DNA of 54,285 nucleotides, taken from contig NZ_FUGD01000075.1 of assembly GCF_900162815.1 (NCBI RefSeq), positions 1 to 54,285 of the forward strand. Direction: 5' to 3'. Below the pieces are notes generated by a model. The model was given only the letters and a program-made list of their open reading frames with translations. It did not search any database and was not told the DNA's origin. The DNA comes from Psychrobacter pasteurii. GTDB lineage: Bacteria; Pseudomonadota; Gammaproteobacteria; Pseudomonadales; Moraxellaceae. Each line of letters opens with the position of its first letter. The first letter of the stretch is position 1. The position numbers and the translations under genes were made by a program. Of this stretch, positions 1 to 54,285 are shown one piece after another.

Positions 1-155
1 TATTATCAGTTATATCGAGCTGTACTACAATCAGACGAGGATTCAAAAGGGTTTGGGCTATCAATCGCCAAGACAGGTGTGGTTTGATTATTATCGTCAG
101 GCTGCGTAACTAAAATCTCCCAAGTTTAACTGTACGGAATTGACAGCAGGGGTCA
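1..155 (+). mobile_element. 3' end of an IS3-family insertion sequence
   Basis: The right part of an IS whose left part lies outside the window. It holds the transposase C-terminus (2-109) and a short non-coding tail. The likely right terminus is the GGTCA ending at 155, because IS3-family ends are normally TG...CA and the reverse complement from here begins TGACCCCTGCTG. The exact end is inferred, since the matching left inverted repeat is not visible. Confidence 0.6.
2..109 (+). CDS. IS3-family transposase OrfB, C-terminal fragment
   Basis: An open frame runs in from the left edge and ends at TAA 107-109, giving about 35 residues. The residues ELYYNQTRIQKGLGYQSP (from about residue 6) match the conserved C-terminal signature of IS3/IS150 transposases (YN..R.Q..LG..SP). 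The DDE catalytic core would lie upstream, outside the window. Whether the element is intact cannot be judged here. Confidence 0.8.
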   Translation: MISYIELYYNQTRIQKGLGYQSPRQVWFDYYRQAA

Positions 156-341
156 GTTAGACAAATTGGGGCCAAAACTTGATAGAGTCCAGTTAATATA
201 CAGTTTCTATAAGTTCTACATATTGTCGGCAGCAGCAGGCATGCTAAAATTACGTCTCGAAATTTGTACTGCTACTTAGCGAAGCTGTACAAATAGCGAA
301 GTTATCAAACCTTTCAATACCCAAGCATTAGGCTGTTAAAA

Positions 342-2039
342 ATGTTTTTTTATAACTTTAATTCTTCTCAACCTCACCAAAAAGATCCTCCTCTAAGCTC
401 TCATTCTTGGGTGAGGGTAATGTTTGGGTTACTGCTGGCCTTAATATTGGCTATTACTAGTACCGCCCAAGCGGCAGATGAGCAGTCAGCCTTATCCAAT
501 GGTGGCTCTCAAGACAGCGCCGAGGAAATGATTGATCCTTTTGGGCGCCAAACGCCGCGTAGTACTGTGCAAGGGTTTATAAAAGCGTTGGCAGAGAACA
601 ATGCTTCTTTAGCGGCAAATTACCTAAGCTTGAACTCAGGGGAGAACTCTGTTGAGTCTGTGCGTCAATTAAAGTTGGCCTTAGATACTGGCGGTAGGTT
701 GAATCCTGAATTGCAAATTGACAATACCTCATCGGGTAACTTAGCAGATCAATTACCCCCGACTCTTGAAAAAGTAGGGACGATCACAGCCCCTGATCAG
801 GTGATTGATATTGTTTTGGTAAGAAAGGTGAGTGAGCATGGCGGTCAATACTGGCAAATATCTAGCGAAACGCTACAGGCCATCAGAGACTCTAATATAG
901 CGGCCAAACCCTCTCTTATTGATAAATATACTCTAAAGCCTCTGCAAGATAAGATGGTTGGTGGCTACAACCTAGCGGATATTTTTGCCGTATTCTTATT
1001 GGCTATCGTCTGTATTGCTGCCTCTTATGTCTTTTTTGCAGTGCTATATTTCATTATCAAAGCTTACTATCCTAAGGTGCGTAACAAGCCTCTGCCCATA
1101 GACATTAAGTTCATTTTACCGCTGGCTCTGGTGATGACCTCACTAATTTTATATGAGGTCATGGTTTTTGCGGGGGTTTCGGTTACAGTGCGAGAGCCTG
1201 TGAACCGTATCAAGGACATCATTGGTTGGTTTGCTTCGACTTGGTTATTGCTAAGAGTCGTTGATGCCATCTTTAGCCGTGCCGAGCGTCAAAGCTATAA
1301 GAAGAATCAGACCGAGCGGGTATCGATATTAAGCCTGCTGCATAAGATCATTAAAACGCTGCTACTTATTTTGGCATCGATTTTTATCTTCGGAAACTTA
1401 GGGTTTGATTTAACCACAGGTATTGCGGCACTGGGGGTCGGTGGTTTGGCATTGGCCTTAGGTGCGCAAAAGATGATCGAAAACTTAGTCGGTAGTGTGG
1501 TCGTTGTTGCAGACCAGCCTGTACGAGTTGGAGATTATTGTAAGTTTGGAGATTTAGAAGGCACCGTCGTTGATATCGGGATTCGCTCAACCAGACTACG
1601 TACTCTAAATAGAACTATTGTGACTGTGCCCAATGGTGAGTTTTCATCGATGTCGATTGAGAACTTTGCTTCCCGAGATATGTACCACTTTTTGCATAAC
1701 ATTTATATTAAGCGCAATGTTGATGCCACTACGCTAGAGAACTTCTTAAAGGAAATGGAGGAGTTTTTGGAAGAGCATGAGTTTACTAACTCAGAATGGA
1801 CTCAGGTTAGGATTGCTGAGCTGCGCCAAGACAGCATGGTTATCGAGTTCCGTGCTTATATTTATGCGTCAGGAGCAGATGAATTCTATGATAAGCAAAC
1901 TCAGCTGTTGATTGAAATCTTAAAAGAGATTGAAAGTTATCCTATCGAGCATGCCTTAGCGACTCAAAGAATGATTGTGGAATCTCCAGATAAAGACAAT
2001 GCCACTTCTATGCTACAAGTGGGAGAAGATAAGGGCTAA
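342..2039 (+). CDS. MscS-family mechanosensitive ion channel
   Basis: Inner-membrane channel that opens under membrane tension to release solutes during osmotic downshock. The 565-residue protein has an N-terminal hydrophobic signal (about residues 27-45, ending near AQA), a periplasmic domain to about residue 205, and membrane helices at about 210-235, 255-275 and 290-305. The MscS pore helix (GIAALGVGGLALALGAQK) follows at about 360, then the beta domain with RVGDYCKFGDLEGTV and the VPNGEF motif. It is longer than E. coli MscS (286 aa) because of the N-terminal extension, as in YbdG/YnaI-type relatives. ATG 342 gives a long N-region; ATG 420 would begin right at the signal peptide and is a credible alternative. 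No strong ribosome binding site decides between them. A bidirectional terminator follows. Confidence 0.88.
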   Translation: MFFYNFNSSQPHQKDPPLSSHSWVRVMFGLLLALILAITSTAQAADEQSALSNGGSQDSAEEMIDPFGRQTPRSTVQGFIKALAENNASLAANYLSLNSGENSVESVRQLKLALDTGGRLNPELQIDNTSSGNLADQLPPTLEKVGTITAPDQVIDIVLVRKVSEHGGQYWQISSETLQAIRDSNIAAKPSLIDKYTLKPLQDKMVGGYNLADIFAVFLLAIVCIAASYVFFAVLYFIIKAYYPKVRNKPLPIDIKFILPLALVMTSLILYEVMVFAGVSVTVREPVNRIKDIIGWFASTWLLLRVVDAIFSRAERQSYKKNQTERVSILSLLHKIIKTLLLILASIFIFGNLGFDLTTGIAALGVGGLALALGAQKMIENLVGSVVVVADQPVRVGDYCKFGDLEGTVVDIGIRSTRLRTLNRTIVTVPNGEFSSMSIENFASRDMYHFLHNIYIKRNVDATTLENFLKEMEEFLEEHEFTNSEWTQVRIAELRQDSMVIEFRAYIYASGADEFYDKQTQLLIEILKEIESYPIEHALATQRMIVESPDKDNATSMLQVGEDKG

Positions 2040-2094
2040 TTACCTTGAGCCATTTAAGGCTTAATAATTGAAAACCTTCTCATGTTATCCAAAC

Positions 2095-2123
2095 AAAAGC
2101 CACTATATTAACTAGTGGCTTTT
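2095..2123. terminator. bidirectional intrinsic terminator between mscS-like gene and Smr gene
   Basis: An 11-bp perfect stem (AAAAGCCACTA / TAGTGGCTTTT) with a 7-nt loop. The stem ends in T on both strands and lies between two convergent genes. Confidence 0.85.
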
Positions 2124-2165
2124 GTCTTTTTATAAGATTGAGTTGCTAAAGCTTTTAAAGACGAA

Positions 2166-2897
2166 TTATTGGTCGTCAGTCTTATTTTTCTTTAACAGAA
2201 CTAAGACAGCACCGTTACCGCCATCTTTTGGAGGAGCAGAGGCAAAGCCTAAGACTTCTGGAAGCTGACGTAACCAGCCGTTCACACAGGTTTTAAGGAC
2301 AGCATCTGTACCTTTACCATGGACAATTTTCACCACAGTTTCATTCTTCTTACGTGCCTGAGTAATTAAAGTAGTCACCGCCTCACGGGCTTCATCAATA
2401 GTTGCCCCATGGATATCCACCGCATCATACCAACGCAGCTTGCCCTGTTTTAGCTGATTAAACACTTTGTTTTGTAAAGTCGGGGTCTTATAAACCAGAT
2501 AAGACTCACCGCTTACAGGGTTTAATAAGGCTTGCATGTCTGATAGCCCAGCACCTAGCTGTTCTGCATCCGCACCTTGAGCAGCCGCACGCTTAGATAG
2601 GGTAGCTGCATCAGGCTTGGTGGCTTTAGGTTTGGCCACATCAGACAAGGTGTTGTTGTCTTTAATAGGCTGAACCCCTGCCATGGCTTGTAGGAATAAC
2701 ACCTTGTCATCATCGACATGCTCACTACCTAACTGCTTTACCGTTTTCTCAACTTGCTTCTTGGTCGGTAGCGTAACTGGGTCAGTAGGTTTTTCGTTTT
2801 CAGGATCGCTAGGTGAAGTAGCACGACCTTTGCTTAATTTGCCTTTAAGCTCCTTAAGCTGATCTTGTATTTCTTTCGAGAATAGAGAGTTTGACAT
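2166..2897 (-). CDS. Smr-domain protein
   Basis: 243 residues with a C-terminal Smr (small MutS-related) domain at about residues 160-235. Seen are the DIHGATIDEA motif, the IVHGKGTDAVLK segment and the GNGAVLVLLKK end strand. Smr domains bind branched DNA or RNA and some nick them. The N-terminal 150 residues are charged and low in conserved motifs. The gene lies downstream of trpC on the same strand with a 47-bp gap, so it may be read through from the trp group, but no functional tie to tryptophan synthesis is implied. The family call is firm; the cellular role is unknown. Confidence 0.85.
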   Translation of the reverse strand: MSNSLFSKEIQDQLKELKGKLSKGRATSPSDPENEKPTDPVTLPTKKQVEKTVKQLGSEHVDDDKVLFLQAMAGVQPIKDNNTLSDVAKPKATKPDAATLSKRAAAQGADAEQLGAGLSDMQALLNPVSGESYLVYKTPTLQNKVFNQLKQGKLRWYDAVDIHGATIDEAREAVTTLITQARKKNETVVKIVHGKGTDAVLKTCVNGWLRQLPEVLGFASAPPKDGGNGAVLVLLKKNKTDDQ

Positions 2898-2944
2898 AAA
2901 TAATTACCGCTTACATTTAATGAATTTAAAAAATATTATGGGCT

Positions 2945-3790
2945 TTATAGCGAGCTTAGCAAAGAAGCCAGGGTCTCACCTGGGTTATCTGTTTTCATAA
3001 ACTGCTCACCGATTAAGAAGCTGCTAATCTGATTGTTTAACATCAGTTGCATATCCTCGGTGCTATGGATCCCACTTTCTGTAACTAAAAGCTGAGGGCG
3101 AGTAGACTGATTATCAACATAGGCCTTCAATTTAATAGAAGTGTTCAGGTCAGTGGTAAAGGTGTTCAAGTCGCGATTGTTGATACCATAGATGTTGTGC
3201 TCAGAATATGGCAGCTGTAAAGCACGCTCAAGCTCTTGCTGAGTATGAACCTCAATTAAGACATCCATGCCCAAGTCGCACGCTACTTTATGCAGCTCAT
3301 GCAGTTTATCATCTTCCAAACAAGCCACAATTAACAAAATACAGTCGGCGCCCAGTAGATAAGACTCATAGATTTGATAGCTATCAATCATAAAGTCTTT
3401 GCGTAAAACTGGAAGAGCACACGCAGCTTTGGCTTGCTGCAAGTAGTCATTATGACCTTGGAAGTATTGCTCATCAGTCAGTACTGACAGACAGGCGGCA
3501 CCGGCTTGCTCATACTGTTGAGCGATTAGGGCAGGGTCGAAGTTCTTTGAAATAATCCCCTTTGATGGAGAGGCCTTTTTTACCTCGGCAATGATACCTG
3601 GCTTGCCGGCTTCTTGTTTGGCTAACAAAGCTTTAGCGAAGCCGCGACGAGGGGCTGTGCCTTGCTTTAGTAAAGCTTCTGCTTCACTTTTAATACTATC
3701 AAAGTCTTTTTTAGATTTGGCAGCAGCAACTTCTGAGTGCTTAGTAACAACAATTTTTTTTAAGATTGAAGGAATGGCATCTTGGGTCAT
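2945..3790 (-). CDS. trpC: indole-3-glycerol-phosphate synthase
   Basis: Converts carboxyphenylaminodeoxyribulose phosphate to indole-3-glycerol phosphate in tryptophan synthesis. The 281-residue TIM barrel shows the family motifs in order: IIAEVKKASPSKG (about 65-78), VLTDEQYFQG (about 100), LPVLRKDFMID (about 127), ADCILLI, GINNRDLNTF (about 205), and VTESGIHS (about 237). It stands alone rather than fused to trpF, as is usual in Acinetobacter relatives. It follows trpD by 45 bp on the same strand. Confidence 0.96.
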   Translation of the reverse strand: MTQDAIPSILKKIVVTKHSEVAAAKSKKDFDSIKSEAEALLKQGTAPRRGFAKALLAKQEAGKPGIIAEVKKASPSKGIISKNFDPALIAQQYEQAGAACLSVLTDEQYFQGHNDYLQQAKAACALPVLRKDFMIDSYQIYESYLLGADCILLIVACLEDDKLHELHKVACDLGMDVLIEVHTQQELERALQLPYSEHNIYGINNRDLNTFTTDLNTSIKLKAYVDNQSTRPQLLVTESGIHSTEDMQLMLNNQISSFLIGEQFMKTDNPGETLASLLSSL

Positions 3791-3835
3791 AATTTGCTCG
3801 TATATTGCACTTAAAGTTAGTGTAAATGTGAAAGT

Positions 3836-4939
3836 TTAGAAGGTTTGAGTATAGGCTGCCAATTCTTTCATCTTTTGTAAGGCTTTACCGCTACGGATAA
3901 TGTTCTGAGCTTTACTCACCCCGTTAGGGAAGTTGCTGGCAAGACCGGCGACATAAATAGCTGCCCCCGCATTTAGCGCAATCATATCACGCGCTTTTTC
4001 TACTTTATTTTGGTTGATATCAAAGTCATTGCTATCTTCACCAGATAATGCTGCCTGAATTAACTGTAAGCTTTGTTCTGACGAGTTAACATCCAGACCT
4101 ACTAAAGTCTGTGAATCAATGCCGGCATCTTCTGGGAAAACATCATAAACTGTCACTTCACCATCTTTTAATTCAGCAACCTTGGTACTGGTCGCCAAGC
4201 TAATTTCATCTAAGCGGTCTTTAGAGCTGACAACCATAACATGTTCAGCACCCAAGTTTTTAAACACATGGGCCAATGGCTCACACATATTATCGGTAAA
4301 TACCCCGACTACTGAGTTTTTGACGCCAGCTGGGTTGGTTAAAGGGCCTAAAATGTTAAAGATGGTGCGCACCTTTAACGCACGGCGTACCGGAATGGCG
4401 TGTTTCATCGCCGTATGGTGATTTGGGGCAAATAAGAAGCCAATACCTTGCTCTTCAATGCATTGACGAGTCTGCTCTGGAGTTATCTCTAAGTTTAGTC
4501 CTGCCTGCTCAAGTAAGTCTGAGCTGCCAGATTTAGAAGAGACGCCGCGGTTACCATGCTTGGCAACCGTTGCTCCTGCAGCAGCAGCCACAAAAGCTGA
4601 TGCAGTAGAGACGTTAAATAAGTTACTGCCATCACCGCCAGTACCCACAATATCAACCAGATTATGACAATTTGTAGGCTCAATAGTATGAGCAAAATCT
4701 AACATCACACTGGCAGAAGCGGTGATCTCATCGATCGACTCACTTTTCATGTTTAGGCCGGTTAACAGTGCCCCCATCATGGCGTCAGGACAGCGCCCGT
4801 CCATAATAATGGTCATGATTTGACGCATCTCTTGTTGAGTTAAATCAATTCTTCGCAAGATACGAGCTAAGGCGGTGGTTAGAATGTCATGGATTTGATC
4901 ATCAGATAAATGGGCTGTGGTTAACGGAGTATTTGGCAT
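3836..4939 (-). CDS. trpD: anthranilate phosphoribosyltransferase
   Basis: Transfers the phosphoribosyl group of PRPP to anthranilate, the second step of tryptophan synthesis. The pyrophosphate-binding glycine loop VGTGGDGSNLFNVST lies about 100 residues in. HGNRGVSSKSGSSDLLEQ and the GPLTNPAG segment follow, all diagnostic of the family. I use ATG 4939 (367 aa). An in-frame GTG at 4951 would add four residues and cannot be excluded, since neither start has a strong ribosome binding site. Part of the trpG-trpD-trpC group. Confidence 0.96.
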   Translation of the reverse strand: MPNTPLTTAHLSDDQIHDILTTALARILRRIDLTQQEMRQIMTIIMDGRCPDAMMGALLTGLNMKSESIDEITASASVMLDFAHTIEPTNCHNLVDIVGTGGDGSNLFNVSTASAFVAAAAGATVAKHGNRGVSSKSGSSDLLEQAGLNLEITPEQTRQCIEEQGIGFLFAPNHHTAMKHAIPVRRALKVRTIFNILGPLTNPAGVKNSVVGVFTDNMCEPLAHVFKNLGAEHVMVVSSKDRLDEISLATSTKVAELKDGEVTVYDVFPEDAGIDSQTLVGLDVNSSEQSLQLIQAALSGEDSNDFDINQNKVEKARDMIALNAGAAIYVAGLASNFPNGVSKAQNIIRSGKALQKMKELAAYTQTF

Positions 4940-5023
4940 AGTTTCTAACACGACTTAAGTTAATGGGAAGGTTGGATTCTTAAAGTTATTGGTTTTTTAT
5001 TATACACACTAAGGTTAAAGTTG

Positions 5024-5620
5024 TTAGTGACTTAACAGATGATGCTGTTTTAAAAAGTTTTCAAATAGCTTTAGACCGGCATGGCTTAATATCGACTCTG
5101 GATGGAATTGAACCCCTTCAATGGGAAGCTGTTTATGGCGGATCCCCATGATTTCATCGGGCGCATTCGCCCCATTTTCTGTCCAAGCACTGATTAAAAG
5201 AGTATCAGGCAAAGACGCTTTATCGATAATTAATGAGTGATAGCGGGTAAATTCGGTTGGATTATCTAGACCCTCAAACACACCTTGTTGGTCATGAAAA
5301 ACTTGAGAGGTACGGCCATGCATGATTTGTGAGGCACGAATAATATTGGCCCCAAAAGATTGAGCAATGGCTTGGTGCCCTAAGCAAACGCCAAGTAGGG
5401 GTAGCTTGCCTGCAAAATACTGAATACACTGTAAGGTAATCCCAGCCTCATCAGGAGTGCCTGGTCCGGGGCCTAAGACAATGGCGGCTGGATTGAGGGC
5501 CTCAATATCAGCCAAGCTAACCTTATCGTTTTCCACGACCTTAACTTCTGACCCTAGTTGTTGCAGATACTGCACAATATTATAAGTAAAGCTATCGTAG
5601 TTATCTAAAAGCAAAATCAT
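5024..5620 (-). CDS. trpG: anthranilate synthase component II (glutamine amidotransferase)
   Basis: Supplies ammonia from glutamine to the TrpE subunit. The 198-residue class I amidotransferase has the oxyanion loop GPGPGTPDEAG (50-60), the nucleophile Cys79 in GVCLGHQ, and His173 and Glu175 in FHPES. In this lineage the same protein commonly also serves PabB in folate synthesis, which is established for Acinetobacter TrpG and inferred here. trpE is not in the window. The gene heads the minus-strand trpGDC group. Confidence 0.94.
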   Translation of the reverse strand: MILLLDNYDSFTYNIVQYLQQLGSEVKVVENDKVSLADIEALNPAAIVLGPGPGTPDEAGITLQCIQYFAGKLPLLGVCLGHQAIAQSFGANIIRASQIMHGRTSQVFHDQQGVFEGLDNPTEFTRYHSLIIDKASLPDTLLISAWTENGANAPDEIMGIRHKQLPIEGVQFHPESILSHAGLKLFENFLKQHHLLSH

Positions 5621-5797
5621 AAAGGATCATCACAACAATTAGGGCGGAGGGGTAAAAATAATAAGCACAGATTATACCTATCCTAAGCCGGTTACGAAAC
5701 CAAAGCTATAGAGTTAAAAATAAGTAAGCCATGAAAATAACTTATAACAACTGCACTCCTAGTAATGCACCATAATAAATAACAATTTTTCTATATA

Positions 5798-5813
5798 TGC
5801 ACAAAAATAGTGC
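5798..5813 (+). promoter_or_regulatory. NtrC-type binding palindrome upstream of glnA
   Basis: The sequence TGCACAAAAATAGTGC fits the NtrC pattern GCAC-N7-GTGC exactly. It lies about 150 bp upstream of the sigma-54 promoter, the usual position for an enhancer. Half-sites (TGCAC) also occur near 5765 and 5832. Confidence 0.75.
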
Positions 5814-5962
5814 GATAATATAAGGCTTATTGCACTGTTTTTGACAATATTAACGGGCTAAAAAATATCTTAGACGTAAAAGTGCCATGAAAAGCATGGT
5901 TTACTGAGTAAAATCTAATATTTATCGCTAAATACAAATATTTTGATAGTTTTTCTTTATGT

Positions 5963-5978
5963 TGGCACAGCAGTTGCA
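5963..5978 (+). promoter_or_regulatory. sigma-54 promoter of glnA (-24/-12)
   Basis: TGGCAC, five bases, TTGCA matches the RpoN consensus perfectly. Transcription would start near 5990, giving a leader of about 230 nt before glnA. With the NtrC-type site upstream this predicts nitrogen-limitation control of glutamine synthetase. Confidence 0.9.
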
Positions 5979-6222
5979 ACAATGAATATATCAAAGCAGC
6001 AACAGGTTGCTTAAAGTCGAACTTAGCTTGTTACGACTTGAATTTAAATTGTCATTAAAATTTTAAATTACTGTTACCTAAACTGTTTTTTGATAAAATG
6101 AGAATAATATGCCAGCTTTTGAACCTAATAAGCCTAAGTGCCGCATAATAAATTCAAATTAAGTTCAGATTAAATTACCCCACAAAAAAGTTCGTTATGA
6201 ACAATTAATGGAGAGACATATA

Positions 6223-7632
6223 ATGTCAAACAAACTATTCGATCTAATCAAAGAGTCTAACGCCAAATGGGTAGACTTCCGTTTTACTGATACGATCGGT
6301 AAAGAGCAGCACATCAGCTATCCTGCCTCAAGCATCGACGAAGATGTTCTTGAAGATGGCAAAATGTTCGATGGTTCATCTGTTGCTGGCTGGAAAGGTA
6401 TTGAAGCCTCTGACATGATTTTACGCCCAGATCCAGAAACGGCGTTTGTCGACCCATTTTTTGATTCACCAACCGTTGTGGTAACTTGTGATGTCATCGA
6501 ACCAACCACTATGCAAGGCTATGACCGTGACCCACGCTCAATCGCACGCCGCGCAGAAGAGTACTTAAAGTCAACGGGTATTGGCGATACCGCTTTCTTC
6601 GGTCCTGAGCCAGAATTCTTCGTATTTGATGACGTCAAATGGTCGGTAGATATGTCAGGTGCGCGTCACCGTATCACGGCTGAAGAGGCCGCTTGGTCAA
6701 CAGATAACGACTATGAGTGGGGCAACATGGCTCACCGTCCACGCGTAAAAGGCGGTTACTTCCCAGTACCACCAGTAGACAGTGCACAAGACCTACGTGC
6801 CGTTATGTGTGAGCGCTTAGAAGACATCATGGGCCCAGATCGTGTAGAAGTTCATCACCACGAAGTCGCGTCATGTCAGTCTGAAATCGGTGTTTCATTT
6901 AACACTATGGTTCGTAAAGCAGACGAAGTACAGCAGTTCAAATATGTGGTACATAACGTAGCACACCAGTTCGGTAAAACTGCTACCTTTATGCCAAAAC
7001 CAATCGTTGGTGATAACGGTTCTGGTATGCACGTGCACATGTCAATCTTTAAAGACGGCACTAACACCTTCGCAGGTGACGAGTATGCCGGTCTGTCTGA
7101 AACAGCGTTATACTTCATTGGTGGTATTATCAAGCATGCGCGTGCACTAAACGCCATTGTTAACCCATCGACTAACAGCTACAAGCGTTTGGTACCTCAT
7201 TATGAAGCACCAATCATGCTGGCTTACTCAGCACGCAACCGCTCAGCGTCTATCCGTATTCCCTACGTAAGCTCGCCAAAAGGTATTCGTGTTGAAGCTC
7301 GCTTCCCTGATCCAACCGCTAACCCATACCTAGCATTTGCTGCTTTATTAATGGCCGGTCTTGACGGTATCCAAAATAAAATGCACCCAGGCGATGCGGC
7401 GGATAAGAACTTATACGACCTACCTCCAGAAGAAGAAGGTTCAATCCCAACCGTGGCTGAGAACTTAGAAGTGGCTCTACAAGCGCTTAAAGATGACCAT
7501 GACTTCTTATTAAAAGGTGATGTGTTCACTAAAGATATGCTAGATGCCTTCATCGGTATTAAAACTGAAGAAGTACGCCGTCTAAATACGACTGTGCATC
7601 CAGTAGAGTTCGATATGTACTACAGCCTATAA
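6223..7632 (+). CDS. glnA: glutamine synthetase, type I
   Basis: ATP-dependent synthesis of glutamine from glutamate and ammonia, the main ammonia-assimilating enzyme; works as a dodecamer. The 469-residue protein has the beta-grasp N-domain, [10 protein letters not shown], the PEPEFFVFD metal/substrate segment, the [10 protein letters not shown] catalytic motif and the RIPYV-type site. Tyr398 in NLYDLPPEE is the classical adenylylation site, so GlnE control is predicted. I place the start at ATG 6223 (MSNKLF), preceded by GGAGAG. An in-frame ATG at 6208 lacks a ribosome binding site and would add five residues. Transcribed from the sigma-54 promoter at 5963-5978. Confidence 0.98.
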
Positions 7633-7670
7633 TCTTTACCTTTAGAGGTTAGTTTTCTATACATAAAAAA

Positions 7671-7690
7671 ACCCAGCTTTCGAGCTGGGT
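7671..7690. terminator. bidirectional terminator after glnA
   Basis: Eight-bp perfect stem ACCCAGCT / AGCTGGGT with a TTCG tetraloop, flanked by seven A on the left and six T on the right. It serves glnA and the convergent SIMPL gene. Confidence 0.93.
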
Positions 7691-7730
7691 TTTTTGTTTG
7701 ATAGAGCTTTTGTTTAATAAAGCTAAGGAC

Positions 7731-8456
7731 CTATCTCATAAATGGAATAAGTTCAATGGTACCACTTGCTGTCACACCCAATTTAGTGTTGCCACCCTCA
7801 AACTCTTGAGCAGGCACACTGCTTTTTGCAGCAGCATCTCGCATCATCATCATGGGACGCGGTTGATAGCCTCCGTTGGTGTTAATAGAGACATTAACAA
7901 TTCGATAGCCGCTCATATCCCAAGTCTCAGCCAATGATTTGGCTTGCTCTTTAAATTGCAGGGATGCTTTTTTAATCAGCTCTGTTTCAAGCTGCTTTTG
8001 CTTTTTCTCAGAGACCCCAAACTGAATGTTTTGTATCACTAAGTTTTCTTGAAGCTGGGCCACAAGCTCACTGGTCTTAGCAAAGTCATTGCTTTTTAAA
8101 TCCACACTGATGGTGCCAGTCCAACCCGTAATTTTACCGTTATCATCATACTTAGGATAAGTGTGCTGTCGGCCTGTGGTAGCCGTCACTGTGGGATAGC
8201 GTTTAGCAATATTTAGCGCTTGGTTCATTGCCGCATTAAGCTCTGTCGCTAGTTTTTTTGGTGTGGTGGCTTGTGCTTGCTTGTATAAAGTAGCGGTGAC
8301 CTGATCATTTTCGACTTCTTGGTTGGCTTCCACATTAAAGCTGATTTGGTTATAGCCTGTGGGTTCGGCATTCGCAGCGTTAGCAAATAGGGCAGTAGTT
8401 CCTAATACAGATAACATGCCTACTTGAGATAATAGGGTAGATAGTGACTTTGACAT
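7731..8456 (-). CDS. periplasmic SIMPL-domain (DUF541) protein
   Basis: 241 residues. A signal peptide (about 1-30, ending in ANAANA before EP) points to export. The rest fits the SIMPL/DUF541 family, with an N-terminal strand region (ISFNVEANQEVENDQVTATL), long alternating helices, a central YDDNGKITGWTGTISVDLKS segment, and a C-terminal TLGVTASGTIEL-like strand. Relatives (E. coli YggE) are linked to oxidative-stress tolerance but their biochemistry is unresolved. Monocistronic, convergent with glnA. Confidence 0.85.
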   Translation of the reverse strand: MSKSLSTLLSQVGMLSVLGTTALFANAANAEPTGYNQISFNVEANQEVENDQVTATLYKQAQATTPKKLATELNAAMNQALNIAKRYPTVTATTGRQHTYPKYDDNGKITGWTGTISVDLKSNDFAKTSELVAQLQENLVIQNIQFGVSEKKQKQLETELIKKASLQFKEQAKSLAETWDMSGYRIVNVSINTNGGYQPRPMMMMRDAAAKSSVPAQEFEGGNTKLGVTASGTIELIPFMR

Positions 8457-8741
8457 GAGTGGATCGCTCGTAAATTATAATTGTTAGTATTTGATTGTTA
8501 TTAAAAATAAGTGGATGAAACAGAAACTCTAACTGAGTCAGACCAATAAGTGGCAATACGATAAGGCTTAAATAAAACGCCACATATTAGTTACAGCGTC
8601 AGTAATCAAATAGTATCAGGTTCCTGATTTACAGTAAGTGTAATGCCTGTGAATATTGTTACACAAATCTGCTGTTTGTTATTAGCAAAAACTGAGTTAA
8701 AGGTTATATTAAGGTGGGTTCTAGTAAATATCGAAATGTGC
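8457..8741. other. intergenic region, no gene seen
   Basis: AT-rich DNA between the divergent SIMPL gene and ffs. I see no convincing reading frame. Only the ffs promoter at its right end can be supported. Confidence 0.6.
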
Positions 8742-8769
8742 TTGAAAACATTGAAAGTTTAGGTATAAT
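8742..8769 (+). promoter_or_regulatory. sigma-70 promoter of ffs
   Basis: TTGAAA at 8742-8747, 16-bp spacer, perfect TATAAT at 8764-8769. The RNA 5' end begins eight bases later. Confidence 0.85.
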
Positions 8770-8777
8770 ACGTGCTT

Positions 8778-8887
<110 letters not shown>

Positions 8888-8945
8888 TTTTTTTTGCTTA
8901 AAATTTAGAAAGTAATAAAAGTGCTCTATACAGAATATAAAATAA

Positions 8946-8975
8946 AGGTCTGCCACTATGATGTGACAGGCCTTT
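8946..8975 (+). terminator. terminator downstream of ffs
   Basis: Imperfect long hairpin (AAGGTCTG-C-CAC / GTG-A-CAGGCCTT, one C/A mismatch) followed by TTTTTT. It resembles the hairpin at 10944-10974. Confidence 0.75.
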
Positions 8976-9133
8976 TTTGTGGGCGTTAATTTTTGTTTGG
9001 ATGAATCGGAAGATCAAGGTTGTGTTAACGAGGAGGGTCTACAGATTATTGCCGTCAGTGTTTACAATAGGGCAGTCACCTATAATGAAAAATAGAACTT
9101 AATAAATAAAATTGAATAAAAAAAGGACATACT

Positions 9134-10312
9134 ATGAAAGCTGAAATTATCGCTATCGGCACAGAGATTCTGCTCGGTCAAATTGTAAATACTAATGCTC
9201 AATATATGGCTGAAGAGTTAGCTGACCTTGGCGTGGATGTCTATTTTCAAGGGGTGGTTGGGGACAATCGTGCTCGAATTACAGAGGCTTTGCAAATAGC
9301 CAGTGAACGCTCAGATTTGGTAGTTTGCTGTGGCGGGCTTGGTCCAACAGAAGATGACTTAACCAAAGATGTTATCGCTGAGTTCACTCAATCAAAGCTG
9401 GTTATTGAAAAACAAGCTGAAGAAAAAATACTAGAGCTGTTTAAAGAGGGTAGCGATTCTCTAATTACCGCTAATAAAAGACAAGCCAATACCATTGAAG
9501 GCAGTCAGCTATTAAAAAATGAGGTGGGTCTAGCGGTTGGCTTCGTTCATAAATACCAAAATACTTATTATGCAGTGCTGCCAGGGCCCCCAAGAGAGAT
9601 GAAGGTGATGTTTGAACAAGAGTTCAAGCCTTTAATCGATAACATACTGGGTCAGCGAAAAAAACTTTATTCTAAATATTTGAAGTTTGGCAATATTGGT
9701 GAGTCTACAGTAGAGGACATGTTAAAAGAGCTTATTATTAAGCAAGATAATGTCTCGATTGCGCCCTATGCCGGCATTGGTGAGATTACCATTCGTTTGT
9801 CAGTCAAAGCAGATAGCTTTGAGCAAGCAGAAACTTATTTTGAACAAACTGCACAGCCTATACGTGAGCTTTTAGGTGATTATCTATATAGTGAAGAAAA
9901 TGAGTCATTAGAACAGGCTTTAAGTCAGCATAAGATAGCAGACTTTGGGGTGTATGAGATTAACACCAATGCCTACTTGAGCAATAGAATCTTAAGTACC
10001 GATGCCCCTCATGAGAATCTGCTAGTCAGTACAACTAAAGTTGAGAAACAGAGCATTACTGAAGCGTTGGCGACCAGTCAGATTGTAGAATTCATTGAGA
10101 GAAACAAACTAAAAAATGGCATTGGTCTTTTTCATTGCCAAATCTCTCAGGCTTCAGTGACCCCCTCAGGCCGACCAAAAAAGCGATTCTTTATTGCTTT
10201 ATGTGTGAATAACAAAGTGTCAGTTATTGAAAGAACCTTTATTGGCGATATGCAGGCAGTACAGATTCGAGTTGCTAAGACGGCCTTGTTCTTATTACTT
10301 AAGGCGCTATAA
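9134..10312 (+). CDS. cinA: CinA-family protein (competence/damage-inducible protein A)
   Basis: 392 residues. Residues 1-170 form a MoCF-type domain: AIGTEILLGQIVNTNA (about 7-22), GVVGDN and GGLGPTEDDLTKDV (about 73-86), then LPGPPREMK (about 150). This half corresponds to the ADP-ribose pyrophosphatase-like module of CinA. The C-terminal 150 residues should be the CinA/PncC nicotinamide-nucleotide deamidase domain, but its usual motifs (E..TGG) are weak, so deamidase activity is uncertain. ATG 9134 follows AAAAAGGACAT, a good ribosome binding site. Monocistronic. Confidence 0.85.
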   Translation: MKAEIIAIGTEILLGQIVNTNAQYMAEELADLGVDVYFQGVVGDNRARITEALQIASERSDLVVCCGGLGPTEDDLTKDVIAEFTQSKLVIEKQAEEKILELFKEGSDSLITANKRQANTIEGSQLLKNEVGLAVGFVHKYQNTYYAVLPGPPREMKVMFEQEFKPLIDNILGQRKKLYSKYLKFGNIGESTVEDMLKELIIKQDNVSIAPYAGIGEITIRLSVKADSFEQAETYFEQTAQPIRELLGDYLYSEENESLEQALSQHKIADFGVYEINTNAYLSNRILSTDAPHENLLVSTTKVEKQSITEALATSQIVEFIERNKLKNGIGLFHCQISQASVTPSGRPKKRFFIALCVNNKVSVIERTFIGDMQAVQIRVAKTALFLLLKAL

Positions 10313-10322
10313 GCGTTTAATT

Positions 10323-10346
10323 AGCCTAGTGTGATAGGGCTTTATT
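10323..10346 (+). terminator. possible cinA terminator
   Basis: AGCCTA, six-base loop, TAGGGCT with a one-base bulge, followed by a T-rich tract. The convergent glutaredoxin-like gene ends at 10377. Confidence 0.5.
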
Positions 10347-10376
10347 ATTACGTGGTTTGCGATGAGTAGGCTGGAG

Positions 10377-10733
10377 CTATTGGTTTTGAATATGACTTTC
10401 AATCAGTGACTTATTATAGCCATGGATTATTGAACCATTAAATTGTAGTAAGGGCACAGCTTGGCCACCTAGCGCTCTAAACTGCTCATATCCTGTAGCG
10501 GATCGCTCTATATCGTATTCACAGTAATTCACATTGTGTTTGGCTAGCAGCTGCTTGGTTTGCTTGCAGTAGCCACACCAGACCGCACTATAAAGCACAA
10601 CATCATTTTGCTCAGAGGCATTGCAAGCTCGGGCTTCAGGGACGGGTTGAACTCTGCTGGAGTTAATCAGATAAATACTCGCTATTAAAACGGTAGCGGT
10701 TAGCACTATAGTAAATAGTGTGATGGGTTTCAT
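10377..10733 (-). CDS. membrane-anchored or exported glutaredoxin-like protein
   Basis: 118 residues. An N-terminal hydrophobic helix (about 5-24) anchors or exports the protein. A thioredoxin-fold domain follows with Cys53-Gly-Tyr-Cys56 in AVWCGYCKQTK, and the cis-proline segment GGQAVPLLQFNG at about 90-101, typical of glutaredoxins. Cys37 and Cys72 are extra cysteines. Orientation of the domain across the inner membrane cannot be proved, but the anchor suggests the periplasm. Last host gene before the prophage. Confidence 0.82.
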   Translation of the reverse strand: MKPITLFTIVLTATVLIASIYLINSSRVQPVPEARACNASEQNDVVLYSAVWCGYCKQTKQLLAKHNVNYCEYDIERSATGYEQFRALGGQAVPLLQFNGSIIHGYNKSLIESHIQNQ

Positions 10734-10943
10734 GCGTCACCTGGTGTGCAAAATGTGTGCACATGAGTATAGTTAGAATAGGGATAGATGTCTAATTTGC
10801 TTCTGAAAACTTTGTTGGTCTATTTCTATATAACTCGCTTTAATACCAACAATAGTACCAACATAACATGACCTAATATTGCGGTTTAGAGTATCAGGTT
10901 AGATTTTCAAACATCAGCTCAGCTACTGGAACGCCCATAAAAA

Positions 10944-10974
10944 AAGGCTTGCCACAATTAATGTGACAAGCCTT
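10944..10974 (-). terminator. original ssrA terminator, displaced by the prophage
   Basis: Hairpin AAGGCTTG-C-CACA / TGTG-A-CAAGCCTT. On the minus strand it ends in a run of T (A-run 10939-10945 on plus), so it stops minus-strand transcription. It sits just beyond attL, where ssrA would have ended before integration, and is now 40.8 kb from that gene. Origin as the ssrA terminator is inferred from geometry. Confidence 0.75.
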
Positions 10975-10981
10975 TTAAGTG

Positions 10982-11011
10982 TTTGGTGGAGATGGCGGGA
11001 GTTGAACCCGC
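10982..11011. repeat. attL core (30-bp direct repeat with attR)
   Basis: Identical to 51764-51793 and equal to the T-arm/acceptor 3' end of tmRNA. Divergence begins at 11012. The int gene lies 123 bp to the right. Confidence 0.95.
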
Positions 11012-11023
11012 TACGAGCCTATA

Positions 11024-11130
11024 CAGTCTGACGCAATCCGACAAGAAGCCTTGAAACATAAGGCTTTTGATTTTTGGTTGTCAGATTGCATCGGACTGTT
11101 TGACGTGATAGCACGTCAAAAATCACGTCA
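11024..11130. promoter_or_regulatory. integrase arm region: inverted repeats and CACGTCA arm-type sites
   Basis: A 20-bp inverted repeat (11024-11043 with 11079-11098, 17 of 20 matching) encloses a small hairpin (AAGCCTT/AAGGCTT, 11046-11066). Next come three copies of a CACGTCA motif: 11101-11107 (minus orientation), 11112-11118 and 11124-11130. The 12-mer AAAATCACGTCA at 11119-11130 recurs at 51697-51708 beside attR. These fit integrase arm-type binding sites. Confidence 0.6.
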
Positions 11131-11134
11131 CAGA

Positions 11135-12277
11135 TTAATCCGTCCTAAGCTTACTCATCTCAATCTTATTTTTATCACCATGAATCCAGCGGCCGTATCT
11201 TTTCATAAGCATCTGAATACTGTGGCCTAGTTGGTTGGCAACAAACACTGGATTCACTCCGTCCATCAACAGCATAGTAGCATAGGTGTGCCTGGCATTA
11301 TATGCTGGGCGCTTTCTAATGCGACACGCTTCCATAGCTCTACTGATTCTTAGACGTGGCGGTTTTTCATTAAAAAATGGCTGGCTAGTCTCAGGGCATA
11401 TCATCACATAATCATTATCAAGCTTTAGTGCTTGTAGCGCTTCAAACGCTGCTTTGCTTCTGTCGTTAAGATACACTTCACGCACTGTATGAGTTTTAGT
11501 GACGCTTTTCTCAACACCGCGCACCCTCGTTTTATTGATGATAATAGACCCATTAAACCAGTCTATATCTGACCATCTCAGAGCAAGCAATTCACTGGGT
11601 CGGCACCCCGTCCAAAACGCCACCTCAAAATACCAATAATAAAAATGCTCATCACCATCAAGATTCTTATCAAGCCAGGTCAGTAGCGCATTCATCTCAT
11701 CTCTGTTGAATGGGTCCGGCAACCCCGTCTGCACTTTCTTGTTATTGATGTCAGACATAGGGTTGTAGCTTTGGTCAATCAACTTCATTTCAACGGCTTT
11801 ATCAAAAACCCCGCGAAGTGGTACCAAGCAATTATTTAAGGTCTTATCAGTTTTAAAACCCCTGTCGGCAATAGCATCTTTAATCTGGTCACTGGTGATT
11901 TCATCAATACGAGACAAGGCAAAGTAGGGCATCCAGTGCTTATTAAGAGCTGATAAGTAATCTTTCTTAGAGTCAGTATTGGCTTCGCAGTGCTTAAGAT
12001 ACTTTTGTGCGACTTCTTGAAAAAGAACGCCGCTAGTAACTATCGATTCAGCTTGATAACCCTTGGCGGCATTGATGTCGGCATCGGTTAAGATGCCCCA
12101 TTCGGCTTTTGTTGCTAATTCAGCTCTAATTTTAGAGGCTGCAGCGATACCTTCCGCAGTCGGCGGGTGTGGGAGCGTGATGTTGTACCGCTGTTTGCGT
12201 CGCTCAAAGTAGATTTGGACACTGCCGGTGCGGATTCGCACTCCTGTTGGCAGTTTCTTGCTTGTTGATTTAGCCAT
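11135..12277 (-). CDS. tyrosine-type site-specific integrase
   Basis: Catalyses recombination between phage and ssrA attachment sites. Of 380 residues, 1-70 form an arm-DNA-binding domain of the DUF3596 type (LPTGVRIRTGSVQIYF). A SAM-like core-binding domain lies at about 85-175 and the catalytic domain at 185-375. Seen catalytic residues: Arg226 in TGCRPSELLALRW, Arg329 in YNARHTYAT, His352 in LGHS and nucleophile Tyr361. The first box II histidine position is Tyr326, a substitution I recall seeing in related phage integrases. The gene lies beside attL and overlaps the excisionase gene by 163 nt. Confidence 0.96.
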   Translation of the reverse strand: MAKSTSKKLPTGVRIRTGSVQIYFERRKQRYNITLPHPPTAEGIAAASKIRAELATKAEWGILTDADINAAKGYQAESIVTSGVLFQEVAQKYLKHCEANTDSKKDYLSALNKHWMPYFALSRIDEITSDQIKDAIADRGFKTDKTLNNCLVPLRGVFDKAVEMKLIDQSYNPMSDINNKKVQTGLPDPFNRDEMNALLTWLDKNLDGDEHFYYWYFEVAFWTGCRPSELLALRWSDIDWFNGSIIINKTRVRGVEKSVTKTHTVREVYLNDRSKAAFEALQALKLDNDYVMICPETSQPFFNEKPPRLRISRAMEACRIRKRPAYNARHTYATMLLMDGVNPVFVANQLGHSIQMLMKRYGRWIHGDKNKIEMSKLRTD

Positions 12278-12456
12278 TTGTTAAATCCAGTTACTGAGTA
12301 ATAGATTCGATTGTCAACTTTAACCCAGACTTCACCTTGCTTCCAACTATCTTTTCGTAAATCATAAAACCGACTTCTGGGTATGCCGGTCAGCTCTTCG
12401 AACTTTGGGGCGCTCACCCAGTCAATCTCGACTACAGCGACATTATCATCTGACAT
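12115..12456 (-). CDS. excisionase-like DNA-binding protein
   Basis: 113 residues. The first 66 (WVSAPKFEELTGIPRSRFYDLRK ... RIYYSVTGFNKWL) form a MerR/Xis-like winged helix: a helix-turn-helix choosing the site, then a short strand pair with aromatic residues. Such proteins bend DNA to direct integrase toward excision. The remaining 47 residues (CESAPAVSKSTLSDANSG and onward) lie wholly inside the start of int in another frame, an unusually long overlap of 163 nt. Last-but-one gene of the leftward early operon. Confidence 0.75.
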   Translation of the reverse strand: MSDDNVAVVEIDWVSAPKFEELTGIPRSRFYDLRKDSWKQGEVWVKVDNRIYYSVTGFNKWLNQQARNCQQECESAPAVSKSTLSDANSGTTSRSHTRRLRKVSLQPLKLELN

Positions 12457-12796
12457 CTTTAGATCCTCCGTTTATTTCATCAATTGAATAAACCCACGGT
12501 GCCATGTTGTCTTCATAGTGTTCGTTAACAAATTCTTTGGCGCTATCAATACAAGTAAATCCACCGCAATGATCAGTGTGGTTATCTGCTAAGCGGGTTT
12601 TTTTAACTAAATACTTGCCATTAACGTCATCCAATATCACATATAAGTGAGTAGGGCCTTTGGCAACAATGCGAGTATCGTCAAAGGGGTTTGCATTCTG
12701 ATAATGCCATTGTAGAGGCTTGACTGGCAGTTCATCTCGCTGGCGTCTACTGAGCACACCAGCTGTTTGAATCATCGACTCTCTAACTAAATTCAT
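12446..12796 (-). CDS. hypothetical phage protein (leftward operon)
   Basis: 116 residues, no family recognised. It has a tyrosine- and aspartate-rich middle (THLYVILDDVNGKYLVKK) suggestive of a small beta fold, and two cysteine/histidine-containing turns (DNHTDHCGGFTC). It overlaps the xis gene by 11 nt and the upstream gene by 4 nt, so it is translationally coupled in the leftward early operon. No signal peptide or membrane segment. Confidence 0.7.
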   Translation of the reverse strand: MNLVRESMIQTAGVLSRRQRDELPVKPLQWHYQNANPFDDTRIVAKGPTHLYVILDDVNGKYLVKKTRLADNHTDHCGGFTCIDSAKEFVNEHYEDNMAPWVYSIDEINGGSKDVR

Positions 12797-13155
12797 GCTA
12801 ATACTCCAAACATATCTAATTGATCATCTGCTTTTGCAGGTTTAGCGCTTCGCTTAGCTGGCACTAAATCCCTGCAAAAATGCTCTCTGCAATACTCAAA
12901 CACATCAGCAATCGTTGTACTGCTATCCATGATTTCAGCTATTTGATTACTACCCAATTTAATAGTACTTTTTAAACACTTGCCATTTTTGTAGATAGTC
13001 ATAAATGAAAACCGACTACCCAAAAACACCATTATTTTTTCTTGCATTAAATGCTTGTCGTCTTCATGAGTAAACCAAACAGCCTTTTCCCATTGTTGGC
13101 CAATATTAGAGTAGCGGCTTTTTTCTGATTCGCATTTGTATTTATTCACTTGCAC
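12793..13155 (-). CDS. hypothetical phage protein (leftward operon)
   Basis: 120 residues, no family recognised. Soluble, with a central strand-rich part (KIMVFLGSRFSFMTIYKNGKC) and a C-terminal end LDMFGVLA that resembles the short beta-clamp-binding motif QL[DS]MF; the preceding residues are DDQLDMF. A clamp interaction is therefore possible but only inferred from this pentapeptide. Coupled by a 4-nt overlap to the next gene. Confidence 0.68.
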   Translation of the reverse strand: MQVNKYKCESEKSRYSNIGQQWEKAVWFTHEDDKHLMQEKIMVFLGSRFSFMTIYKNGKCLKSTIKLGSNQIAEIMDSSTTIADVFEYCREHFCRDLVPAKRSAKPAKADDQLDMFGVLA

Positions 13156-13157
13156 AT

Positions 13158-13388
13158 CTATCCTTTTTTCACAAAACTAAATCCTACACACATCGCAAAC
13201 GCCTCATCTGTGTATTTGCTAATGCCAAGTTCATACAGAGCCAGTTTCGCTTTTCCGTAAGGGCCGCCTAATACATATAATCCCTTTTCATCTGCATGCA
13301 CTTCGACTTTTTGCCCAACTTCAAAATCACTAAACATTGCGGCCTCACATTCGATTAAGTCGCCTGCTTTTATTTTGTTGCTCATCAC
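13158..13388 (-). CDS. small hypothetical protein with KAGDL start
   Basis: 76 residues, unrecognised. The N-terminal IKAGDLIECEAAMFSDFEVGQKVEV pattern suggests a small beta-barrel. The neighbouring gene product begins FKAGDLVFE, so the two may share a fold. It overlaps the upstream gene by 4 nt. Confidence 0.65.
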   Translation of the reverse strand: MMSNKIKAGDLIECEAAMFSDFEVGQKVEVHADEKGLYVLGGPYGKAKLALYELGISKYTDEAFAMCVGFSFVKKG

Positions 13389-13852
13389 TCAATCTCCGTT
13401 ATCTCATTTCCGTCCATGTCCACTGGCACAGCAAATTCAGCTAGGATACCTCCGGGGGTATTAAAGTAGTCACCATCTACACCAGTAACTATACGCAGCT
13501 TAGGGGGATTGACGCTCCTAGCTCTATCATCACTTATATGACTTACTAGACAAAGTACATACTTCTGCTTTTCTAGCAGCTTCTTAGTTAATTCGCTGCC
13601 TCTTACTGGCAATTCAGGTACTGCATCTTCGCCATAAAGCATAACTAAAGCTTGACGGTTTTTAGAAGTGGCGTGGAATAGGCTAGGTGTTCCGGGTTCA
13701 TGCATAAATATATAACCTTCATCGGTGTAAGAGTCGTCTGCACTCATTACAGGATAGTGGTCATCACTACTTGGAATTAGTTCAACTAGTCTAATTTTTT
13801 TGTTTGGGACTATTTCAAATACTAAATCACCTGCTTTGAATTCATTTTTCAT
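13385..13852 (-). CDS. hypothetical phage protein with KAGDL start
   Basis: 155 residues, unrecognised. It starts FKAGDLVFEIVPNKKIRLVELI, like the following gene. The rest is soluble and mixed alpha/beta (PVRGSELTKKLLEKQKYVLCLVSHISDD). No catalytic motif seen. One base separates it from the upstream gene; part of the leftward early operon. Confidence 0.68.
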   Translation of the reverse strand: MKNEFKAGDLVFEIVPNKKIRLVELIPSSDDHYPVMSADDSYTDEGYIFMHEPGTPSLFHATSKNRQALVMLYGEDAVPELPVRGSELTKKLLEKQKYVLCLVSHISDDRARSVNPPKLRIVTGVDGDYFNTPGGILAEFAVPVDMDGNEITEIE

Positions 13853-13853
13853 A

Positions 13854-14180
13854 TCAACCCTCCTTAAACAAAGCCAAGCTGCTGTTAACAGCTCGGCTGG
13901 CTCGACTGACTAGCTCCTTTAGACGCTCTTCGTTGTCAGCCATACTTGCGAGCTCTTGCTCAAGTTCGCAAACCCTAAATTCCAAATCACTTATTTCGCT
14001 GTGTAATTCGGAATTTTTATCTTCCAGCTTATCCAACTGGCCAGACTCTTCAGGATTTAAGTTTCGCTCTAAGCGGCAGGCAAGGGCATATGCTAGCGAA
14101 TCATACTCTTCGTCCAATGCGAGTGCTATCAATTCGAATTCAGATGCATTAGCAAATCGGCGGTTGGTTAACAAGTCCAT
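13854..14180 (-). CDS. small coiled-coil phage protein
   Basis: 108 residues, unrecognised. Residues about 38-90 form a strong heptad pattern (DKLEDKNSELHSEISDLEF, then ELEQELASM), predicting a coiled coil and dimerisation. It starts with TTG- or ATG-proximal coupling to the gene that ends at 14181. Confidence 0.68.
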   Translation of the reverse strand: MDLLTNRRFANASEFELIALALDEEYDSLAYALACRLERNLNPEESGQLDKLEDKNSELHSEISDLEFRVCELEQELASMADNEERLKELVSRASRAVNSSLALFKEG

Positions 14181-15002
14181 TTATGCCTCCTTAGTTTTAG
14201 GGTAGTCATTTACCTTGGCGAGCTTTTTATGCACTTCAGATTCGAGCACCCAACCAGCTTTTCTTCCGCGCTCATAGTTAACAGATACCACATCATTTAC
14301 TATGTTTGATTTTTTGAGAGCCAGTGCAACCATTCTTAATATAACAACTCTTGAATGCCTAGCCGTGTATTCATCAACTCTCACAAATTGGCCTGCTAAT
14401 ATTCTTTGCGCAATCTCTGCAATCGTTTGGTGATAGATCTGCTGGCTAGATAAGTCATTGATTGGCTCTAGGCGTTTGCGAACAGCCTCAGCATTTTTTT
14501 TAGTCAAAAGCCTTTCATTTAGCGCGCTTTCATCAATCCAACCAAGGTTTCGTTTGGTTTCAGTTCTTAGAGTAACGATCTCAAAGCCTTTTGATCTTAA
14601 ATCTGCAGCTATTCGCGATAGGATGCAACTCATCGTTGATATGGCATAAACGCCTTTATAGTCAGTTGCTTTAACTAATTCCCCATTAAAAAACCTACTT
14701 TTAACCTGGCTAATCAAGTTAGTGTAATGCTCGTCTGAAAAATCAATCTCACGAGCCTTGTTCTTTGGCAGATTGCCAGCCTCCTTAACGATTGCCTCAT
14801 GCGCCTTACGTGCACGCTGTTTGTTTTTAATTTGTCTCTTTTGAATTTCCTTGGTGTTTACATTATTAAAATAAGAATCACCTTTCACTAAATTATCAGG
14901 GAGCGATTCGACTCTCCCATTCTCTTTTAACCACTCTTCGACAACCTCAATTGGCGTTCCTTGACTGGCTTTAACAGCTGATAAATTTGTTTGTATTAGC
15001 AT
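14181..15002 (-). CDS. putative DNA-binding protein with two repeated winged-helix-like domains
   Basis: 273 residues, no named family recognised. Two segments of about 75 residues can be aligned: about 94-167 (YTNLISQVKSRFFNGELVKA ... RNLGWIDESALNERL) and about 190-263 (YHQTIAEIAQRILAGQFVRV ... RKAGWVLESEVHKKL). Each shows Y-x(n)-G-x-x-V, a serine/alanine-rich helix, a recognition-type helix, and a final GW turn. The layout resembles a winged helix-turn-helix, so DNA binding is likely but inferred. A basic linker (KRQIKNKQRARKAHEAIVK) precedes the first copy. Second gene of the leftward early operon. Confidence 0.7.
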   Translation of the reverse strand: MLIQTNLSAVKASQGTPIEVVEEWLKENGRVESLPDNLVKGDSYFNNVNTKEIQKRQIKNKQRARKAHEAIVKEAGNLPKNKAREIDFSDEHYTNLISQVKSRFFNGELVKATDYKGVYAISTMSCILSRIAADLRSKGFEIVTLRTETKRNLGWIDESALNERLLTKKNAEAVRKRLEPINDLSSQQIYHQTIAEIAQRILAGQFVRVDEYTARHSRVVILRMVALALKKSNIVNDVVSVNYERGRKAGWVLESEVHKKLAKVNDYPKTKEA

Positions 15003-15043
15003 TGTTTGAACACCTCTTTAACGAATATTTTGACCTGATTTTC

Positions 15044-15523
15044 TTAATTTCGATTGTTTGCTAAAAACCTATTAGCATGCTCGTTTGATTGTTTAAACTC
15101 GAGTTGACGCTCATAGTTATCGACAGGATGGGTAGCTGTCGTTGCGATATCTTTGTCTAGTTGAGTAAAGACATAATCTGTGCAGCCTGTTGTATTACTC
15201 ACAACTATGAACAAGCCGGCAAGTAGTGTGGTAAAACCTATGCCTCGCAATGCATTGAGTGCATATTCAGAAGCTGACACTTTAACCCCATCATCAATAA
15301 ACTGATCATCAGTATCACCAGCGAATAGCTTGACTGGCGAGTAACCCCAGTCGCGTAGCCAGCTTGTATTTATAGGACGCACCACTTCATCTGTTGCTAC
15401 ATCGCAGATATCGACACGCCCGCCAGCATAGATTTTCAAAGTTTCATTGGCACCAAAGCGGTAAATGGCCGGTTGGTGACGCCCACCTTTTTGGATGAGT
15501 TGTAGTAATTGTGGCTTTTTCAT
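15044..15523 (-). CDS. first gene of the leftward operon, single-membrane-segment protein
   Basis: 159 residues, unrecognised. The cytoplasmic-looking N-terminal half (KKPQLLQLIQKGGRHQPAIYRFG ... GRVDICDV) is followed by one hydrophobic helix at about 95-112 (IGFTTLLAGLFIVVSNTTG) and a polar C-terminal tail. It occupies the position of lambda N, directly after the OL/PL-like region, but has no arginine-rich RNA-binding segment, so I do not call it an antiterminator. The ribosome binding site GAGGG lies upstream of ATG 15523. Confidence 0.68.
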   Translation of the reverse strand: MKKPQLLQLIQKGGRHQPAIYRFGANETLKIYAGGRVDICDVATDEVVRPINTSWLRDWGYSPVKLFAGDTDDQFIDDGVKVSASEYALNALRGIGFTTLLAGLFIVVSNTTGCTDYVFTQLDKDIATTATHPVDNYERQLEFKQSNEHANRFLANNRN

Positions 15524-15562
15524 ATAACCCTCGCTTATTTGCTGCGTTGTTGTGATGCATTA

Positions 15563-15623
15563 ATAATAGTTTAAACTATAATCATAAGTCAATAGCTTTA
15601 ACAATAAAAATAGTTTAAACTTT
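15563..15623 (-). promoter_or_regulatory. OL/PL-like control region: three repressor operators and leftward promoter
   Basis: Three 14-bp palindromic sites: 15566-15579 (perfect ATAGTTTAAACTAT), 15592-15605 (11 of 14 matching) and 15610-15623 (13 of 14). The minus-strand promoter has -35 TTGACT (15587-15592) and -10 TATTAT (15563-15568) with an 18-bp spacer. The perfect operator lies between the two elements, so bound repressor would block it. The same motif recurs at the repressor/cro junction. Confidence 0.82.
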
Positions 15624-15658
15624 AACTAAGGGTTTTAGCCACAATTAACAAACAAAAA

Positions 15659-15677
15659 AACCGCCACTCGGGCGGTT
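15659..15677 (-). terminator. terminator insulating OL from the accessory cassette
   Basis: Hairpin AACCGCC / GGCGGTT with a run of T on the minus strand (seven A at 15654-15660 on plus). It stops minus-strand transcripts coming from the 16309-18190 genes before they enter the leftward operon. Confidence 0.85.
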
Positions 15678-15762
15678 AATTTTCTTGAAATAGTGATAGA
15701 TAACAGATGAACTTAATGCTATGGTTTGAGACTACTTTACTTCATTATTAAGATGGTGGTTT

Positions 15763-15939
15763 ATGAAAACTTGGTCAGCACTGCTTATCTCTATGCTTAT
15801 GATGGCGCCAGTAATGGAAGCGAATGCTCGTAACCAACCGTGCTCTAAAAGCATGGGCGGAGTCTCGCACTGTAAGGACGGCAAGTTTGTCTGTAAAAAT
15901 GGCAAAATCAGTAAGTCTAAGCAAGTGTGTAAGATGTAA
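15763..15939 (+). CDS. small secreted cysteine-rich YdcA-like protein
   Basis: 58 residues, too short for usual length cut-offs. The signal peptide (MKTWSALLISMLMMAPVMEANA, about 1-22) is followed by a 36-residue mature part with four cysteines (27, 37, 44, 56): the pattern PCS...GGVSHC..GKFVC.NGKIS.SK..C. From memory this matches E. coli YdcA (PCSGSKGGISHC...FVCNDGSISASK), a small protein of unknown function. Two disulphides are expected in the periplasm. ATG 15763 follows AGATGGTGG. It is read opposite to the neighbouring cassette and has its own terminator, so it looks like an independently expressed lysogen gene. Confidence 0.82.
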   Translation: MKTWSALLISMLMMAPVMEANARNQPCSKSMGGVSHCKDGKFVCKNGKISKSKQVCKM

Positions 15940-16067
15940 GGCAGTAGTTTAAGAATATAGTCATAGGCAACTAAATGAGATGCGAGGCAACCGATCTCAA
16001 GTACTACTATATCAGGCTTAGTAAGGTTAACGCTGTAGCTCTTTAATTTATCTACGACTATATGTTG

Positions 16068-16104
16068 ATACCTATCAGCTCGTTTGTTGATAGGTATTTT
16101 TTTT
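16068..16104 (+). terminator. terminator of the YdcA-like gene
   Basis: Perfect 10-bp stem ATACCTATCA / TGATAGGTAT with a 10-nt loop and eight T. It lies 128 bp after the stop codon. The stretch 15940-16067 and the stretch 16105-16308 show no supported gene. Confidence 0.88.
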
Positions 16105-16308
16105 GGGTAGTAAAAACCTGTCTTTGCTAAGCGGGGCGGGGCTAACTCCGCTAATTGAGACTCGAGTGGATTTTTTAATTGTTAAATGAGCAGATGAGGC
16201 ATTGCGGATAGGTGGTTAGATTATTCTATAATGATGCTGTTTTCAGAACAGAATATTTAGAAGTAATTGAGTCCAAGAGGTAGTTGTTTCTATATTTAAA
16301 TAGAATTA

Positions 16309-16761
16309 TTAAATCAGCTTATAAAGTTTTGCAATTATTTCGCTTGAGCGAATATACATAATGGAGATAATCTCATCTCTGTCTACCATCATGTTTTGAG
16401 AGTTTAATTGAATATTTGAAGGGGACTCAATTGGAGTCTTTAGCTCAATAAACTCAAATAAGTTACTACAATCTGCTTTCAAAGCTGTAAAGTCTACGCC
16501 GCTTAAAGCTATAAACGGAAACGGTGCGCATTTAATAAATTTATCCACTGTCTGGGTTAGAATTAATTTATTAAATTGATACTCTCCATTAGAGGGGGTA
16601 TATGGCACTGTATGACAAGAATTAACAACGAGTTCATTTAAGTTATCCAGTCTATTTACAATTTCATCAATACATCTGTGTTGCTTGCTTTTTGCATTCT
16701 GATGATGGAAAAATGCTATAGCAAATAGTAAAGGTATTAGAGTATTAAGAAATGCAAACAT
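16309..16761 (-). CDS. membrane-anchored protein, third gene of the rexAB-position cassette
   Basis: 150 residues, unrecognised. One hydrophobic helix at the N-terminus (about 1-18, FAFLNTLIPLLFAIAFF) followed by a soluble part with five cysteines and an alpha-helical look. The positive residues after the helix (HHQNAKSKQHR) suggest the soluble part stays in the cytoplasm. The gene lies 33 bp after the STAS-like gene on the same strand, so it is probably the third cistron of the cassette. In lambda the equivalent place holds the membrane protein RexB; similarity in sequence is not claimed. Confidence 0.7.
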   Translation of the reverse strand: MFAFLNTLIPLLFAIAFFHHQNAKSKQHRCIDEIVNRLDNLNELVVNSCHTVPYTPSNGEYQFNKLILTQTVDKFIKCAPFPFIALSGVDFTALKADCSNLFEFIELKTPIESPSNIQLNSQNMMVDRDEIISIMYIRSSEIIAKLYKLI

Positions 16762-16794
16762 TAAGCGCCTGTGTATTGGAAATATATAAAGCCA

Positions 16795-17112
16795 TTAGGC
16801 CTCTGAAACGTATCTTTTCACTTTCTCACGAATTTCAGGATATTCATTTGCTACGATCTCGAACTTATTGAAAAACTGACTTTTAGATATTTTTTTCTCT
16901 CGAATCAATCCAGCAAAAGCTTGTTCTAGAAAAGACGAGCCAGCAGCCAAAACCCCATCGAAATTAATTATGATTTTTTCATCTTCAGGTACTTTTTCAA
17001 TTTCTCTTATCAGAATCTCATAAAAATGATCGCCTGTGTAGCTACCATCACTGCGGTGCCTTCCTGAAGGCATTAACGAAAAATCGTTAGCAACATTAAT
17101 TATAGACATCAT
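16795..17112 (-). CDS. STAS-like protein (DUF4325)
   Basis: 105 residues. The core IIINFDGVLAAGSSFLEQAFAGLIRE (47-72) is the hallmark of the DUF4325 STAS-like family: a strand, a D/G turn, then GSSFLEEAFGGL. STAS domains often work as switchable partners of GHKL-type kinases (SpoIIAA/SpoIIAB), where a serine in the GSS position is phosphorylated; Ser59 and Ser60 are candidates here. The gene lies 10 bp downstream of a gene for a HATPase protein, supporting a partner pair. Substrate and output are unknown. Confidence 0.85.
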   Translation of the reverse strand: MMSIINVANDFSLMPSGRHRSDGSYTGDHFYEILIREIEKVPEDEKIIINFDGVLAAGSSFLEQAFAGLIREKKISKSQFFNKFEIVANEYPEIREKVKRYVSEA

Positions 17113-17122
17113 CTTAAATTCC

Positions 17123-18190
17123 TTATACGAGCTGGATTACCCATGAAATAACAGTACCATCAATTTTTGAAGTGAAATCTTCAAGATTTTTCTTTAATGA
17201 TCTTTCTCTAAAACTACCATCTGAATTTGATTCAAGTAAGTAACTACCATATTTACTTAACACGGATGTATGAACCCTAGAGATTTCTGGAAATTCATTA
17301 GTGTTTTTAACAAGGTTTAGAATATCATCAAACCCTTGGCCTCTACCTTTCACTTTAGTACTGGTGGAGTTTAAGTATGTAGCATATTTGATAAGCTGAG
17401 AGTCTTTGAGCTTTCTCAATGAATCTAAATCTTTAGACGCACCTATAAAAATATCTTTTGCATTAGCTATTGTACCCTCTAAAGTATTCATAATAGATAC
17501 TGGAGCTGTATAAGGGATGGTCACTCCTAAATCAGAGACTACTACCGAAATAGACCTATCATCGATATGGGTTAGGACATACCACTTGTTATATTGATCG
17601 TCATGATAAGCGTGATGTATGACGTTGTTTATAGCCTCACTAATAGCTGTAACTAGCCTAAAATGAACTGTTGGATCCTTAAACATCTTTTTAAGATCGT
17701 GGATGTGACGTACCATATCATCAGGTAAATCGGAGGTATAACCACTAAACATAGACCAATTATCAACACTAGACTTAAAGTTGGTTTTATTAACGTCTTT
17801 AAATCCAAAGTTTTTATTTAATTTTAAAAGTTTAAAAACCGCTCTAGGTATTAGGCTTTTACTATTACGAGACTTAAATCTTACATTACGGTCTTTATAT
17901 TTATCTAATACATGAACTATATGGAGAGCAGTCAAAGGATTAATAGTTTCTAAATCAATAAAATTAAGATATAAGCTATCAAATGTATTATTAGGTATAG
18001 ACTTCAATATTTTAATAATTTTATTTCTTTCTGAAGGAACAAATAAACTAAGTTTACTAGAGAATTTAATCCGTTCTTTCTTCATATTATCAGTTCTATT
18101 GTTACGGCTCTGTAATTTTCTTTGTCTTATATTGTATTTTACAATCCGCTGTCTTTGTTTTTCAGAAATTTTCTTCATCAATGTATGCAC
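17123..18190 (-). CDS. STAS-like / HATPase (GHKL) fusion protein
   Basis: 355 residues. A basic N-terminus (1-40) is followed by a STAS-like half (about 45-125; SLYLNFIDLETINPLTALHIV). The GHKL ATPase part (about 155-355) has an N-box EAINN (185-189), a G1 box SDLGVTIP (219-226), a GRGQGF loop (282-287) and a C-terminal GT strand (345-355). No histidine-kinase dimer helix or receiver is seen, so it looks like a Ser-kinase/anti-sigma style ATPase rather than a two-component sensor. The start is GTG 18190 or ATG 18178; neither has a clear ribosome binding site. First gene of the three-gene cassette in the rexAB position behind the repressor gene. Confidence 0.83.
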   Translation of the reverse strand: MHTLMKKISEKQRQRIVKYNIRQRKLQSRNNRTDNMKKERIKFSSKLSLFVPSERNKIIKILKSIPNNTFDSLYLNFIDLETINPLTALHIVHVLDKYKDRNVRFKSRNSKSLIPRAVFKLLKLNKNFGFKDVNKTNFKSSVDNWSMFSGYTSDLPDDMVRHIHDLKKMFKDPTVHFRLVTAISEAINNVIHHAYHDDQYNKWYVLTHIDDRSISVVVSDLGVTIPYTAPVSIMNTLEGTIANAKDIFIGASKDLDSLRKLKDSQLIKYATYLNSTSTKVKGRGQGFDDILNLVKNTNEFPEISRVHTSVLSKYGSYLLESNSDGSFRERSLKKNLEDFTSKIDGTVISWVIQLV

Positions 18191-18386
18191 TTTAATTTTT
18201 GGGTATACGTATTAGGGCGTCTCCTCATTTTGGAAATTGAAATAAAATAAGGTAGATCGCAGTTAAATAGGGAACACAATGCAATAAATTTCGGGGTGTT
18301 TATCAGCTATTTGCTCCACTATTACAAGATTTAGTTATTTTTTGTCCCATTTAAATGCGGTTTTATGAATTAAAGACACGCCTAGT

Positions 18387-18416
18387 ATAATACACATTTA
18401 CAGTCTGATATGACAA
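18387..18416 (-). promoter_or_regulatory. candidate promoter for the STAS/HATPase cassette
   Basis: Minus-strand -35 TTGTCA (18411-18416), 18-bp spacer, -10 TATTAT (18387-18392). It lies directly downstream of the repressor gene and would give a leader of about 190 nt. No repressor operator overlaps it, so it could be active in the lysogen. Confidence 0.55.
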
Positions 18417-18437
18417 ACTCGCTACAATATAAATATC

Positions 18438-19157
18438 CTAATGCTGTGCAAACGTATATCGTACGCGGCCAAACAACCTAAACTGGCTAAAAGTATCTCT
18501 GCTAATGATTTGGTCAGGGTACGTATCTTTGTCTGCATTATCTGATTTGAGCACCACACTACCGTCTAAGTTCTTCACTGCACGCTTACAGATCATCTCC
18601 CCATCAGCATTGAATACATAAATCTTATTGTTAATAAAGTTGTCGTATTCGCTCTCATTGGTATTGACGAGCATTAGTGTGCCATGCGGTATCGTGTACC
18701 CCATACTGTCACTGCAGGCATGCATAAGTATTAGGCCTTTACCATCTGTAGGCAGGTTGTTATTCCTTAAAAACTCTACTGTAAATGATTGAGTGTGGGC
18801 CTCAGGGTTTTCTTCATTGACGTAACCTGGGCCACAGCTCGCTTTGATGTCTAAATAGGGGATTTTCACAAGAGGGTATTTTGTGCTTCCCCCAATAAGA
18901 ATTACAGCCCCTTCTGCTAATAGATCCGCCTGGTTCGCCTCTGAACCTTTTTTAGCTTTGCCTTTGCCATAGACCAACCAATCGACATCGACCTTTAGTA
19001 CGTTCGCAATTTCATTTATATAGCGCGACCGCTGAGTCTTGCCAGATTCTAATTGGTAGTAACTGGGTTGCTTCATACCTACAGCTTCAGCAACTTCACT
19101 TTGAGACATGTTTAGCTGCTCTCTAGCGTACTTAAGTCTTTCAGGCAACGTATTCAT
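18438..19157 (-). CDS. CI/LexA-type phage repressor with S24 peptidase domain
   Basis: Maintains lysogeny by binding the ATAGTTTAAACTAT operators. Of 239 residues, 1-65 are an HTH_3 domain (LNMSQSEVAEAVGMKQPSYYQLESGKTQ). The C-terminal half is an S24 autopeptidase: probable cleavage site Cys108-Gly109 in KASCGPG, nucleophile Ser151 in ACSDSMG, and Lys191 in EMICKRAV. RecA-stimulated self-cleavage, hence SOS induction, is expected. Divergent from the cro-like gene across a 132-bp operator region. Confidence 0.95.
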   Translation of the reverse strand: MNTLPERLKYAREQLNMSQSEVAEAVGMKQPSYYQLESGKTQRSRYINEIANVLKVDVDWLVYGKGKAKKGSEANQADLLAEGAVILIGGSTKYPLVKIPYLDIKASCGPGYVNEENPEAHTQSFTVEFLRNNNLPTDGKGLILMHACSDSMGYTIPHGTLMLVNTNESEYDNFINNKIYVFNADGEMICKRAVKNLDGSVVLKSDNADKDTYPDQIISRDTFSQFRLFGRVRYTFAQH

Positions 19158-19190
19158 GCTTATTCCATAGTTGATTATCGTTATACAGAG

Positions 19191-19261
19191 ATTTTATAGC
19201 TAAAACTATAACTAATCAAAAAGTTAAAACTATTGCTTAATTATAGTTTAAACAATATAAT
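19191..19261. promoter_or_regulatory. OR-like control region: three operators, PRM and PR
   Basis: Operators at 19196-19209, 19220-19233 and 19243-19256 (each 12 of 14 matches to ATAGTTTAAACTAT), spaced 24 and 23 bp centre to centre. Rightward PR: -35 TTGCTT (19233-19238), 17 bp, -10 TATAAT (19256-19261). Leftward PRM: -35 TTGATT (19214-19219), 17 bp, -10 TAAAAT (19191-19196). The right operator lies inside PR, the left one inside PRM and the middle one touches both -35 elements, the lambda OR geometry. Confidence 0.88.
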
Positions 19262-19289
19262 CGAGATAAATTATAGTAAGGACAATAGT

Positions 19290-19526
19290 ATGACTTCTTA
19301 CCAATCTAAATACATCAAGCTTATCGAGTATTTAGGTGGCCAAAGCGAAGCTGCCAGGGTATTAGGTTGCACGCAGCCATCAGTATGGGCATGGATTCAA
19401 GGCAAAGCGAATATGTCGGCAAAATTCGCAGTTAGAGCGGAGCAAAAAACAGATGGTCATTTCTCAAAAGAAGACCTTTGTCCAAGTCTAGCTCCAATCT
19501 CTAATACCGATTCTACAACCAATTAA
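19290..19526 (+). CDS. YdaS/Cro-like repressor
   Basis: 78 residues, a single helix-turn-helix domain: YIKLIEYLGGQSEAARVLGCTQPSVWAWIQGKANMS (8-43), typical of the YdaS/Cro family, which sets the lytic pathway by acting on the same operators as the repressor. I start at ATG 19290, preceded by TAAGGA. A longer frame from 19233 would begin inside the operator/PR region and is rejected. First gene of the rightward early operon. Confidence 0.9.
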   Translation: MTSYQSKYIKLIEYLGGQSEAARVLGCTQPSVWAWIQGKANMSAKFAVRAEQKTDGHFSKEDLCPSLAPISNTDSTTN

Positions 19527-19563
19527 AAACCAGTAACACGTTTTCATATAGGAGATAAACACG

Positions 19564-20007
19564 ATGGACGTTATCGCAGCTGCTCACAAAACGGTACACA
19601 AGATTGAGCATGGTGGCTCGCCAGCTCTAGCTGCTCGCATGGGTATGTCTAGCACAGTGCTAAACAACAAGGTCAACCCTAATTGCGACACTCACCACTT
19701 ACGGTTAGATGAAGCTCTAACCATCATGGAGTTTACGGGCGACCATACCATCATTGATGCTATGGCGAATCGCCTTGGCGGAGTCTTTTCCAAAATGGAA
19801 ACAACTGCCGCCTCTGAAGAATCCATGGTTATGTCATTACTGAAAATTGGCGGGCAGAGCGGAAATCTACTGGGTGAATTCAAGAAGGCGATTGAGGACG
19901 GCCGTATTGATTGCAATGAGTACAAACAGCTTAAGCAAATACTACAAAAGCAAAAATCAGACTTGCACGCGCTAGAGCTTGTACTTGACCAACAGCGCGG
20001 GGAATAG
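19564..20007 (+). CDS. CII-like phage regulatory protein
   Basis: 147 residues of the phage CII family found in Gram-negative phages (Phage_CII_2 type). An N-terminal helix-turn-helix (GGSPALAARMGMSSTVLNNKVNPNCDTHHLRLDEA, 17-51) is followed by a DHTIIDAMANRLGGV segment. A long C-terminal helix (about 105-145, ending KSDLHALELVLDQQRGE) suits oligomerisation. It likely helps decide lysis or lysogeny. The ribosome binding site AGGAG precedes ATG 19564. Confidence 0.88.
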   Translation: MDVIAAAHKTVHKIEHGGSPALAARMGMSSTVLNNKVNPNCDTHHLRLDEALTIMEFTGDHTIIDAMANRLGGVFSKMETTAASEESMVMSLLKIGGQSGNLLGEFKKAIEDGRIDCNEYKQLKQILQKQKSDLHALELVLDQQRGE

Positions 20008-20009
20008 CT

Positions 20010-20210
20010 ATGCCAAATATAGGATGTGATAAATGCCCTTACTCGACAGGCGATACTTGCTGTCACCAGTCTATAAGAGCCAGAACCGAAGTCACTGGTG
20101 ACGATAGAGCCATTAAACGTGAGTTTATGCGCATCGAAAGAATATCGCGCGCCCAAGCGGAAAAGACAGAATCCAAAACAAGAAAAAGCCCCATCGCTGG
20201 CAGGCAATAG
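20010..20210 (+). CDS. small cysteine-containing hypothetical protein
   Basis: 66 residues, unrecognised. The N-terminal CDKCPYSTGDTCCH (6-19) could bind a metal; the C-terminal two thirds are charged and helical. It follows the CII-like gene by 2 bp with GGGGA upstream of ATG 20010. A real gene by position and ribosome binding site, though function is unknown. Confidence 0.65.
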   Translation: MPNIGCDKCPYSTGDTCCHQSIRARTEVTGDDRAIKREFMRIERISRAQAEKTESKTRKSPIAGRQ

Positions 20211-20254
20211 GGCTTAGGTGTTTCTTAAAACAAACATTACAAGGATATTAAACC

Positions 20255-20971
20255 ATGAATTTACCAACAATTCAAGAACACAAAGAGCTTGTTCAAGCAG
20301 TATCAGCCAGAGACTTGTATCAATTCTTACAACCCACTGAACGTTTTTCAAGCTGGTTTGATCGCCAACTACAGTATGGGTTCGAAAATGGAGTTGATTA
20401 TTTAGGGTGTAAAGTTTTTAACACCCTAGCAAGACAGGAGCTGCAAGACTTCTACATATCGATTGATATGGCCAAAGAGGTATCGATGATTCAGCGTTCC
20501 GAAAAAGGTAAGCAGGCAAGACAGTATTTTATTGAATGTGAGCGTCGAGCTACACAGCCCACTTTCCAAATCCCTCAAACACTATCTGAAGCGTTGCGTT
20601 TAGCAGCCACTCAAGCCGAGACAATAGAACAGCAACAAGAGCGTTTAGCATTAGTGGAGCCCAAAGCAGCCGCATTGGATGTTATTGGAGCAGCAGAGGG
20701 CAGCCTAGGTGTGCGTGAGACCGCAAAAACGATAGGTATCGCTCAGAATAAGTTTGTCGCATGGTGCGTTAATAACGAATGGATGTATAGAGACTCTAAA
20801 GACAAGCTGCAGCCATACAGCGGTCGTATTCAGCAAGGGTATATGGAACAGCGTCCGGTTACATTTAATGGCCGTGACGGGACTGCCAGAGCGACAACAC
20901 AGCCGATGTTCACACCAAAAGGGCTGGCAAGATTGGCACAGATATTCGCAATAGTACATGAGGTGGCGTAA
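20255..20971 (+). CDS. AntA/AntB-type antirepressor with KilAC domain
   Basis: 238 residues. The N-terminal domain (about 14-95) fits AntA/AntB antirepressors: VSARDLYQFLQPTERFSSWFDRQ, FENGVDYLGCKVF, and KGKQARQYFIECERR. A coiled-coil linker (about 105-135) leads to a C-terminal KilAC domain (about 140-235; GSLGVRETAKTIGIAQNKFVAW, then FTPKGLARLAQIF). Such proteins inactivate CI-type repressors or bind DNA. AAGGA precedes ATG 20255. It overlaps the O-like gene by one base (TAATG). Confidence 0.92.
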   Translation: MNLPTIQEHKELVQAVSARDLYQFLQPTERFSSWFDRQLQYGFENGVDYLGCKVFNTLARQELQDFYISIDMAKEVSMIQRSEKGKQARQYFIECERRATQPTFQIPQTLSEALRLAATQAETIEQQQERLALVEPKAAALDVIGAAEGSLGVRETAKTIGIAQNKFVAWCVNNEWMYRDSKDKLQPYSGRIQQGYMEQRPVTFNGRDGTARATTQPMFTPKGLARLAQIFAIVHEVA

Positions 20972-21915
20972 TGAGATACACATTGAGCATAAATGCAGTC
21001 AAATGCCATGAATGGGGCCTTAACTTAAACCAAGGTGCCTTATTTGATTTACTTAACCAAGCAAGCTCATGGGCCAAACCCCATGTAATTAATGGCGAGT
21101 TTTATTATTGGGTATCTCGCAACATGGTGATTGATGAAATTCCCCTGGCATACAGTAAGCCAGATACTGTTTATCGAGCCCTAAAGCTGTTTGAGGAAAA
21201 AGGCTTGATTGATTACATCAAGGAAGGAAAAAAAGACTTAGTTAAGTTAACTGAAAAGGGCAAGGAATGGAACTCTAAAACCACTTTTACACCTGATTCT
21301 AATTCGGATTTAAATCCGAAAAATAATCAAAACTCGGAAATAAATCCGAAAAACACCCAAAATTCGGATTCAAATCCGAGCAAATTCGGAAATGAATCCG
21401 AAAAAACCCCTAAAAACTCGGATTTGAATCCGACAAATAAGAATACTAATTATAAGAATACTAATAATCATATTAATAAAAAAAATACCAAAAAAACAAA
21501 ATCGAAAACTCAGTCACCGGTGGAGACTTACAAACCTGAAAAACCCGACTTGGTTTCAGATCAGGTTTGGAGTGATTTACTCAGTCACAGAAAAATCAAA
21601 AAAACGTCGAATACCCAAACAGCTTGGAATGTGATTTTCAGTCAACTGGAAAAAGCGAAGCAAGCAACCGGTCATTCACTGGATCAGATAATCACTGAGT
21701 GGATAACACGGGATTGGAAAGGTTTTAAATCAGACTGGTACATCAACATTCAGAATAAGATTCAGAACACAGGATTTAATCATGCAAACAATAAACCAGC
21801 TAACAACCCAGCTAACGAACAGCCAAAGAAATCAAGCGCAGACATCTACGCAGAAAACCTTGCCAGAGACCTTGCACAGCAGTACCCAGACGAATTCGCA
21901 AACGTGCCTTTCTAA
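20971..21915 (+). CDS. O-like phage replication initiator
   Basis: 314 residues. The N-terminal 95 residues form a winged-helix domain (WVSRNMVIDEIPL, then DTVYRALKLFEEKGLIDYIKEGKKDLVKLTEKG) of the phage replication-protein type. A repetitive asparagine/serine/proline-rich linker (about 105-155, NSDLNP-type repeats) is encoded by the origin iterons. The C-terminal domain (about 190-260; VWSDLLSHRKIKKTSNTQTAWNVI) resembles a helicase-loader recruiting region. By lambda analogy it binds the iterons and loads DnaB through the P-like product. It overlaps the next gene by 134 nt. Confidence 0.86.
   Translation: MRYTLSINAVKCHEWGLNLNQGALFDLLNQASSWAKPHVINGEFYYWVSRNMVIDEIPLAYSKPDTVYRALKLFEEKGLIDYIKEGKKDLVKLTEKGKEWNSKTTFTPDSNSDLNPKNNQNSEINPKNTQNSDSNPSKFGNESEKTPKNSDLNPTNKNTNYKNTNNHINKKNTKKTKSKTQSPVETYKPEKPDLVSDQVWSDLLSHRKIKKTSNTQTAWNVIFSQLEKAKQATGHSLDQIITEWITRDWKGFKSDWYINIQNKIQNTGFNHANNKPANNPANEQPKKSSADIYAENLARDLAQQYPDEFANVPF
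21304..21433. repeat. replication origin iterons inside the O-like gene
   Basis: Five copies of a 14-bp inverted repeat CGGA(T/A)(T/A)(T/C)(A/G)AATCCG variant begin at 21305, 21335, 21365, 21387 and 21419. Spacing is 30, 30, 22 and 32 bp. They are followed by about 70 bp of almost pure A/T (21433-21503), a natural unwinding element. The layout is that of lambda ori within gene O. Confidence 0.88.
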
Positions 21916-22501
21916 GCAGCAGATAGCCAGTTTGTTTGCAGGGTGGAAAAAGTTGTTTAGATCAAAAATCAAAGATGAGGACTGGGGTGTTGACACACTG
22001 ACCGTTTGGTATATCGCATTAACCGACCTAGGCATGACACAAGACGAGTTCAACCAAGCTAAGCGTAAGTCGTTAAGTCTTTCGTGGCCACCAACAGCCC
22101 CAGCTGATTTTTTAGAGTTAGCGAGAGCTGGCAAGCAAAGTGAATACCTAGACACACAAATCGCATTTGAGACAGCCTGTAGATGCTCAGGAATGCGCGG
22201 AGACGTCGAAAGAGACTGGAGGCACCCAACTGTACTAGAAACTGCAAATCGCATCGGGTGGGGCAAATTAGCGGGTGCTGGTAACGGATTTATCAAATAC
22301 TTTGCCACGGTCTATGAGCGGGTGCTTATCGAACACAAGAATGGGGCTAATTTTGAGATACCCAAAACCCATCGTATTGAAGCGCCAAAACCTGCCCGCT
22401 TAGACAACGACAGCCCAGTTGCCCAGGACTGGGAAAAGATGAGGGCTAGATTTGGGCTCAAGAAAAAAAACAAGGAAGTGGTCTGTGGGGAAGAGTCTTA
22501 A
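21782..22501 (+). CDS. P-like replication protein (helicase loader family)
   Basis: 239 residues. The part from about 42 (SKQQIASLFAGWKKLFRSK) through WPPTAPADFLELARAGKQ (about 103-120) fits the phage replication protein P family. The C-terminal part (IGWGKLAGAGNGFIKYFATVYERVL) is consistent with this. It should deliver DnaB to the O-origin complex. The first 40 residues are glutamine/threonine-rich and are encoded in the DNA of the end of O in another frame. ATG 21782 has AGGA nine bases upstream and is the only ATG in frame. Confidence 0.82.
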   Translation: MQTINQLTTQLTNSQRNQAQTSTQKTLPETLHSSTQTNSQTCLSKQQIASLFAGWKKLFRSKIKDEDWGVDTLTVWYIALTDLGMTQDEFNQAKRKSLSLSWPPTAPADFLELARAGKQSEYLDTQIAFETACRCSGMRGDVERDWRHPTVLETANRIGWGKLAGAGNGFIKYFATVYERVLIEHKNGANFEIPKTHRIEAPKPARLDNDSPVAQDWEKMRARFGLKKKNKEVVCGEES

Positions 22502-22721
22502 TTTAAATCGTAGCACCAAATCACCGCTTGATAATTTCTACACTATTTTTGCGGCCGTACGTGGTTCAAATGGAATAACAACCGCAGGGATTGAGTCTCT
22601 AACTAAGTTAAACCGACGAACGATTGAACGCCATGTTAAACGGATGGTGCAAGAGGGGCTTATTAGCTGCATACCTCGCCGGCCAAGTGGCTATATCTAT
22701 CAAATTAAATCAGAGGAATAA
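22485..22721 (+). CDS. small winged-helix DNA-binding protein
   Basis: 78 residues. The segment GITTAGIESLTKLNRRTIERHVKRMVQEGLISCIPRRPSGYIYQI is a clear winged helix-turn-helix, like those in phage replication or IclR/MarR-type regulators. I use GTG 22485, preceded by AGGAAG. A longer frame from TTG 22452 is possible but has no ribosome binding site. It overlaps the P-like gene end by 17 nt and lies in the rightward early operon. Confidence 0.75.
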   Translation: MGKSLNLNRSTKSPLDNFYTIFAAVRGSNGITTAGIESLTKLNRRTIERHVKRMVQEGLISCIPRRPSGYIYQIKSEE

Positions 22722-22722
22722 T

Positions 22723-22872
22723 ATGAAAAAACACATCGGTACCGGCAAGGTAGTCAAGAAGTCCGAATGGCTAGGAGCCAATAAGGTGAAAGTCACTTAC
22801 ACGGATTTAAGCAGCGAAGAGTTAACGCGCCAAGCCTATGATCAAGTTATTCGAGAGGTGAAAGATGCGTAA
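22723..22872 (+). CDS. very small hypothetical protein
   Basis: 49 residues, unrecognised: MKKHIGTGKVVKKSEWLGANKV with a short amphipathic C-terminus. GAGGAA lies five bases before ATG 22723, which decides this start over an in-frame ATG at 22624 that lies inside the upstream gene. It overlaps the nuclease gene by 8 nt, so translation is coupled. Confidence 0.68.
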   Translation: MKKHIGTGKVVKKSEWLGANKVKVTYTDLSSEELTRQAYDQVIREVKDA

Positions 22873-23278
22873 AGCTAGGGGGTTAACAGAAGACCAAGTG
22901 CAACAAGTAGTGCTCAATTGGTCAAGACGGCAAACATACAAATCACGTCCCTTGTTTGATTATCTGCATCATTCCCCCAATGGGGGCAGCCGTCATTCTT
23001 TAGAGGCTGCTAAATTCAAACGCATGGGGGTTAAGGCGGGTTATCCAGACTTAATACTTGATATTGCTAAGGGTGGTTATCACGGGCTCAGAGTTGAGCT
23101 TAAACGAGACAAAAGAAGCTACCTCACAAAGATGCAAAAAGAGCGCATACAGATGCTCAATGACGAGGGGTATCTAGCGGTGGTAGCCAAAGGCGTAGAT
23201 GAAGCCATTGAGACAATCCAGACGTATTTAAATCTTAAAGACAAAGGGGAATCGCTTGAACAAGGTGTTGCTAAATAG
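22865..23278 (+). CDS. VRR-NUC domain nuclease
   Basis: 137 residues of the VRR-NUC family (PD-(D/E)XK fold). The motifs are visible: an N-terminal helix with E9 (TEDQVQQVVLNW), PNGG (about 39-42), the catalytic GYPDLIL (about 59-65; Asp62), and LRVELKRDK (about 75-83; Glu79, Lys81). Phage members cut branched DNA such as Holliday junctions, so a role in resolving replication or packaging intermediates is likely. It is coupled at both ends to neighbours by overlaps. Confidence 0.92.
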   Translation: MRKARGLTEDQVQQVVLNWSRRQTYKSRPLFDYLHHSPNGGSRHSLEAAKFKRMGVKAGYPDLILDIAKGGYHGLRVELKRDKRSYLTKMQKERIQMLNDEGYLAVVAKGVDEAIETIQTYLNLKDKGESLEQGVAK

Positions 23279-23825
23279 ATTTGGTACCAGCCCTCGGTTG
23301 CAGTTGGCCTGCGGTGATTGGCTTCAGCATGGCATGCATGCTAAGACTGTTAAGTTTGATATTGGCCAAGGCGGTGAGGTGCCGCAAGTTAATTGGGAGG
23401 ATAGGAGTGCGGCTATCGCTCTAATAAAACATGGTCCAACCAAAGCGCTGGCAAGCTTATTGCTGTGGGGGAGTAACGAGCATTGGAATTGGTCAGATGA
23501 CTTTGACGAAGTTGTACGTTATTTGACTAACGAGATGCTAAAGCGCTGTGATGCAGACGATAGGCAAGCACCAAAGGGTTGCAGTCACAGCCGTGAGGAA
23601 TTGGCTTATCTCATGTCTCGCATGACATTGCATTTCGAGTTGTATAATCTGTGGGATTTGTACTCGCTTGAGGGGCAGCTACTGTTCAGTGGGATCAATG
23701 TGCCAGCTAACACTTATCGGCAAGTGTGGAAGAAGTACCAAGACTATATGCTTGATGATACCCAAAGGCTGGCACTAGACGTGGAACATGCTGTCCAAGA
23801 GTATAGGCATAGATTAGGACTATAA
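23256..23825 (+). CDS. hypothetical protein at the late-regulator (Q) position
   Basis: 189 residues, no family recognised with certainty. Soluble, rich in Trp (WGSNEHWNWSDDF) and helical. It is the last gene of the rightward early operon before the accessory cassette and late genes, where lambda-like phages carry antiterminator Q. The many terminators in the late operon make an antiterminator somewhere likely, so this is the best candidate, by position only. TTG 23256 is preceded by AAAGGGGA and overlaps the nuclease gene by 23 nt. Confidence 0.68.
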   Translation: MNKVLLNRFGTSPRLQLACGDWLQHGMHAKTVKFDIGQGGEVPQVNWEDRSAAIALIKHGPTKALASLLLWGSNEHWNWSDDFDEVVRYLTNEMLKRCDADDRQAPKGCSHSREELAYLMSRMTLHFELYNLWDLYSLEGQLLFSGINVPANTYRQVWKKYQDYMLDDTQRLALDVEHAVQEYRHRLGL

Positions 23826-23894
23826 GGTTGCATTTACTACATAGCACAGCCATGATAGTATAGTTGAACCTATATCTAGTTAAAAATAGACACT

Positions 23895-24719
23895 ATGAGC
23901 ATACAACCTCAAACTAAAAGCATTGAAGTGCAGAGCTTTATGAACTCTTATTTGGGTTTGCTTAGTCCAAATAATTTTAGACTAAAGCTCTGGCTTAGAG
24001 ATGCAGAAGCATTGCGCAAATCCAATCCAGTCGATAGTTATATGATTGAGGGTTGGGTTAGCCGCGCTCAGGGTAATCTTAATGATGCGGTGAAGAAGGT
24101 TGCAAATGCAAGTAAGCTTGATGATTCTGTGTTAGGCAACTTGGCTACGATGTACTCTTCAGCCGGTAGGTTCGATGAAGCAGAGAAACTATGCTTATCA
24201 ATACTTCAGAAAGATAATTATGATTGGTATGCGTTTCATCAGATGTTAGTTAATACATCCGTTACGTTAAATCAAACTAGGTTGAAAAAAGCTATGAATC
24301 TTTTTAAGCCAGTAGATGAAAAAGCACAAGTTCTATTAAATATAGGCAATATTTATTTAGAAGATATAGTTAAGGCTCATGAGGTGCTAGAAAAAGTAGG
24401 TGTCACAATCGCCACATACCGATCTATAATGGAGATGGCCACAGTTGTTAAAAACAATAAATACCTAGGAGATAGCAAGTTAAAACTAAGCATGCAGGTC
24501 AACGAAGTCGGTAAAATACTAATCATAGATGAAACATTATTTAATGTGACTGTTGACGATTGTATTGATTTGAATGAGCAATATTTTGATTCTATTTTAA
24601 GCTTAGAGTGCCCATTTGATGAGTTGAAAAAAGTGGTGTATAACTTTAGACCAGGAGAAGAAAAAGAGGATTTAGAGTCTGAGGCCTCTAGTTATAAGGA
24701 GTTTGTCGAATGGGGGTGA
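23895..24719 (+). CDS. TPR-like protein, first gene of a two-gene cassette
   Basis: 274 residues. Residues about 46-115 show TPR-like helix pairs (IEGWVSRAQGNLNDAVKKVANASKL, then LGNLATMYSSAGRFDEAEKLCLSIL). A further repeat may follow at about 150-165 (VLLNIGNIYLEDIVKAHEVL). No catalytic motif is seen; such proteins usually act as protein-binding partners. It overlaps the downstream HEPN-like gene by 10 nt, so the two are made together. Sequence is more A/T-rich than the flanking phage genes, suggesting a later acquisition. Candidate antitoxin or sensor of the pair. Confidence 0.75.
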   Translation: MSIQPQTKSIEVQSFMNSYLGLLSPNNFRLKLWLRDAEALRKSNPVDSYMIEGWVSRAQGNLNDAVKKVANASKLDDSVLGNLATMYSSAGRFDEAEKLCLSILQKDNYDWYAFHQMLVNTSVTLNQTRLKKAMNLFKPVDEKAQVLLNIGNIYLEDIVKAHEVLEKVGVTIATYRSIMEMATVVKNNKYLGDSKLKLSMQVNEVGKILIIDETLFNVTVDDCIDLNEQYFDSILSLECPFDELKKVVYNFRPGEEKEDLESEASSYKEFVEWG

Positions 24720-25138
24720 GTATATCTGATCTACATAAAACTATTGATAGCTTATTCCCTGATTTAAACTCTATAGATAGCGAGGGCACTCAGAGAGCTT
24801 GTGTAAACAGAAAGTATTACGCTACTTACCATCATCTATTAGAAGTTTTAAATAACCACTTCAGTTATGACCTTAGCAATGAAGGTAGGTTTGGTAATAC
24901 GGGACATCATAAAAGAGTTGTTTTGGCTTTTGAAGACGTATATATGACCACAGGAAGCAAGAATGCGCAGCAGTTATACTTAAAAATACAAAACTTCATT
25001 TCTAAACGACATAAAGCGGACTATTATTTAGATTCTGATTTTGATGAATTTGACTATAAGCAGTCAATTAAGTTTGCTAATGACATACCAGATTTGGCGA
25101 ATAAATTGGTTGAAGAACTAAAAAACAAGAGGGCGTAA
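24710..25138 (+). CDS. HEPN-like protein, second gene of the cassette
   Basis: 142 residues, all-helical. The segment CVNRKYYATYHHLLEVLNN (31-49) has the R-x6-H pattern (Arg34, His41) of HEPN RNases, and SKRHKADYYLD (98-108) resembles the R..ADY segment of HEPN domains. A pair TPR-like plus HEPN-like, translationally coupled and followed by a strong terminator, looks like a toxin-antitoxin or abortive-infection module. HEPN assignment rests on these two motifs, not on a search. Confidence 0.72.
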   Translation: MGVSISDLHKTIDSLFPDLNSIDSEGTQRACVNRKYYATYHHLLEVLNNHFSYDLSNEGRFGNTGHHKRVVLAFEDVYMTTGSKNAQQLYLKIQNFISKRHKADYYLDSDFDEFDYKQSIKFANDIPDLANKLVEELKNKRA

Positions 25139-25220
25139 AATAGAGAATGCTTGACCCTCTCTGACGGATAAGGTAGTATTTATATAAAGTGGTCTTACGT
25201 GTAAGTAAGGCGTTATTAAA

Positions 25221-25252
25221 AGCGATTGATTTAATTATCAGTCGCTTTTTTT
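25221..25252 (+). terminator. terminator of the TPR/HEPN cassette
   Basis: Ten-bp stem AGCGATTGAT / ATCAGTCGCT (one G-U) with a six-base loop and seven T. The region 25253-25472 carries no supported gene; an imperfect hairpin AGATGCTCA/TGAGCATCT lies near 25313. Confidence 0.88.
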
Positions 25253-25472
25253 GTGCCTGTAATTTAAGAGTACCATCTGACTGAGTACCCTTTATAACCC
25301 TTATAGATTCTAAGATGCTCATATCTGAGCATCTGAATAACCATGGTACCCTCATTGATGATGGCACCAAAAATATATAAGTTCCGAAAGGATTACCACT
25401 GGTAATAGTGGCGGCGTTAAGTGACCCATAAGCCCGTAGCCAACGATAAGAGTCGCACTTATATTTACCTTA

Positions 25473-25500
25473 CCCACGCCCAAACAGCGTGGGCTTTTTT
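25473..25500 (+). terminator. terminator directly before the HNH gene
   Basis: Perfect stem CCCACGC / GCGTGGG, seven-base loop, then CTTTTTT. It ends four bases before the CTGGAG ribosome binding site of the HNH gene. Confidence 0.88.
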
Positions 25501-25516
25501 ATACCTGGAGTTTGTG

Positions 25517-26299
25517 TTGGCTACACCATGCAGGGCACCACGCTGTCCTAATCTAACAACACGCAAAGACAAAGGTTATTGTGATGAGCACAAAGATAGA
25601 CGCAGTAATTGGGCTAGACATCAACAAAGACGCGGGAACACAACACAGCGTGGTTACGGGCACGTATGGCGCAAGCTTCGCACGCAGATACTTCAGCGTG
25701 ATGATTATCTTTGCGTATCTTGTCGAGAAGCAGGTAGGCTTGTGCCAGCCACTGACGTTGACCACATAGTGCCTAAGTCACAAGGTGGTACAGATACACC
25801 AGAGAATCTTCAGTCATTGTGTAAGGCATGTCACAGACACAAAACGGCGACTGAAAACAAGATCGGTTACTTTATGCCTGAGCACTTGAAGCCTATCCCT
25901 CAATCGGTCATCGTTTTCGGACCGCCTGCATCGGGTAAAACAACATGGGCAGTCAAGAATACACCCAATGCATTTATTGTAGACCTAGATTTGATTGTTC
26001 AGAAGATGACAGGCAAACCTAAATACATTAAGACCGAAGAAGAAAGGTTGCTAGGCATTAATAAGCGAAATCAAATTATGCTGGAGTTAGCAGCCAGCGG
26101 CGAACCTTGTACGATAGTTTTAACAGGCTCTACGGTAGAGCAAAGAAGATGGTGGGTTGATAAATTGAAGCCCAAGCAAGTTGTACAGCTTAGAGAGCCA
26201 GACAGTGTGCTTATAGAAAGAATACATGAAGATACAAGTAGGCCTAGTAGCGTCAAAAAAAGACATTTAGAGGTAGTGCGCTGCTATGAATATGACTGA
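25517..26299 (+). CDS. HNH endonuclease fused to a P-loop NTPase/kinase-like domain
   Basis: 260 residues. N-terminal Cys/His knuckle (CRAPRC ... YCDEH) and HNH nuclease at about 45-110: GHVWRKLRTQIL, Cys66/Cys69, catalytic DVDHIVPKS (Asp-His 82-83), Asn97, Cys102/Cys105. This is the type found beside terminases, where it supports cos cleavage. The second half starts with Walker A GPPASGKT (135-142) and continues IVDLDLI and LTGSTVEQRRWW, like small P-loop kinases. The usual phage protein stops after the HNH part. I start at TTG 25517 (or GTG 25514) because CTGGAG precedes it; a frame opening at 25421 would cross a terminator. Confidence 0.85.
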   Translation: MATPCRAPRCPNLTTRKDKGYCDEHKDRRSNWARHQQRRGNTTQRGYGHVWRKLRTQILQRDDYLCVSCREAGRLVPATDVDHIVPKSQGGTDTPENLQSLCKACHRHKTATENKIGYFMPEHLKPIPQSVIVFGPPASGKTTWAVKNTPNAFIVDLDLIVQKMTGKPKYIKTEEERLLGINKRNQIMLELAASGEPCTIVLTGSTVEQRRWWVDKLKPKQVVQLREPDSVLIERIHEDTSRPSSVKKRHLEVVRCYEYD

Positions 26300-26418
26300 G
26301 TCAGGGGGAGGGTGGGTTAATTGTTCAGGACCACCGCCGAGATGACCGACCCCCCCACACAGATTTTTACGACCGCGAAATTAAAAGTTTAGGTTGCCCC
26401 GAAAAATAGGATTTATTT
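26300..26418. other. candidate cos/packaging region between HNH and terS
   Basis: Non-coding. It has a G-rich tract (AGGGGGAGGGTGGG, near 26303) and a run of seven C at 26350-26356 followed by an A/T-rich stretch and GACCGCGAAA. The cos site of HNH-encoding HK97-type phages commonly lies at this position. The exact cleavage points cannot be read from sequence alone. Confidence 0.45.
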
Positions 26419-26871
26419 ATGAGAGGACGTAAGCCCAAGCCAACGGCCCTAAAGAAGCTGGCAGGTAATCCGGGCAAGCGTAAGCTCAATGATGCTGAGC
26501 CGGACTTCACTGAGATAACAGATGTCGAGCCGCCAGAATGGCTGCCAGACTTAGCAGTAGAAATGTGGCAAACAGTAATGCCTGAATTGTTAGCCGCCAA
26601 AGTCCTAACCGTACCGGACCTGCATAATGTTGAAGCTTTTTGCACAGCATACTCAATGTGGCGAGATGCGGAAGATCACGTTAAGCAATTTGGTGTTGTC
26701 ATAGAAACGGAAAGATCCACAATTAAGAACCCAGCTGTCACTGTAATTAACGAGGCCAAAAAACAAATGCGTGAGTTCGGCGCATTGCTTGGACTCGATC
26801 CAAGTTCTCGTCAAAGATTGGTTGGACCCAAAAAGAGCGAAGACAAAGGAAACCCCTTTGATGACTTTTAA
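26419..26871 (+). CDS. terminase small subunit, P27 family
   Basis: 150 residues. The start MRGRKPKPTALKKLAGNPGK is typical of P27-family small terminases, followed by PPEWLPDLAVEMW and a helical region ending RQRLVGPKK. It recognises the packaging site and guides the large subunit. AGGAT lies upstream of ATG 26419. Confidence 0.93.
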   Translation: MRGRKPKPTALKKLAGNPGKRKLNDAEPDFTEITDVEPPEWLPDLAVEMWQTVMPELLAAKVLTVPDLHNVEAFCTAYSMWRDAEDHVKQFGVVIETERSTIKNPAVTVINEAKKQMREFGALLGLDPSSRQRLVGPKKSEDKGNPFDDF

Positions 26872-26903
26872 ATAACAAATAACTAGATAGAGTTAACGAT
26901 GAA

Positions 26904-28607
26904 ATGTCCCGTAAATATCCTAATGTCGCAAAAGCTGAAAAGTACGCTCGCGACGTGGTTGCGGGAAAAATCATTGCATGCAAATGGATTAAGCTTGCAT
27001 GTAAACGTCATTTAGACGAAAAAAAACTAAGCAGAAGTAAAGACTTTCCATACAGGTTTGACCCTGAGAGAGCTGAGCGAGTAGCTAAGTTTATCCAGTT
27101 GCTACCACATACGAAGGGCAAGTGGGCTAGAGAGCGCCTGCCAATAACGCTTGAACCATGGCAGCTATTTAGTATTTGCATACCATTTGGCTGGATAATT
27201 AAGAAGACAAAAACGCGCCGGTTCCGGCGCTTACTTGTTTTTGTGCCTCGTAAAAATGGTAAATCGGTGATTGCTGCAGGTATTGGCTTGTATATGTTCG
27301 TGGCCGATAACGAGTTCGGAGCTGAAGTCTACTCAGGCGCCACAACAGAGAAGCAGGCTTGGGAGGTTTTTAGGCCGGCCAAGCAGATGGTTGACCGTAC
27401 GCCGGCATTAAAAGCACGCTTTGGTATTGAGTCAAATGCATCAAACATGAACGTGCCGTCCGATGGCAGTCGCTTTGAGCCGGTTATTGGTAAGCCTGGC
27501 GATGGTTCGAGTCCATCATGTGCTTTGGTTGATGAATACCACGAGCATAAAGATTCGGACCTGTACGACACGATGGAAACCGGTATGGGTGCCCGTGACC
27601 AGCCAATGATGGTAGTTATTACCACCGCAGGCGCGAATATTGGTGGTCCTTGCTACACGTTGGTACGTGACGCACAAAAGATGCTCGATGGTGCGTTAGA
27701 CATGCCCGACATGTGGGCCATGATCTACACAAAAGATGAGGAAGATGAGTGGTCTAGTGAGCTAGCACTGCGTAAAGCAAACCCGAATTACGACATATCA
27801 GTAAGCGGTGAGTTTTTAAGAGCAAGATGCCGCGATGCAATGCAGTCAGCCCATAAGCAAAACACGTTCAGAACCAAGCACGTCAACGAGTTTGTGGGCG
27901 CCAAATCTGCTTGGATGAATATGTCCAAGTGGCAAATGGCGCCAGAGCGTAAATCACTTGAGGAGCTACAAGGCAGACCGTGCTATATCGGTCTTGATTT
28001 AGCAACCAAGATTGATATTGTCGCAAAAGTAATGGTATTTCCGCCAACGCTTGATGACCCTAACTATCATGTGCACTGCAAGTTCTACATACCCGAAGCC
28101 AGGTTAATGGAGGAGGGCGAGGTTAATAGCGAGCGTTACCAAGAATATGATCACCTTGGTTTATTGACTGTAACGGCTGGCGAGGTTATCGACTTTAGCG
28201 CTATTGAAGATGATTTAAAAGATGATCTGGGTACTCACAATGTACAAGAAGTAGCCTACGACCCATGGCAAGCGGCTCAATTGGCTCAGAACATGGAAAA
28301 CGAGGGCGCAGTGATGGTAGAGATACGTCACACAGTCCAAAACATGTCCGAGCCCATGAAAGAGACTGAAGCGCTTGTGCTGTCACAGCGCCTGGCTCAT
28401 GGTGACGATCCTGTTATGACTTGGATGATGTCCAACGTGGTGGCGACACTGGATAAAAAAGACAACATCTATCCGAACAAAGAGCGAGCCGAAAGTAAGA
28501 TTGATGGGCCAGTGGCACTAATTATGGCACTGGCGCGTGCGATAGTGCATGACCAAAGCAATGGCTTAGATGATTTTGCAAGCAACCCAATTATGGTAGG
28601 GATATGA
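26904..28607 (+). CDS. terminase large subunit, HK97 type
   Basis: 567 residues. The packaging ATPase has Walker A VPRKNGKS (114-121) and Walker B CALVDE (206-211, Asp210-Glu211). The nuclease domain has Asp365 in YIGLDLATK, and a further acidic patch around DEE (279-281) is outside the active site. It packages DNA into proheads and cuts at cos. The gene ends with a 4-nt ATGA overlap to portal. ATG 26904 has only a weak ribosome binding site. Confidence 0.95.
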   Translation: MSRKYPNVAKAEKYARDVVAGKIIACKWIKLACKRHLDEKKLSRSKDFPYRFDPERAERVAKFIQLLPHTKGKWARERLPITLEPWQLFSICIPFGWIIKKTKTRRFRRLLVFVPRKNGKSVIAAGIGLYMFVADNEFGAEVYSGATTEKQAWEVFRPAKQMVDRTPALKARFGIESNASNMNVPSDGSRFEPVIGKPGDGSSPSCALVDEYHEHKDSDLYDTMETGMGARDQPMMVVITTAGANIGGPCYTLVRDAQKMLDGALDMPDMWAMIYTKDEEDEWSSELALRKANPNYDISVSGEFLRARCRDAMQSAHKQNTFRTKHVNEFVGAKSAWMNMSKWQMAPERKSLEELQGRPCYIGLDLATKIDIVAKVMVFPPTLDDPNYHVHCKFYIPEARLMEEGEVNSERYQEYDHLGLLTVTAGEVIDFSAIEDDLKDDLGTHNVQEVAYDPWQAAQLAQNMENEGAVMVEIRHTVQNMSEPMKETEALVLSQRLAHGDDPVMTWMMSNVVATLDKKDNIYPNKERAESKIDGPVALIMALARAIVHDQSNGLDDFASNPIMVGI

Positions 28608-29872
28608 TAAAAAAACAGGTAGGCCCTATCAGAGCGGCCATTTTAGAGTTTATGGGCGTTCCGGCTGAGATAACGCAGTTGGACGCCAATCAAGTGTTGT
28701 CCTTGTTGGGCAACGGCACTCAAACATCAAGCGGCAAAAACGTCACTGTAGATAGTGCATTGCAATTATCTACAGTGTGGGCTTGTGTGCGATTGATTAG
28801 TGAAACGGTTTCAACGCTACCGCTTAGAGTCTATCAAAACAATGACGATGGTAGCCGCACCTTGGCTAAGTCGCACCACTTATACAAGCTACTTTGCAAG
28901 AAACCCAATGCCGAGTTTACGCCTAGCCGCTTTCGCTTGATGATTGTGGCTAGCATTTGCCTGTGGGGTAATGCATATGTCGAAAAGATTTATATTGGCA
29001 AGCGCCTAGTATCATTAGAGCCACTATTGCCACAGTGCATCACAGTGAAGCGATTAAAATACGGCAGCCTTGAATATAAAGAAGTTAAAAATGGTAAAGA
29101 GCGGGTTATCCCAGAGAACCGAATTATGCATATTCGTGGCTTTGGGATAGATGGTATCAATGGTTTGGCAACAATATATCAAGGCCGTGAGACAGTTGGG
29201 AGTGCAACTGCAGCTGACCAAAGTGCTGGCAAGTTCTTCAAAAAAGGTATGCAGCCATCAGGGTTTCTGACAACTGACGTGCAGTTAAATGATAAACAAA
29301 GAGGTCAGATTGGTGACAACGTTACTAAATATGCGATGAGTGAAAATGCTGGACGCATTATGGTGTTAGAAGCTGGCATGAAGTACCAGAACATCACAAT
29401 GAATCCAGAAGCTGCTCAGTTACTACAAACTCGCAGCTATAACGTTGAGGAATTGTGCCGGTTGTGGCGTGTACCACCCTTTATGATTGGCCACATGGAC
29501 AAAGCATCAAGCTGGGCTTCATCAACTGAAGCTCAAATGCTGCACTTTTTAACCAATACCTTACGCCCTTTATTAGTCAATATTGAGCAAGAGCTTACAG
29601 CCAGTCTATTGGACCCGAGAGAAAGCGACGATATTACAATCGAGTTTTCTGTTGAGGGATTGCTAAGGGCTGACAGCAAGGGCCGGGCGGAATATTACAA
29701 TAGCGCTCTTAATAATGGCTGGATGAATCGTAACGAAGTAAGGCGACTTGAAAACCTACCACCAGTGCCTGGCGGCGATGTCTATACGGTGCAGTCTGCG
29801 CTAATCAATCTTGAGCATGTTGGCAAAAATTACGGAGCTATAAACGATGAACCGACGCAGCAAACTACCTAA
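28604..29872 (+). CDS. portal protein, HK97 family
   Basis: 422 residues forming the dodecameric DNA gate. Motifs: ALQLSTVWACVRLISETVSTLPLRVY (about 46-71), LCLWGNAYVEK (about 122), and CRLWRVPPFMIGH (about 284). The C-terminal segment EYYNSALNNGWMNRNEVRRLENLPPVPGGD is typical of the family. It overlaps terL by 4 nt and the protease gene by 26 nt. Confidence 0.95.
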   Translation: MIKKQVGPIRAAILEFMGVPAEITQLDANQVLSLLGNGTQTSSGKNVTVDSALQLSTVWACVRLISETVSTLPLRVYQNNDDGSRTLAKSHHLYKLLCKKPNAEFTPSRFRLMIVASICLWGNAYVEKIYIGKRLVSLEPLLPQCITVKRLKYGSLEYKEVKNGKERVIPENRIMHIRGFGIDGINGLATIYQGRETVGSATAADQSAGKFFKKGMQPSGFLTTDVQLNDKQRGQIGDNVTKYAMSENAGRIMVLEAGMKYQNITMNPEAAQLLQTRSYNVEELCRLWRVPPFMIGHMDKASSWASSTEAQMLHFLTNTLRPLLVNIEQELTASLLDPRESDDITIEFSVEGLLRADSKGRAEYYNSALNNGWMNRNEVRRLENLPPVPGGDVYTVQSALINLEHVGKNYGAINDEPTQQTT

Positions 29873-30716
29873 AGCACCTGAAGCTAAAGAACGCCCACAG
29901 CTGCACAGCGATGTGACGCCCAAAGCGCGTGAAATGTGGGATGGTGCTATTAAAGCAGCTGATGTGAGTGAAGATGACAATGTCATTAATATCTTAGATG
30001 CTATTGGCTACGATTGGTGGACTGATAGTGGCACCACAGCGAAGCGAATAAATGCAGCGCTAAAATATATTGGCCGTGACAACGATGTAATTGTAAATAT
30101 TAATAGCCCGGGCGGTGATGTATTCGAAGGTTTGGCCATCTATAACCTCTTGCGTGAGCATAAAGGCAAAGTAACTGTACGCATTTTGGGCATTGCTGCA
30201 AGTGCCGCATCATTTATTGCCATGGCTGCCGATGAACTACAAATTGCTAGAGCTGGCTTTCTTATGATTCATAATAGCTGGACGATTGCAGCGGGTGATC
30301 GCAATGATTTACGGGATGTGGCTGACTTCTTAGAGCAAATCGACGGCACTATCGCTGATGTTTACCATGTTCGTAGCGGTATTGATGCTGGCGAGTTGGC
30401 CACCCAGATGGACACAGAAACATGGATTAGCGGCAAGACTGCTGTAGAAACCGGCATGGCTGACGGCTTTCTTGACTCCGATATTATTACAAAAGACGAA
30501 GACACTAAAAATACATCGAACGCGGTGCGCAAGATTGACAAATTGATGGCGATGCAAGGCATTCCACGTAGTGAGCGCCGCGAACTAATTGCAGAAATTA
30601 AACAGGGTACGCAAGACGCTGCCCAGCCAGGTATGCATGACGCTACCGAAATACCGCAGGATCTGATCAATGATTTGCGTGCTGTAGCCGCTAAATTTGA
30701 GCAGTTAAACGCTTAA
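29847..30716 (+). CDS. ClpP-like prohead maturation protease
   Basis: 289 residues. The ClpP fold covers about 45-215: VNINSPGGDVFEGLAIYNLL (83-102), catalytic Ser119 in GIAASAASFIAMAADE and His142 in LMIHNSW. The acidic residue is probably in the MDTETW segment (about 188-193). It cleaves the delta domain of the capsid protein during assembly. The polar C-terminal 60 residues are probably a capsid-targeting tail. Confidence 0.94.
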   Translation: MNRRSKLPKAPEAKERPQLHSDVTPKAREMWDGAIKAADVSEDDNVINILDAIGYDWWTDSGTTAKRINAALKYIGRDNDVIVNINSPGGDVFEGLAIYNLLREHKGKVTVRILGIAASAASFIAMAADELQIARAGFLMIHNSWTIAAGDRNDLRDVADFLEQIDGTIADVYHVRSGIDAGELATQMDTETWISGKTAVETGMADGFLDSDIITKDEDTKNTSNAVRKIDKLMAMQGIPRSERRELIAEIKQGTQDAAQPGMHDATEIPQDLINDLRAVAAKFEQLNA

Positions 30717-30742
30717 TCCCTCAACCAAATTAAACATTAGAG

Positions 30743-30764
30743 ACCCGCCATTTGGTGGGTTTTT
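30743..30764 (+). terminator. terminator before the major capsid gene
   Basis: Stem ACCCGCC / GGTGGGT (one G-U) with an ATTT loop, followed by TTTTT. It ends 7-8 bases before the GGAG ribosome binding site. Confidence 0.75.
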
Positions 30765-30785
30765 GCATTTATGGAGATAGACATT

Positions 30786-32021
30786 ATGTCTGACCTTGAA
30801 ATTAAAAATACGCTTGATGCTGTAAACAAGCAATTGAAAAAAGCTAATGAAGAGTTATTGCCAAAAGCAGAGAATGCGCTCAAAAAAGCTGAGAAGTCTG
30901 AAGAGTTATCTGCTCAAACAAAAAATGAGTTAGATAAGCTAATGGCAACCACCAACGCTTTGGAGGTCGCTAAAAATGATCTTGAAGTGCGTATTGGCGA
31001 AGCTGAGCAATTATTCGCGCGCCATAAGGGCGATGCTGGTAACAAAACTTACCAAACCGCTGGCCAGATTGTAGCCAATCACGAGGGTTTGCCACAGTTT
31101 GTAGAGGGCATCCAGGCTGGTCAGAAAATCCGAATCCCTGTTGGCAATGCAATTACGTCGCCTGATATTCCAGATGGTATTATCGCACCAACACGCCTCC
31201 CTGGTATTGATCAGAAGCCTAAGCAGCGTTTGTTTATCCGCGACTTAATCGCACCAGGTCAAACAGACAGTAATGCTATTTTTTGGGTGCAAGAGGGCGG
31301 CTTTACTAACAATGCAGCTGCGGTCCCTGAAAACACGCAAAAGCCGTACTCTACAATGACTTTTGATACCAAGATTACACCAGTGGCCACAATCGCTCAT
31401 ATGTTCAAAGCGTCTAAGCAAGTATTAGATGACTTCAAACAGCTGATGTCTACTATCGATGCTGAAATGCGCTTTGGTTTAAAGCAGAAAGAAGAAGAGG
31501 AAATCTTGTTTGGCAATGGTTCTGGTGCAAACTTGCATGGCATCATGCCACAAGCTGAAGATTTTAACGCCCTTATTAAGCCTGAAGGTACATCAACCAA
31601 TATTGATGTTGTGCGTTTAGCAATGCTGCAGTGTCGTCTTGCACGTATGCCTGCCACTGGTACCGTCATGGACTTCTTGGAGTGGGCGAAGATTGAGCTG
31701 ACCAAAAACAGCCTTGGCAACTATATCATCGCCAATCCAATGGGCTTCTTAGAAAAAACTCTATGGGGCCTACCAGTTGTCGATACTGATGAGCCAAACT
31801 TCAAAGGCAAGTTCTTAACAGGCGCGTTTGCAAGTGGCGCTCAAATTTTTGACCGTGAAGAAGCCAACGTGGTGATCTCTACTGAAAACGTAGATGACTT
31901 TGAGAAGAACATGATCTCTATCCGCTGCGAAGAACGTTTGGCATTAGCTCTTAAGCGTCCTGAAGCGTTCGTTAAAGGTGAATTTGCTACAGCGGTTGCA
32001 GGTTTAAACGCAGGAGCCTAA
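30786..32021 (+). CDS. major capsid protein, HK97 fold
   Basis: 411 residues. An N-terminal coiled-coil delta/scaffold domain (about 1-95) is followed by the HK97 body: RDLIAPGQTDSNAIFWVQEGG (about 150), TFDTKITPVATIAHMFKASKQVLDD (about 200), and GNGSGANLHGIM (about 243). It ends with ISIRCEERLALALKRPEAF. ATG 30786 is chosen because GGAG precedes it by eight bases; ATG 30771 in frame is less likely. Terminators flank the gene on both sides. Confidence 0.96.
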   Translation: MSDLEIKNTLDAVNKQLKKANEELLPKAENALKKAEKSEELSAQTKNELDKLMATTNALEVAKNDLEVRIGEAEQLFARHKGDAGNKTYQTAGQIVANHEGLPQFVEGIQAGQKIRIPVGNAITSPDIPDGIIAPTRLPGIDQKPKQRLFIRDLIAPGQTDSNAIFWVQEGGFTNNAAAVPENTQKPYSTMTFDTKITPVATIAHMFKASKQVLDDFKQLMSTIDAEMRFGLKQKEEEEILFGNGSGANLHGIMPQAEDFNALIKPEGTSTNIDVVRLAMLQCRLARMPATGTVMDFLEWAKIELTKNSLGNYIIANPMGFLEKTLWGLPVVDTDEPNFKGKFLTGAFASGAQIFDREEANVVISTENVDDFEKNMISIRCEERLALALKRPEAFVKGEFATAVAGLNAGA

Positions 32022-32053
32022 CCCACACTCACAGCATTCCACTAATCATAAAA

Positions 32054-32082
32054 GGCAGCTATTAACCGTAGCTGTCTTTTTT
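32054..32082 (+). terminator. terminator after the major capsid gene
   Basis: Stem GGCAGCT / AGCTGTC (one G-U), nine-base loop, then TTTTTT, immediately followed by ATGGAGAT containing the next ribosome binding site. Confidence 0.82.
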
Positions 32083-32096
32083 ATGGAGATAACAAT

Positions 32097-32447
32097 ATGT
32101 TTGTACGAGTAAATACCGACATTATGGTCGGAAACAAGACGATTATGAAGGGTCGCACTACAGAAACAACAAAGAGCGAGGGTCGCGATCTAGTCACTAA
32201 AGGCTATGCAGAGGAAGTTGATGCCTTAGATACGGCTGACGCAGGAGCTGCTGACTCTAATACTGAAAAATGGCAAACCGTAATTGCCATTAATGATGAT
32301 GAAAGCGTGGTCACTGTCAATGATATGACGGGTCCAGAGCTTAAAAAATTCCTAACCGACAATGAAGTTGATTTTAAATCGAGCGCTAAAGTCAACGAGT
32401 TAAAAGACTTGGTGGAAGATTTGATTAAATCAAAAAATGAAGGTTAG
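32097..32447 (+). CDS. head-module protein with HeH/LEM-like C-terminus
   Basis: 116 residues. The N-terminal strand-rich part (MFVRVNTDIMVGNKTIMKG) is followed by an acidic linker. The C-terminal helix-extended-helix segment (MTGPELKKFLTDNEVDFKSSAKVNELKDLVEDLI, about 78-111) has the HeH/LEM look of proteins next to phage capsid genes. Such domains bind nucleic acid in general; the role in phage heads is unsettled. Ribosome binding site GGAGAT. Confidence 0.75.
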   Translation: MFVRVNTDIMVGNKTIMKGRTTETTKSEGRDLVTKGYAEEVDALDTADAGAADSNTEKWQTVIAINDDESVVTVNDMTGPELKKFLTDNEVDFKSSAKVNELKDLVEDLIKSKNEG

Positions 32448-32449
32448 CC

Positions 32450-32764
32450 ATGATCACACTTGAGCAAGTTAAATTCCAATGCCGCATCGAGCAAGATAAT
32501 GATTACGAAGATGACTTGCTCAACGGCTATATTGCAGCGGCTCGCAATCATGTGCAGGCCCACTTAGACCGCACGATTTATCCTGATGCGGTGCCAAGCA
32601 ATGACCCCGATGGCTTGGTAGACAACGCGAGTATTGATCAAGCCATGCTTTTACTCGTTGCTCATTGGTGCGCCAATCGTGAAGCAGTATCTGAGTCAGC
32701 AATGACGGAAGTGCCACTTGGTGTACGTCACTTACTGCAACCCTATAGACGCATGGGGGTTTGA
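32450..32764 (+). CDS. head-tail connector, gp6-like
   Basis: 104 residues of the HK97 gp6/phage_gp6 connector family: ITLEQVKFQCRIEQDNDYEDDLLNGYIAAARNHV, then a helical centre and the ending VPLGVRHLLQPYR. It attaches below the portal as a ring. Packed between neighbours with gaps of 2 and 0 bases. Confidence 0.9.
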   Translation: MITLEQVKFQCRIEQDNDYEDDLLNGYIAAARNHVQAHLDRTIYPDAVPSNDPDGLVDNASIDQAMLLLVAHWCANREAVSESAMTEVPLGVRHLLQPYRRMGV

Positions 32765-33097
32765 ATGAATGCTGGCAAGTTAAGACACCGCATTAAGCTT
32801 TATAAGAGTAAAACAAAATCATCGCCTATGGGTGGGGGCGGAGCATTAATATGGGAGCATGTACTGACACTCTCCGCCGCGTTTGAGCCACTATCTGTAA
32901 AAGATATGTTGGCAGCTCAAGCGGCCAGTAGTGAGGCTAAAGTACGTTGTACCTTACGGTACCGGCATGATGTGGATAGCAAAATGCGAGTTGGCCATAG
33001 AGGCCGCATGTATGAGATTGATGGCGACCCTCTGCCAGATGCCAACAGTGGCCTTGAATACATGACTTTAATGTTAAAAGAGGTGACCAATGGCTAG
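32765..33097 (+). CDS. head closure (head-tail joining) protein
   Basis: 110 residues of the SPP1 gp16-like head closure family: MNAGKLRHRIKLYKS at the start, WEHVLTLSAAFEPLS in the middle, then RVGHRGRMYEIDG and a final GLEYMTLMLKEV. It closes the connector after packaging and receives the tail. It overlaps the next gene by 8 nt. Confidence 0.9.
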   Translation: MNAGKLRHRIKLYKSKTKSSPMGGGGALIWEHVLTLSAAFEPLSVKDMLAAQAASSEAKVRCTLRYRHDVDSKMRVGHRGRMYEIDGDPLPDANSGLEYMTLMLKEVTNG

Positions 33098-33572
33098 TGA
33101 CTGGGGTTCAGTTGATATTAAAGGGCTCGACGAACTTGACGCCAAGCTTGCACTGCTAGATAACGAGCTGGCTGGCAAGTCTCTATATAGCGCTTTAAAC
33201 GTTGCTTTAACTCCAGTTGTTAAAGAGGCTAAAGCGCGAGCGAGTGTAGCACCTGAACCGCACATAATGACAACCGCCGGCGGTCGTAAGGTTGAGGTTA
33301 AGCCTGGGCTACTTGAGTCGGCTATCCGCAAACGCAGACTGCCGAAATCTGAGCATACAGGAGAGTTCGCCCAAGGCGCGGTGATGGGTGTTTATGTTGG
33401 GAAGGGCACAAAACAAAAAGAATATCCTAGGTATTGGCACTTTATTGAACATGGCACATCAAAAATGAGATCAGCGCCATTTTTACGCCCTGCTTTTGAT
33501 CACAACGTAGACAATATGGTGAACCGCTTTGCTAAAAAGCTAGCGCAAAATATAGACAAGCATCTGGAGTAA
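33090..33572 (+). CDS. HK97 gp10-like neck/tail completion protein
   Basis: 160 residues: DIKGLDELDAKLALLDNELAG start, LNVALTPVVKEAKARA helix, then YPRYWHFIEHGTSKMRSAPFLRPAFD (about 110-135), the diagnostic segment of the HK97 gp10 family. It likely helps joining of tails to heads. Confidence 0.92.
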   Translation: MASDWGSVDIKGLDELDAKLALLDNELAGKSLYSALNVALTPVVKEAKARASVAPEPHIMTTAGGRKVEVKPGLLESAIRKRRLPKSEHTGEFAQGAVMGVYVGKGTKQKEYPRYWHFIEHGTSKMRSAPFLRPAFDHNVDNMVNRFAKKLAQNIDKHLE

Positions 33573-33575
33573 TCA

Positions 33576-34016
33576 ATGATAGCGGGCATACAAATATATG
33601 AAGCTCTGCATTTACTCTTTGCGAACGATTTGCGCTTGGCGGATAAAACGCATTATGCGGACAAGACAAGATATGCATTGAAGCCTACAGCAGGCCGCAT
33701 TTACCCCGATATGCTAACAGAGCACGATGACAAAACTATCCCTTATGTTGTTTATCAGAATATAAGCACAGTGCCCGAAGTAACGCTGGACGGTGTAACC
33801 GGGCATGAGTGGGTCCGCATGCAAATAGACGTATATCACAACGATAAATACCAGGCTGTACTACTCGCAAATCGAGTAGTACAAAAAATTAATGACAATA
33901 TACAACCAAGCATTTATAGCGCGAGACAATCGCTTCGCGAGGGTAATTTATTTCGCGAGTCAATCGATTATGAGTTCTGGCAAACCGCCCCAACAACAGA
34001 AGACGAAATGGAGTAA
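33576..34016 (+). CDS. tail terminator/completion protein (DUF3168)
   Basis: 146 residues with the DUF3168 pattern: IYEALHLLFAND, GRIYPDMLTEHDDKTIPYVVYQ, then WVRMQIDVYHNDKYQAVLLANRV. It caps the tail tube. An insertion near residues 21-35 (LADKTHYADKTRYALK) carries two copies of the ADKTxY hexapeptide discussed in the findings. Confidence 0.88.
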   Translation: MIAGIQIYEALHLLFANDLRLADKTHYADKTRYALKPTAGRIYPDMLTEHDDKTIPYVVYQNISTVPEVTLDGVTGHEWVRMQIDVYHNDKYQAVLLANRVVQKINDNIQPSIYSARQSLREGNLFRESIDYEFWQTAPTTEDEME

Positions 34017-34021
34017 TCACC

Positions 34022-34450
34022 ATGGCAGTAGAGAATTTAGTAGATAGCTTTTACCAGCTATTAGTATCTAGCACCGAGTTAGAGTTTAAAAAAGTAAGGC
34101 ATTTGCAAAAATGCGAGCCACCGACCAGCGAAAAAACATTAGATGATGTGACGTCAACGGATGATAGGCGCACAGTCAAAGCAGTTGTTGATTTCACCGA
34201 GGACAGCGAAATTGAGTTTGAATTTGTGCTTGATCCGACTGACGAACAGCATCTCCTAATACAAAGTGCGTATGAAGATAATACAGAGCTAAACTGGCAG
34301 TATAAACTCGTCAAAGCGACGGGATTGAGCCGTCAGTTCAAAGGCATGGTCAGTAAATTAACTCCAAACACTGATGATAATAAAAAGAAGGTCCGCATGA
34401 CTGGGACAATCACTATCACCAGCGACCCCACAAAAATTTTAACCGAATAA
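34022..34450 (+). CDS. major tail tube protein
   Basis: 142 residues, beta-rich, with the layout of siphoviral tube proteins: EFKKVRHLQKCEPPTSEKTLDDVTSTDD and a central EIEFEFVLDPTDEQHLL. The end KKVRMTGTITITSDPTKI is typical. Position between tail terminator and tail chaperones supports the call. Confidence 0.85.
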   Translation: MAVENLVDSFYQLLVSSTELEFKKVRHLQKCEPPTSEKTLDDVTSTDDRRTVKAVVDFTEDSEIEFEFVLDPTDEQHLLIQSAYEDNTELNWQYKLVKATGLSRQFKGMVSKLTPNTDDNKKKVRMTGTITITSDPTKILTE

Positions 34451-34480
34451 TCACTAAAATTTAGCATAAGGACAAGATAG

Positions 34481-34852
34481 ATGAAAAAGATTGAAACTAA
34501 AGGTGTTTTAGATAAAGCTGCCATTTTGGCATTTGCCAGCAATAGCGCTTTAAAGGTTGAGAAAATCGAATTATCAGAAATGGGGGGTGAGGTTTACATC
34601 AAAGAGCTTACAGCGGGCGAGCGCGAAGCTCTTGAAAAACAGATGCAAAGTCAGACTGATAAAAATGCTGTACGCGCCACAGTGTTTGTACATAGTGTTT
34701 GTAACGCAGATGGCGAGCTGATGTTTAATGTTGAAGACATCGAAGCAATTAAACAATTGCCAAGCCGTCCAGTCATTAAAGTGTTTAACCGCTCAAATGA
34801 AATCAACGGCATCACCCCTGAGCAAGTAGATACTGCAGAAAAAAACTCCTAA
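34481..34852 (+). CDS. tail assembly chaperone G
   Basis: 123 residues, counterpart of lambda gpG. It has an ITLEL-like start (KVEKIELSEMGGEVYIKELTAGEREALEK) and a soluble helical body. It binds the tape measure before tube assembly. Near its end an A-AAA-AAC heptamer lets some ribosomes shift to the -1 frame and make the longer G-T product. Confidence 0.87.
   Translation: MKKIETKGVLDKAAILAFASNSALKVEKIELSEMGGEVYIKELTAGEREALEKQMQSQTDKNAVRATVFVHSVCNADGELMFNVEDIEAIKQLPSRPVIKVFNRSNEINGITPEQVDTAEKNS
34840..34846 (+). promoter_or_regulatory. programmed -1 ribosomal frameshift site
   Basis: The heptamer A AAA AAC is in the correct phase relative to gene G (codons AAA 34841-34843 and AAC 34844-34846). 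A -1 shift continues from 34846 in the frame of gene T with no stop until 35181. Eighteen codons separate the shift point from ATG 34900. Confidence 0.88.
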
Positions 34853-35181
34853 GCCATCCTAGTCGTAGATTTTTATTCAAGCTTGCAGGTCATCTTGGCA
34901 TGACAGTCTCACAGCTATCATCTGAGATGACATCGCAAGAACTGACAGAGTGGATGGCGTACGATAGATTTGACCCGATTGGAGGGTTCCGACAAGATTT
35001 ACAGACAGCGCATTTGTTATATGAAAAACGGGGTAGCGATGATAAAAACATTTTTGACTTCTTACCTGTTGACCCAAACCCAATGACTGACGAGCAGCGC
35101 GCAGAAGTTGAGAGAGTTAAGAAAATAGAGGAGTTGGAGGTTCAGACAGCACAAATGATTGCTATGTTTGACAGTATGTAA
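34846..35181 (+). CDS. T part of tail assembly chaperone G-T, read by frameshift
   Basis: Counterpart of lambda gpT, expressed as a G-T fusion of about 233 residues (122 from G, 111 from T). The segment before the first ATG, RRFLFKLAGHLG, joins MTVSQLSSEMTSQELTEWMAYDRFDPIGG as in T-like proteins (L..LGMT...L...M...EL.EW.AY), so the family homology begins upstream of ATG 34900. That shows the natural product is the fusion. The C-terminal 30 residues form a helix. Confidence 0.85.
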   Translation, partial: LLSHPSRRFLFKLAGHLGMTVSQLSSEMTSQELTEWMAYDRFDPIGGFRQDLQTAHLLYEKRGSDDKNIFDFLPVDPNPMTDEQRAEVERVKKIEELEVQTAQMIAMFDSM

Positions 35182-35254
35182 TGCTATAGACAGCTGGTTA
35201 TTTGTGATTTTTCGTACTATGATTAAGTCTTTAATCTTAATATTTGGAGGCTGA

Positions 35255-36166
35255 ATGTTGCGCAAAATTATAAATATCACACTTTACTTAATTGCAGCGT
35301 TTGTAGCCCTCATGGCTATAGCAATGATATTTGCAGCAAATGTGAATAATTTTAAAGCATTTGTTGTGCTAATAATATCGGCTGCTATTTTTTTGCCAGA
35401 GGTGCAGGCCTCAATTAATAGGATGGTTGGAAAGAACATTAATGCCATTGCTTATATTTTTTTAGGGTTTGTTTTATTCATCTGTGGAATACTCATTGCT
35501 GCGGGGACAGAGTCACAAGTAAAAGAAGTCCAGGCTAAAAAAGCAATCGACGCAAAGCAGGTTGTGGTAGGAAAAGAACAAGAGATAAAGAAAAAAGAAC
35601 AGATCGAAAAAGAGAAAGCTGAGAAAGTTAAAGAGCAAGATTTAAGTAAGGTTATTTATCCTTATACTAAAGAAGAATATCCTAAGCTTTATGCTCAATG
35701 GGGAGAGGAATGGATATCGGATATTAATCTAATGTTGCCTAAAGCTGCTGAAAAAATCAGCAAAGAGTCGAAGTGTGATAATGTGGAGATTGTTGAAATC
35801 TCTACAACTAAAAGCAAACCCAAAAAAGAAGCAGTTTTTTTTATTGATTGCAGTAATGGTGAGCGTTTCTATGTATCACAAAATGACTTTGATGTAGAAA
35901 GTGAGATGCTAGCAGAGAGTGAAAAACTTGGGCAGCCTAGTAACTACATTCACTCCTGCAGAAAAGCCATAACAGCCCAACTACAATATCCAAGCTCTTT
36001 TGATGATGAAATATTATCTATCTCAGCTAGAAAGACACGGACAGGAAATATTGAAATCGTAATTCCTTTTACAGCAAAAAATGGCTTGGGTATGGATATT
36101 CCGCAAAGCGGGAGATGTTTAGTAACTACTGAAAATAAAATAGAGCTTAACATTACTGACAGGTAG
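35255..36166 (+). CDS. membrane protein, accessory gene in the tail operon
   Basis: 303 residues, no family recognised. Three membrane helices lie at about 8-28, 33-50 and 67-85. A highly charged coiled coil (about 92-130; KEQEIKKKEQIEKEKAEKVKE) follows, and then a C-terminal soluble domain with four cysteines (about 175-300), strand-rich, with ISTTKSKPKKEAVFFIDCSNGE. Structural tail genes do not look like this. It has its own strong GGAGG ribosome binding site and a terminator, between the chaperones and tape measure, so it is a probable lysogen-expressed accessory gene (moron). Confidence 0.75.
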   Translation: MLRKIINITLYLIAAFVALMAIAMIFAANVNNFKAFVVLIISAAIFLPEVQASINRMVGKNINAIAYIFLGFVLFICGILIAAGTESQVKEVQAKKAIDAKQVVVGKEQEIKKKEQIEKEKAEKVKEQDLSKVIYPYTKEEYPKLYAQWGEEWISDINLMLPKAAEKISKESKCDNVEIVEISTTKSKPKKEAVFFIDCSNGERFYVSQNDFDVESEMLAESEKLGQPSNYIHSCRKAITAQLQYPSSFDDEILSISARKTRTGNIEIVIPFTAKNGLGMDIPQSGRCLVTTENKIELNITDR

Positions 36167-36191
36167 TATGCATAAGGCTATGCAATATAAA

Positions 36192-36217
36192 AACCCACTT
36201 GCTAAAGTGGGTTTTTT
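36192..36217 (+). terminator. terminator of the accessory membrane gene
   Basis: Perfect stem AACCCACTT / AAGTGGGTT with a four-base loop and six T, 26 bp after the stop codon. Confidence 0.88.
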
Positions 36218-36369
36218 AGTAGATAATCACAAATGAGGCGTCGAAACCTCTAATCAAACAGCGCAATCCACATGCGTCAACGTGGTTTTTTTATGCCTAA
36301 TCAATAGGCAGGCTCTTACATATTTGTCTCTGTGTTGTTGTGATAAACATGCAGATAACCATCTATGTC

Positions 36370-36450
36370 GAGAGGGTGGCAGCACATATAAGACCCACTT
36401 GCGTGGGAAAAACTGCCCGCCGTTCTGTTTGACGGTTTCGAACCTCTTGG
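36370..36450 (+). ncRNA. structured leader or small RNA upstream of the rha-like gene (candidate)
   Basis: In the 335-bp gene-free stretch 36167-36501 several helices nest. GAGG (36372) can pair with CCTC (36443), and GGCAG (36378) with CTGCC (36413). They enclose CCCAC/GTGGG (36394-36407), and GGTT-TCG-AACC lies next to them. A leader-encoded antisense RNA, like the C4 RNA of phages P1/P7, is possible from its place before a phage regulator. No search was made. Confidence 0.3.
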
Positions 36451-36501
36451 CGCCCTATATATTTATAAGGCAACCTCGAAAAAAACAAACAGGAGGTCAT
36501 T

Positions 36502-37089
36502 ATGACCACATTATCTGCAACCTATCAAAGCTTAGTTCATAACCATAACAATCAAGTTACCACTACATCAAAAATAGTGGCCGATACTTTTGGTAAAATG
36601 CATAAACATGTTTTAGCTAAAATTGACCAAATAATCGCTGAAACGCCCGTAGAATTCAATGAGCCCAATTTTCGTCCTATTGAGATGAGTGTAAAAGTTG
36701 GCTTTGGTATGCGCTCAGAAAGAGCTTTCGAAATCACCAAGGATGGCTTTATGTTATTGGTGATGGGCTTTACTGGCAAAAAGGCAATGGCGCTTAAGAT
36801 TGAATTTATTAACGCCTTCAATTGGATGTATGAACAATTACAATCTGCAAGGACAACATCAGAGCAGCGCACACCACTTAGGCAGGCATGTGATCGTCTG
36901 GCTGTGAATAATATGCTGATTAGCGATGCTTACAAGATGGTGAGTGAGTATTATGGCGTGGAAGGTATCGATCAGATACCTGTCGATAAACTGCCTGAAG
37001 CGGTAGCTTATGTGTACGAAGTGGCTTTAAAGCTTAAATCCACCAGTACGCTGAGCGAAGCGGTGCGCCTCAATACCAATCATTGGTGA
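36502..37089 (+). CDS. Rha-family phage regulatory protein
   Basis: 195 residues. The N-terminal Rha domain (about 18-105): TTSKIVADTFGKMHKHVLAKID, NEPNFRPIEM, then the diagnostic RAFEITKDGFMLLVMGFTGKKAM and FINAFNWMYEQL. The C-terminal 75 residues (RQACDRLAVNNMLISDAYKMV ... LPEAVAYVYEVAL) form a separate helical domain. Rha proteins interfere with phage growth where host IHF is missing or act as antirepressors. ATG 36502 has a very strong AGGAGG. It sits in an accessory block inside the tail operon, unusual for a regulator. Confidence 0.88.
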   Translation: MTTLSATYQSLVHNHNNQVTTTSKIVADTFGKMHKHVLAKIDQIIAETPVEFNEPNFRPIEMSVKVGFGMRSERAFEITKDGFMLLVMGFTGKKAMALKIEFINAFNWMYEQLQSARTTSEQRTPLRQACDRLAVNNMLISDAYKMVSEYYGVEGIDQIPVDKLPEAVAYVYEVALKLKSTSTLSEAVRLNTNHW

Positions 37090-37308
37090 CCAATGTGTTT
37101 TATATCAATAGCTGGTTTAAAGCGGTGCGCGGCCCACTATCAGCCTTAAATCCATTGCTGGTTAAAGAGGTTAGTGGACATATGATTAACGGCGTATTTA
37201 CAGCTGGCATATTAAACAGTCAATTACAGATAGGGTTTGATGCTACTATTAGCAACGCCCACCAATGGAGTGTTGGTAAAGTCTAAACACTCATATTAAC
37301 TGAACAAA
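37090..37308. other. gap after the rha-like gene, no confident gene
   Basis: An open frame of about 67 codons (37083-37286, TTG start) exists but has no ribosome binding site and no recognisable motif. I leave it unannotated. Confidence 0.4.
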
Positions 37309-37335
37309 AAGCCTCAATCGTTTTGATTGGGGCTT
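37309..37335 (+). terminator. terminator after the rha-like gene
   Basis: Stem AAGCCTCAATC / GATTGGGGCTT (one G-U) with a GTTTT-type loop and six T. Confidence 0.85.
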
Positions 37336-37352
37336 TTTTATTACCCAAAGCA

Positions 37353-37385
37353 AAACCCCCAGTCTGACCGGACGTGGGGGTTTTT
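37353..37385 (+). terminator. second hairpin terminator
   Basis: AACCCCCA paired with TGGGGGTT across a 13-base loop, followed by TTTTT. It lies 17 bp after the preceding terminator. Confidence 0.75.
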
Positions 37386-37455
37386 GTATTCACTCCTAAC
37401 AGCACTTAAGAGTAAATCTATGAAAGATTATATCACAATATTTATGGAGGCGATA

Positions 37456-37581
37456 ATGGAGAGTCTAAAGAAATATGGCTTGATACCGACGCTTTTAATG
37501 ATTATAGGGTTTATTATTTTTGCGTCAATTCTGCTATTCGTTTGGCAGCTGCCTGAAATAATTATGGCAATTAAATCTTAA
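37456..37581 (+). CDS. very small single-span membrane protein
   Basis: 41 residues: MESLKKYGLIPTLLMIIGF then a hydrophobic helix to VWQLPEI. ATG 37456 has GGAGG five bases before it, which is the best start; an in-frame ATG at 37420 would add 12 residues. Flanked by terminators on both sides, so it is its own unit. Function unknown; small phage membrane proteins of this type sometimes act in superinfection exclusion or as antiholins. Confidence 0.65.
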   Translation: MESLKKYGLIPTLLMIIGFIIFASILLFVWQLPEIIMAIKS

Positions 37582-37599
37582 AAACAAAAATATAGATAT

Positions 37600-37621
37600 G
37601 CCCCTTTATGGGGCTTTTTTT
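37600..37621 (+). terminator. terminator just before the tape measure gene
   Basis: Stem GCCCC / GGGGC with a five-base loop and seven T. The ribosome binding site AAGGAG of the tape measure gene follows 12 bases later. Confidence 0.82.
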
Positions 37622-37646
37622 ATGCCCGGAATAAGGAGTATTAACA

Positions 37647-40600
37647 TTGGGTAAAGTCTTATCACGCTTAGATATCTTACTGCATGCTAATACTGCTAAC
37701 TACCGCCGCGATATTAAGCAAGCAACAAACGAGACCAAAGCAGAGCTAAAAAGCGTCTCCGATGCAGCAGTTGCAAGTGGCAAAAAAATTGATGCGTCAC
37801 TTAACTCGCTACTTAATATGAAAAACGCGATTGCTGGCGTGGGTGTTGCTGCATTTGCATCATCTATCATAAGCACGGCTGATCAAATGCAGGATCTTGC
37901 TAGTAAGATTCGGATTAGCACTGAAAGCACTGAAGAATATGTTGCAGTCATGCACCAGTTGCGAGATATCTCGCGCGAAAACGCAGCATCTTATGGAGCA
38001 ACAGTTGAACTGTATGCTGATTCACGTAGAGCATTAAAAGAGCTCGGTAAATCACAGCAAGAGACTATTGATTTTACGAATAATTTATCTAAAGCAATGC
38101 GCGTCGGTGGTGGCGAAGCACAGGCTCAAGCCGCTGCATTAACTCAGCTTGGTCAGGCTCTAGCATCAGGCGTTCTAAGAGGTGATGAATTTAACTCAGT
38201 TGCTGAGCAGGCGCCAGTTTTGCTTGATTTGCTTGCAAAAGAGTTAGACACAACCAGAGGAGCTTTGCGTAAATTAGCCGCTGATGGGGCATTGACTTCA
38301 GATGTAATTTACAACGCTATATCATCAGCAACTGACGTTCTAGACGAAAAGATGTCTAAAGTGACAGTAACTCTCACTCAAGCAGTGGGGGTGTTTAAAG
38401 ATCAGTATGCAATTTTTGTAGATGACATAGTTAACCAGAACACAACCATAGGTCAGAACCTGGGTCAAATGGTATTAGTCGCCGCTGATAACTTTGCAAC
38501 ACTAGCCAAGGCAGGTATAGCGGTCAGTGGCGTGTGGCTAGCAAACACAGTGGCAAGCTCAGGCCTAACAAAGTCAATAGCGGGGCTGGTGGGCGCACAA
38601 GTAGCGTCAGCAAAAGCCGCGGTCACAAATGCTATGAGCACTCAGAGTCAAATAGCAGCAATTAATAAATTGCATACAAACATGATGTTACTGCGCATGA
38701 CTAAGACGCATTACATCGCATTAGCAAAGCAGGCTGTCGCAAGTACCGTGGCGTACACTCGCTCATTGGCTGGGCTGGCTAGCGGCTTTAATGCATCAAC
38801 TGCGGCAGCTGCTATGCACAATAGAGCGATAGCAGCGGGCAATGCAACAAAAAAAGTTGCTGTAGCAAGTACCATGCTTGCGACAAGTGCAACCAGGAGT
38901 ATGGGTAACGCGCTTAAGTCTGTTGGCAGTATTATCACCAAGCATCCTCTTATGATAGTAGCTGCGACGCTGTCTGCTATTGTCGTGCAGACACATGGCC
39001 TACAAGGCGCCATGGATAGTCTAGGCGATGCGTTAAGCGTTGTTGGCATCTTATTTACTGACATGGTCTCAGTGGGAGTCAACGGCATTGGCTGGCTGTG
39101 GGATAGCACTACCAACTTTTTAAACAGCCTTATGGGAGACTCTCAGACTGCAACCGAAACATCTGGTGGTTATTTTGCGACTCTATTTGCTGGCACTGAA
39201 GGCGGGTTTGTTGGCATGTTGCAAGTAGCTGCTAGTGTCTTTGATGACATCCTGTCTGCAGTAGTGGCTTTTGCTCGCATGAGCTGGACAAATCTAAACC
39301 AGTTTGTCATTAGTGTGAAGAACGCTTTTAAAAGCATGGGAAACCTAGCTATAAGTGTGTTTGAGGGGATTGTTAACGCAGGCATTAGTCGGATCAACTT
39401 TTTGATATCGGGCGTGAACCTGCTCATAAGAGGTGCAAACGCTGCTAAAAACCTTTTTGGTTTTGACGGTGGCTATAGTGAGGTAGCGCATCTAGGGAAT
39501 GCGAGCTTTGGGAGGTTCTCATTCGAGGACACCAACTATGTTGGCTACACAGAGTCGTACACTCAAATCACTGCAGCGAGAAGCCTGACTGACAGCGCAA
39601 TCGCTCGACAAAACGACATTAAAACAAACGCAGACGCTGCAAGAGACGCGTTAAATAAAACTGGAGTAGCTGCTGAACAGGCTGGAGAATCTGCTAAGAA
39701 GGCGGCCGACAAGGCGAACAAAGGTCTTAAAGATGTCAAAAAAGGTCTGACGGATGCTGAAAAAGCAGCTCAAGCTCTTTATAGGTCTTTCCTGAGCGCC
39801 GAAGCTGAGCTTAGAAAATCTATCTTCATGCTGGACCCGCAGACAACTTTTAGCGAACTGGCTTACGATCTATCAGATGCAACAAACGAGATGTCGAAGT
39901 TTGATGAGCAAATGAAGCAAGTTTTACGCTCGCTCGCTAGAACTAAAGATATAAAACAATTCAATAATCAAATGAGAGATGCTGACGAGGAGATTAAAAG
40001 AGAAATTGAATTGTTGCGCGCTACTAATGACCTTGAGCGTGAGCGCCTCACAATCCAGTATGAAATACAAGACGAGCTTAAAAAATACCAGTCTCTAAAA
40101 AATGCTGGACTAACCGCTGATTACAACGCAATTGAGACGCGTTTAAAATATTTAGAAGCTGACAAGCTGCAATTACTACACTACCAGACAATCGATTCTG
40201 TAGCTAAGGACTTGGAAGGTACGATAAATGATTTATATCGACAAACTGCATTGCTTGATAATGACAGCCCTGTCGAGGCGCTACTGTACGATCTCAAAGC
40301 GTCTGGAAAATTGGCGAACGCAACAGAAGAGGAAATGCAGAGCCTAGCCAGTGCTGTCAATGCTGCTAGAGATGCATACGAAGAGTTTACACAAGCAAAA
40401 TTAGCTAGCGAAATAAAGCTAGAAGTACGTAATAGCGCGGAACAACTTCGTACAGAGTTGCTGGATTATGCAACACCAGGCACGACTTATGATCAGAATG
40501 ACAAATTGCTAGCCGACTCAATTAAGAAACTGCGACAAGCTCGAGAGCTAGAGCAGATGCAGCAAGATGAGTATGACAGACTTGCTGAGATAGCAAAAAA

Positions 40601-41210
40601 ACGTCATTACGACAAAATGATCGAGCTGAATCAGATGTATGCTAGCGACACACTAACGTCTATGGTCGGTATGACTCGAGCGTTATTTAGCGAACAATCA
40701 AGCGCATATCGCTTTATGTTTGCAGCACAGCAGTCATTTGTAATGGCGAGTGCCGGCATGAATATGTATGAGGCTTGGGGTGACATGATGGCACAGGGCG
40801 TAAGCTTACCCGACAAATTAGCTGGAGCCGCAACGATTGTTGCAGAATTCGGGAAAATTATCTCAGCAGCAAGCTCATTAACTCTTGATTTGCCGGGCTA
40901 CCGCAGCGGTGGTTTTACCGGATCTGGACGTGTGAATGAAGTCGCGGGACTTGTGCACAGAGAAGAATTTGTGGCAAACGCTGGCGTGACTCGTAAGTAT
41001 CGACCTGAGTTGGAAGCCATGCACAACGGCACCTACAAGCGCAACAGTGGCAACACTAATATCAATGTGAGCGTTAAAGTCGAAAGTAATGGTCAGAGCA
41101 CAGTTGAGTCGAATCAGCAATTGGGCAAACAGCTTGGTGCGGGGCTTGTCGAGAAGATTAAACAGGTCTTGGTGCAAGAGAGTAAGCCTGGAGGTTTGTT
41201 GTATGCTTAA
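37647..41210 (+). CDS. tail tape measure protein
   Basis: 1187 residues. The N-terminus (MGKVLSRLDILLHANTANYRRDIKQA) and the segment ASKIRISTESTEEYVAVMHQLRDISRENAASYGATVELYADSRR-type (about 85-130) fit tape measure N-domains. Hydrophobic stretches in the middle (about 280-500) and a long alpha-helical C-half follow. A glycine-rich GYRSGGFTGSGRVNEVAGLVHREEFVAN segment occurs near 1090. It sets tail length; at the rule of thumb of about 0.15 nm per residue this predicts roughly 175 nm. The start is TTG 37647 with AAGGAG eight bases upstream. Confidence 0.94.
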   Translation: MGKVLSRLDILLHANTANYRRDIKQATNETKAELKSVSDAAVASGKKIDASLNSLLNMKNAIAGVGVAAFASSIISTADQMQDLASKIRISTESTEEYVAVMHQLRDISRENAASYGATVELYADSRRALKELGKSQQETIDFTNNLSKAMRVGGGEAQAQAAALTQLGQALASGVLRGDEFNSVAEQAPVLLDLLAKELDTTRGALRKLAADGALTSDVIYNAISSATDVLDEKMSKVTVTLTQAVGVFKDQYAIFVDDIVNQNTTIGQNLGQMVLVAADNFATLAKAGIAVSGVWLANTVASSGLTKSIAGLVGAQVASAKAAVTNAMSTQSQIAAINKLHTNMMLLRMTKTHYIALAKQAVASTVAYTRSLAGLASGFNASTAAAAMHNRAIAAGNATKKVAVASTMLATSATRSMGNALKSVGSIITKHPLMIVAATLSAIVVQTHGLQGAMDSLGDALSVVGILFTDMVSVGVNGIGWLWDSTTNFLNSLMGDSQTATETSGGYFATLFAGTEGGFVGMLQVAASVFDDILSAVVAFARMSWTNLNQFVISVKNAFKSMGNLAISVFEGIVNAGISRINFLISGVNLLIRGANAAKNLFGFDGGYSEVAHLGNASFGRFSFEDTNYVGYTESYTQITAARSLTDSAIARQNDIKTNADAARDALNKTGVAAEQAGESAKKAADKANKGLKDVKKGLTDAEKAAQALYRSFLSAEAELRKSIFMLDPQTTFSELAYDLSDATNEMSKFDEQMKQVLRSLARTKDIKQFNNQMRDADEEIKREIELLRATNDLERERLTIQYEIQDELKKYQSLKNAGLTADYNAIETRLKYLEADKLQLLHYQTIDSVAKDLEGTINDLYRQTALLDNDSPVEALLYDLKASGKLANATEEEMQSLASAVNAARDAYEEFTQAKLASEIKLEVRNSAEQLRTELLDYATPGTTYDQNDKLLADSIKKLRQARELEQMQQDEYDRLAEIAKKRHYDKMIELNQMYASDTLTSMVGMTRALFSEQSSAYRFMFAAQQSFVMASAGMNMYEAWGDMMAQGVSLPDKLAGAATIVAEFGKIISAASSLTLDLPGYRSGGFTGSGRVNEVAGLVHREEFVANAGVTRKYRPELEAMHNGTYKRNSGNTNINVSVKVESNGQSTVESNQQLGKQLGAGLVEKIKQVLVQESKPGGLLYA

Positions 41211-41541
41211 AACATTCACATGGTCCGTTGACATGGGTCCTAGCGCCCAAACATCACACCGTGTTGGCAAAAACCAGTTTGGTGATGGCTACGCTCAAAA
41301 ATTTAAGATAGGTATAAACAATAAAACAAAGAATTGGTCTGGCACAAAAAAGGGAGACTACCGAACAGTCATCAAGCCGATTATTGATTTTCTCGACGAG
41401 CATGAAGGCTACCTGCCTTTTCTGTGGACCGACCCTCACGGTGAGACTCGGCAATATACTTGCTCAGAATATCCTGTAGTCCAAACAAAGGGTAACCACT
41501 GGCAAATTACTCTTAATTTTGAGCAAAATCACAGCGTTTAA
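41203..41541 (+). CDS. minor tail protein M
   Basis: 112 residues of the lambda gpM family: FTWSVDMGPSAQTSHRVGKNQFGDGYAQKFKIGINNK, then GYLPFLWTDPHGETRQYTCSEY. It joins the distal tail tip to the baseplate complex. ATG 41203 overlaps the end of the tape measure gene by 8 nt; longer in-frame readings into that gene are shadows. Confidence 0.93.
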   Translation: MLKTFTWSVDMGPSAQTSHRVGKNQFGDGYAQKFKIGINNKTKNWSGTKKGDYRTVIKPIIDFLDEHEGYLPFLWTDPHGETRQYTCSEYPVVQTKGNHWQITLNFEQNHSV

Positions 41542-41565
41542 CCCCTCTTAATCAATCAACCATAC

Positions 41566-41596
41566 GCCCCGCAGCTATCAGCTCGGGGCTTTTTTT
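41566..41596 (+). terminator. terminator between M and the fibre-like gene
   Basis: Stem GCCCCG-C-AGCT / AGCT-CGGGGC (one-base bulge) with an ATC loop and seven T, directly followed by GGAG, the next ribosome binding site. Confidence 0.88.
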
Positions 41597-41608
41597 GGAG
41601 TAAATATA

Positions 41609-42481
41609 ATGGCTATAAAATTACCCGACCCAGGCAACGGCATTCCCGAGCAAAAAACCGGCAATGACGAATGGACTAACATGCAGATTGTGCGCGAAAA
41701 CTTTGCTGATAAGAGTAACGCAGCGAGCAGGCTTGTAGGCACTGCTGACGGACAAGTGCCACTTGCAGAAGATATAGCAAAACTAGCAGGCTCTCAAGTA
41801 CATAGGGAATTAACATCAAGCCAGGCAGGTTCAACAGACTTCAATGATTATGTAGCGGGAGAAAGGGTATACAGCTCAACATTTGCCAAAAACGCGCCAA
41901 ATGGTTCGCCAAGTTATGTATTTTTACAGACTATCTCGACACGGAATGCGAACAAAATGAACCGCCTCCAAGTAGTGACACCCGCGTTTGGTAGTACCGC
42001 CAATATGTGGTTAAGGGTGGCAACGGGCAACGCTGACTTATCTTGGAGTGCGTGGGCTAAAGTATATACTGACCAAAACACAACAAAAGAGGCGGGCACA
42101 GGCTACCTAGTGGCCTCAAGTCCTGTACTAAAAGTACAACACGACAGCTTCGAGAAAGTACACGAAGCCGAGCAATTAGATATTGAAGTGAAAAACATTA
42201 AAACAGGCGTCTATGAAATCACAGGCACGACAGGACTTCGAGAGAATGATGGCTGGAACCTAAAACCACCTAAAGATGTTAACGGGAACGTGTTATGTAT
42301 TTGCGAAGCAACAGAGAGAAATGGAGTAATCACACTCAAAACTTACAAGAAAAAGTTTGATTTTGAGACTGTATCTATTGTCGCAGACTATGAGCAACCA
42401 ACGGATATTCCCGAAGGTGCGGTTGTAATGCTTCGCTTTAACGACTTACCGCAGGAGCAACTAGATGAGCCGACTATCTAA
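41609..42481 (+). CDS. tail fibre-like protein with pyocin-knob-like region
   Basis: 290 residues. The N-terminal helical part (GNDEWTNMQIVRENFADK) resembles fibre attachment regions. Residues about 65-150 (STDFNDYVAGERVYSSTF ... ANMWLRVATGNADLSWSAWAKVY) look like a pyocin-knob repeat common in tail fibres. The C-terminal part (ITGTTGLRENDGW ... VVMLRFNDLP) resembles the last domain of tail-side proteins. Host-binding function is inferred from position between M and L. Confidence 0.75.
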   Translation: MAIKLPDPGNGIPEQKTGNDEWTNMQIVRENFADKSNAASRLVGTADGQVPLAEDIAKLAGSQVHRELTSSQAGSTDFNDYVAGERVYSSTFAKNAPNGSPSYVFLQTISTRNANKMNRLQVVTPAFGSTANMWLRVATGNADLSWSAWAKVYTDQNTTKEAGTGYLVASSPVLKVQHDSFEKVHEAEQLDIEVKNIKTGVYEITGTTGLRENDGWNLKPPKDVNGNVLCICEATERNGVITLKTYKKKFDFETVSIVADYEQPTDIPEGAVVMLRFNDLPQEQLDEPTI

Positions 42482-43277
42482 TGACCTCCAAAAACTATCA
42501 GTCTCGGGTCTCGTTACGCTTTACGAGTTAGACGCAACTCAATTGGGCGGTGATATTTACCGTTGGCATGGTCATATAAGTCATCAAGACTGGGTGTATA
42601 TTTTTGAGCATGCAAGCAAAAATCAGTATGCCGATAAAAACAAATATACAAAGCCAATAGGTAAAGACGAAGTTCTTAAAAGAAATATAATCTGGCAGGG
42701 CAAGACGTTTACTCCAATGCCTATTAGCACCGATGGTCTTGAAGTGCGCGGGGATAGTAGGCCGTCATCACCATCACTAGCTGTTGCCAACATGATTGAC
42801 GGCCAAGCTGGGGCAATAGGCATACTATGTGCTTACTTTAACGACTTTGTTGGAGCCAAGCTCAAGGTAATTCGTGTGCTCGCTAAATATCTTGATTCTG
42901 CTAATTTCGCGGACGGCAACCTCTCAGCTGACTCCACCCAGTTTAGCTTTCAAGATTGGGAAATCAATAAGAAGTTGCGCGAGTCGCTTAGCGAGAAATC
43001 AAGCGAAGTTGTCTTTGAGTTGAGCACACCGCTTACTGCGCAAAATCAAAAAATACCAGCTCGCACTATCACAAAATACTGTGATTGGTGCGTCAAAGGC
43101 AAATACCGAGGTGAGTCGTGCGGCTATACGGGCGCGGCTATGTTTACTGAAGACGGCAAGCCTACAGACAACCCCGCGCTTGATAAGTGCGGTGGCCTTA
43201 TTAAAGACTGTAAGCTCCGATTTGGCGAGAATCAGCCACTAAGACATGGCGGGTTCGCATCGTCTCGTATCAGCTAA
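42465..43277 (+). CDS. minor tail protein L (Fe-S)
   Basis: 270 residues of the lambda gpL family. The C-terminal region has cysteines 206, 209, 219, 242 and 249 (KYCDWCVKG ... CGYTGAAMF ... KCGGLIKDC), matching the four-cysteine Fe-S cluster site of gpL, with one extra cysteine. It helps assemble the tail tip. An NQYADKNKY motif at about 53-61 is an insertion-like copy of the hexapeptide discussed in the findings. Overlaps the previous gene by 17 nt. Confidence 0.93.
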   Translation: MSRLSNDLQKLSVSGLVTLYELDATQLGGDIYRWHGHISHQDWVYIFEHASKNQYADKNKYTKPIGKDEVLKRNIIWQGKTFTPMPISTDGLEVRGDSRPSSPSLAVANMIDGQAGAIGILCAYFNDFVGAKLKVIRVLAKYLDSANFADGNLSADSTQFSFQDWEINKKLRESLSEKSSEVVFELSTPLTAQNQKIPARTITKYCDWCVKGKYRGESCGYTGAAMFTEDGKPTDNPALDKCGGLIKDCKLRFGENQPLRHGGFASSRIS

Positions 43278-43285
43278 GGTGAATC

Positions 43286-44056
43286 ATGAAACTGACTAAA
43301 AAAGCAAAAGACGCAATCATTGAGCATGCCAAGCAATGCTACCCGCGCGAATGCTGTGGCCTCATCATTAATCGTCAGTATGTACCATGCAACAATATTG
43401 CGAGTCGTGAAGAGGACTTTGTGATTGACCCGCGCGACCTGGTAGAAGCGGAAGCGCTGGGTAAAGTACAGGCAATTGTGCATAGCCATCCAGACGGCAC
43501 TTGTCAGCCTTCTTTAGTTGACAATCAAAACATTGATAAGCACGGCGTTCCGTGGGTTATTGTCGCCTATCCTGAAATTGAATTTGGTATCTATTACGAG
43601 GGCGTCAAACAGGCACTAATCAACCGTCAGTATGTGCACGGTGAGCTTGACTGTTTTACTATCATCAAAGACTACTATGAGCGCGAGCTTGACATTAAGC
43701 TTGATGATTTTGAGAGAGTCGATAGATGGTGGGAAACGGCAGAGTCCAGTCTGTATCTTGATAACTATAAATCACAAGGGTTTGTACAAGTGGACGACTT
43801 ACAGCGTCACGACATTATCTTATGTGCTGTGCAACCGACCAAGCAAGTAAACCACGCTTTAATATACTTGGGTGATGACGGCAGTCTAAAATCAGAAGAT
43901 ACCGAACCTTGCATTGGTGATCATATCATTTTGCATCATCCGTATGGCAGACGCTCAAAACGTGAGATTTATGGTAATGCCTGGCAAGGTCGTACAGCCT
44001 TAATTATTAGACATAAATCTTTAATAGGCGGGACTAACAATGCTCAAGAAGATTGA
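43286..44056 (+). CDS. tail tip protein K (JAMM plus NlpC/P60)
   Basis: 256 residues. The N-terminal JAMM metallopeptidase-like domain has Glu22 (PRECCGL), H66-x-H68 and the S76-x-x-D79 motif. The C-terminal NlpC/P60 domain has Cys123 (ELDCFTIIKDYY) and His190 (VNHALIYLG). Lambda gpK has the same arrangement; it may trim tail proteins and open cell-wall peptide bonds on entry. It overlaps gene I by 17 nt. Confidence 0.93.
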   Translation: MKLTKKAKDAIIEHAKQCYPRECCGLIINRQYVPCNNIASREEDFVIDPRDLVEAEALGKVQAIVHSHPDGTCQPSLVDNQNIDKHGVPWVIVAYPEIEFGIYYEGVKQALINRQYVHGELDCFTIIKDYYERELDIKLDDFERVDRWWETAESSLYLDNYKSQGFVQVDDLQRHDIILCAVQPTKQVNHALIYLGDDGSLKSEDTEPCIGDHIILHHPYGRRSKREIYGNAWQGRTALIIRHKSLIGGTNNAQED

Positions 44057-44612
44057 ATTACATGGCGTATTGGCTGAAAAGTTTGGTAAGTTTTTCGAAC
44101 TAGACGTAGCAACCCCGCGCGAAGCATGCGAAGCCTTAAGCTACCAAATACCAGGTTTTAGAAAGTTTATGAAGACCGCTCATGATAGCGGTCTTTTTTT
44201 TGCTGTGTATAACGATGACAACAATATTGGGCCTGAAGAGATTGAGCAACAAACAGGGGCGTCTGTCATTCGCATCGTTCCCAAGATTATCGGCTCAGGC
44301 GGCGACTCGTTGGGGATTTTGCAAGTGGTGGCAGGCGTAGCTCTTATTGGGCTAAGTTTTACGCCATTTGGCGCCCCTTTTTCAAGTGCATTGATGGGAG
44401 CAGGTGCAGGGTTATTGTTAGAGGGTGCAACAACGCTATTAATGCCCACACCCAAAATCGACCCGCGAGACCCTAGCGAAAATAAGCCAAATTACGGCTA
44501 TGGCGGAGCAGTTACAAGCGTTAAATCCGGTAACTGCGTACCATTGCAATATGGGCGTGGCCGCATTGGCGGGCATCTACTAGGCGGTATGAGTGTAAGC
44601 GAGGACACATAA
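44040..44612 (+). CDS. tail assembly protein I
   Basis: 190 residues of the lambda gpI family: KKIELHGVLAEKFGKFFELDVATPREACEALSYQIPGFRKFM at the start. A glycine-rich central region (ILQVVAGVALIGLSFTPFGAP, about 96-116) may insert into membrane or pack at the tip. It overlaps J by one base. Confidence 0.92.
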   Translation: MLKKIELHGVLAEKFGKFFELDVATPREACEALSYQIPGFRKFMKTAHDSGLFFAVYNDDNNIGPEEIEQQTGASVIRIVPKIIGSGGDSLGILQVVAGVALIGLSFTPFGAPFSSALMGAGAGLLLEGATTLLMPTPKIDPRDPSENKPNYGYGGAVTSVKSGNCVPLQYGRGRIGGHLLGGMSVSEDT

Positions 44613-47600
44613 TGCAATTAATCTATGGCTCTAAAGCCGGACAAAAAAAGCCCCATACCCCGCGTATATCTGACGATACTGTTGCGTCTATTACTAAGAT
44701 TACGGCCCTTTATTTGCTTGGTGAGGGTGAAATCCGTGGTTTAGTGAACGGCTCAAAAAGCATTTACTTCGAAGACACACCGCTTGAAGATGACAATGGC
44801 CATCGTAACTTTGAAAACGTAGAGTGGGAAATTCGACACGGCACTGTTGATCAAACTCATATACCTGGTGTGCCTAGTGCCAGCACTGAAAGAGTGGTCA
44901 ACACAGAGTTGCGCAGTAGTGTGCCATGGACTCGCCTAATAACTGATATCGAGTTATCTAGTATCAACGTCAATGTGTCGTGGCCACGGCTGTCAAAAAT
45001 GGAAGACAATGGCGATGTAAACGGTACCACAGTAGATTACGCTATCGACGTACGTACAGATGGTGGTGCTTGGTTGACTATGGTCAGTAAATCACTTACT
45101 GCAAAGACATCTGGGCGCTATCAACGTACTCACAATATCCCGCTGCCGGATGCTAATAATAACTGGCAGGTACGTGTCCGTAAAATCACAGAAGATGGTG
45201 ATAACGAGCGTCTATTTAATCAGATGCACATTGATAGCATTGCTGAGATTATTGACGCTAAATTATGCTATCCACACTCCGCTGTTATCAAGCTAACATG
45301 GGACTCCCGTGCATTTGGCAACACCCCAAAAGTATCGTTTGAGACGTATGGTCGTTATGTTAAGGTGCCTGTTAATTATGATGCAGAGACCCGAAAGAGC
45401 ACTGGTATTTGGACTGGCGAATTCAAAGAGGCTTTTACAACCAATCCAGCTTGGATTTACTATGATCTAATCACAAATGATAGATATGGCCTAGGCAACA
45501 AATTAAAGCCATATATGATCCATAAATGGGCCATTGAGCATATCGCAAAAATCTGTGATGTCATGGTTGATGATGGTAAAGGTGGGCTAGAACCTCGCTA
45601 TACCTGTAACTTATATCTACAGACGGCCGAAACAGCGTTTGACGTACTGCAACATATTGCCGGTATTTTCCGCGGTATGGCATTCTGGAATGGGTCGCAA
45701 ATCATATTAGACGCAGATACCTATAAAGACTGTGATTATGTGATTACCCGTGCCAACGTTATAAATGGCGAGTTTGTTAAGACCGGTACAGCTGCAAACG
45801 AACGCCACACTATCGCAAAAGTCGGGTACTCGAACCCAGATAATAACTACGAAGTAGATTATGTCTTTGTCCGCAACGAGCGGGCTATCGCTGAGATTGG
45901 CATCAACATACTTGATTTATCAGCTATCGCTTGTACTAGCGAGGGTGAAGCGTACCGCTTTGGCTTAGCTGCTTTATTAACTGAGCAGAATCGAACACAA
46001 ACCGTATCATTTACCATGGGTCTAGACGGTGCATTGCCAAGCGTCGGTGACCGTATTGATATTCCAGATATCATGTTCACTGGTCACAACACTGGTGGGC
46101 GTATATCTGGTGTTAATAAAGATCGTACTATCATTACTGTTGATAGAGACAATGTACCGGTGTCACCAGGCGACAAGTTGGTTGTTAACTTAGAATCTGG
46201 CAAAGCACAAACTCGCGAGATATTAAGCATCAATGGCCGAGAAATCACTGTCAGCAAGCCATTTGATGCCGTATCAAGCGAGAACGTGTGGGCAGTCAGT
46301 AGCGATGAACTACCAACTATGTCATTTATTGTGCTATCAGTACGTGCAAACGAGGACGGCACACAGTATAGCTACACAGCACTACAATACGATGCAACTC
46401 TGCAGCAGCAGATTGACAATGGCACTATTATTGAGAATAAGCCGCCGCTGCCACCGCTTATGTCAATGATCATTGACGCGCCACAGTCAATAACTCTATC
46501 TACTCGTCATCGCATTGAGCAAGCGCAAACTGTCACTACGCTTGTAATAACTTGGGAGCAAGTAAAAGATGCTGTTGCGTATGACGTGGAGTGGCGAAAA
46601 GATGATGGTGATTGGGTACCACTACCACGCACAGGTAATATTTCAGTGGAAGTTGATGGCGTGTACAGTGGCAATTATATTGCTCGCGTGCGTGCTGTCA
46701 GTGCGTTTGATGCTGTCTCGAAGCCTGCCACTTCTGCTTTAACAAAAGTTGAGGGCAAGGCTGGTAAGCCGCCAAGTTTGTTGTCATTAAAAGCCACCGG
46801 TACTTTATTTGGCATGGAGCTTAATTGGTCATTTGCAAAAGGCTCAGGTGACGCCGCTTACACAGAAATACAGGTAGCATCCGCGCCAGATACTAATGTG
46901 GCTCTACTTGGACAGTACAGCTATCCAACCAACAACGCCAAGCTTAACGGCTTACAAAACGGACTGGTGCAGTATTACCGTGGCCGCATTGTCGACAAAC
47001 TAGGTTTTAAGGGTGACTGGAGTAACTGGGCTAGAGGCGAAGTGCTTAATGACTCAAGCCAAGTGCTAGATTTAATTGCCGGTGATATTGAGCAGTCGCA
47101 TCTACATCAAGAGCTTAAGAGTAAGATTGATAAAATTAAAAGGATTGAGCCGCTTGAAAATATTGTAGGTGATGAAACCAAAGGCTTAGTCAAATCTATA
47201 GCCGATGAACGCAAAGCACGAATTGATGCAATCGGTACGTCTGCACTTGATAACAGCAAAAGCTTACATGAGCGTGCTGATGCATTAGCTGGTAGTATCA
47301 ATGGTATAGTTGAGCATCAAGCAGAGGTTGATAATGAGTTAGAGAAGAGCTCAGAAAAACTTACTTATCTATCATCAGAGCTTGATTTTAGATACGCTGA
47401 CAAAAACCGTTATGCGTCTAAGGCTCGTGGTACTGCTTGGACGTTTGCAAAAACAGTGGCACAGCAAGGCTATGTGTTATCTGAATTATCAAGAGGTGTG
47501 TCTGCAGAGCTTGATAATATGCGCTCAAGCTACACTGAGCAAATTACTACAAACGTCACTAAGACAGAAGCAGCTACTCGTCAGATAGAGAGCTTATCAG

Positions 47601-50125
47601 CTCAGATGACCGGCGGTTATAAGGGTGATGATTTAGGCGCATTATCAAAAGGCTTGTTGTATCAAGAACGCCAAGCACGTGCTTCAGACTTTAGCGCACT
47701 ATCTGAGCAAATTAGTCTGCTTAGCGCGGGAGTTGGTGAACAGTTTGATCCATATCAAATATGGCATTTTGACAGTAATGCTGAGGGCTGGACGGGCGGC
47801 GTTTATAACAGTGGCTATCTCAATGCTCGTACTACTAAACTGCAAAGCCCAAGTCTTAATAAAACAGATGATGATGGCAATACTATAGCGCTTAACACCA
47901 GTGCTTATCATCACATCAAAATGCGCATCGAGAAAGTCGGGACGCCAACATGGTCTGGCTTAGTAGAGTGGAATGGCGGTAGTACAACGATTAAAGAGCC
48001 ATCTATCGAAGAGGGCGTGGCTAACGTCAGCTTTGATTTGGGCTGGTCTGGCAATATCTCAAACTTTAGTATTAAAGTGGCTGAGACTGCAGATAACTTA
48101 AACTACTTTAAGGTCGACTGGATTGCTATTGGTCGCCCCAGTCCTGGCGCATCATCATCTGCTGTACTTGATATCAAACGTGCATTTAGTGATTATAAAA
48201 TATCATCTAGCGAGCAAATACGCGATTTAACCAGCACAATCTTTGGTAAAGATGAGACCCCTCTCGCATCATCTATACGAGAGCAGTTAAGGGTGCTATC
48301 TCATGATAGTGGTACTTATGCTGACAGGCTTAATGTATTAGATTCCTGGTATAAGGGAGAAGATAAGACTTTAGCAGCAATTACTAAAGAGCAGGTCACA
48401 GGCTTTGTAAATGCTGACTTAGCAAATGCTAGACGAGTTACTGAGCTATCAGCTGAAATCGATTTTAGATATGCTGACAAAAATCGCTATGCTGATAAAA
48501 ACCGCTCGATACAGCGCACCTTTGCTGTGTCAGTCGCCCAAGCTGACTACAATGCTAATTTACGTATTGATGACTTACAGTCTGAGTTTAATAGCAATAG
48601 CGCTCATATACAAAATGAGCTTGTTACGCTTGCCAATAAGGACTTAGCAATAGCTTCCGAACAAAGCAGGTTGTCAGCTAAAGTGGGTGAAAACAGTGCT
48701 GACATACTCGACTTAAAGCTAGTTGTTACAACGCCTGAAACCGGTCTTGCAGCTAAGTACAGTCAGCTTAGTACACAGCTTGGTAGTGTCACCCAGCAAG
48801 TAGGCACATTTGATAGTAAATTTGGCAACATTGGTGGACAGATAACGACAATCCAAAACGATGTAAAAGGTCAAAAAAACGCAATCGAAGTGGTGGCGAG
48901 TCTGGGCGATGCTGAGAAGTTAAAATACGAGATTGCAAAAGCTCGACTTGATAAAGATGTTGCTGTATTGACCACTAAGAAATCTGATTTAACATCGCTG
49001 ATTGCTGAGTATGAAGCTAAAAAGTACGATTTACAGGTTAAAGCTAACCAAGCTCAAGCCGAAAACAACTTGGCATTAAAACAATCTTATCTAGATCAGA
49101 TTGCTTTATTGGATAGTGCTATTACTGATGCTAATGCTCAAAAAGATGCGATTAACAACCAGATTAATCAGCTAAATCAGGAGAAAAAAGAGCTTGATAG
49201 CCTAAAACTGACTGAGAGCAAAATTAAAGCTCAATACTTTATCAAGATTGATGCAAACGGTAATTCAGGGGGTTATGGTTTACTACAAGATGAGGATGCT
49301 AGGCTAGATTTTGGCATTATCTCAAATAGATTCTGGATTACTTCCCCGGATAACAAGTCCAAAGTTAGACCCTTAGTCTATTATCCAAGCTCAACCACTA
49401 TTAATGGCGTTACGGTACCAAGTGGTTTGTATTTGGACGGTAACTTGCTTGCCACAGGCACAATAACCGGCGATAAAATCAGAGCAAATACTGAAATTAA
49501 CGCACCTGTTATAAAAGGCGGCCAAATTAATATCAATGATAAGTTTATTGTTGACAATCAAGGTAACGTCACTGCTAAGAATGGCACTTTCGAGGGCGAT
49601 GTTAGACTAAAGAATGGTCAGGTTGATACGTTACATATTGCAGGCAATGCAATCACAACGTCTAGGGTTCAATACATTGAAGAATCTACAACCGCAGTGG
49701 GGACAGCCCCTATAGAGATTGCCAGTCTGACTATCGACAGTGCAGGGGGTAGTGTCTCTGTGGGTTGTAATTTTGAGAGTATATCTTTGAGAAATATTAC
49801 TTGGGGTGAGCCATTTGATGCAAATGATAAAGTTACTATGAAAATATATAGGCAAGGTAGGTCAACCCCTTTACGCACCATAGTCCTTGGTGCTCAGTCC
49901 GAAGTTAGTGGGGGTAGGTGGGTTGATCGACCAAACAACAACCCCTCTTATTGGGAACCCTCTTGGAGATATTACCTAAGTTACAAATTTGCCACCATTG
50001 CTAACTTTATTGACTACCCTCCTGCTGGTGAGGTCAGGTACTACATTACAGCACAGTCGGCTAAACAAGGTCGTGAGCTACATATTGCAGGACGTAGTTT
50101 AACTTTATTTGGAGCAAAGCGATGA
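44612..50125 (+). CDS. host specificity protein J (tail tip attachment)
   Basis: 1837 residues, longer than lambda J (1132). The N-terminal hub (about 1-600: YLLGEGEIRGLVNGSKSIYFEDTPLED, then GIFRGMAFWNGSQIILDAD) is typical of J/gp27-like hubs. Fibronectin-III-like domains (about 620-790), long coiled coils (about 830-1560) and a C-terminal beta part (about 1560-1837; GLYLDGNLLATGTITGDKI) follow. The coiled coil contains a duplicated 45-residue unit with the YADKNRYA motif. The C-terminus should set receptor choice. Confidence 0.93.
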   Translation: MQLIYGSKAGQKKPHTPRISDDTVASITKITALYLLGEGEIRGLVNGSKSIYFEDTPLEDDNGHRNFENVEWEIRHGTVDQTHIPGVPSASTERVVNTELRSSVPWTRLITDIELSSINVNVSWPRLSKMEDNGDVNGTTVDYAIDVRTDGGAWLTMVSKSLTAKTSGRYQRTHNIPLPDANNNWQVRVRKITEDGDNERLFNQMHIDSIAEIIDAKLCYPHSAVIKLTWDSRAFGNTPKVSFETYGRYVKVPVNYDAETRKSTGIWTGEFKEAFTTNPAWIYYDLITNDRYGLGNKLKPYMIHKWAIEHIAKICDVMVDDGKGGLEPRYTCNLYLQTAETAFDVLQHIAGIFRGMAFWNGSQIILDADTYKDCDYVITRANVINGEFVKTGTAANERHTIAKVGYSNPDNNYEVDYVFVRNERAIAEIGINILDLSAIACTSEGEAYRFGLAALLTEQNRTQTVSFTMGLDGALPSVGDRIDIPDIMFTGHNTGGRISGVNKDRTIITVDRDNVPVSPGDKLVVNLESGKAQTREILSINGREITVSKPFDAVSSENVWAVSSDELPTMSFIVLSVRANEDGTQYSYTALQYDATLQQQIDNGTIIENKPPLPPLMSMIIDAPQSITLSTRHRIEQAQTVTTLVITWEQVKDAVAYDVEWRKDDGDWVPLPRTGNISVEVDGVYSGNYIARVRAVSAFDAVSKPATSALTKVEGKAGKPPSLLSLKATGTLFGMELNWSFAKGSGDAAYTEIQVASAPDTNVALLGQYSYPTNNAKLNGLQNGLVQYYRGRIVDKLGFKGDWSNWARGEVLNDSSQVLDLIAGDIEQSHLHQELKSKIDKIKRIEPLENIVGDETKGLVKSIADERKARIDAIGTSALDNSKSLHERADALAGSINGIVEHQAEVDNELEKSSEKLTYLSSELDFRYADKNRYASKARGTAWTFAKTVAQQGYVLSELSRGVSAELDNMRSSYTEQITTNVTKTEAATRQIESLSAQMTGGYKGDDLGALSKGLLYQERQARASDFSALSEQISLLSAGVGEQFDPYQIWHFDSNAEGWTGGVYNSGYLNARTTKLQSPSLNKTDDDGNTIALNTSAYHHIKMRIEKVGTPTWSGLVEWNGGSTTIKEPSIEEGVANVSFDLGWSGNISNFSIKVAETADNLNYFKVDWIAIGRPSPGASSSAVLDIKRAFSDYKISSSEQIRDLTSTIFGKDETPLASSIREQLRVLSHDSGTYADRLNVLDSWYKGEDKTLAAITKEQVTGFVNADLANARRVTELSAEIDFRYADKNRYADKNRSIQRTFAVSVAQADYNANLRIDDLQSEFNSNSAHIQNELVTLANKDLAIASEQSRLSAKVGENSADILDLKLVVTTPETGLAAKYSQLSTQLGSVTQQVGTFDSKFGNIGGQITTIQNDVKGQKNAIEVVASLGDAEKLKYEIAKARLDKDVAVLTTKKSDLTSLIAEYEAKKYDLQVKANQAQAENNLALKQSYLDQIALLDSAITDANAQKDAINNQINQLNQEKKELDSLKLTESKIKAQYFIKIDANGNSGGYGLLQDEDARLDFGIISNRFWITSPDNKSKVRPLVYYPSSTTINGVTVPSGLYLDGNLLATGTITGDKIRANTEINAPVIKGGQININDKFIVDNQGNVTAKNGTFEGDVRLKNGQVDTLHIAGNAITTSRVQYIEESTTAVGTAPIEIASLTIDSAGGSVSVGCNFESISLRNITWGEPFDANDKVTMKIYRQGRSTPLRTIVLGAQSEVSGGRWVDRPNNNPSYWEPSWRYYLSYKFATIANFIDYPPAGEVRYYITAQSAKQGRELHIAGRSLTLFGAKR

Positions 50126-50307
50126 ATACAATTCTATACATCTACGAGAAAAGTACGGGAAAGTTGAAATATCAAGACGCTGGGGATGTTACCTATATCC
50201 TAAAAGATATACCAGAAGATTGCGATTTTACGCTTACCCCATATCCGTTTGATGGTGTAGGCTACAGATGGAATGGCTTAGAATGGGTCGAAGTCGAAAC
50301 TGAGTAA
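50122..50307 (+). CDS. small tail-tip-associated protein
   Basis: 61 residues: ILYIYEKSTGKLKYQDAGDV, then FTLTPYPFDGVGYRWNGLEWVEV. It resembles the small C-terminal tail-fibre accessory proteins found after J in related prophages, with a W-N-G-x-x-W-V motif. Overlaps J by 4 nt. Function inferred from position only. Confidence 0.68.
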   Translation: MNTILYIYEKSTGKLKYQDAGDVTYILKDIPEDCDFTLTPYPFDGVGYRWNGLEWVEVETE

Positions 50308-50308
50308 C

Positions 50309-50333
50309 AACCACCTTAACCGGTGGTTTTTTT
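50309..50333 (+). terminator. terminator at the end of the tail operon
   Basis: Stem AACCACC / GGTGGTT with a six-base loop and seven T, starting 1 bp after the preceding stop codon. Confidence 0.88.
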
Positions 50334-50355
50334 ATATCTAAAACAAGGGGGCGAT

Positions 50356-50865
50356 ATGCTCAAAAAGATTTTAAGCTGCGGCATTTGCATCAAAAAACAA
50401 ATGCTGTGGCTGTTAGCTGCATTGCTGCTACTGATGACGGCGGCGGTAGCAAGCTCGGGAAAACCTCCAGACACTGTAACTTTAAATAATTACGGTGTAG
50501 GAGTGCCATTTCTCAAGTCATGGTTGCCTATCTGGATTTTTGCGGCGGCCGGTGGTGCAGGGTCGCTATTCTTTAAGATTAAAGCGATTGATGAGCATTT
50601 TCGCTTTTTAATGATTGCTAAGCCGTTTTTGGGTCTATTCGGGGCTTTGTCACTGTGTCTTGTGCTAGCGTCAGCCGCTGAGCCGCAGCCGCCAATTATG
50701 TCAGCTTATGCGTTTGTGGCTGCTTTATTGTCAGCACCGATTTTGCAAGCATTGTTAGCTGTTGCGTCACTGCCACGCAATCAAGCTGAGCTGTTTAATA
50801 CTATCAACCCGTTTAAGTTTAAGGTTGTAGTAGATGACAAGGAGGGTCGAGATGACAAGTCTTAA
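50356..50865 (+). CDS. holin-like membrane protein
   Basis: 169 residues. Four hydrophobic helices: about 15-32 (WLLAALLLLMTAAVA), 55-72, 88-108 and 117-137. A charged cytoplasmic tail (FKFKVVVDDKEGRDDKS) follows. Position before the second membrane gene and endolysin fits a holin or spanin-type lysis protein. ATG 50356 has GGGGG upstream; an ATG at 50323 in the same frame lies inside the terminator loop region and is unlikely. Confidence 0.7.
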   Translation: MLKKILSCGICIKKQMLWLLAALLLLMTAAVASSGKPPDTVTLNNYGVGVPFLKSWLPIWIFAAAGGAGSLFFKIKAIDEHFRFLMIAKPFLGLFGALSLCLVLASAAEPQPPIMSAYAFVAALLSAPILQALLAVASLPRNQAELFNTINPFKFKVVVDDKEGRDDKS

Positions 50866-51154
50866 TTTTAATCTAAGCGCTGTTATGTGTATGTTAGCAG
50901 CCGCTTACGGATTTTATATCTTAATCAAGCATCTGCACATCGCTAAGCACAACATGCGAACAGTGGCTTGCGATGCTCTGCCAGTCATCTTAGGCACGCT
51001 TTCGTGGTCAACCGCAGCACTGATATTTTTAGAAATGCCAGTAACGTACAGCTCGCCGATTGAGCTGCAAAGGGTGTTTATGGTTATAACTTGGTGTTGG
51101 TTGATTAGCAGATACCGACGATGCAAAACTAAACGATTACGCCCGCGCAACTAG
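50852..51154 (+). CDS. second small membrane protein of the lysis module
   Basis: 100 residues. Three hydrophobic helices (about 8-26, 40-60 and 70-86) and a strongly basic C-terminus (SRYRRCKTKRLRPRN). Probably a holin or antiholin partner of the preceding gene. ATG 50852 is preceded by GGAGGG. A terminator overlaps its last codons. Confidence 0.7.
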   Translation: MTSLNFNLSAVMCMLAAAYGFYILIKHLHIAKHNMRTVACDALPVILGTLSWSTAALIFLEMPVTYSSPIELQRVFMVITWCWLISRYRRCKTKRLRPRN

Positions 51155-51164
51155 CGGGTTTTTT
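51142..51164 (+). terminator. terminator overlapping the end of the second lysis membrane gene
   Basis: Stem CCCGC / GCGGG, seven-base loop, six T. The stop codon lies in the loop. Confidence 0.8.
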
Positions 51165-51183
51165 ATATATAAAGGATTTAAAA

Positions 51184-51678
51184 ATGAGCAAATTTAATGA
51201 GTTTTTTGATAGATTAATGCAGCACGAAGGCGGTTATGTTAACCACCCTAATGATCCGGGTGGCGAAACAATGTGGGGTGTAACTAAGCGAGTTGCACAG
51301 GCGCATGGGTATTATGGGCCTATGCGACAATTACCAAAAAGTAAAGCCAGGGAGATAGCAACGACATCATACTGGTTAGCAGTTAGAGGTGATGATTTAC
51401 CACCGGCTGTGGCTTGGCAGTTAGTGGATGCAGCATACAACCATGGGAACCGTAATGCGGTTAAGTTTTTACAACGTGCTGTTGGTGTGAATGATGACGG
51501 TATTATTGGGCCGCGTACACTTGCTGCTGTTAATAGCAAAGATAAAAACGATGTTATCTTGCTATTCAATGCTGAGCGCTTAGAGTTTTATACAAGACTT
51601 AGAACATGGGCCACTTTTGGTCGTGGCTGGGCTAGACGTATTGTTGGTAATCTTAAGTATGCTGCCAAAGATAATTAG
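51184..51678 (+). CDS. endolysin, glycosyl hydrolase 108 family
   Basis: 164 residues. The catalytic segment LMQHEGGYVNHPNDPGGETMWGVTKR (11-36) has Glu15 as the catalytic acid. The C-terminal peptidoglycan-binding part (about 90-160) includes VGVNDDGIIGPRTLAAVN. It cleaves the N-acetylmuramyl-N-acetylglucosamine bond to release phage. No signal peptide, so release depends on the holin-like proteins upstream. Last gene of the prophage. Confidence 0.94.
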   Translation: MSKFNEFFDRLMQHEGGYVNHPNDPGGETMWGVTKRVAQAHGYYGPMRQLPKSKAREIATTSYWLAVRGDDLPPAVAWQLVDAAYNHGNRNAVKFLQRAVGVNDDGIIGPRTLAAVNSKDKNDVILLFNAERLEFYTRLRTWATFGRGWARRIVGNLKYAAKDN

Positions 51679-51725
51679 AATGACATGCTTTTAAGTAAAA
51701 TCACGTCAAAATCCTGTCATAAAAA

Positions 51726-51747
51726 AAGCCCCTCTGTTGAGGGGCTT
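51726..51747. terminator. phage-borne terminator between the endolysin gene and ssrA
   Basis: Perfect 9-bp stem AAGCCCCTC / GAGGGGCTT with a TGTT loop. The A-run at 51721-51727 makes a T-run on the minus strand, so it now serves as the ssrA terminator, replacing the displaced one at 10944-10974. The plus-strand T-run is weaker. Confidence 0.82.
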
Positions 51748-51763
51748 GATTTTATTACTAATA

Positions 51764-51793
51764 TTTGGTGGAGATGGCGGGAGTTGAACCCGC
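51764..51793. repeat. attR core
   Basis: Perfect copy of 10982-11011; forms the last 28 bases of ssrA plus two bases beyond its CCA end. Confidence 0.95.
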
Positions 51794-52123
51794 GTCCGCC
51801 AGCACTACGCTCATGAATCTACATGTTTAGGGTCTGTCTTTGGCTTTAACCCGCACCGAACCGACAGTCAGGTTGGATAGGGCGATCCTTTAAGTTTGAA
51901 CCCAAACAACTAAGGCAGTTGTTTGAGCGAACCCATATGCGTGCGCTTCAACTCGTCTAACCCACTATGGGTAAAGGGCAGAGGAGTAAGCAGGGTTTAA
52001 GCTGCTAGAGCGTAAGTTTCGTCGTTTGCGACTATAACAATATATGTTTGATTTACGAGAGGACATATACTCTCGACATGCATCATTGAGTTTCATCACC
52101 AGCGTCGAAGCCAGAACATCCCC
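51766..52123 (-). ncRNA. ssrA: transfer-messenger RNA (tmRNA)
   Basis: Rescues stalled ribosomes, adding a degradation tag. The RNA is 358 nt, from GGGGATGTTCTGGC to an encoded CCA end. The 5' GGGGAUG pairs with 3' CAUCUCC to form the acceptor stem. The tag frame (51997-52029) reads A N D E T Y A L A A and stops, the tag known from Acinetobacter. Its 3' end is provided by attR, so the gene stays intact after prophage integration. Transcription is from the promoter at 52137-52165. Confidence 0.96.
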
Positions 52124-52136
52124 AATGGAACGAGAC

Positions 52137-52165
52137 ATTATATAACTAAATTCAGATTAGCACAA
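52137..52165 (-). promoter_or_regulatory. ssrA promoter
   Basis: Minus-strand -35 TTGTGC (52160-52165), 17-bp spacer, perfect -10 TATAAT (52137-52142). Thirteen bases separate it from the mature 5' end, so a short processed leader is likely. Confidence 0.82.
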
Positions 52166-52240
52166 GATTACCTTGGCAAATCTTACATAACGTAACATAT
52201 TGATAAATTTAGCTAAATAAGTTGTTTTGATCATAAAAAA

Positions 52241-52258
52241 AGTCAGCCGAAGCTGACT
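52241..52258. terminator. bidirectional terminator after rplI
   Basis: Perfect 7-bp stem AGTCAGC / GCTGACT with a CGAA tetraloop, seven A before it and six T after it. Confidence 0.9.
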
Positions 52259-52290
52259 TTTTTAACAACTAAACTGTTGTAGGGCAGTAA

Positions 52291-52788
52291 TTACTCTGCG
52301 TCTTCTTCAGTTTCTTGCTGTTGTGCAGCTTCTACATCACCATCTTCAGAAAGAATAGTAACTAAGATGCTAGCAAAGATGTCGTGGTGAAGTTGGATGT
52401 CAACGTTGTATTCACCAACCTGACGTAAAGTACCTTCAGGTAACTTAACTTCAGAACGGTCAACTTCAAGGCCAGACTTGGTTAGAGCATCAGCGATATC
52501 GCGAGTACCGATAGAACCGAATAGCTTACCGTCTTCACCAGATTTAGCGCGCATGATAACGTTAACGTCAGTTAAAGCGTCAGCACGTTTTTGTGCAGCG
52601 GCTAATTCTTCAGCTTCGATAGCTTCAAGTTCAGCACGACGAGCTTCAAATTTCTCAACGTTAGCTGGAGTAGCTGGTAAAGCTTTACCTTGAGGGATTA
52701 AGTAGTTACGACCGTAACCTGATTTTACATCGACAGTTTCGCCAAGTTTACCAAGGTTGACGATACGCTGTAATAAAATAACTTGCAT
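52291..52788 (-). CDS. rplI: 50S ribosomal protein L9
   Basis: 165 residues, with the signature [40 protein letters not shown] start (GYGRNYLIP at about 25). The long connecting helix (about 42-72) and C-terminal domain ([14 protein letters not shown], about 90-103) follow. An acidic tail ([18 protein letters not shown]) adds about 15 residues to the usual 150. Binds 23S rRNA near L1. Last gene of rpsF-rpsR-rplI. Confidence 0.98.
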
Positions 52789-52807
52789 GAGTCACTCCTA
52801 AGTTGGC

Positions 52808-53035
52808 TTACTGATGATTGTCAGTGTATGGTAGCAATGCTAAGTAACGAGCTTGTTTGATAGCAGTTGCTAATTGACGCTGATATTTGTTAGACGTACC
52901 AGTGATACGGCTTGGAACAATTTTACCATTGTCACTGATGTATTGTTTTAGTAGCTCAACATCTTTATAGTCAATGTGAGTGATACCTTCAGCGGTAAAA
53001 CGGCAAAATTTGCGACGGCGATAAAAACGTGCCAT
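52808..53035 (-). CDS. rpsR: 30S ribosomal protein S18
   Basis: 75 residues, the usual length. [12 protein letters not shown] and [37 protein letters not shown] core are diagnostic ([11 protein letters not shown] at about 37-47). It pairs with S6 on 16S rRNA. Preceded by GGAGAA for ATG 53035. Middle gene of the operon. Confidence 0.98.
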
Positions 53036-53061
53036 GGATCTTCTCCTTAAATGAGCTTAAA

Positions 53062-53466
53062 TTATTCGTCAGAATCGTCGTTAGACTCATCATCCTGATC
53101 GTTGTCTGAGTTTTCGCTACGTGGAGCTTTACGGGCACGCTTCTCATCAGCACTTTTCGCTAATTGTGAAGGCTCAGTAATAGCGTCGTCACGACGAACA
53201 ACTAGGCTACGGATGATAGCGTCGTTATAACGGAATAGCTCTTCAAGCTCTTCTAGAGTTGCACCATCACACTCAATGTTGAATAAAACATAGTGTGCTT
53301 TATGGATTTTGTTGATTGGGTAAGCCAATTGACGACGGCCCCAGTCTTCCAGACGATGAACCATACCATTGTTGTCTTGAACTAATTTGATATATCGCTC
53401 AACCATTCCGACTACTTGGTCGCTTTGGTCAGGGTGTACGATAAGCACCACTTCGTAATGTCTCAT
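53062..53466 (-). CDS. rpsF: 30S ribosomal protein S6
   Basis: 134 residues. [18 protein letters not shown] start, [20 protein letters not shown] (about 41-60) and VLFNIECDG are conserved. The C-terminus (about 98-134) is an acidic/serine-rich tail. Its ribosome binding site AAGGAG (53473-53478) sits inside a stem-loop likely to bind the S6:S18 complex. First gene of the operon; rpsR follows after 26 bp. Confidence 0.98.
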
Positions 53467-53472
53467 TTAGGA

Positions 53473-53518
53473 CTCCTTACGGATTAGTAGCCATTGACCC
53501 CATGTCAACAGCAAGGAG
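53473..53518 (-). promoter_or_regulatory. probable S6:S18 autoregulatory leader of rpsF
   Basis: On the minus strand CUCCUU (53518-53513) can pair with AAGGAG (53478-53473), the ribosome binding site. Inside is a 9-bp hairpin GCUGUUGAC / GUCAAUGGC (two G-U pairs), and a CCG (53482-53480) lies on its 3' side just before AAGGAG. A CCG beside such a hairpin is the mark of the known S6:S18 leader motif. Binding would hide the ribosome binding site. Confidence 0.7.
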
Positions 53519-53772
53519 ATTTATAGCAGATACTTAGTACTTATTTTAGTTAATTAGTTAAATAAGGGGTATCTACATTGAAATAAATTGGTGTTACTAT
53601 TTACAAGCTAACAATAAATTTACTAATTGCTATAAAGCGCCGGATTATAACAGTTAATCCTTTTTTTAACAAGCTTTGTATCAAATGATTTCAATACTCA
53701 ATATCTGATTGAGACTCGCCTAAAAAATGTTTACAGTAACCTGCTGACAACATCTTCAATATTTTATCACCA
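53519..53772. other. upstream region of rpsF, no gene
   Basis: AT-rich, no convincing frame. A TATAAA box on the minus strand (53520-53525) may be the rpsF -10 element, but no good -35 element is seen. Confidence 0.4.
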
Positions 53773-54285
53773 GTCGCCGTAAAACCACCCACTTCAGGGA
53801 GTGGATATAAGGCGACACACACTGTCGTAAGAAGTCGTTAAAGGGTTGTAAGCTAAAATTAATCTTGCCATACTAAGCATATGAAAACCCTCAAGCTACG
53901 CATTAAAGACAAACACATAAAAGAGCTGAATCAGCTAAGCGGTTCAGTGAACTTTGTGTGGAACTATATTAATGCACTTTGCTTTGAGCATCTAAAACGT
54001 ACCGGTAAGTACTTTTCAGCCTATGATTTAAACCAGTACACCAAAGGTAGCGGTGAATATTTAGGATTACACAGTCAGACCTTACAGACTATCAATGAGA
54101 CACACGCTAAATCACGTAAACAATTTAAAAAAGCCAAGCTTAGCTGGCGCAGCAACCGTCCTGATGCCAAACGTAAATCACTGGGTTGGATACCTTTTAA
54201 AAAATCTGCTATCAAGTATTTGCAAACAAGACAGACAGGTAAGAAGGCACTTAAATCAACCCTACAGCTATCGCTATCTAAAGGT
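53773..54285 (+). mobile_element. left part of an IS200/IS605-type element
   Basis: The element begins near 53773, where GTCGCC (53773-53778) and GGCGAC (53811-53816) form an outer stem around a CCACT/AGTGG hairpin (53789-53804). Subterminal hairpins of this type are usual for IS200/IS605 ends. The tnpB gene follows and runs past the window edge. The exact left end is inferred. Confidence 0.65.
53881..54285 (+). CDS. tnpB: TnpB, IS200/IS605 RNA-guided nuclease (N-terminal part)
   Basis: A frame from ATG 53881 to the window edge gives 135 residues with no stop. MKTLKLRIKDKH, SGSVNFVWNYINALC and LGLHSQTLQTINETHAKSRKQFKKAK fit the N-terminal (Wed/REC-like) part of TnpB/IscB-related IS605 proteins. 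The RuvC and zinc-finger parts lie outside the window, so its integrity is unknown. No tnpA is seen to the left, so it may be a tnpB-only element. Confidence 0.82.
   Translation, partial: MKTLKLRIKDKHIKELNQLSGSVNFVWNYINALCFEHLKRTGKYFSAYDLNQYTKGSGEYLGLHSQTLQTINETHAKSRKQFKKAKLSWRSNRPDAKRKSLGWIPFKKSAIKYLQTRQTGKKALKSTLQLSLSKG

What the first reader, a model, noticed from the sequence alone, without database searches (positions are those of the whole stretch)
16309..18416. Three-gene STAS/HATPase/membrane cassette in the lambda rexAB position
Right behind the repressor gene and on the same strand lie a STAS-HATPase fusion (17123-18190), a DUF4325 STAS-like protein (16795-17112, 10 bp away) and a membrane-anchored protein (16309-16761). 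A terminator (15659-15677) fences the unit from OL. Lambda keeps its superinfection-exclusion genes rexA/rexB at this place, and RexB is a membrane protein. STAS plus GHKL ATPase pairs are the parts of partner-switching systems. I infer a lysogen-expressed module that senses an incoming phage or stress and acts at the membrane. I know of no described system of this make-up in a prophage.
Basis: partly seen in the sequence, partly recalled or inferred. Interest (0 to 1): 0.88.

Follow-up and report, generated by a model that had tools for sequence, protein, structure and literature searches.

The report
Prophage kinase–STAS–membrane-protein switch cassette
A dormant virus in what is probably a Psychrobacter bacterium carries a three-gene unit (a kinase, its probable target protein and a small membrane protein) that recurs in the same order in many viral and bacterial sequences and a few plasmids, and it probably works as an alarm switch that releases the membrane protein when the cell is attacked or its DNA is damaged.

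Summary
Behind the S24 repressor lie an STAS–GHKL kinase (17123–18190), a DUF4325 STAS-like protein (16795–17112) and a membrane-anchored protein (16309–16761). The trio is a conserved operon: all three genes sit together in 65 of 80 genome loci and 75 of 80 viral loci baited with gene 2. Baited with the kinase, 49 of 50 viral loci have gene 2 and a following ORF. The kinase model is confident (pLDDT 87.8), closest by VIA-align to SpoIIAB and RsbW; six GHKL positions are invariant in 123 of 123 kinases. The kinase matches that of a VapKSC-type operon, and gene 2 shares its Pfam family with VapS relatives; [quoted passage not shown] The PIN toxin is replaced by an unrelated protein with one N-terminal membrane helix. 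Best reading: a kinase-triggered membrane-effector switch, mobile cargo, a new variant of the VapKSC kind. That gene 3 is a toxic effector held by gene 2, and that the unit blocks phages, is inferred and untested. The rex-like position recurs in part: 18 of 46 upstream genes tested in viral loci carry an S24 domain.

The parts
17123..18190 (-). Gene 1: STAS-GHKL serine-kinase-like protein, 355 aa (likely true start ATG at 18178, 351 aa). Basic N-terminal helix 10-35, STAS-like domain about 40-128, GHKL domain about 145-354.
17612..17638 (-). N-box of the kinase (E185..N189..H193); E as general base and N as Mg ligand are recalled roles
   Evidence: E185 and N189 in 123 of 123 kinases, H193 in 122 of 123.
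17513..17533 (-). G1 box (D220-x-G222...I225-P226)
   Evidence: D220 and G222 in 123 of 123; I225 in 117 and P226 in 104 of 123.
17333..17344 (-). G2 box, reads RGQG (G284, G286)
   Evidence: G284 and G286 in 123 of 123.
16795..17112 (-). Gene 2: STAS-like protein PF14213 (DUF4325), 105 aa, probable kinase substrate
   Evidence: (best PDB profile hit is VapS 9z7o, E 0.055).
16933..16938 (-). Codons of Ser59-Ser60 of gene 2, candidate phosphorylation site
   Evidence: Ser59 aligns with a Ser of VapS and of a VapS relative; Ser60 is present in 23 of 23 unique sequences of the set not chosen by this motif, Ser59 in 19 of 23.
16309..16761 (-). Gene 3: 150-aa protein with one N-terminal membrane helix; candidate effector
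   Evidence: hhalign of window + P. submarinus proteins to the family profile prob 67, E 5e-5, but no hit by the family HMM at E<=1. A family representative is modelled as a long helix plus three more helices.
16705..16761 (-). Predicted transmembrane helix, residues 1-19 of gene 3
   Evidence: Mean hydropathy 1.92 over 19 residues.
18438..19157 (-). CI-like repressor (HTH_3 + Peptidase_S24), directly upstream on the same strand
15659..15677 (-). Intrinsic terminator closing the leftward unit before the left operator
15567..15622 (.). Left operator-like pair (exact TAGTTTAAACTA at 15567, one mismatch at 15611)
   Evidence: 10 matches with up to 2 mismatches in the window, 4.75 expected.
19197..19255 (.). 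Right operator-like triplet (19197 and 19221 with two mismatches, 19244 with one)

Best explanation
The cassette is a mobile, probably lysogen-expressed kinase-STAS-membrane-effector switch that works like VapKSC with a different effector. At rest, the STAS-like protein (gene 2) binds and restrains the membrane-anchored protein (gene 3). A trigger, most likely single-stranded DNA or another nucleic-acid signal of phage attack or DNA damage, activates the STAS-GHKL kinase (gene 1). The kinase phosphorylates Ser59 or Ser60 of gene 2, gene 2 lets go, and gene 3 acts at the inner membrane to stop growth or kill the cell before an invading phage can finish. Shown here: the conserved operon, predicted kinase and STAS folds, conserved catalytic positions, sequence relation of the kinase to that of a VapKSC-type operon, a shared Pfam family of gene 2 and VapS relatives, and a hydrophobic helix in gene 3. 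Inferred: expression in the lysogen, phosphorylation, the trigger, gene 2 holding gene 3, toxicity, anti-phage effect.
For: Fixed gene order in 65 of 80 genome and 75 of 80 viral loci; of the 20 exceptions many are at contig ends or have a broken or missing kinase. 49 of 50 kinase-baited viral loci have gene 2 and a following ORF, the other one ends at the contig edge. 129 of 136 third genes fall in one single-linkage group at E<=1e-3. Kinase model nearest by VIA-align to SpoIIAB, RsbW and UsfX, which phosphorylate STAS serines (recalled, and stated for SpoIIAB and RsbW in PMC13373217). The kinase family matches the kinase of a VapKSC-type operon over STAS and GHKL domains; gene 2 and two VapS relatives are PF14213; that operon has the same gene order with a PIN protein at position 3. 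PMC13373217 (abstract and sections 7, 11-14 read) shows for VapKSC that VapS inhibits VapC, that a Ser48 mimic abolishes this and that the operon protects against phage Bas42, and for CapK that ssDNA activates the kinase. The kinase N-terminus is strongly basic: +5 or more over the first 45 residues in 103 of 107. Hydropathy of 1.6 or more in 84 of 132 third proteins against 0 of 137 STAS proteins. Seven of 137 non-redundant loci keep genes 2 and 3 while the kinase is broken or missing away from a contig end, as expected if gene 2 must stay while gene 3 is present.
Against: No toxicity or phage data. The STAS-gene 3 pseudo-complex has confident domains but uncertain placement (pLDDT 93.2, pTM 0.54), so binding is not shown. 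Divergence of gene 3 tracks the kinase (partial correlation 0.59) more than gene 2 (0.15); with the kinase cut into pieces all partial correlations with gene 3 are low, highest 0.30 for the first half of GHKL, 0.16 for gene 2. The bundle resembles sensor domains of receptors as much as anything (helical bundles score high by chance), which fits a sensor role too. Ser59 is Pro in 4 of 23 unbiased sequences and Arg in 2 of 137, so the acceptor is unsettled. Gene 2 to a VapS relative by hhalign is weak, prob 18.5. The window's gene 3 lies outside the group of 129 (paired only with P. submarinus) and is not found by the family HMM at E<=1; five third proteins of the Acinetobacter type do not align to the rest by hhalign (prob 1.7), so the third genes may not all be one family. 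By the same count as the seven broken kinases, 4 of 137 loci have a short or displaced third ORF (L002, L021, L035, L040; L002 probably for an unusual start codon), so the asymmetry is slight, and the loci were chosen by gene 2. With one membrane helix a pore would need oligomers.
Confidence: 0.5

Rival explanations
1. Gene 3 is the sensor or membrane anchor, not the effector: it receives an envelope signal (for example phage DNA injection) and controls the kinase, and gene 2 passes the signal to some host or prophage target.
Against: The charge pattern suggests a cytoplasmic bundle (more positive after the helix in 85 of 101, equal in 4), unlike those periplasmic sensor domains. Gene 3 stays when the kinase is lost in 7 of 137 loci. 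In the annotated loci seen no fourth gene is regularly present as an output.
Confidence: 0.2
2. Plain addiction or stability module: kinase, antitoxin and membrane toxin keep prophages and plasmids in the population, with no real anti-phage role.
For: Found on plasmids near RelE/ParE-NadS and MazEF pairs and in prophages. Position 3 is a PIN toxin in the VapKSC relative.
Against: VapKSC protects against a phage (PMC13373217). A dedicated kinase is not needed for post-segregational killing (my reasoning). Also present on megabase contigs of genomes, some of which may be prophages.
Confidence: 0.15
3. Prophage-regulatory circuit: the kinase senses SOS or ssDNA and, through gene 2, modulates repressor function or lysogeny rather than defence.
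For: Directly behind an S24 repressor in the window; S24 domain in 18 of 46 upstream genes tested in viral loci. CapKS is a DNA-damage-responsive transcription switch (PMC13373217).
Against: In the set made up mostly of genome loci only 6 of 58 tested upstream genes have S24. Gene 2 has no DNA-binding family hit. The third gene is nearly always present.
Confidence: 0.08

Closest known systems
VapKSC (Chambers et al. 2026, PMC13373217)
   Same: Three genes in the order STAS-GHKL kinase, STAS protein, third protein. Gene 2 and two VapS relatives are PF14213. Candidate Ser in register with VapS.
   Different: Third gene is not a PIN nuclease (hhalign prob 0.4) but a protein with one membrane helix; kinase longer (355 against 290 aa) with a basic N-terminal helix; recurrent in prophages behind the repressor.
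CapK + CapS (same paper)
   Same: STAS-GHKL kinase next to its STAS substrate.
   Different: CapK has an HTH and CapS a winged HTH that represses a downstream immune operon. Here gene 2 is a lone STAS-like domain followed by the third gene.
SpoIIAB-SpoIIAA and RsbW-RsbV partner-switches
   Different: No sigma factor in the cassette; kinase fused to its own STAS-like domain; membrane protein as third part.
Lambda rexAB
   Same: Position behind the repressor on the same strand, with a membrane protein (rexAB from recall).
   Different: No Rex family hit in Pfam or PHROGs scans. RexB is recalled as a multi-helix membrane protein; here one helix. Kinase-STAS parts are not part of rex (recalled).
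Francisella phage KIRK and Marinobacter phage AS1 genes
   Same: KIRK table: CI repressor, AS1-like 293-aa protein, DUF4325 protein, small TM protein (PMC7924643, passage seen); AS1 has the three genes behind a small HTH gene.
   Different: Listed as hypothetical; no function given in the passage seen.

Membership tests
VapKSC | Kinase with STAS and GHKL domains related to VapK | tested here: met
   hhalign prob 96.9, E 1.9e-10 against the kinase of the VapKSC-type operon L275 (that kinase itself has no Pfam hit at E<=0.01); STAS and GHKL folds in the window kinase model. The published VapK was not at hand.
VapKSC | Second gene a STAS protein with conserved Ser or Thr | tested here: met
   PF14213 in window gene 2 and in two VapS relatives; direct hhalign weak, prob 18.5. 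Ser59 in register with the VapS Ser but not strictly conserved; Ser60 is.
VapKSC | Third gene a VapC-like PIN nuclease | tested here: not met
   No PIN hit in gene 3; hhalign of the third-gene family against the PIN protein prob 0.4.
VapKSC | Aromatic ssDNA-contact residue (VapK F54, CapK W68) | not tested
   Position not mapped; only the basic N-terminus was measured.
VapKSC | Phage protection | not testable with these tools
   Needs plating assays.
CapK + CapS | HTH on the kinase and winged HTH on the STAS protein | tested here: not met
   No HTH family among hits at E<=1 for genes 1 and 2; gene 2 is a 105-aa single domain; the N-terminal part of the kinase model is one long helix.
SpoIIAB/RsbW partner-switch | GHKL serine kinase domain with N, G1, G2 boxes | tested here: met
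   Invariant positions; highest Z matches. Kinase activity not testable.
SpoIIAB/RsbW partner-switch | Sigma factor as partner | tested here: not met
   No sigma factor in the cassette or annotated next to it in the five annotated loci seen.
Lambda rexAB | Position behind the repressor, same strand | tested here: met
   S24 domain upstream in 18 of 46 viral-set genes tested.
Lambda rexAB | Homology to RexA or RexB | tested here: inconclusive
   No Rex hit in Pfam or PHROGs; no direct comparison made.
Known defence systems in PADLOC-DB 2.0.0 (2023) | Match to a PADLOC model | tested here: not met
   No hit for the three proteins at E<=1. Scattered hits among 96 third proteins: 15 families at E<=0.01, the commonest LeoBC in 5 (best 0.0012), one single-member hit at 2e-7 to a cyclase model.

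The most novel reading that the evidence does not exclude
A widespread, undescribed class of phospho-triggered membrane effectors: a kinase-STAS sensor core that can be fitted with different killers (PIN nuclease in VapKSC, a rapidly diverging single-helix membrane protein here), carried by temperate phages, often in the repressor-linked slot, as immunity against rival phages. Its gene 2 profile matches 6423 protein clusters, though how many of these sit in such a cassette was not counted.
Probability: 0.45. Interest if true: 0.85.

Novelty: new variant of a known kind. Interest (0 to 1): 0.72.

Why it matters
It would give a function to many PF14213 (DUF4325) proteins and to a three-gene operon found in prophages, some plasmids and several bacterial phyla, and would extend the 2026 VapKSC idea (serine-kinase release of a toxin) to a membrane effector. 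The small, clean cassette makes the question of what temperate phages encode behind their repressor directly testable in a laboratory strain.

Tried and rejected
Rejected: an ordinary two-component or anti-sigma system (no sigma factor, no receiver seen in the cassette; third gene nearly constant). Rejected: chance neighbours. Rejected: membership in VapKSC proper (no PIN). Tried without result: PADLOC; Pfam for gene 3 (109 families at E<=0.1, of the 25 shown none matching more than 2 of 96 members); solved structures by sequence for gene 1 (best 0.039, SpoIIAB; profile best 0.013, a ferritin, RsbW 0.02) and gene 2 (three unrelated weak hits); fold search of the gene 2-gene 3 model gives helical bundles only, and VapS was not in the rows shown; the viral fold library gives DUF4325 proteins and a weak match to HP1 orf1 (E 0.07), whose neighbourhood shows no full-length kinase gene. 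Co-divergence did not tell which partner gene 3 binds. Sequenced isolates hold few copies close to the window's kinase: 1 of 50,697 phage records and 3 of 72,556 plasmid records, one more plasmid with another query.

Ascertainment: the gene 2 loci were chosen by a motif that contains Ser60 and Ser or Arg at 59, so conservation there is by construction. Only the 23 unique kinase-baited sequences outside that set count for Ser60. The kinase-baited set was chosen on its G1 box; the 123 kinases come from the gene 2 set and the first hits. Only the best 80 of 162 genome relatives and 80 of 132 viral relatives were examined, and these two sets overlap in content (some genome contigs and viral contigs are the same prophage; the 137 non-redundant loci remove most of this). 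ORFs are mechanical, starts approximate. Five genome loci and two viral loci lack a full kinase because of contig ends. The hydropathy control by shuffling was made at 1.2 only.

Papers: listings only for those found unless named as read; passages seen of PMC13092281, PMC12137116, PMC7924643 and PMC7824862. PMC9341999 (STAS-like domain, Paenibacillus prophages) and PMC5982333 (DUF4325) were not opened.
Full report
What is there. The window's kinase gene is found, 100% identical, on a 40,544-bp contig of the viral collection (IMGVR_UViG_2850029222), so the window holds a prophage. The genus is Psychrobacter by inference: genome G100, same genus as the window's, has the cassette at the same contig coordinates as P. 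submarinus. Behind an HTH-S24 repressor (18438-19157) and on the same strand lie gene 1 (17123-18190, 355 aa), gene 2 (16795-17112, 105 aa) and gene 3 (16309-16761, 150 aa). A leftward terminator at 15659-15677 ends the unit before a pair of operator-like palindromes. No terminator-like site was found between repressor and gene 1; a weak one lies at the end of gene 2. The number of promoter-like matches in the region is no more than chance (17 found, 15.4 expected; the two with most matches include one in the repressor-kinase gap, 18416-18387). Expression from the lysogen is therefore plausible but not shown.

It is a conserved operon. Relatives on three plasmids and one phage already had the same three genes in the same order, one with its kinase cut short behind an insertion sequence, and a fourth plasmid followed. 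A genome-collection scan with gene 2 gave 162 relatives. Of the best 80, 69 have a kinase ORF of at least 290 aa directly upstream (5 more are cut by a contig end, 6 broken or missing), 74 have a third ORF of at least 120 aa within 60 bp (2 at contig ends, 4 short or displaced), and 65 have all three. In viral contigs (132 relatives, best 80 examined) the numbers are 77, 78 and 75. Baited with the kinase instead, 49 of 50 viral loci have gene 2 and a following ORF (two of these ORFs shortened); the exception ends at the contig edge. Record titles range over Pseudomonadota, Clostridia, a Paludibacteraceae and a Cytophagales MAG, and a Phycisphaerae MAG. The kinase is sparse within taxa: 2 of 105 genomes of the genus, 13 of 299 of the family, 16 of 398 of the phylum at E<=1e-3, several of them weak; 1 of 50,697 phage records and 3 of 72,556 plasmid records match the window's kinase. 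The gene 2 profile matches 6423 clusters in the large protein database; their neighbours were not looked at. Sparse and wide is the pattern of mobile cargo. In six other genomes of the genus with a related repressor (7 found besides the window's own, one at a contig end and not fetched), no cassette gene was found in the roughly 4 kb downstream of the repressor. In P. submarinus the cassette lies on a 1.4-Mb contig beside a gene that reads as gatB (label by eye).

Gene 2. It is PF14213. The best profile hit in the PDB is VapS of the VapKSC system (9z7o, E 0.055, weak), with Ser59 in register with a VapS Ser that should be Ser48 if the crystal chain carries an 18-residue tag (chain 134 residues; 116 inferred from the paper). 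Against it, our kinase profile aligns over STAS and GHKL domains (prob 96.9, E 1.9e-10). Gene 2 aligns weakly with the same Ser register (prob 18.5). The third-gene profile does not match the PIN protein (prob 0.4). In the only set not chosen by the motif, Ser60 is present in 23 of 23, and position 59 is Ser in 19 and Pro in 4. Which Ser is the acceptor is therefore open.

Gene 3. The proteins diverge fast: median pairwise identity 0.15, against 0.24 for kinases and 0.42 for gene 2 over 6670 pairs of 116 loci. Even so, 129 of 136 fall in one single-linkage group; the window's protein is not in it but pairs with that of P. submarinus. 84 of 132 have a stretch of hydropathy 1.6 or more, against 0 of 137 gene 2 proteins; 119 of 132 reach 1.2, where shuffles would give about 68, and in 104 of the 119 the stretch starts in the first 45 residues. 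More positive charge follows the helix than precedes it in 85 of 101, which suggests a cytoplasmic C-terminal domain. The window's own protein is at best a divergent member: it is not found by the family HMM at E<=1, but with its P. submarinus relative it aligns to the family profile at prob 67, E 5e-5 over 127 columns. In the same call it does not align to five Acinetobacter-type proteins (prob 0.1), and these do not align to the rest (prob 1.7), so one origin of all third genes is not proven. A family representative (L080), modelled in one chain with its gene 2 through the natural stop, gives pLDDT 93.2 but pTM 0.54: one helix of 57 residues and three more helices, domain placement uncertain. 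Structural neighbours are helical bundles of many kinds, among them receptor sensor domains.

How it most likely works. PMC13373217 (abstract, sections 7 and 11-14 read) shows that CapK, activated by ssDNA, phosphorylates CapS at a conserved Ser. In VapKSC, VapS holds the VapC toxin, a phospho-mimic of VapS no longer does, and the operon gives about 2-log protection against phage Bas42. The present cassette keeps kinase and STAS protein and the gene order and swaps the third protein. The simplest reading is the same switch with a membrane effector. Sequence relation supports the kinase-substrate step well; the effector step rests on position, the membrane helix, fast divergence, and the retention of genes 2 and 3 in 7 of 137 loci with a lost or broken kinase. 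Against it stand the unpredicted interface, the sensor-like look of the bundle, the co-divergence numbers, and that 4 of 137 loci have a short or displaced third ORF, so the asymmetry of loss is slight.

The rex position. Of upstream same-strand genes that could be tested, 18 of 46 in the viral set carry an S24 domain and 6 of 58 in the set made up mostly of genome loci, the window copy counted in each. Repressor linkage is thus a recurrent habit of the phage-borne copies, not a rule. Francisella phage KIRK has the same order behind its repressor according to a table passage (PMC7924643).

Literature. Searches for DUF4325; STAS-like with phage, defense and ATPase; STAS domain, anti-phage and HATPase (two of three); partner-switching with phage defense; VapKSC; STAS-like domain with toxin; STAS domain with abortive infection; STAS domain, prophage, toxin-antitoxin and serine kinase (three of four); and GHKL with STAS and defense system showed, in listings and the passages I opened, no description of the version with a membrane protein. 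Not every listed paper was opened, and only open-licence PMC papers are held, so this is not proof of absence.

Verdict. New variant of a known kind; interest 0.72.

Noticed in passing
window 15763-15939 (+): A 58-aa ORF with a signal-peptide-like start (by eye) and several Cys lies between gene 3 and the left operator on the other strand, followed by a strong terminator at 16067-16098. No clear Pfam family (best E 0.065).
   Followed up: no
L093, L095 (near-identical prophages L091, L092, L094, L096): Two of six near-identical prophage copies carry a frameshift that cuts the N-terminal membrane helix off gene 3, while kinase and gene 2 are open; intact copies exist. Real inactivation or a sequencing error.
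   Followed up: partly
L280, and several open frames of 344 aa or more: DUF4325 also occurs as the C-terminal part of longer proteins; the one read (L280) looks by eye like HTH-HATPase-DUF4325. DUF4325 was found in 28 of 185 genomes of the class. These may be kinase and substrate in one chain.
   Followed up: partly
L235 896-2415, L238 1100-2334: Divergent kinase plus DUF4325 pairs with no third gene of this kind seen next to them; possibly further output types of the same core.
   Followed up: no
L290, L291 (other prophages of the genus): The slot directly behind the repressor holds a similar 169-175-aa protein in two of six related loci and other small genes in the rest, so it looks like a variable cargo site.
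   Followed up: no
L231, L233: Kinase ORFs of 635 and 501 codons before gene 2; the extra N-terminal part may be only an over-long open frame in GC-rich DNA.
   Followed up: no
L275, L276: A VapKSC-type operon (L275) and a second VapS relative (L276, next ORF looks PIN-like by eye but has no Pfam hit at E<=0.01) in two of 369 genomes of the class; both VapS relatives are PF14213, a name that does not occur in the main text of the VapKSC paper.
   Followed up: partly
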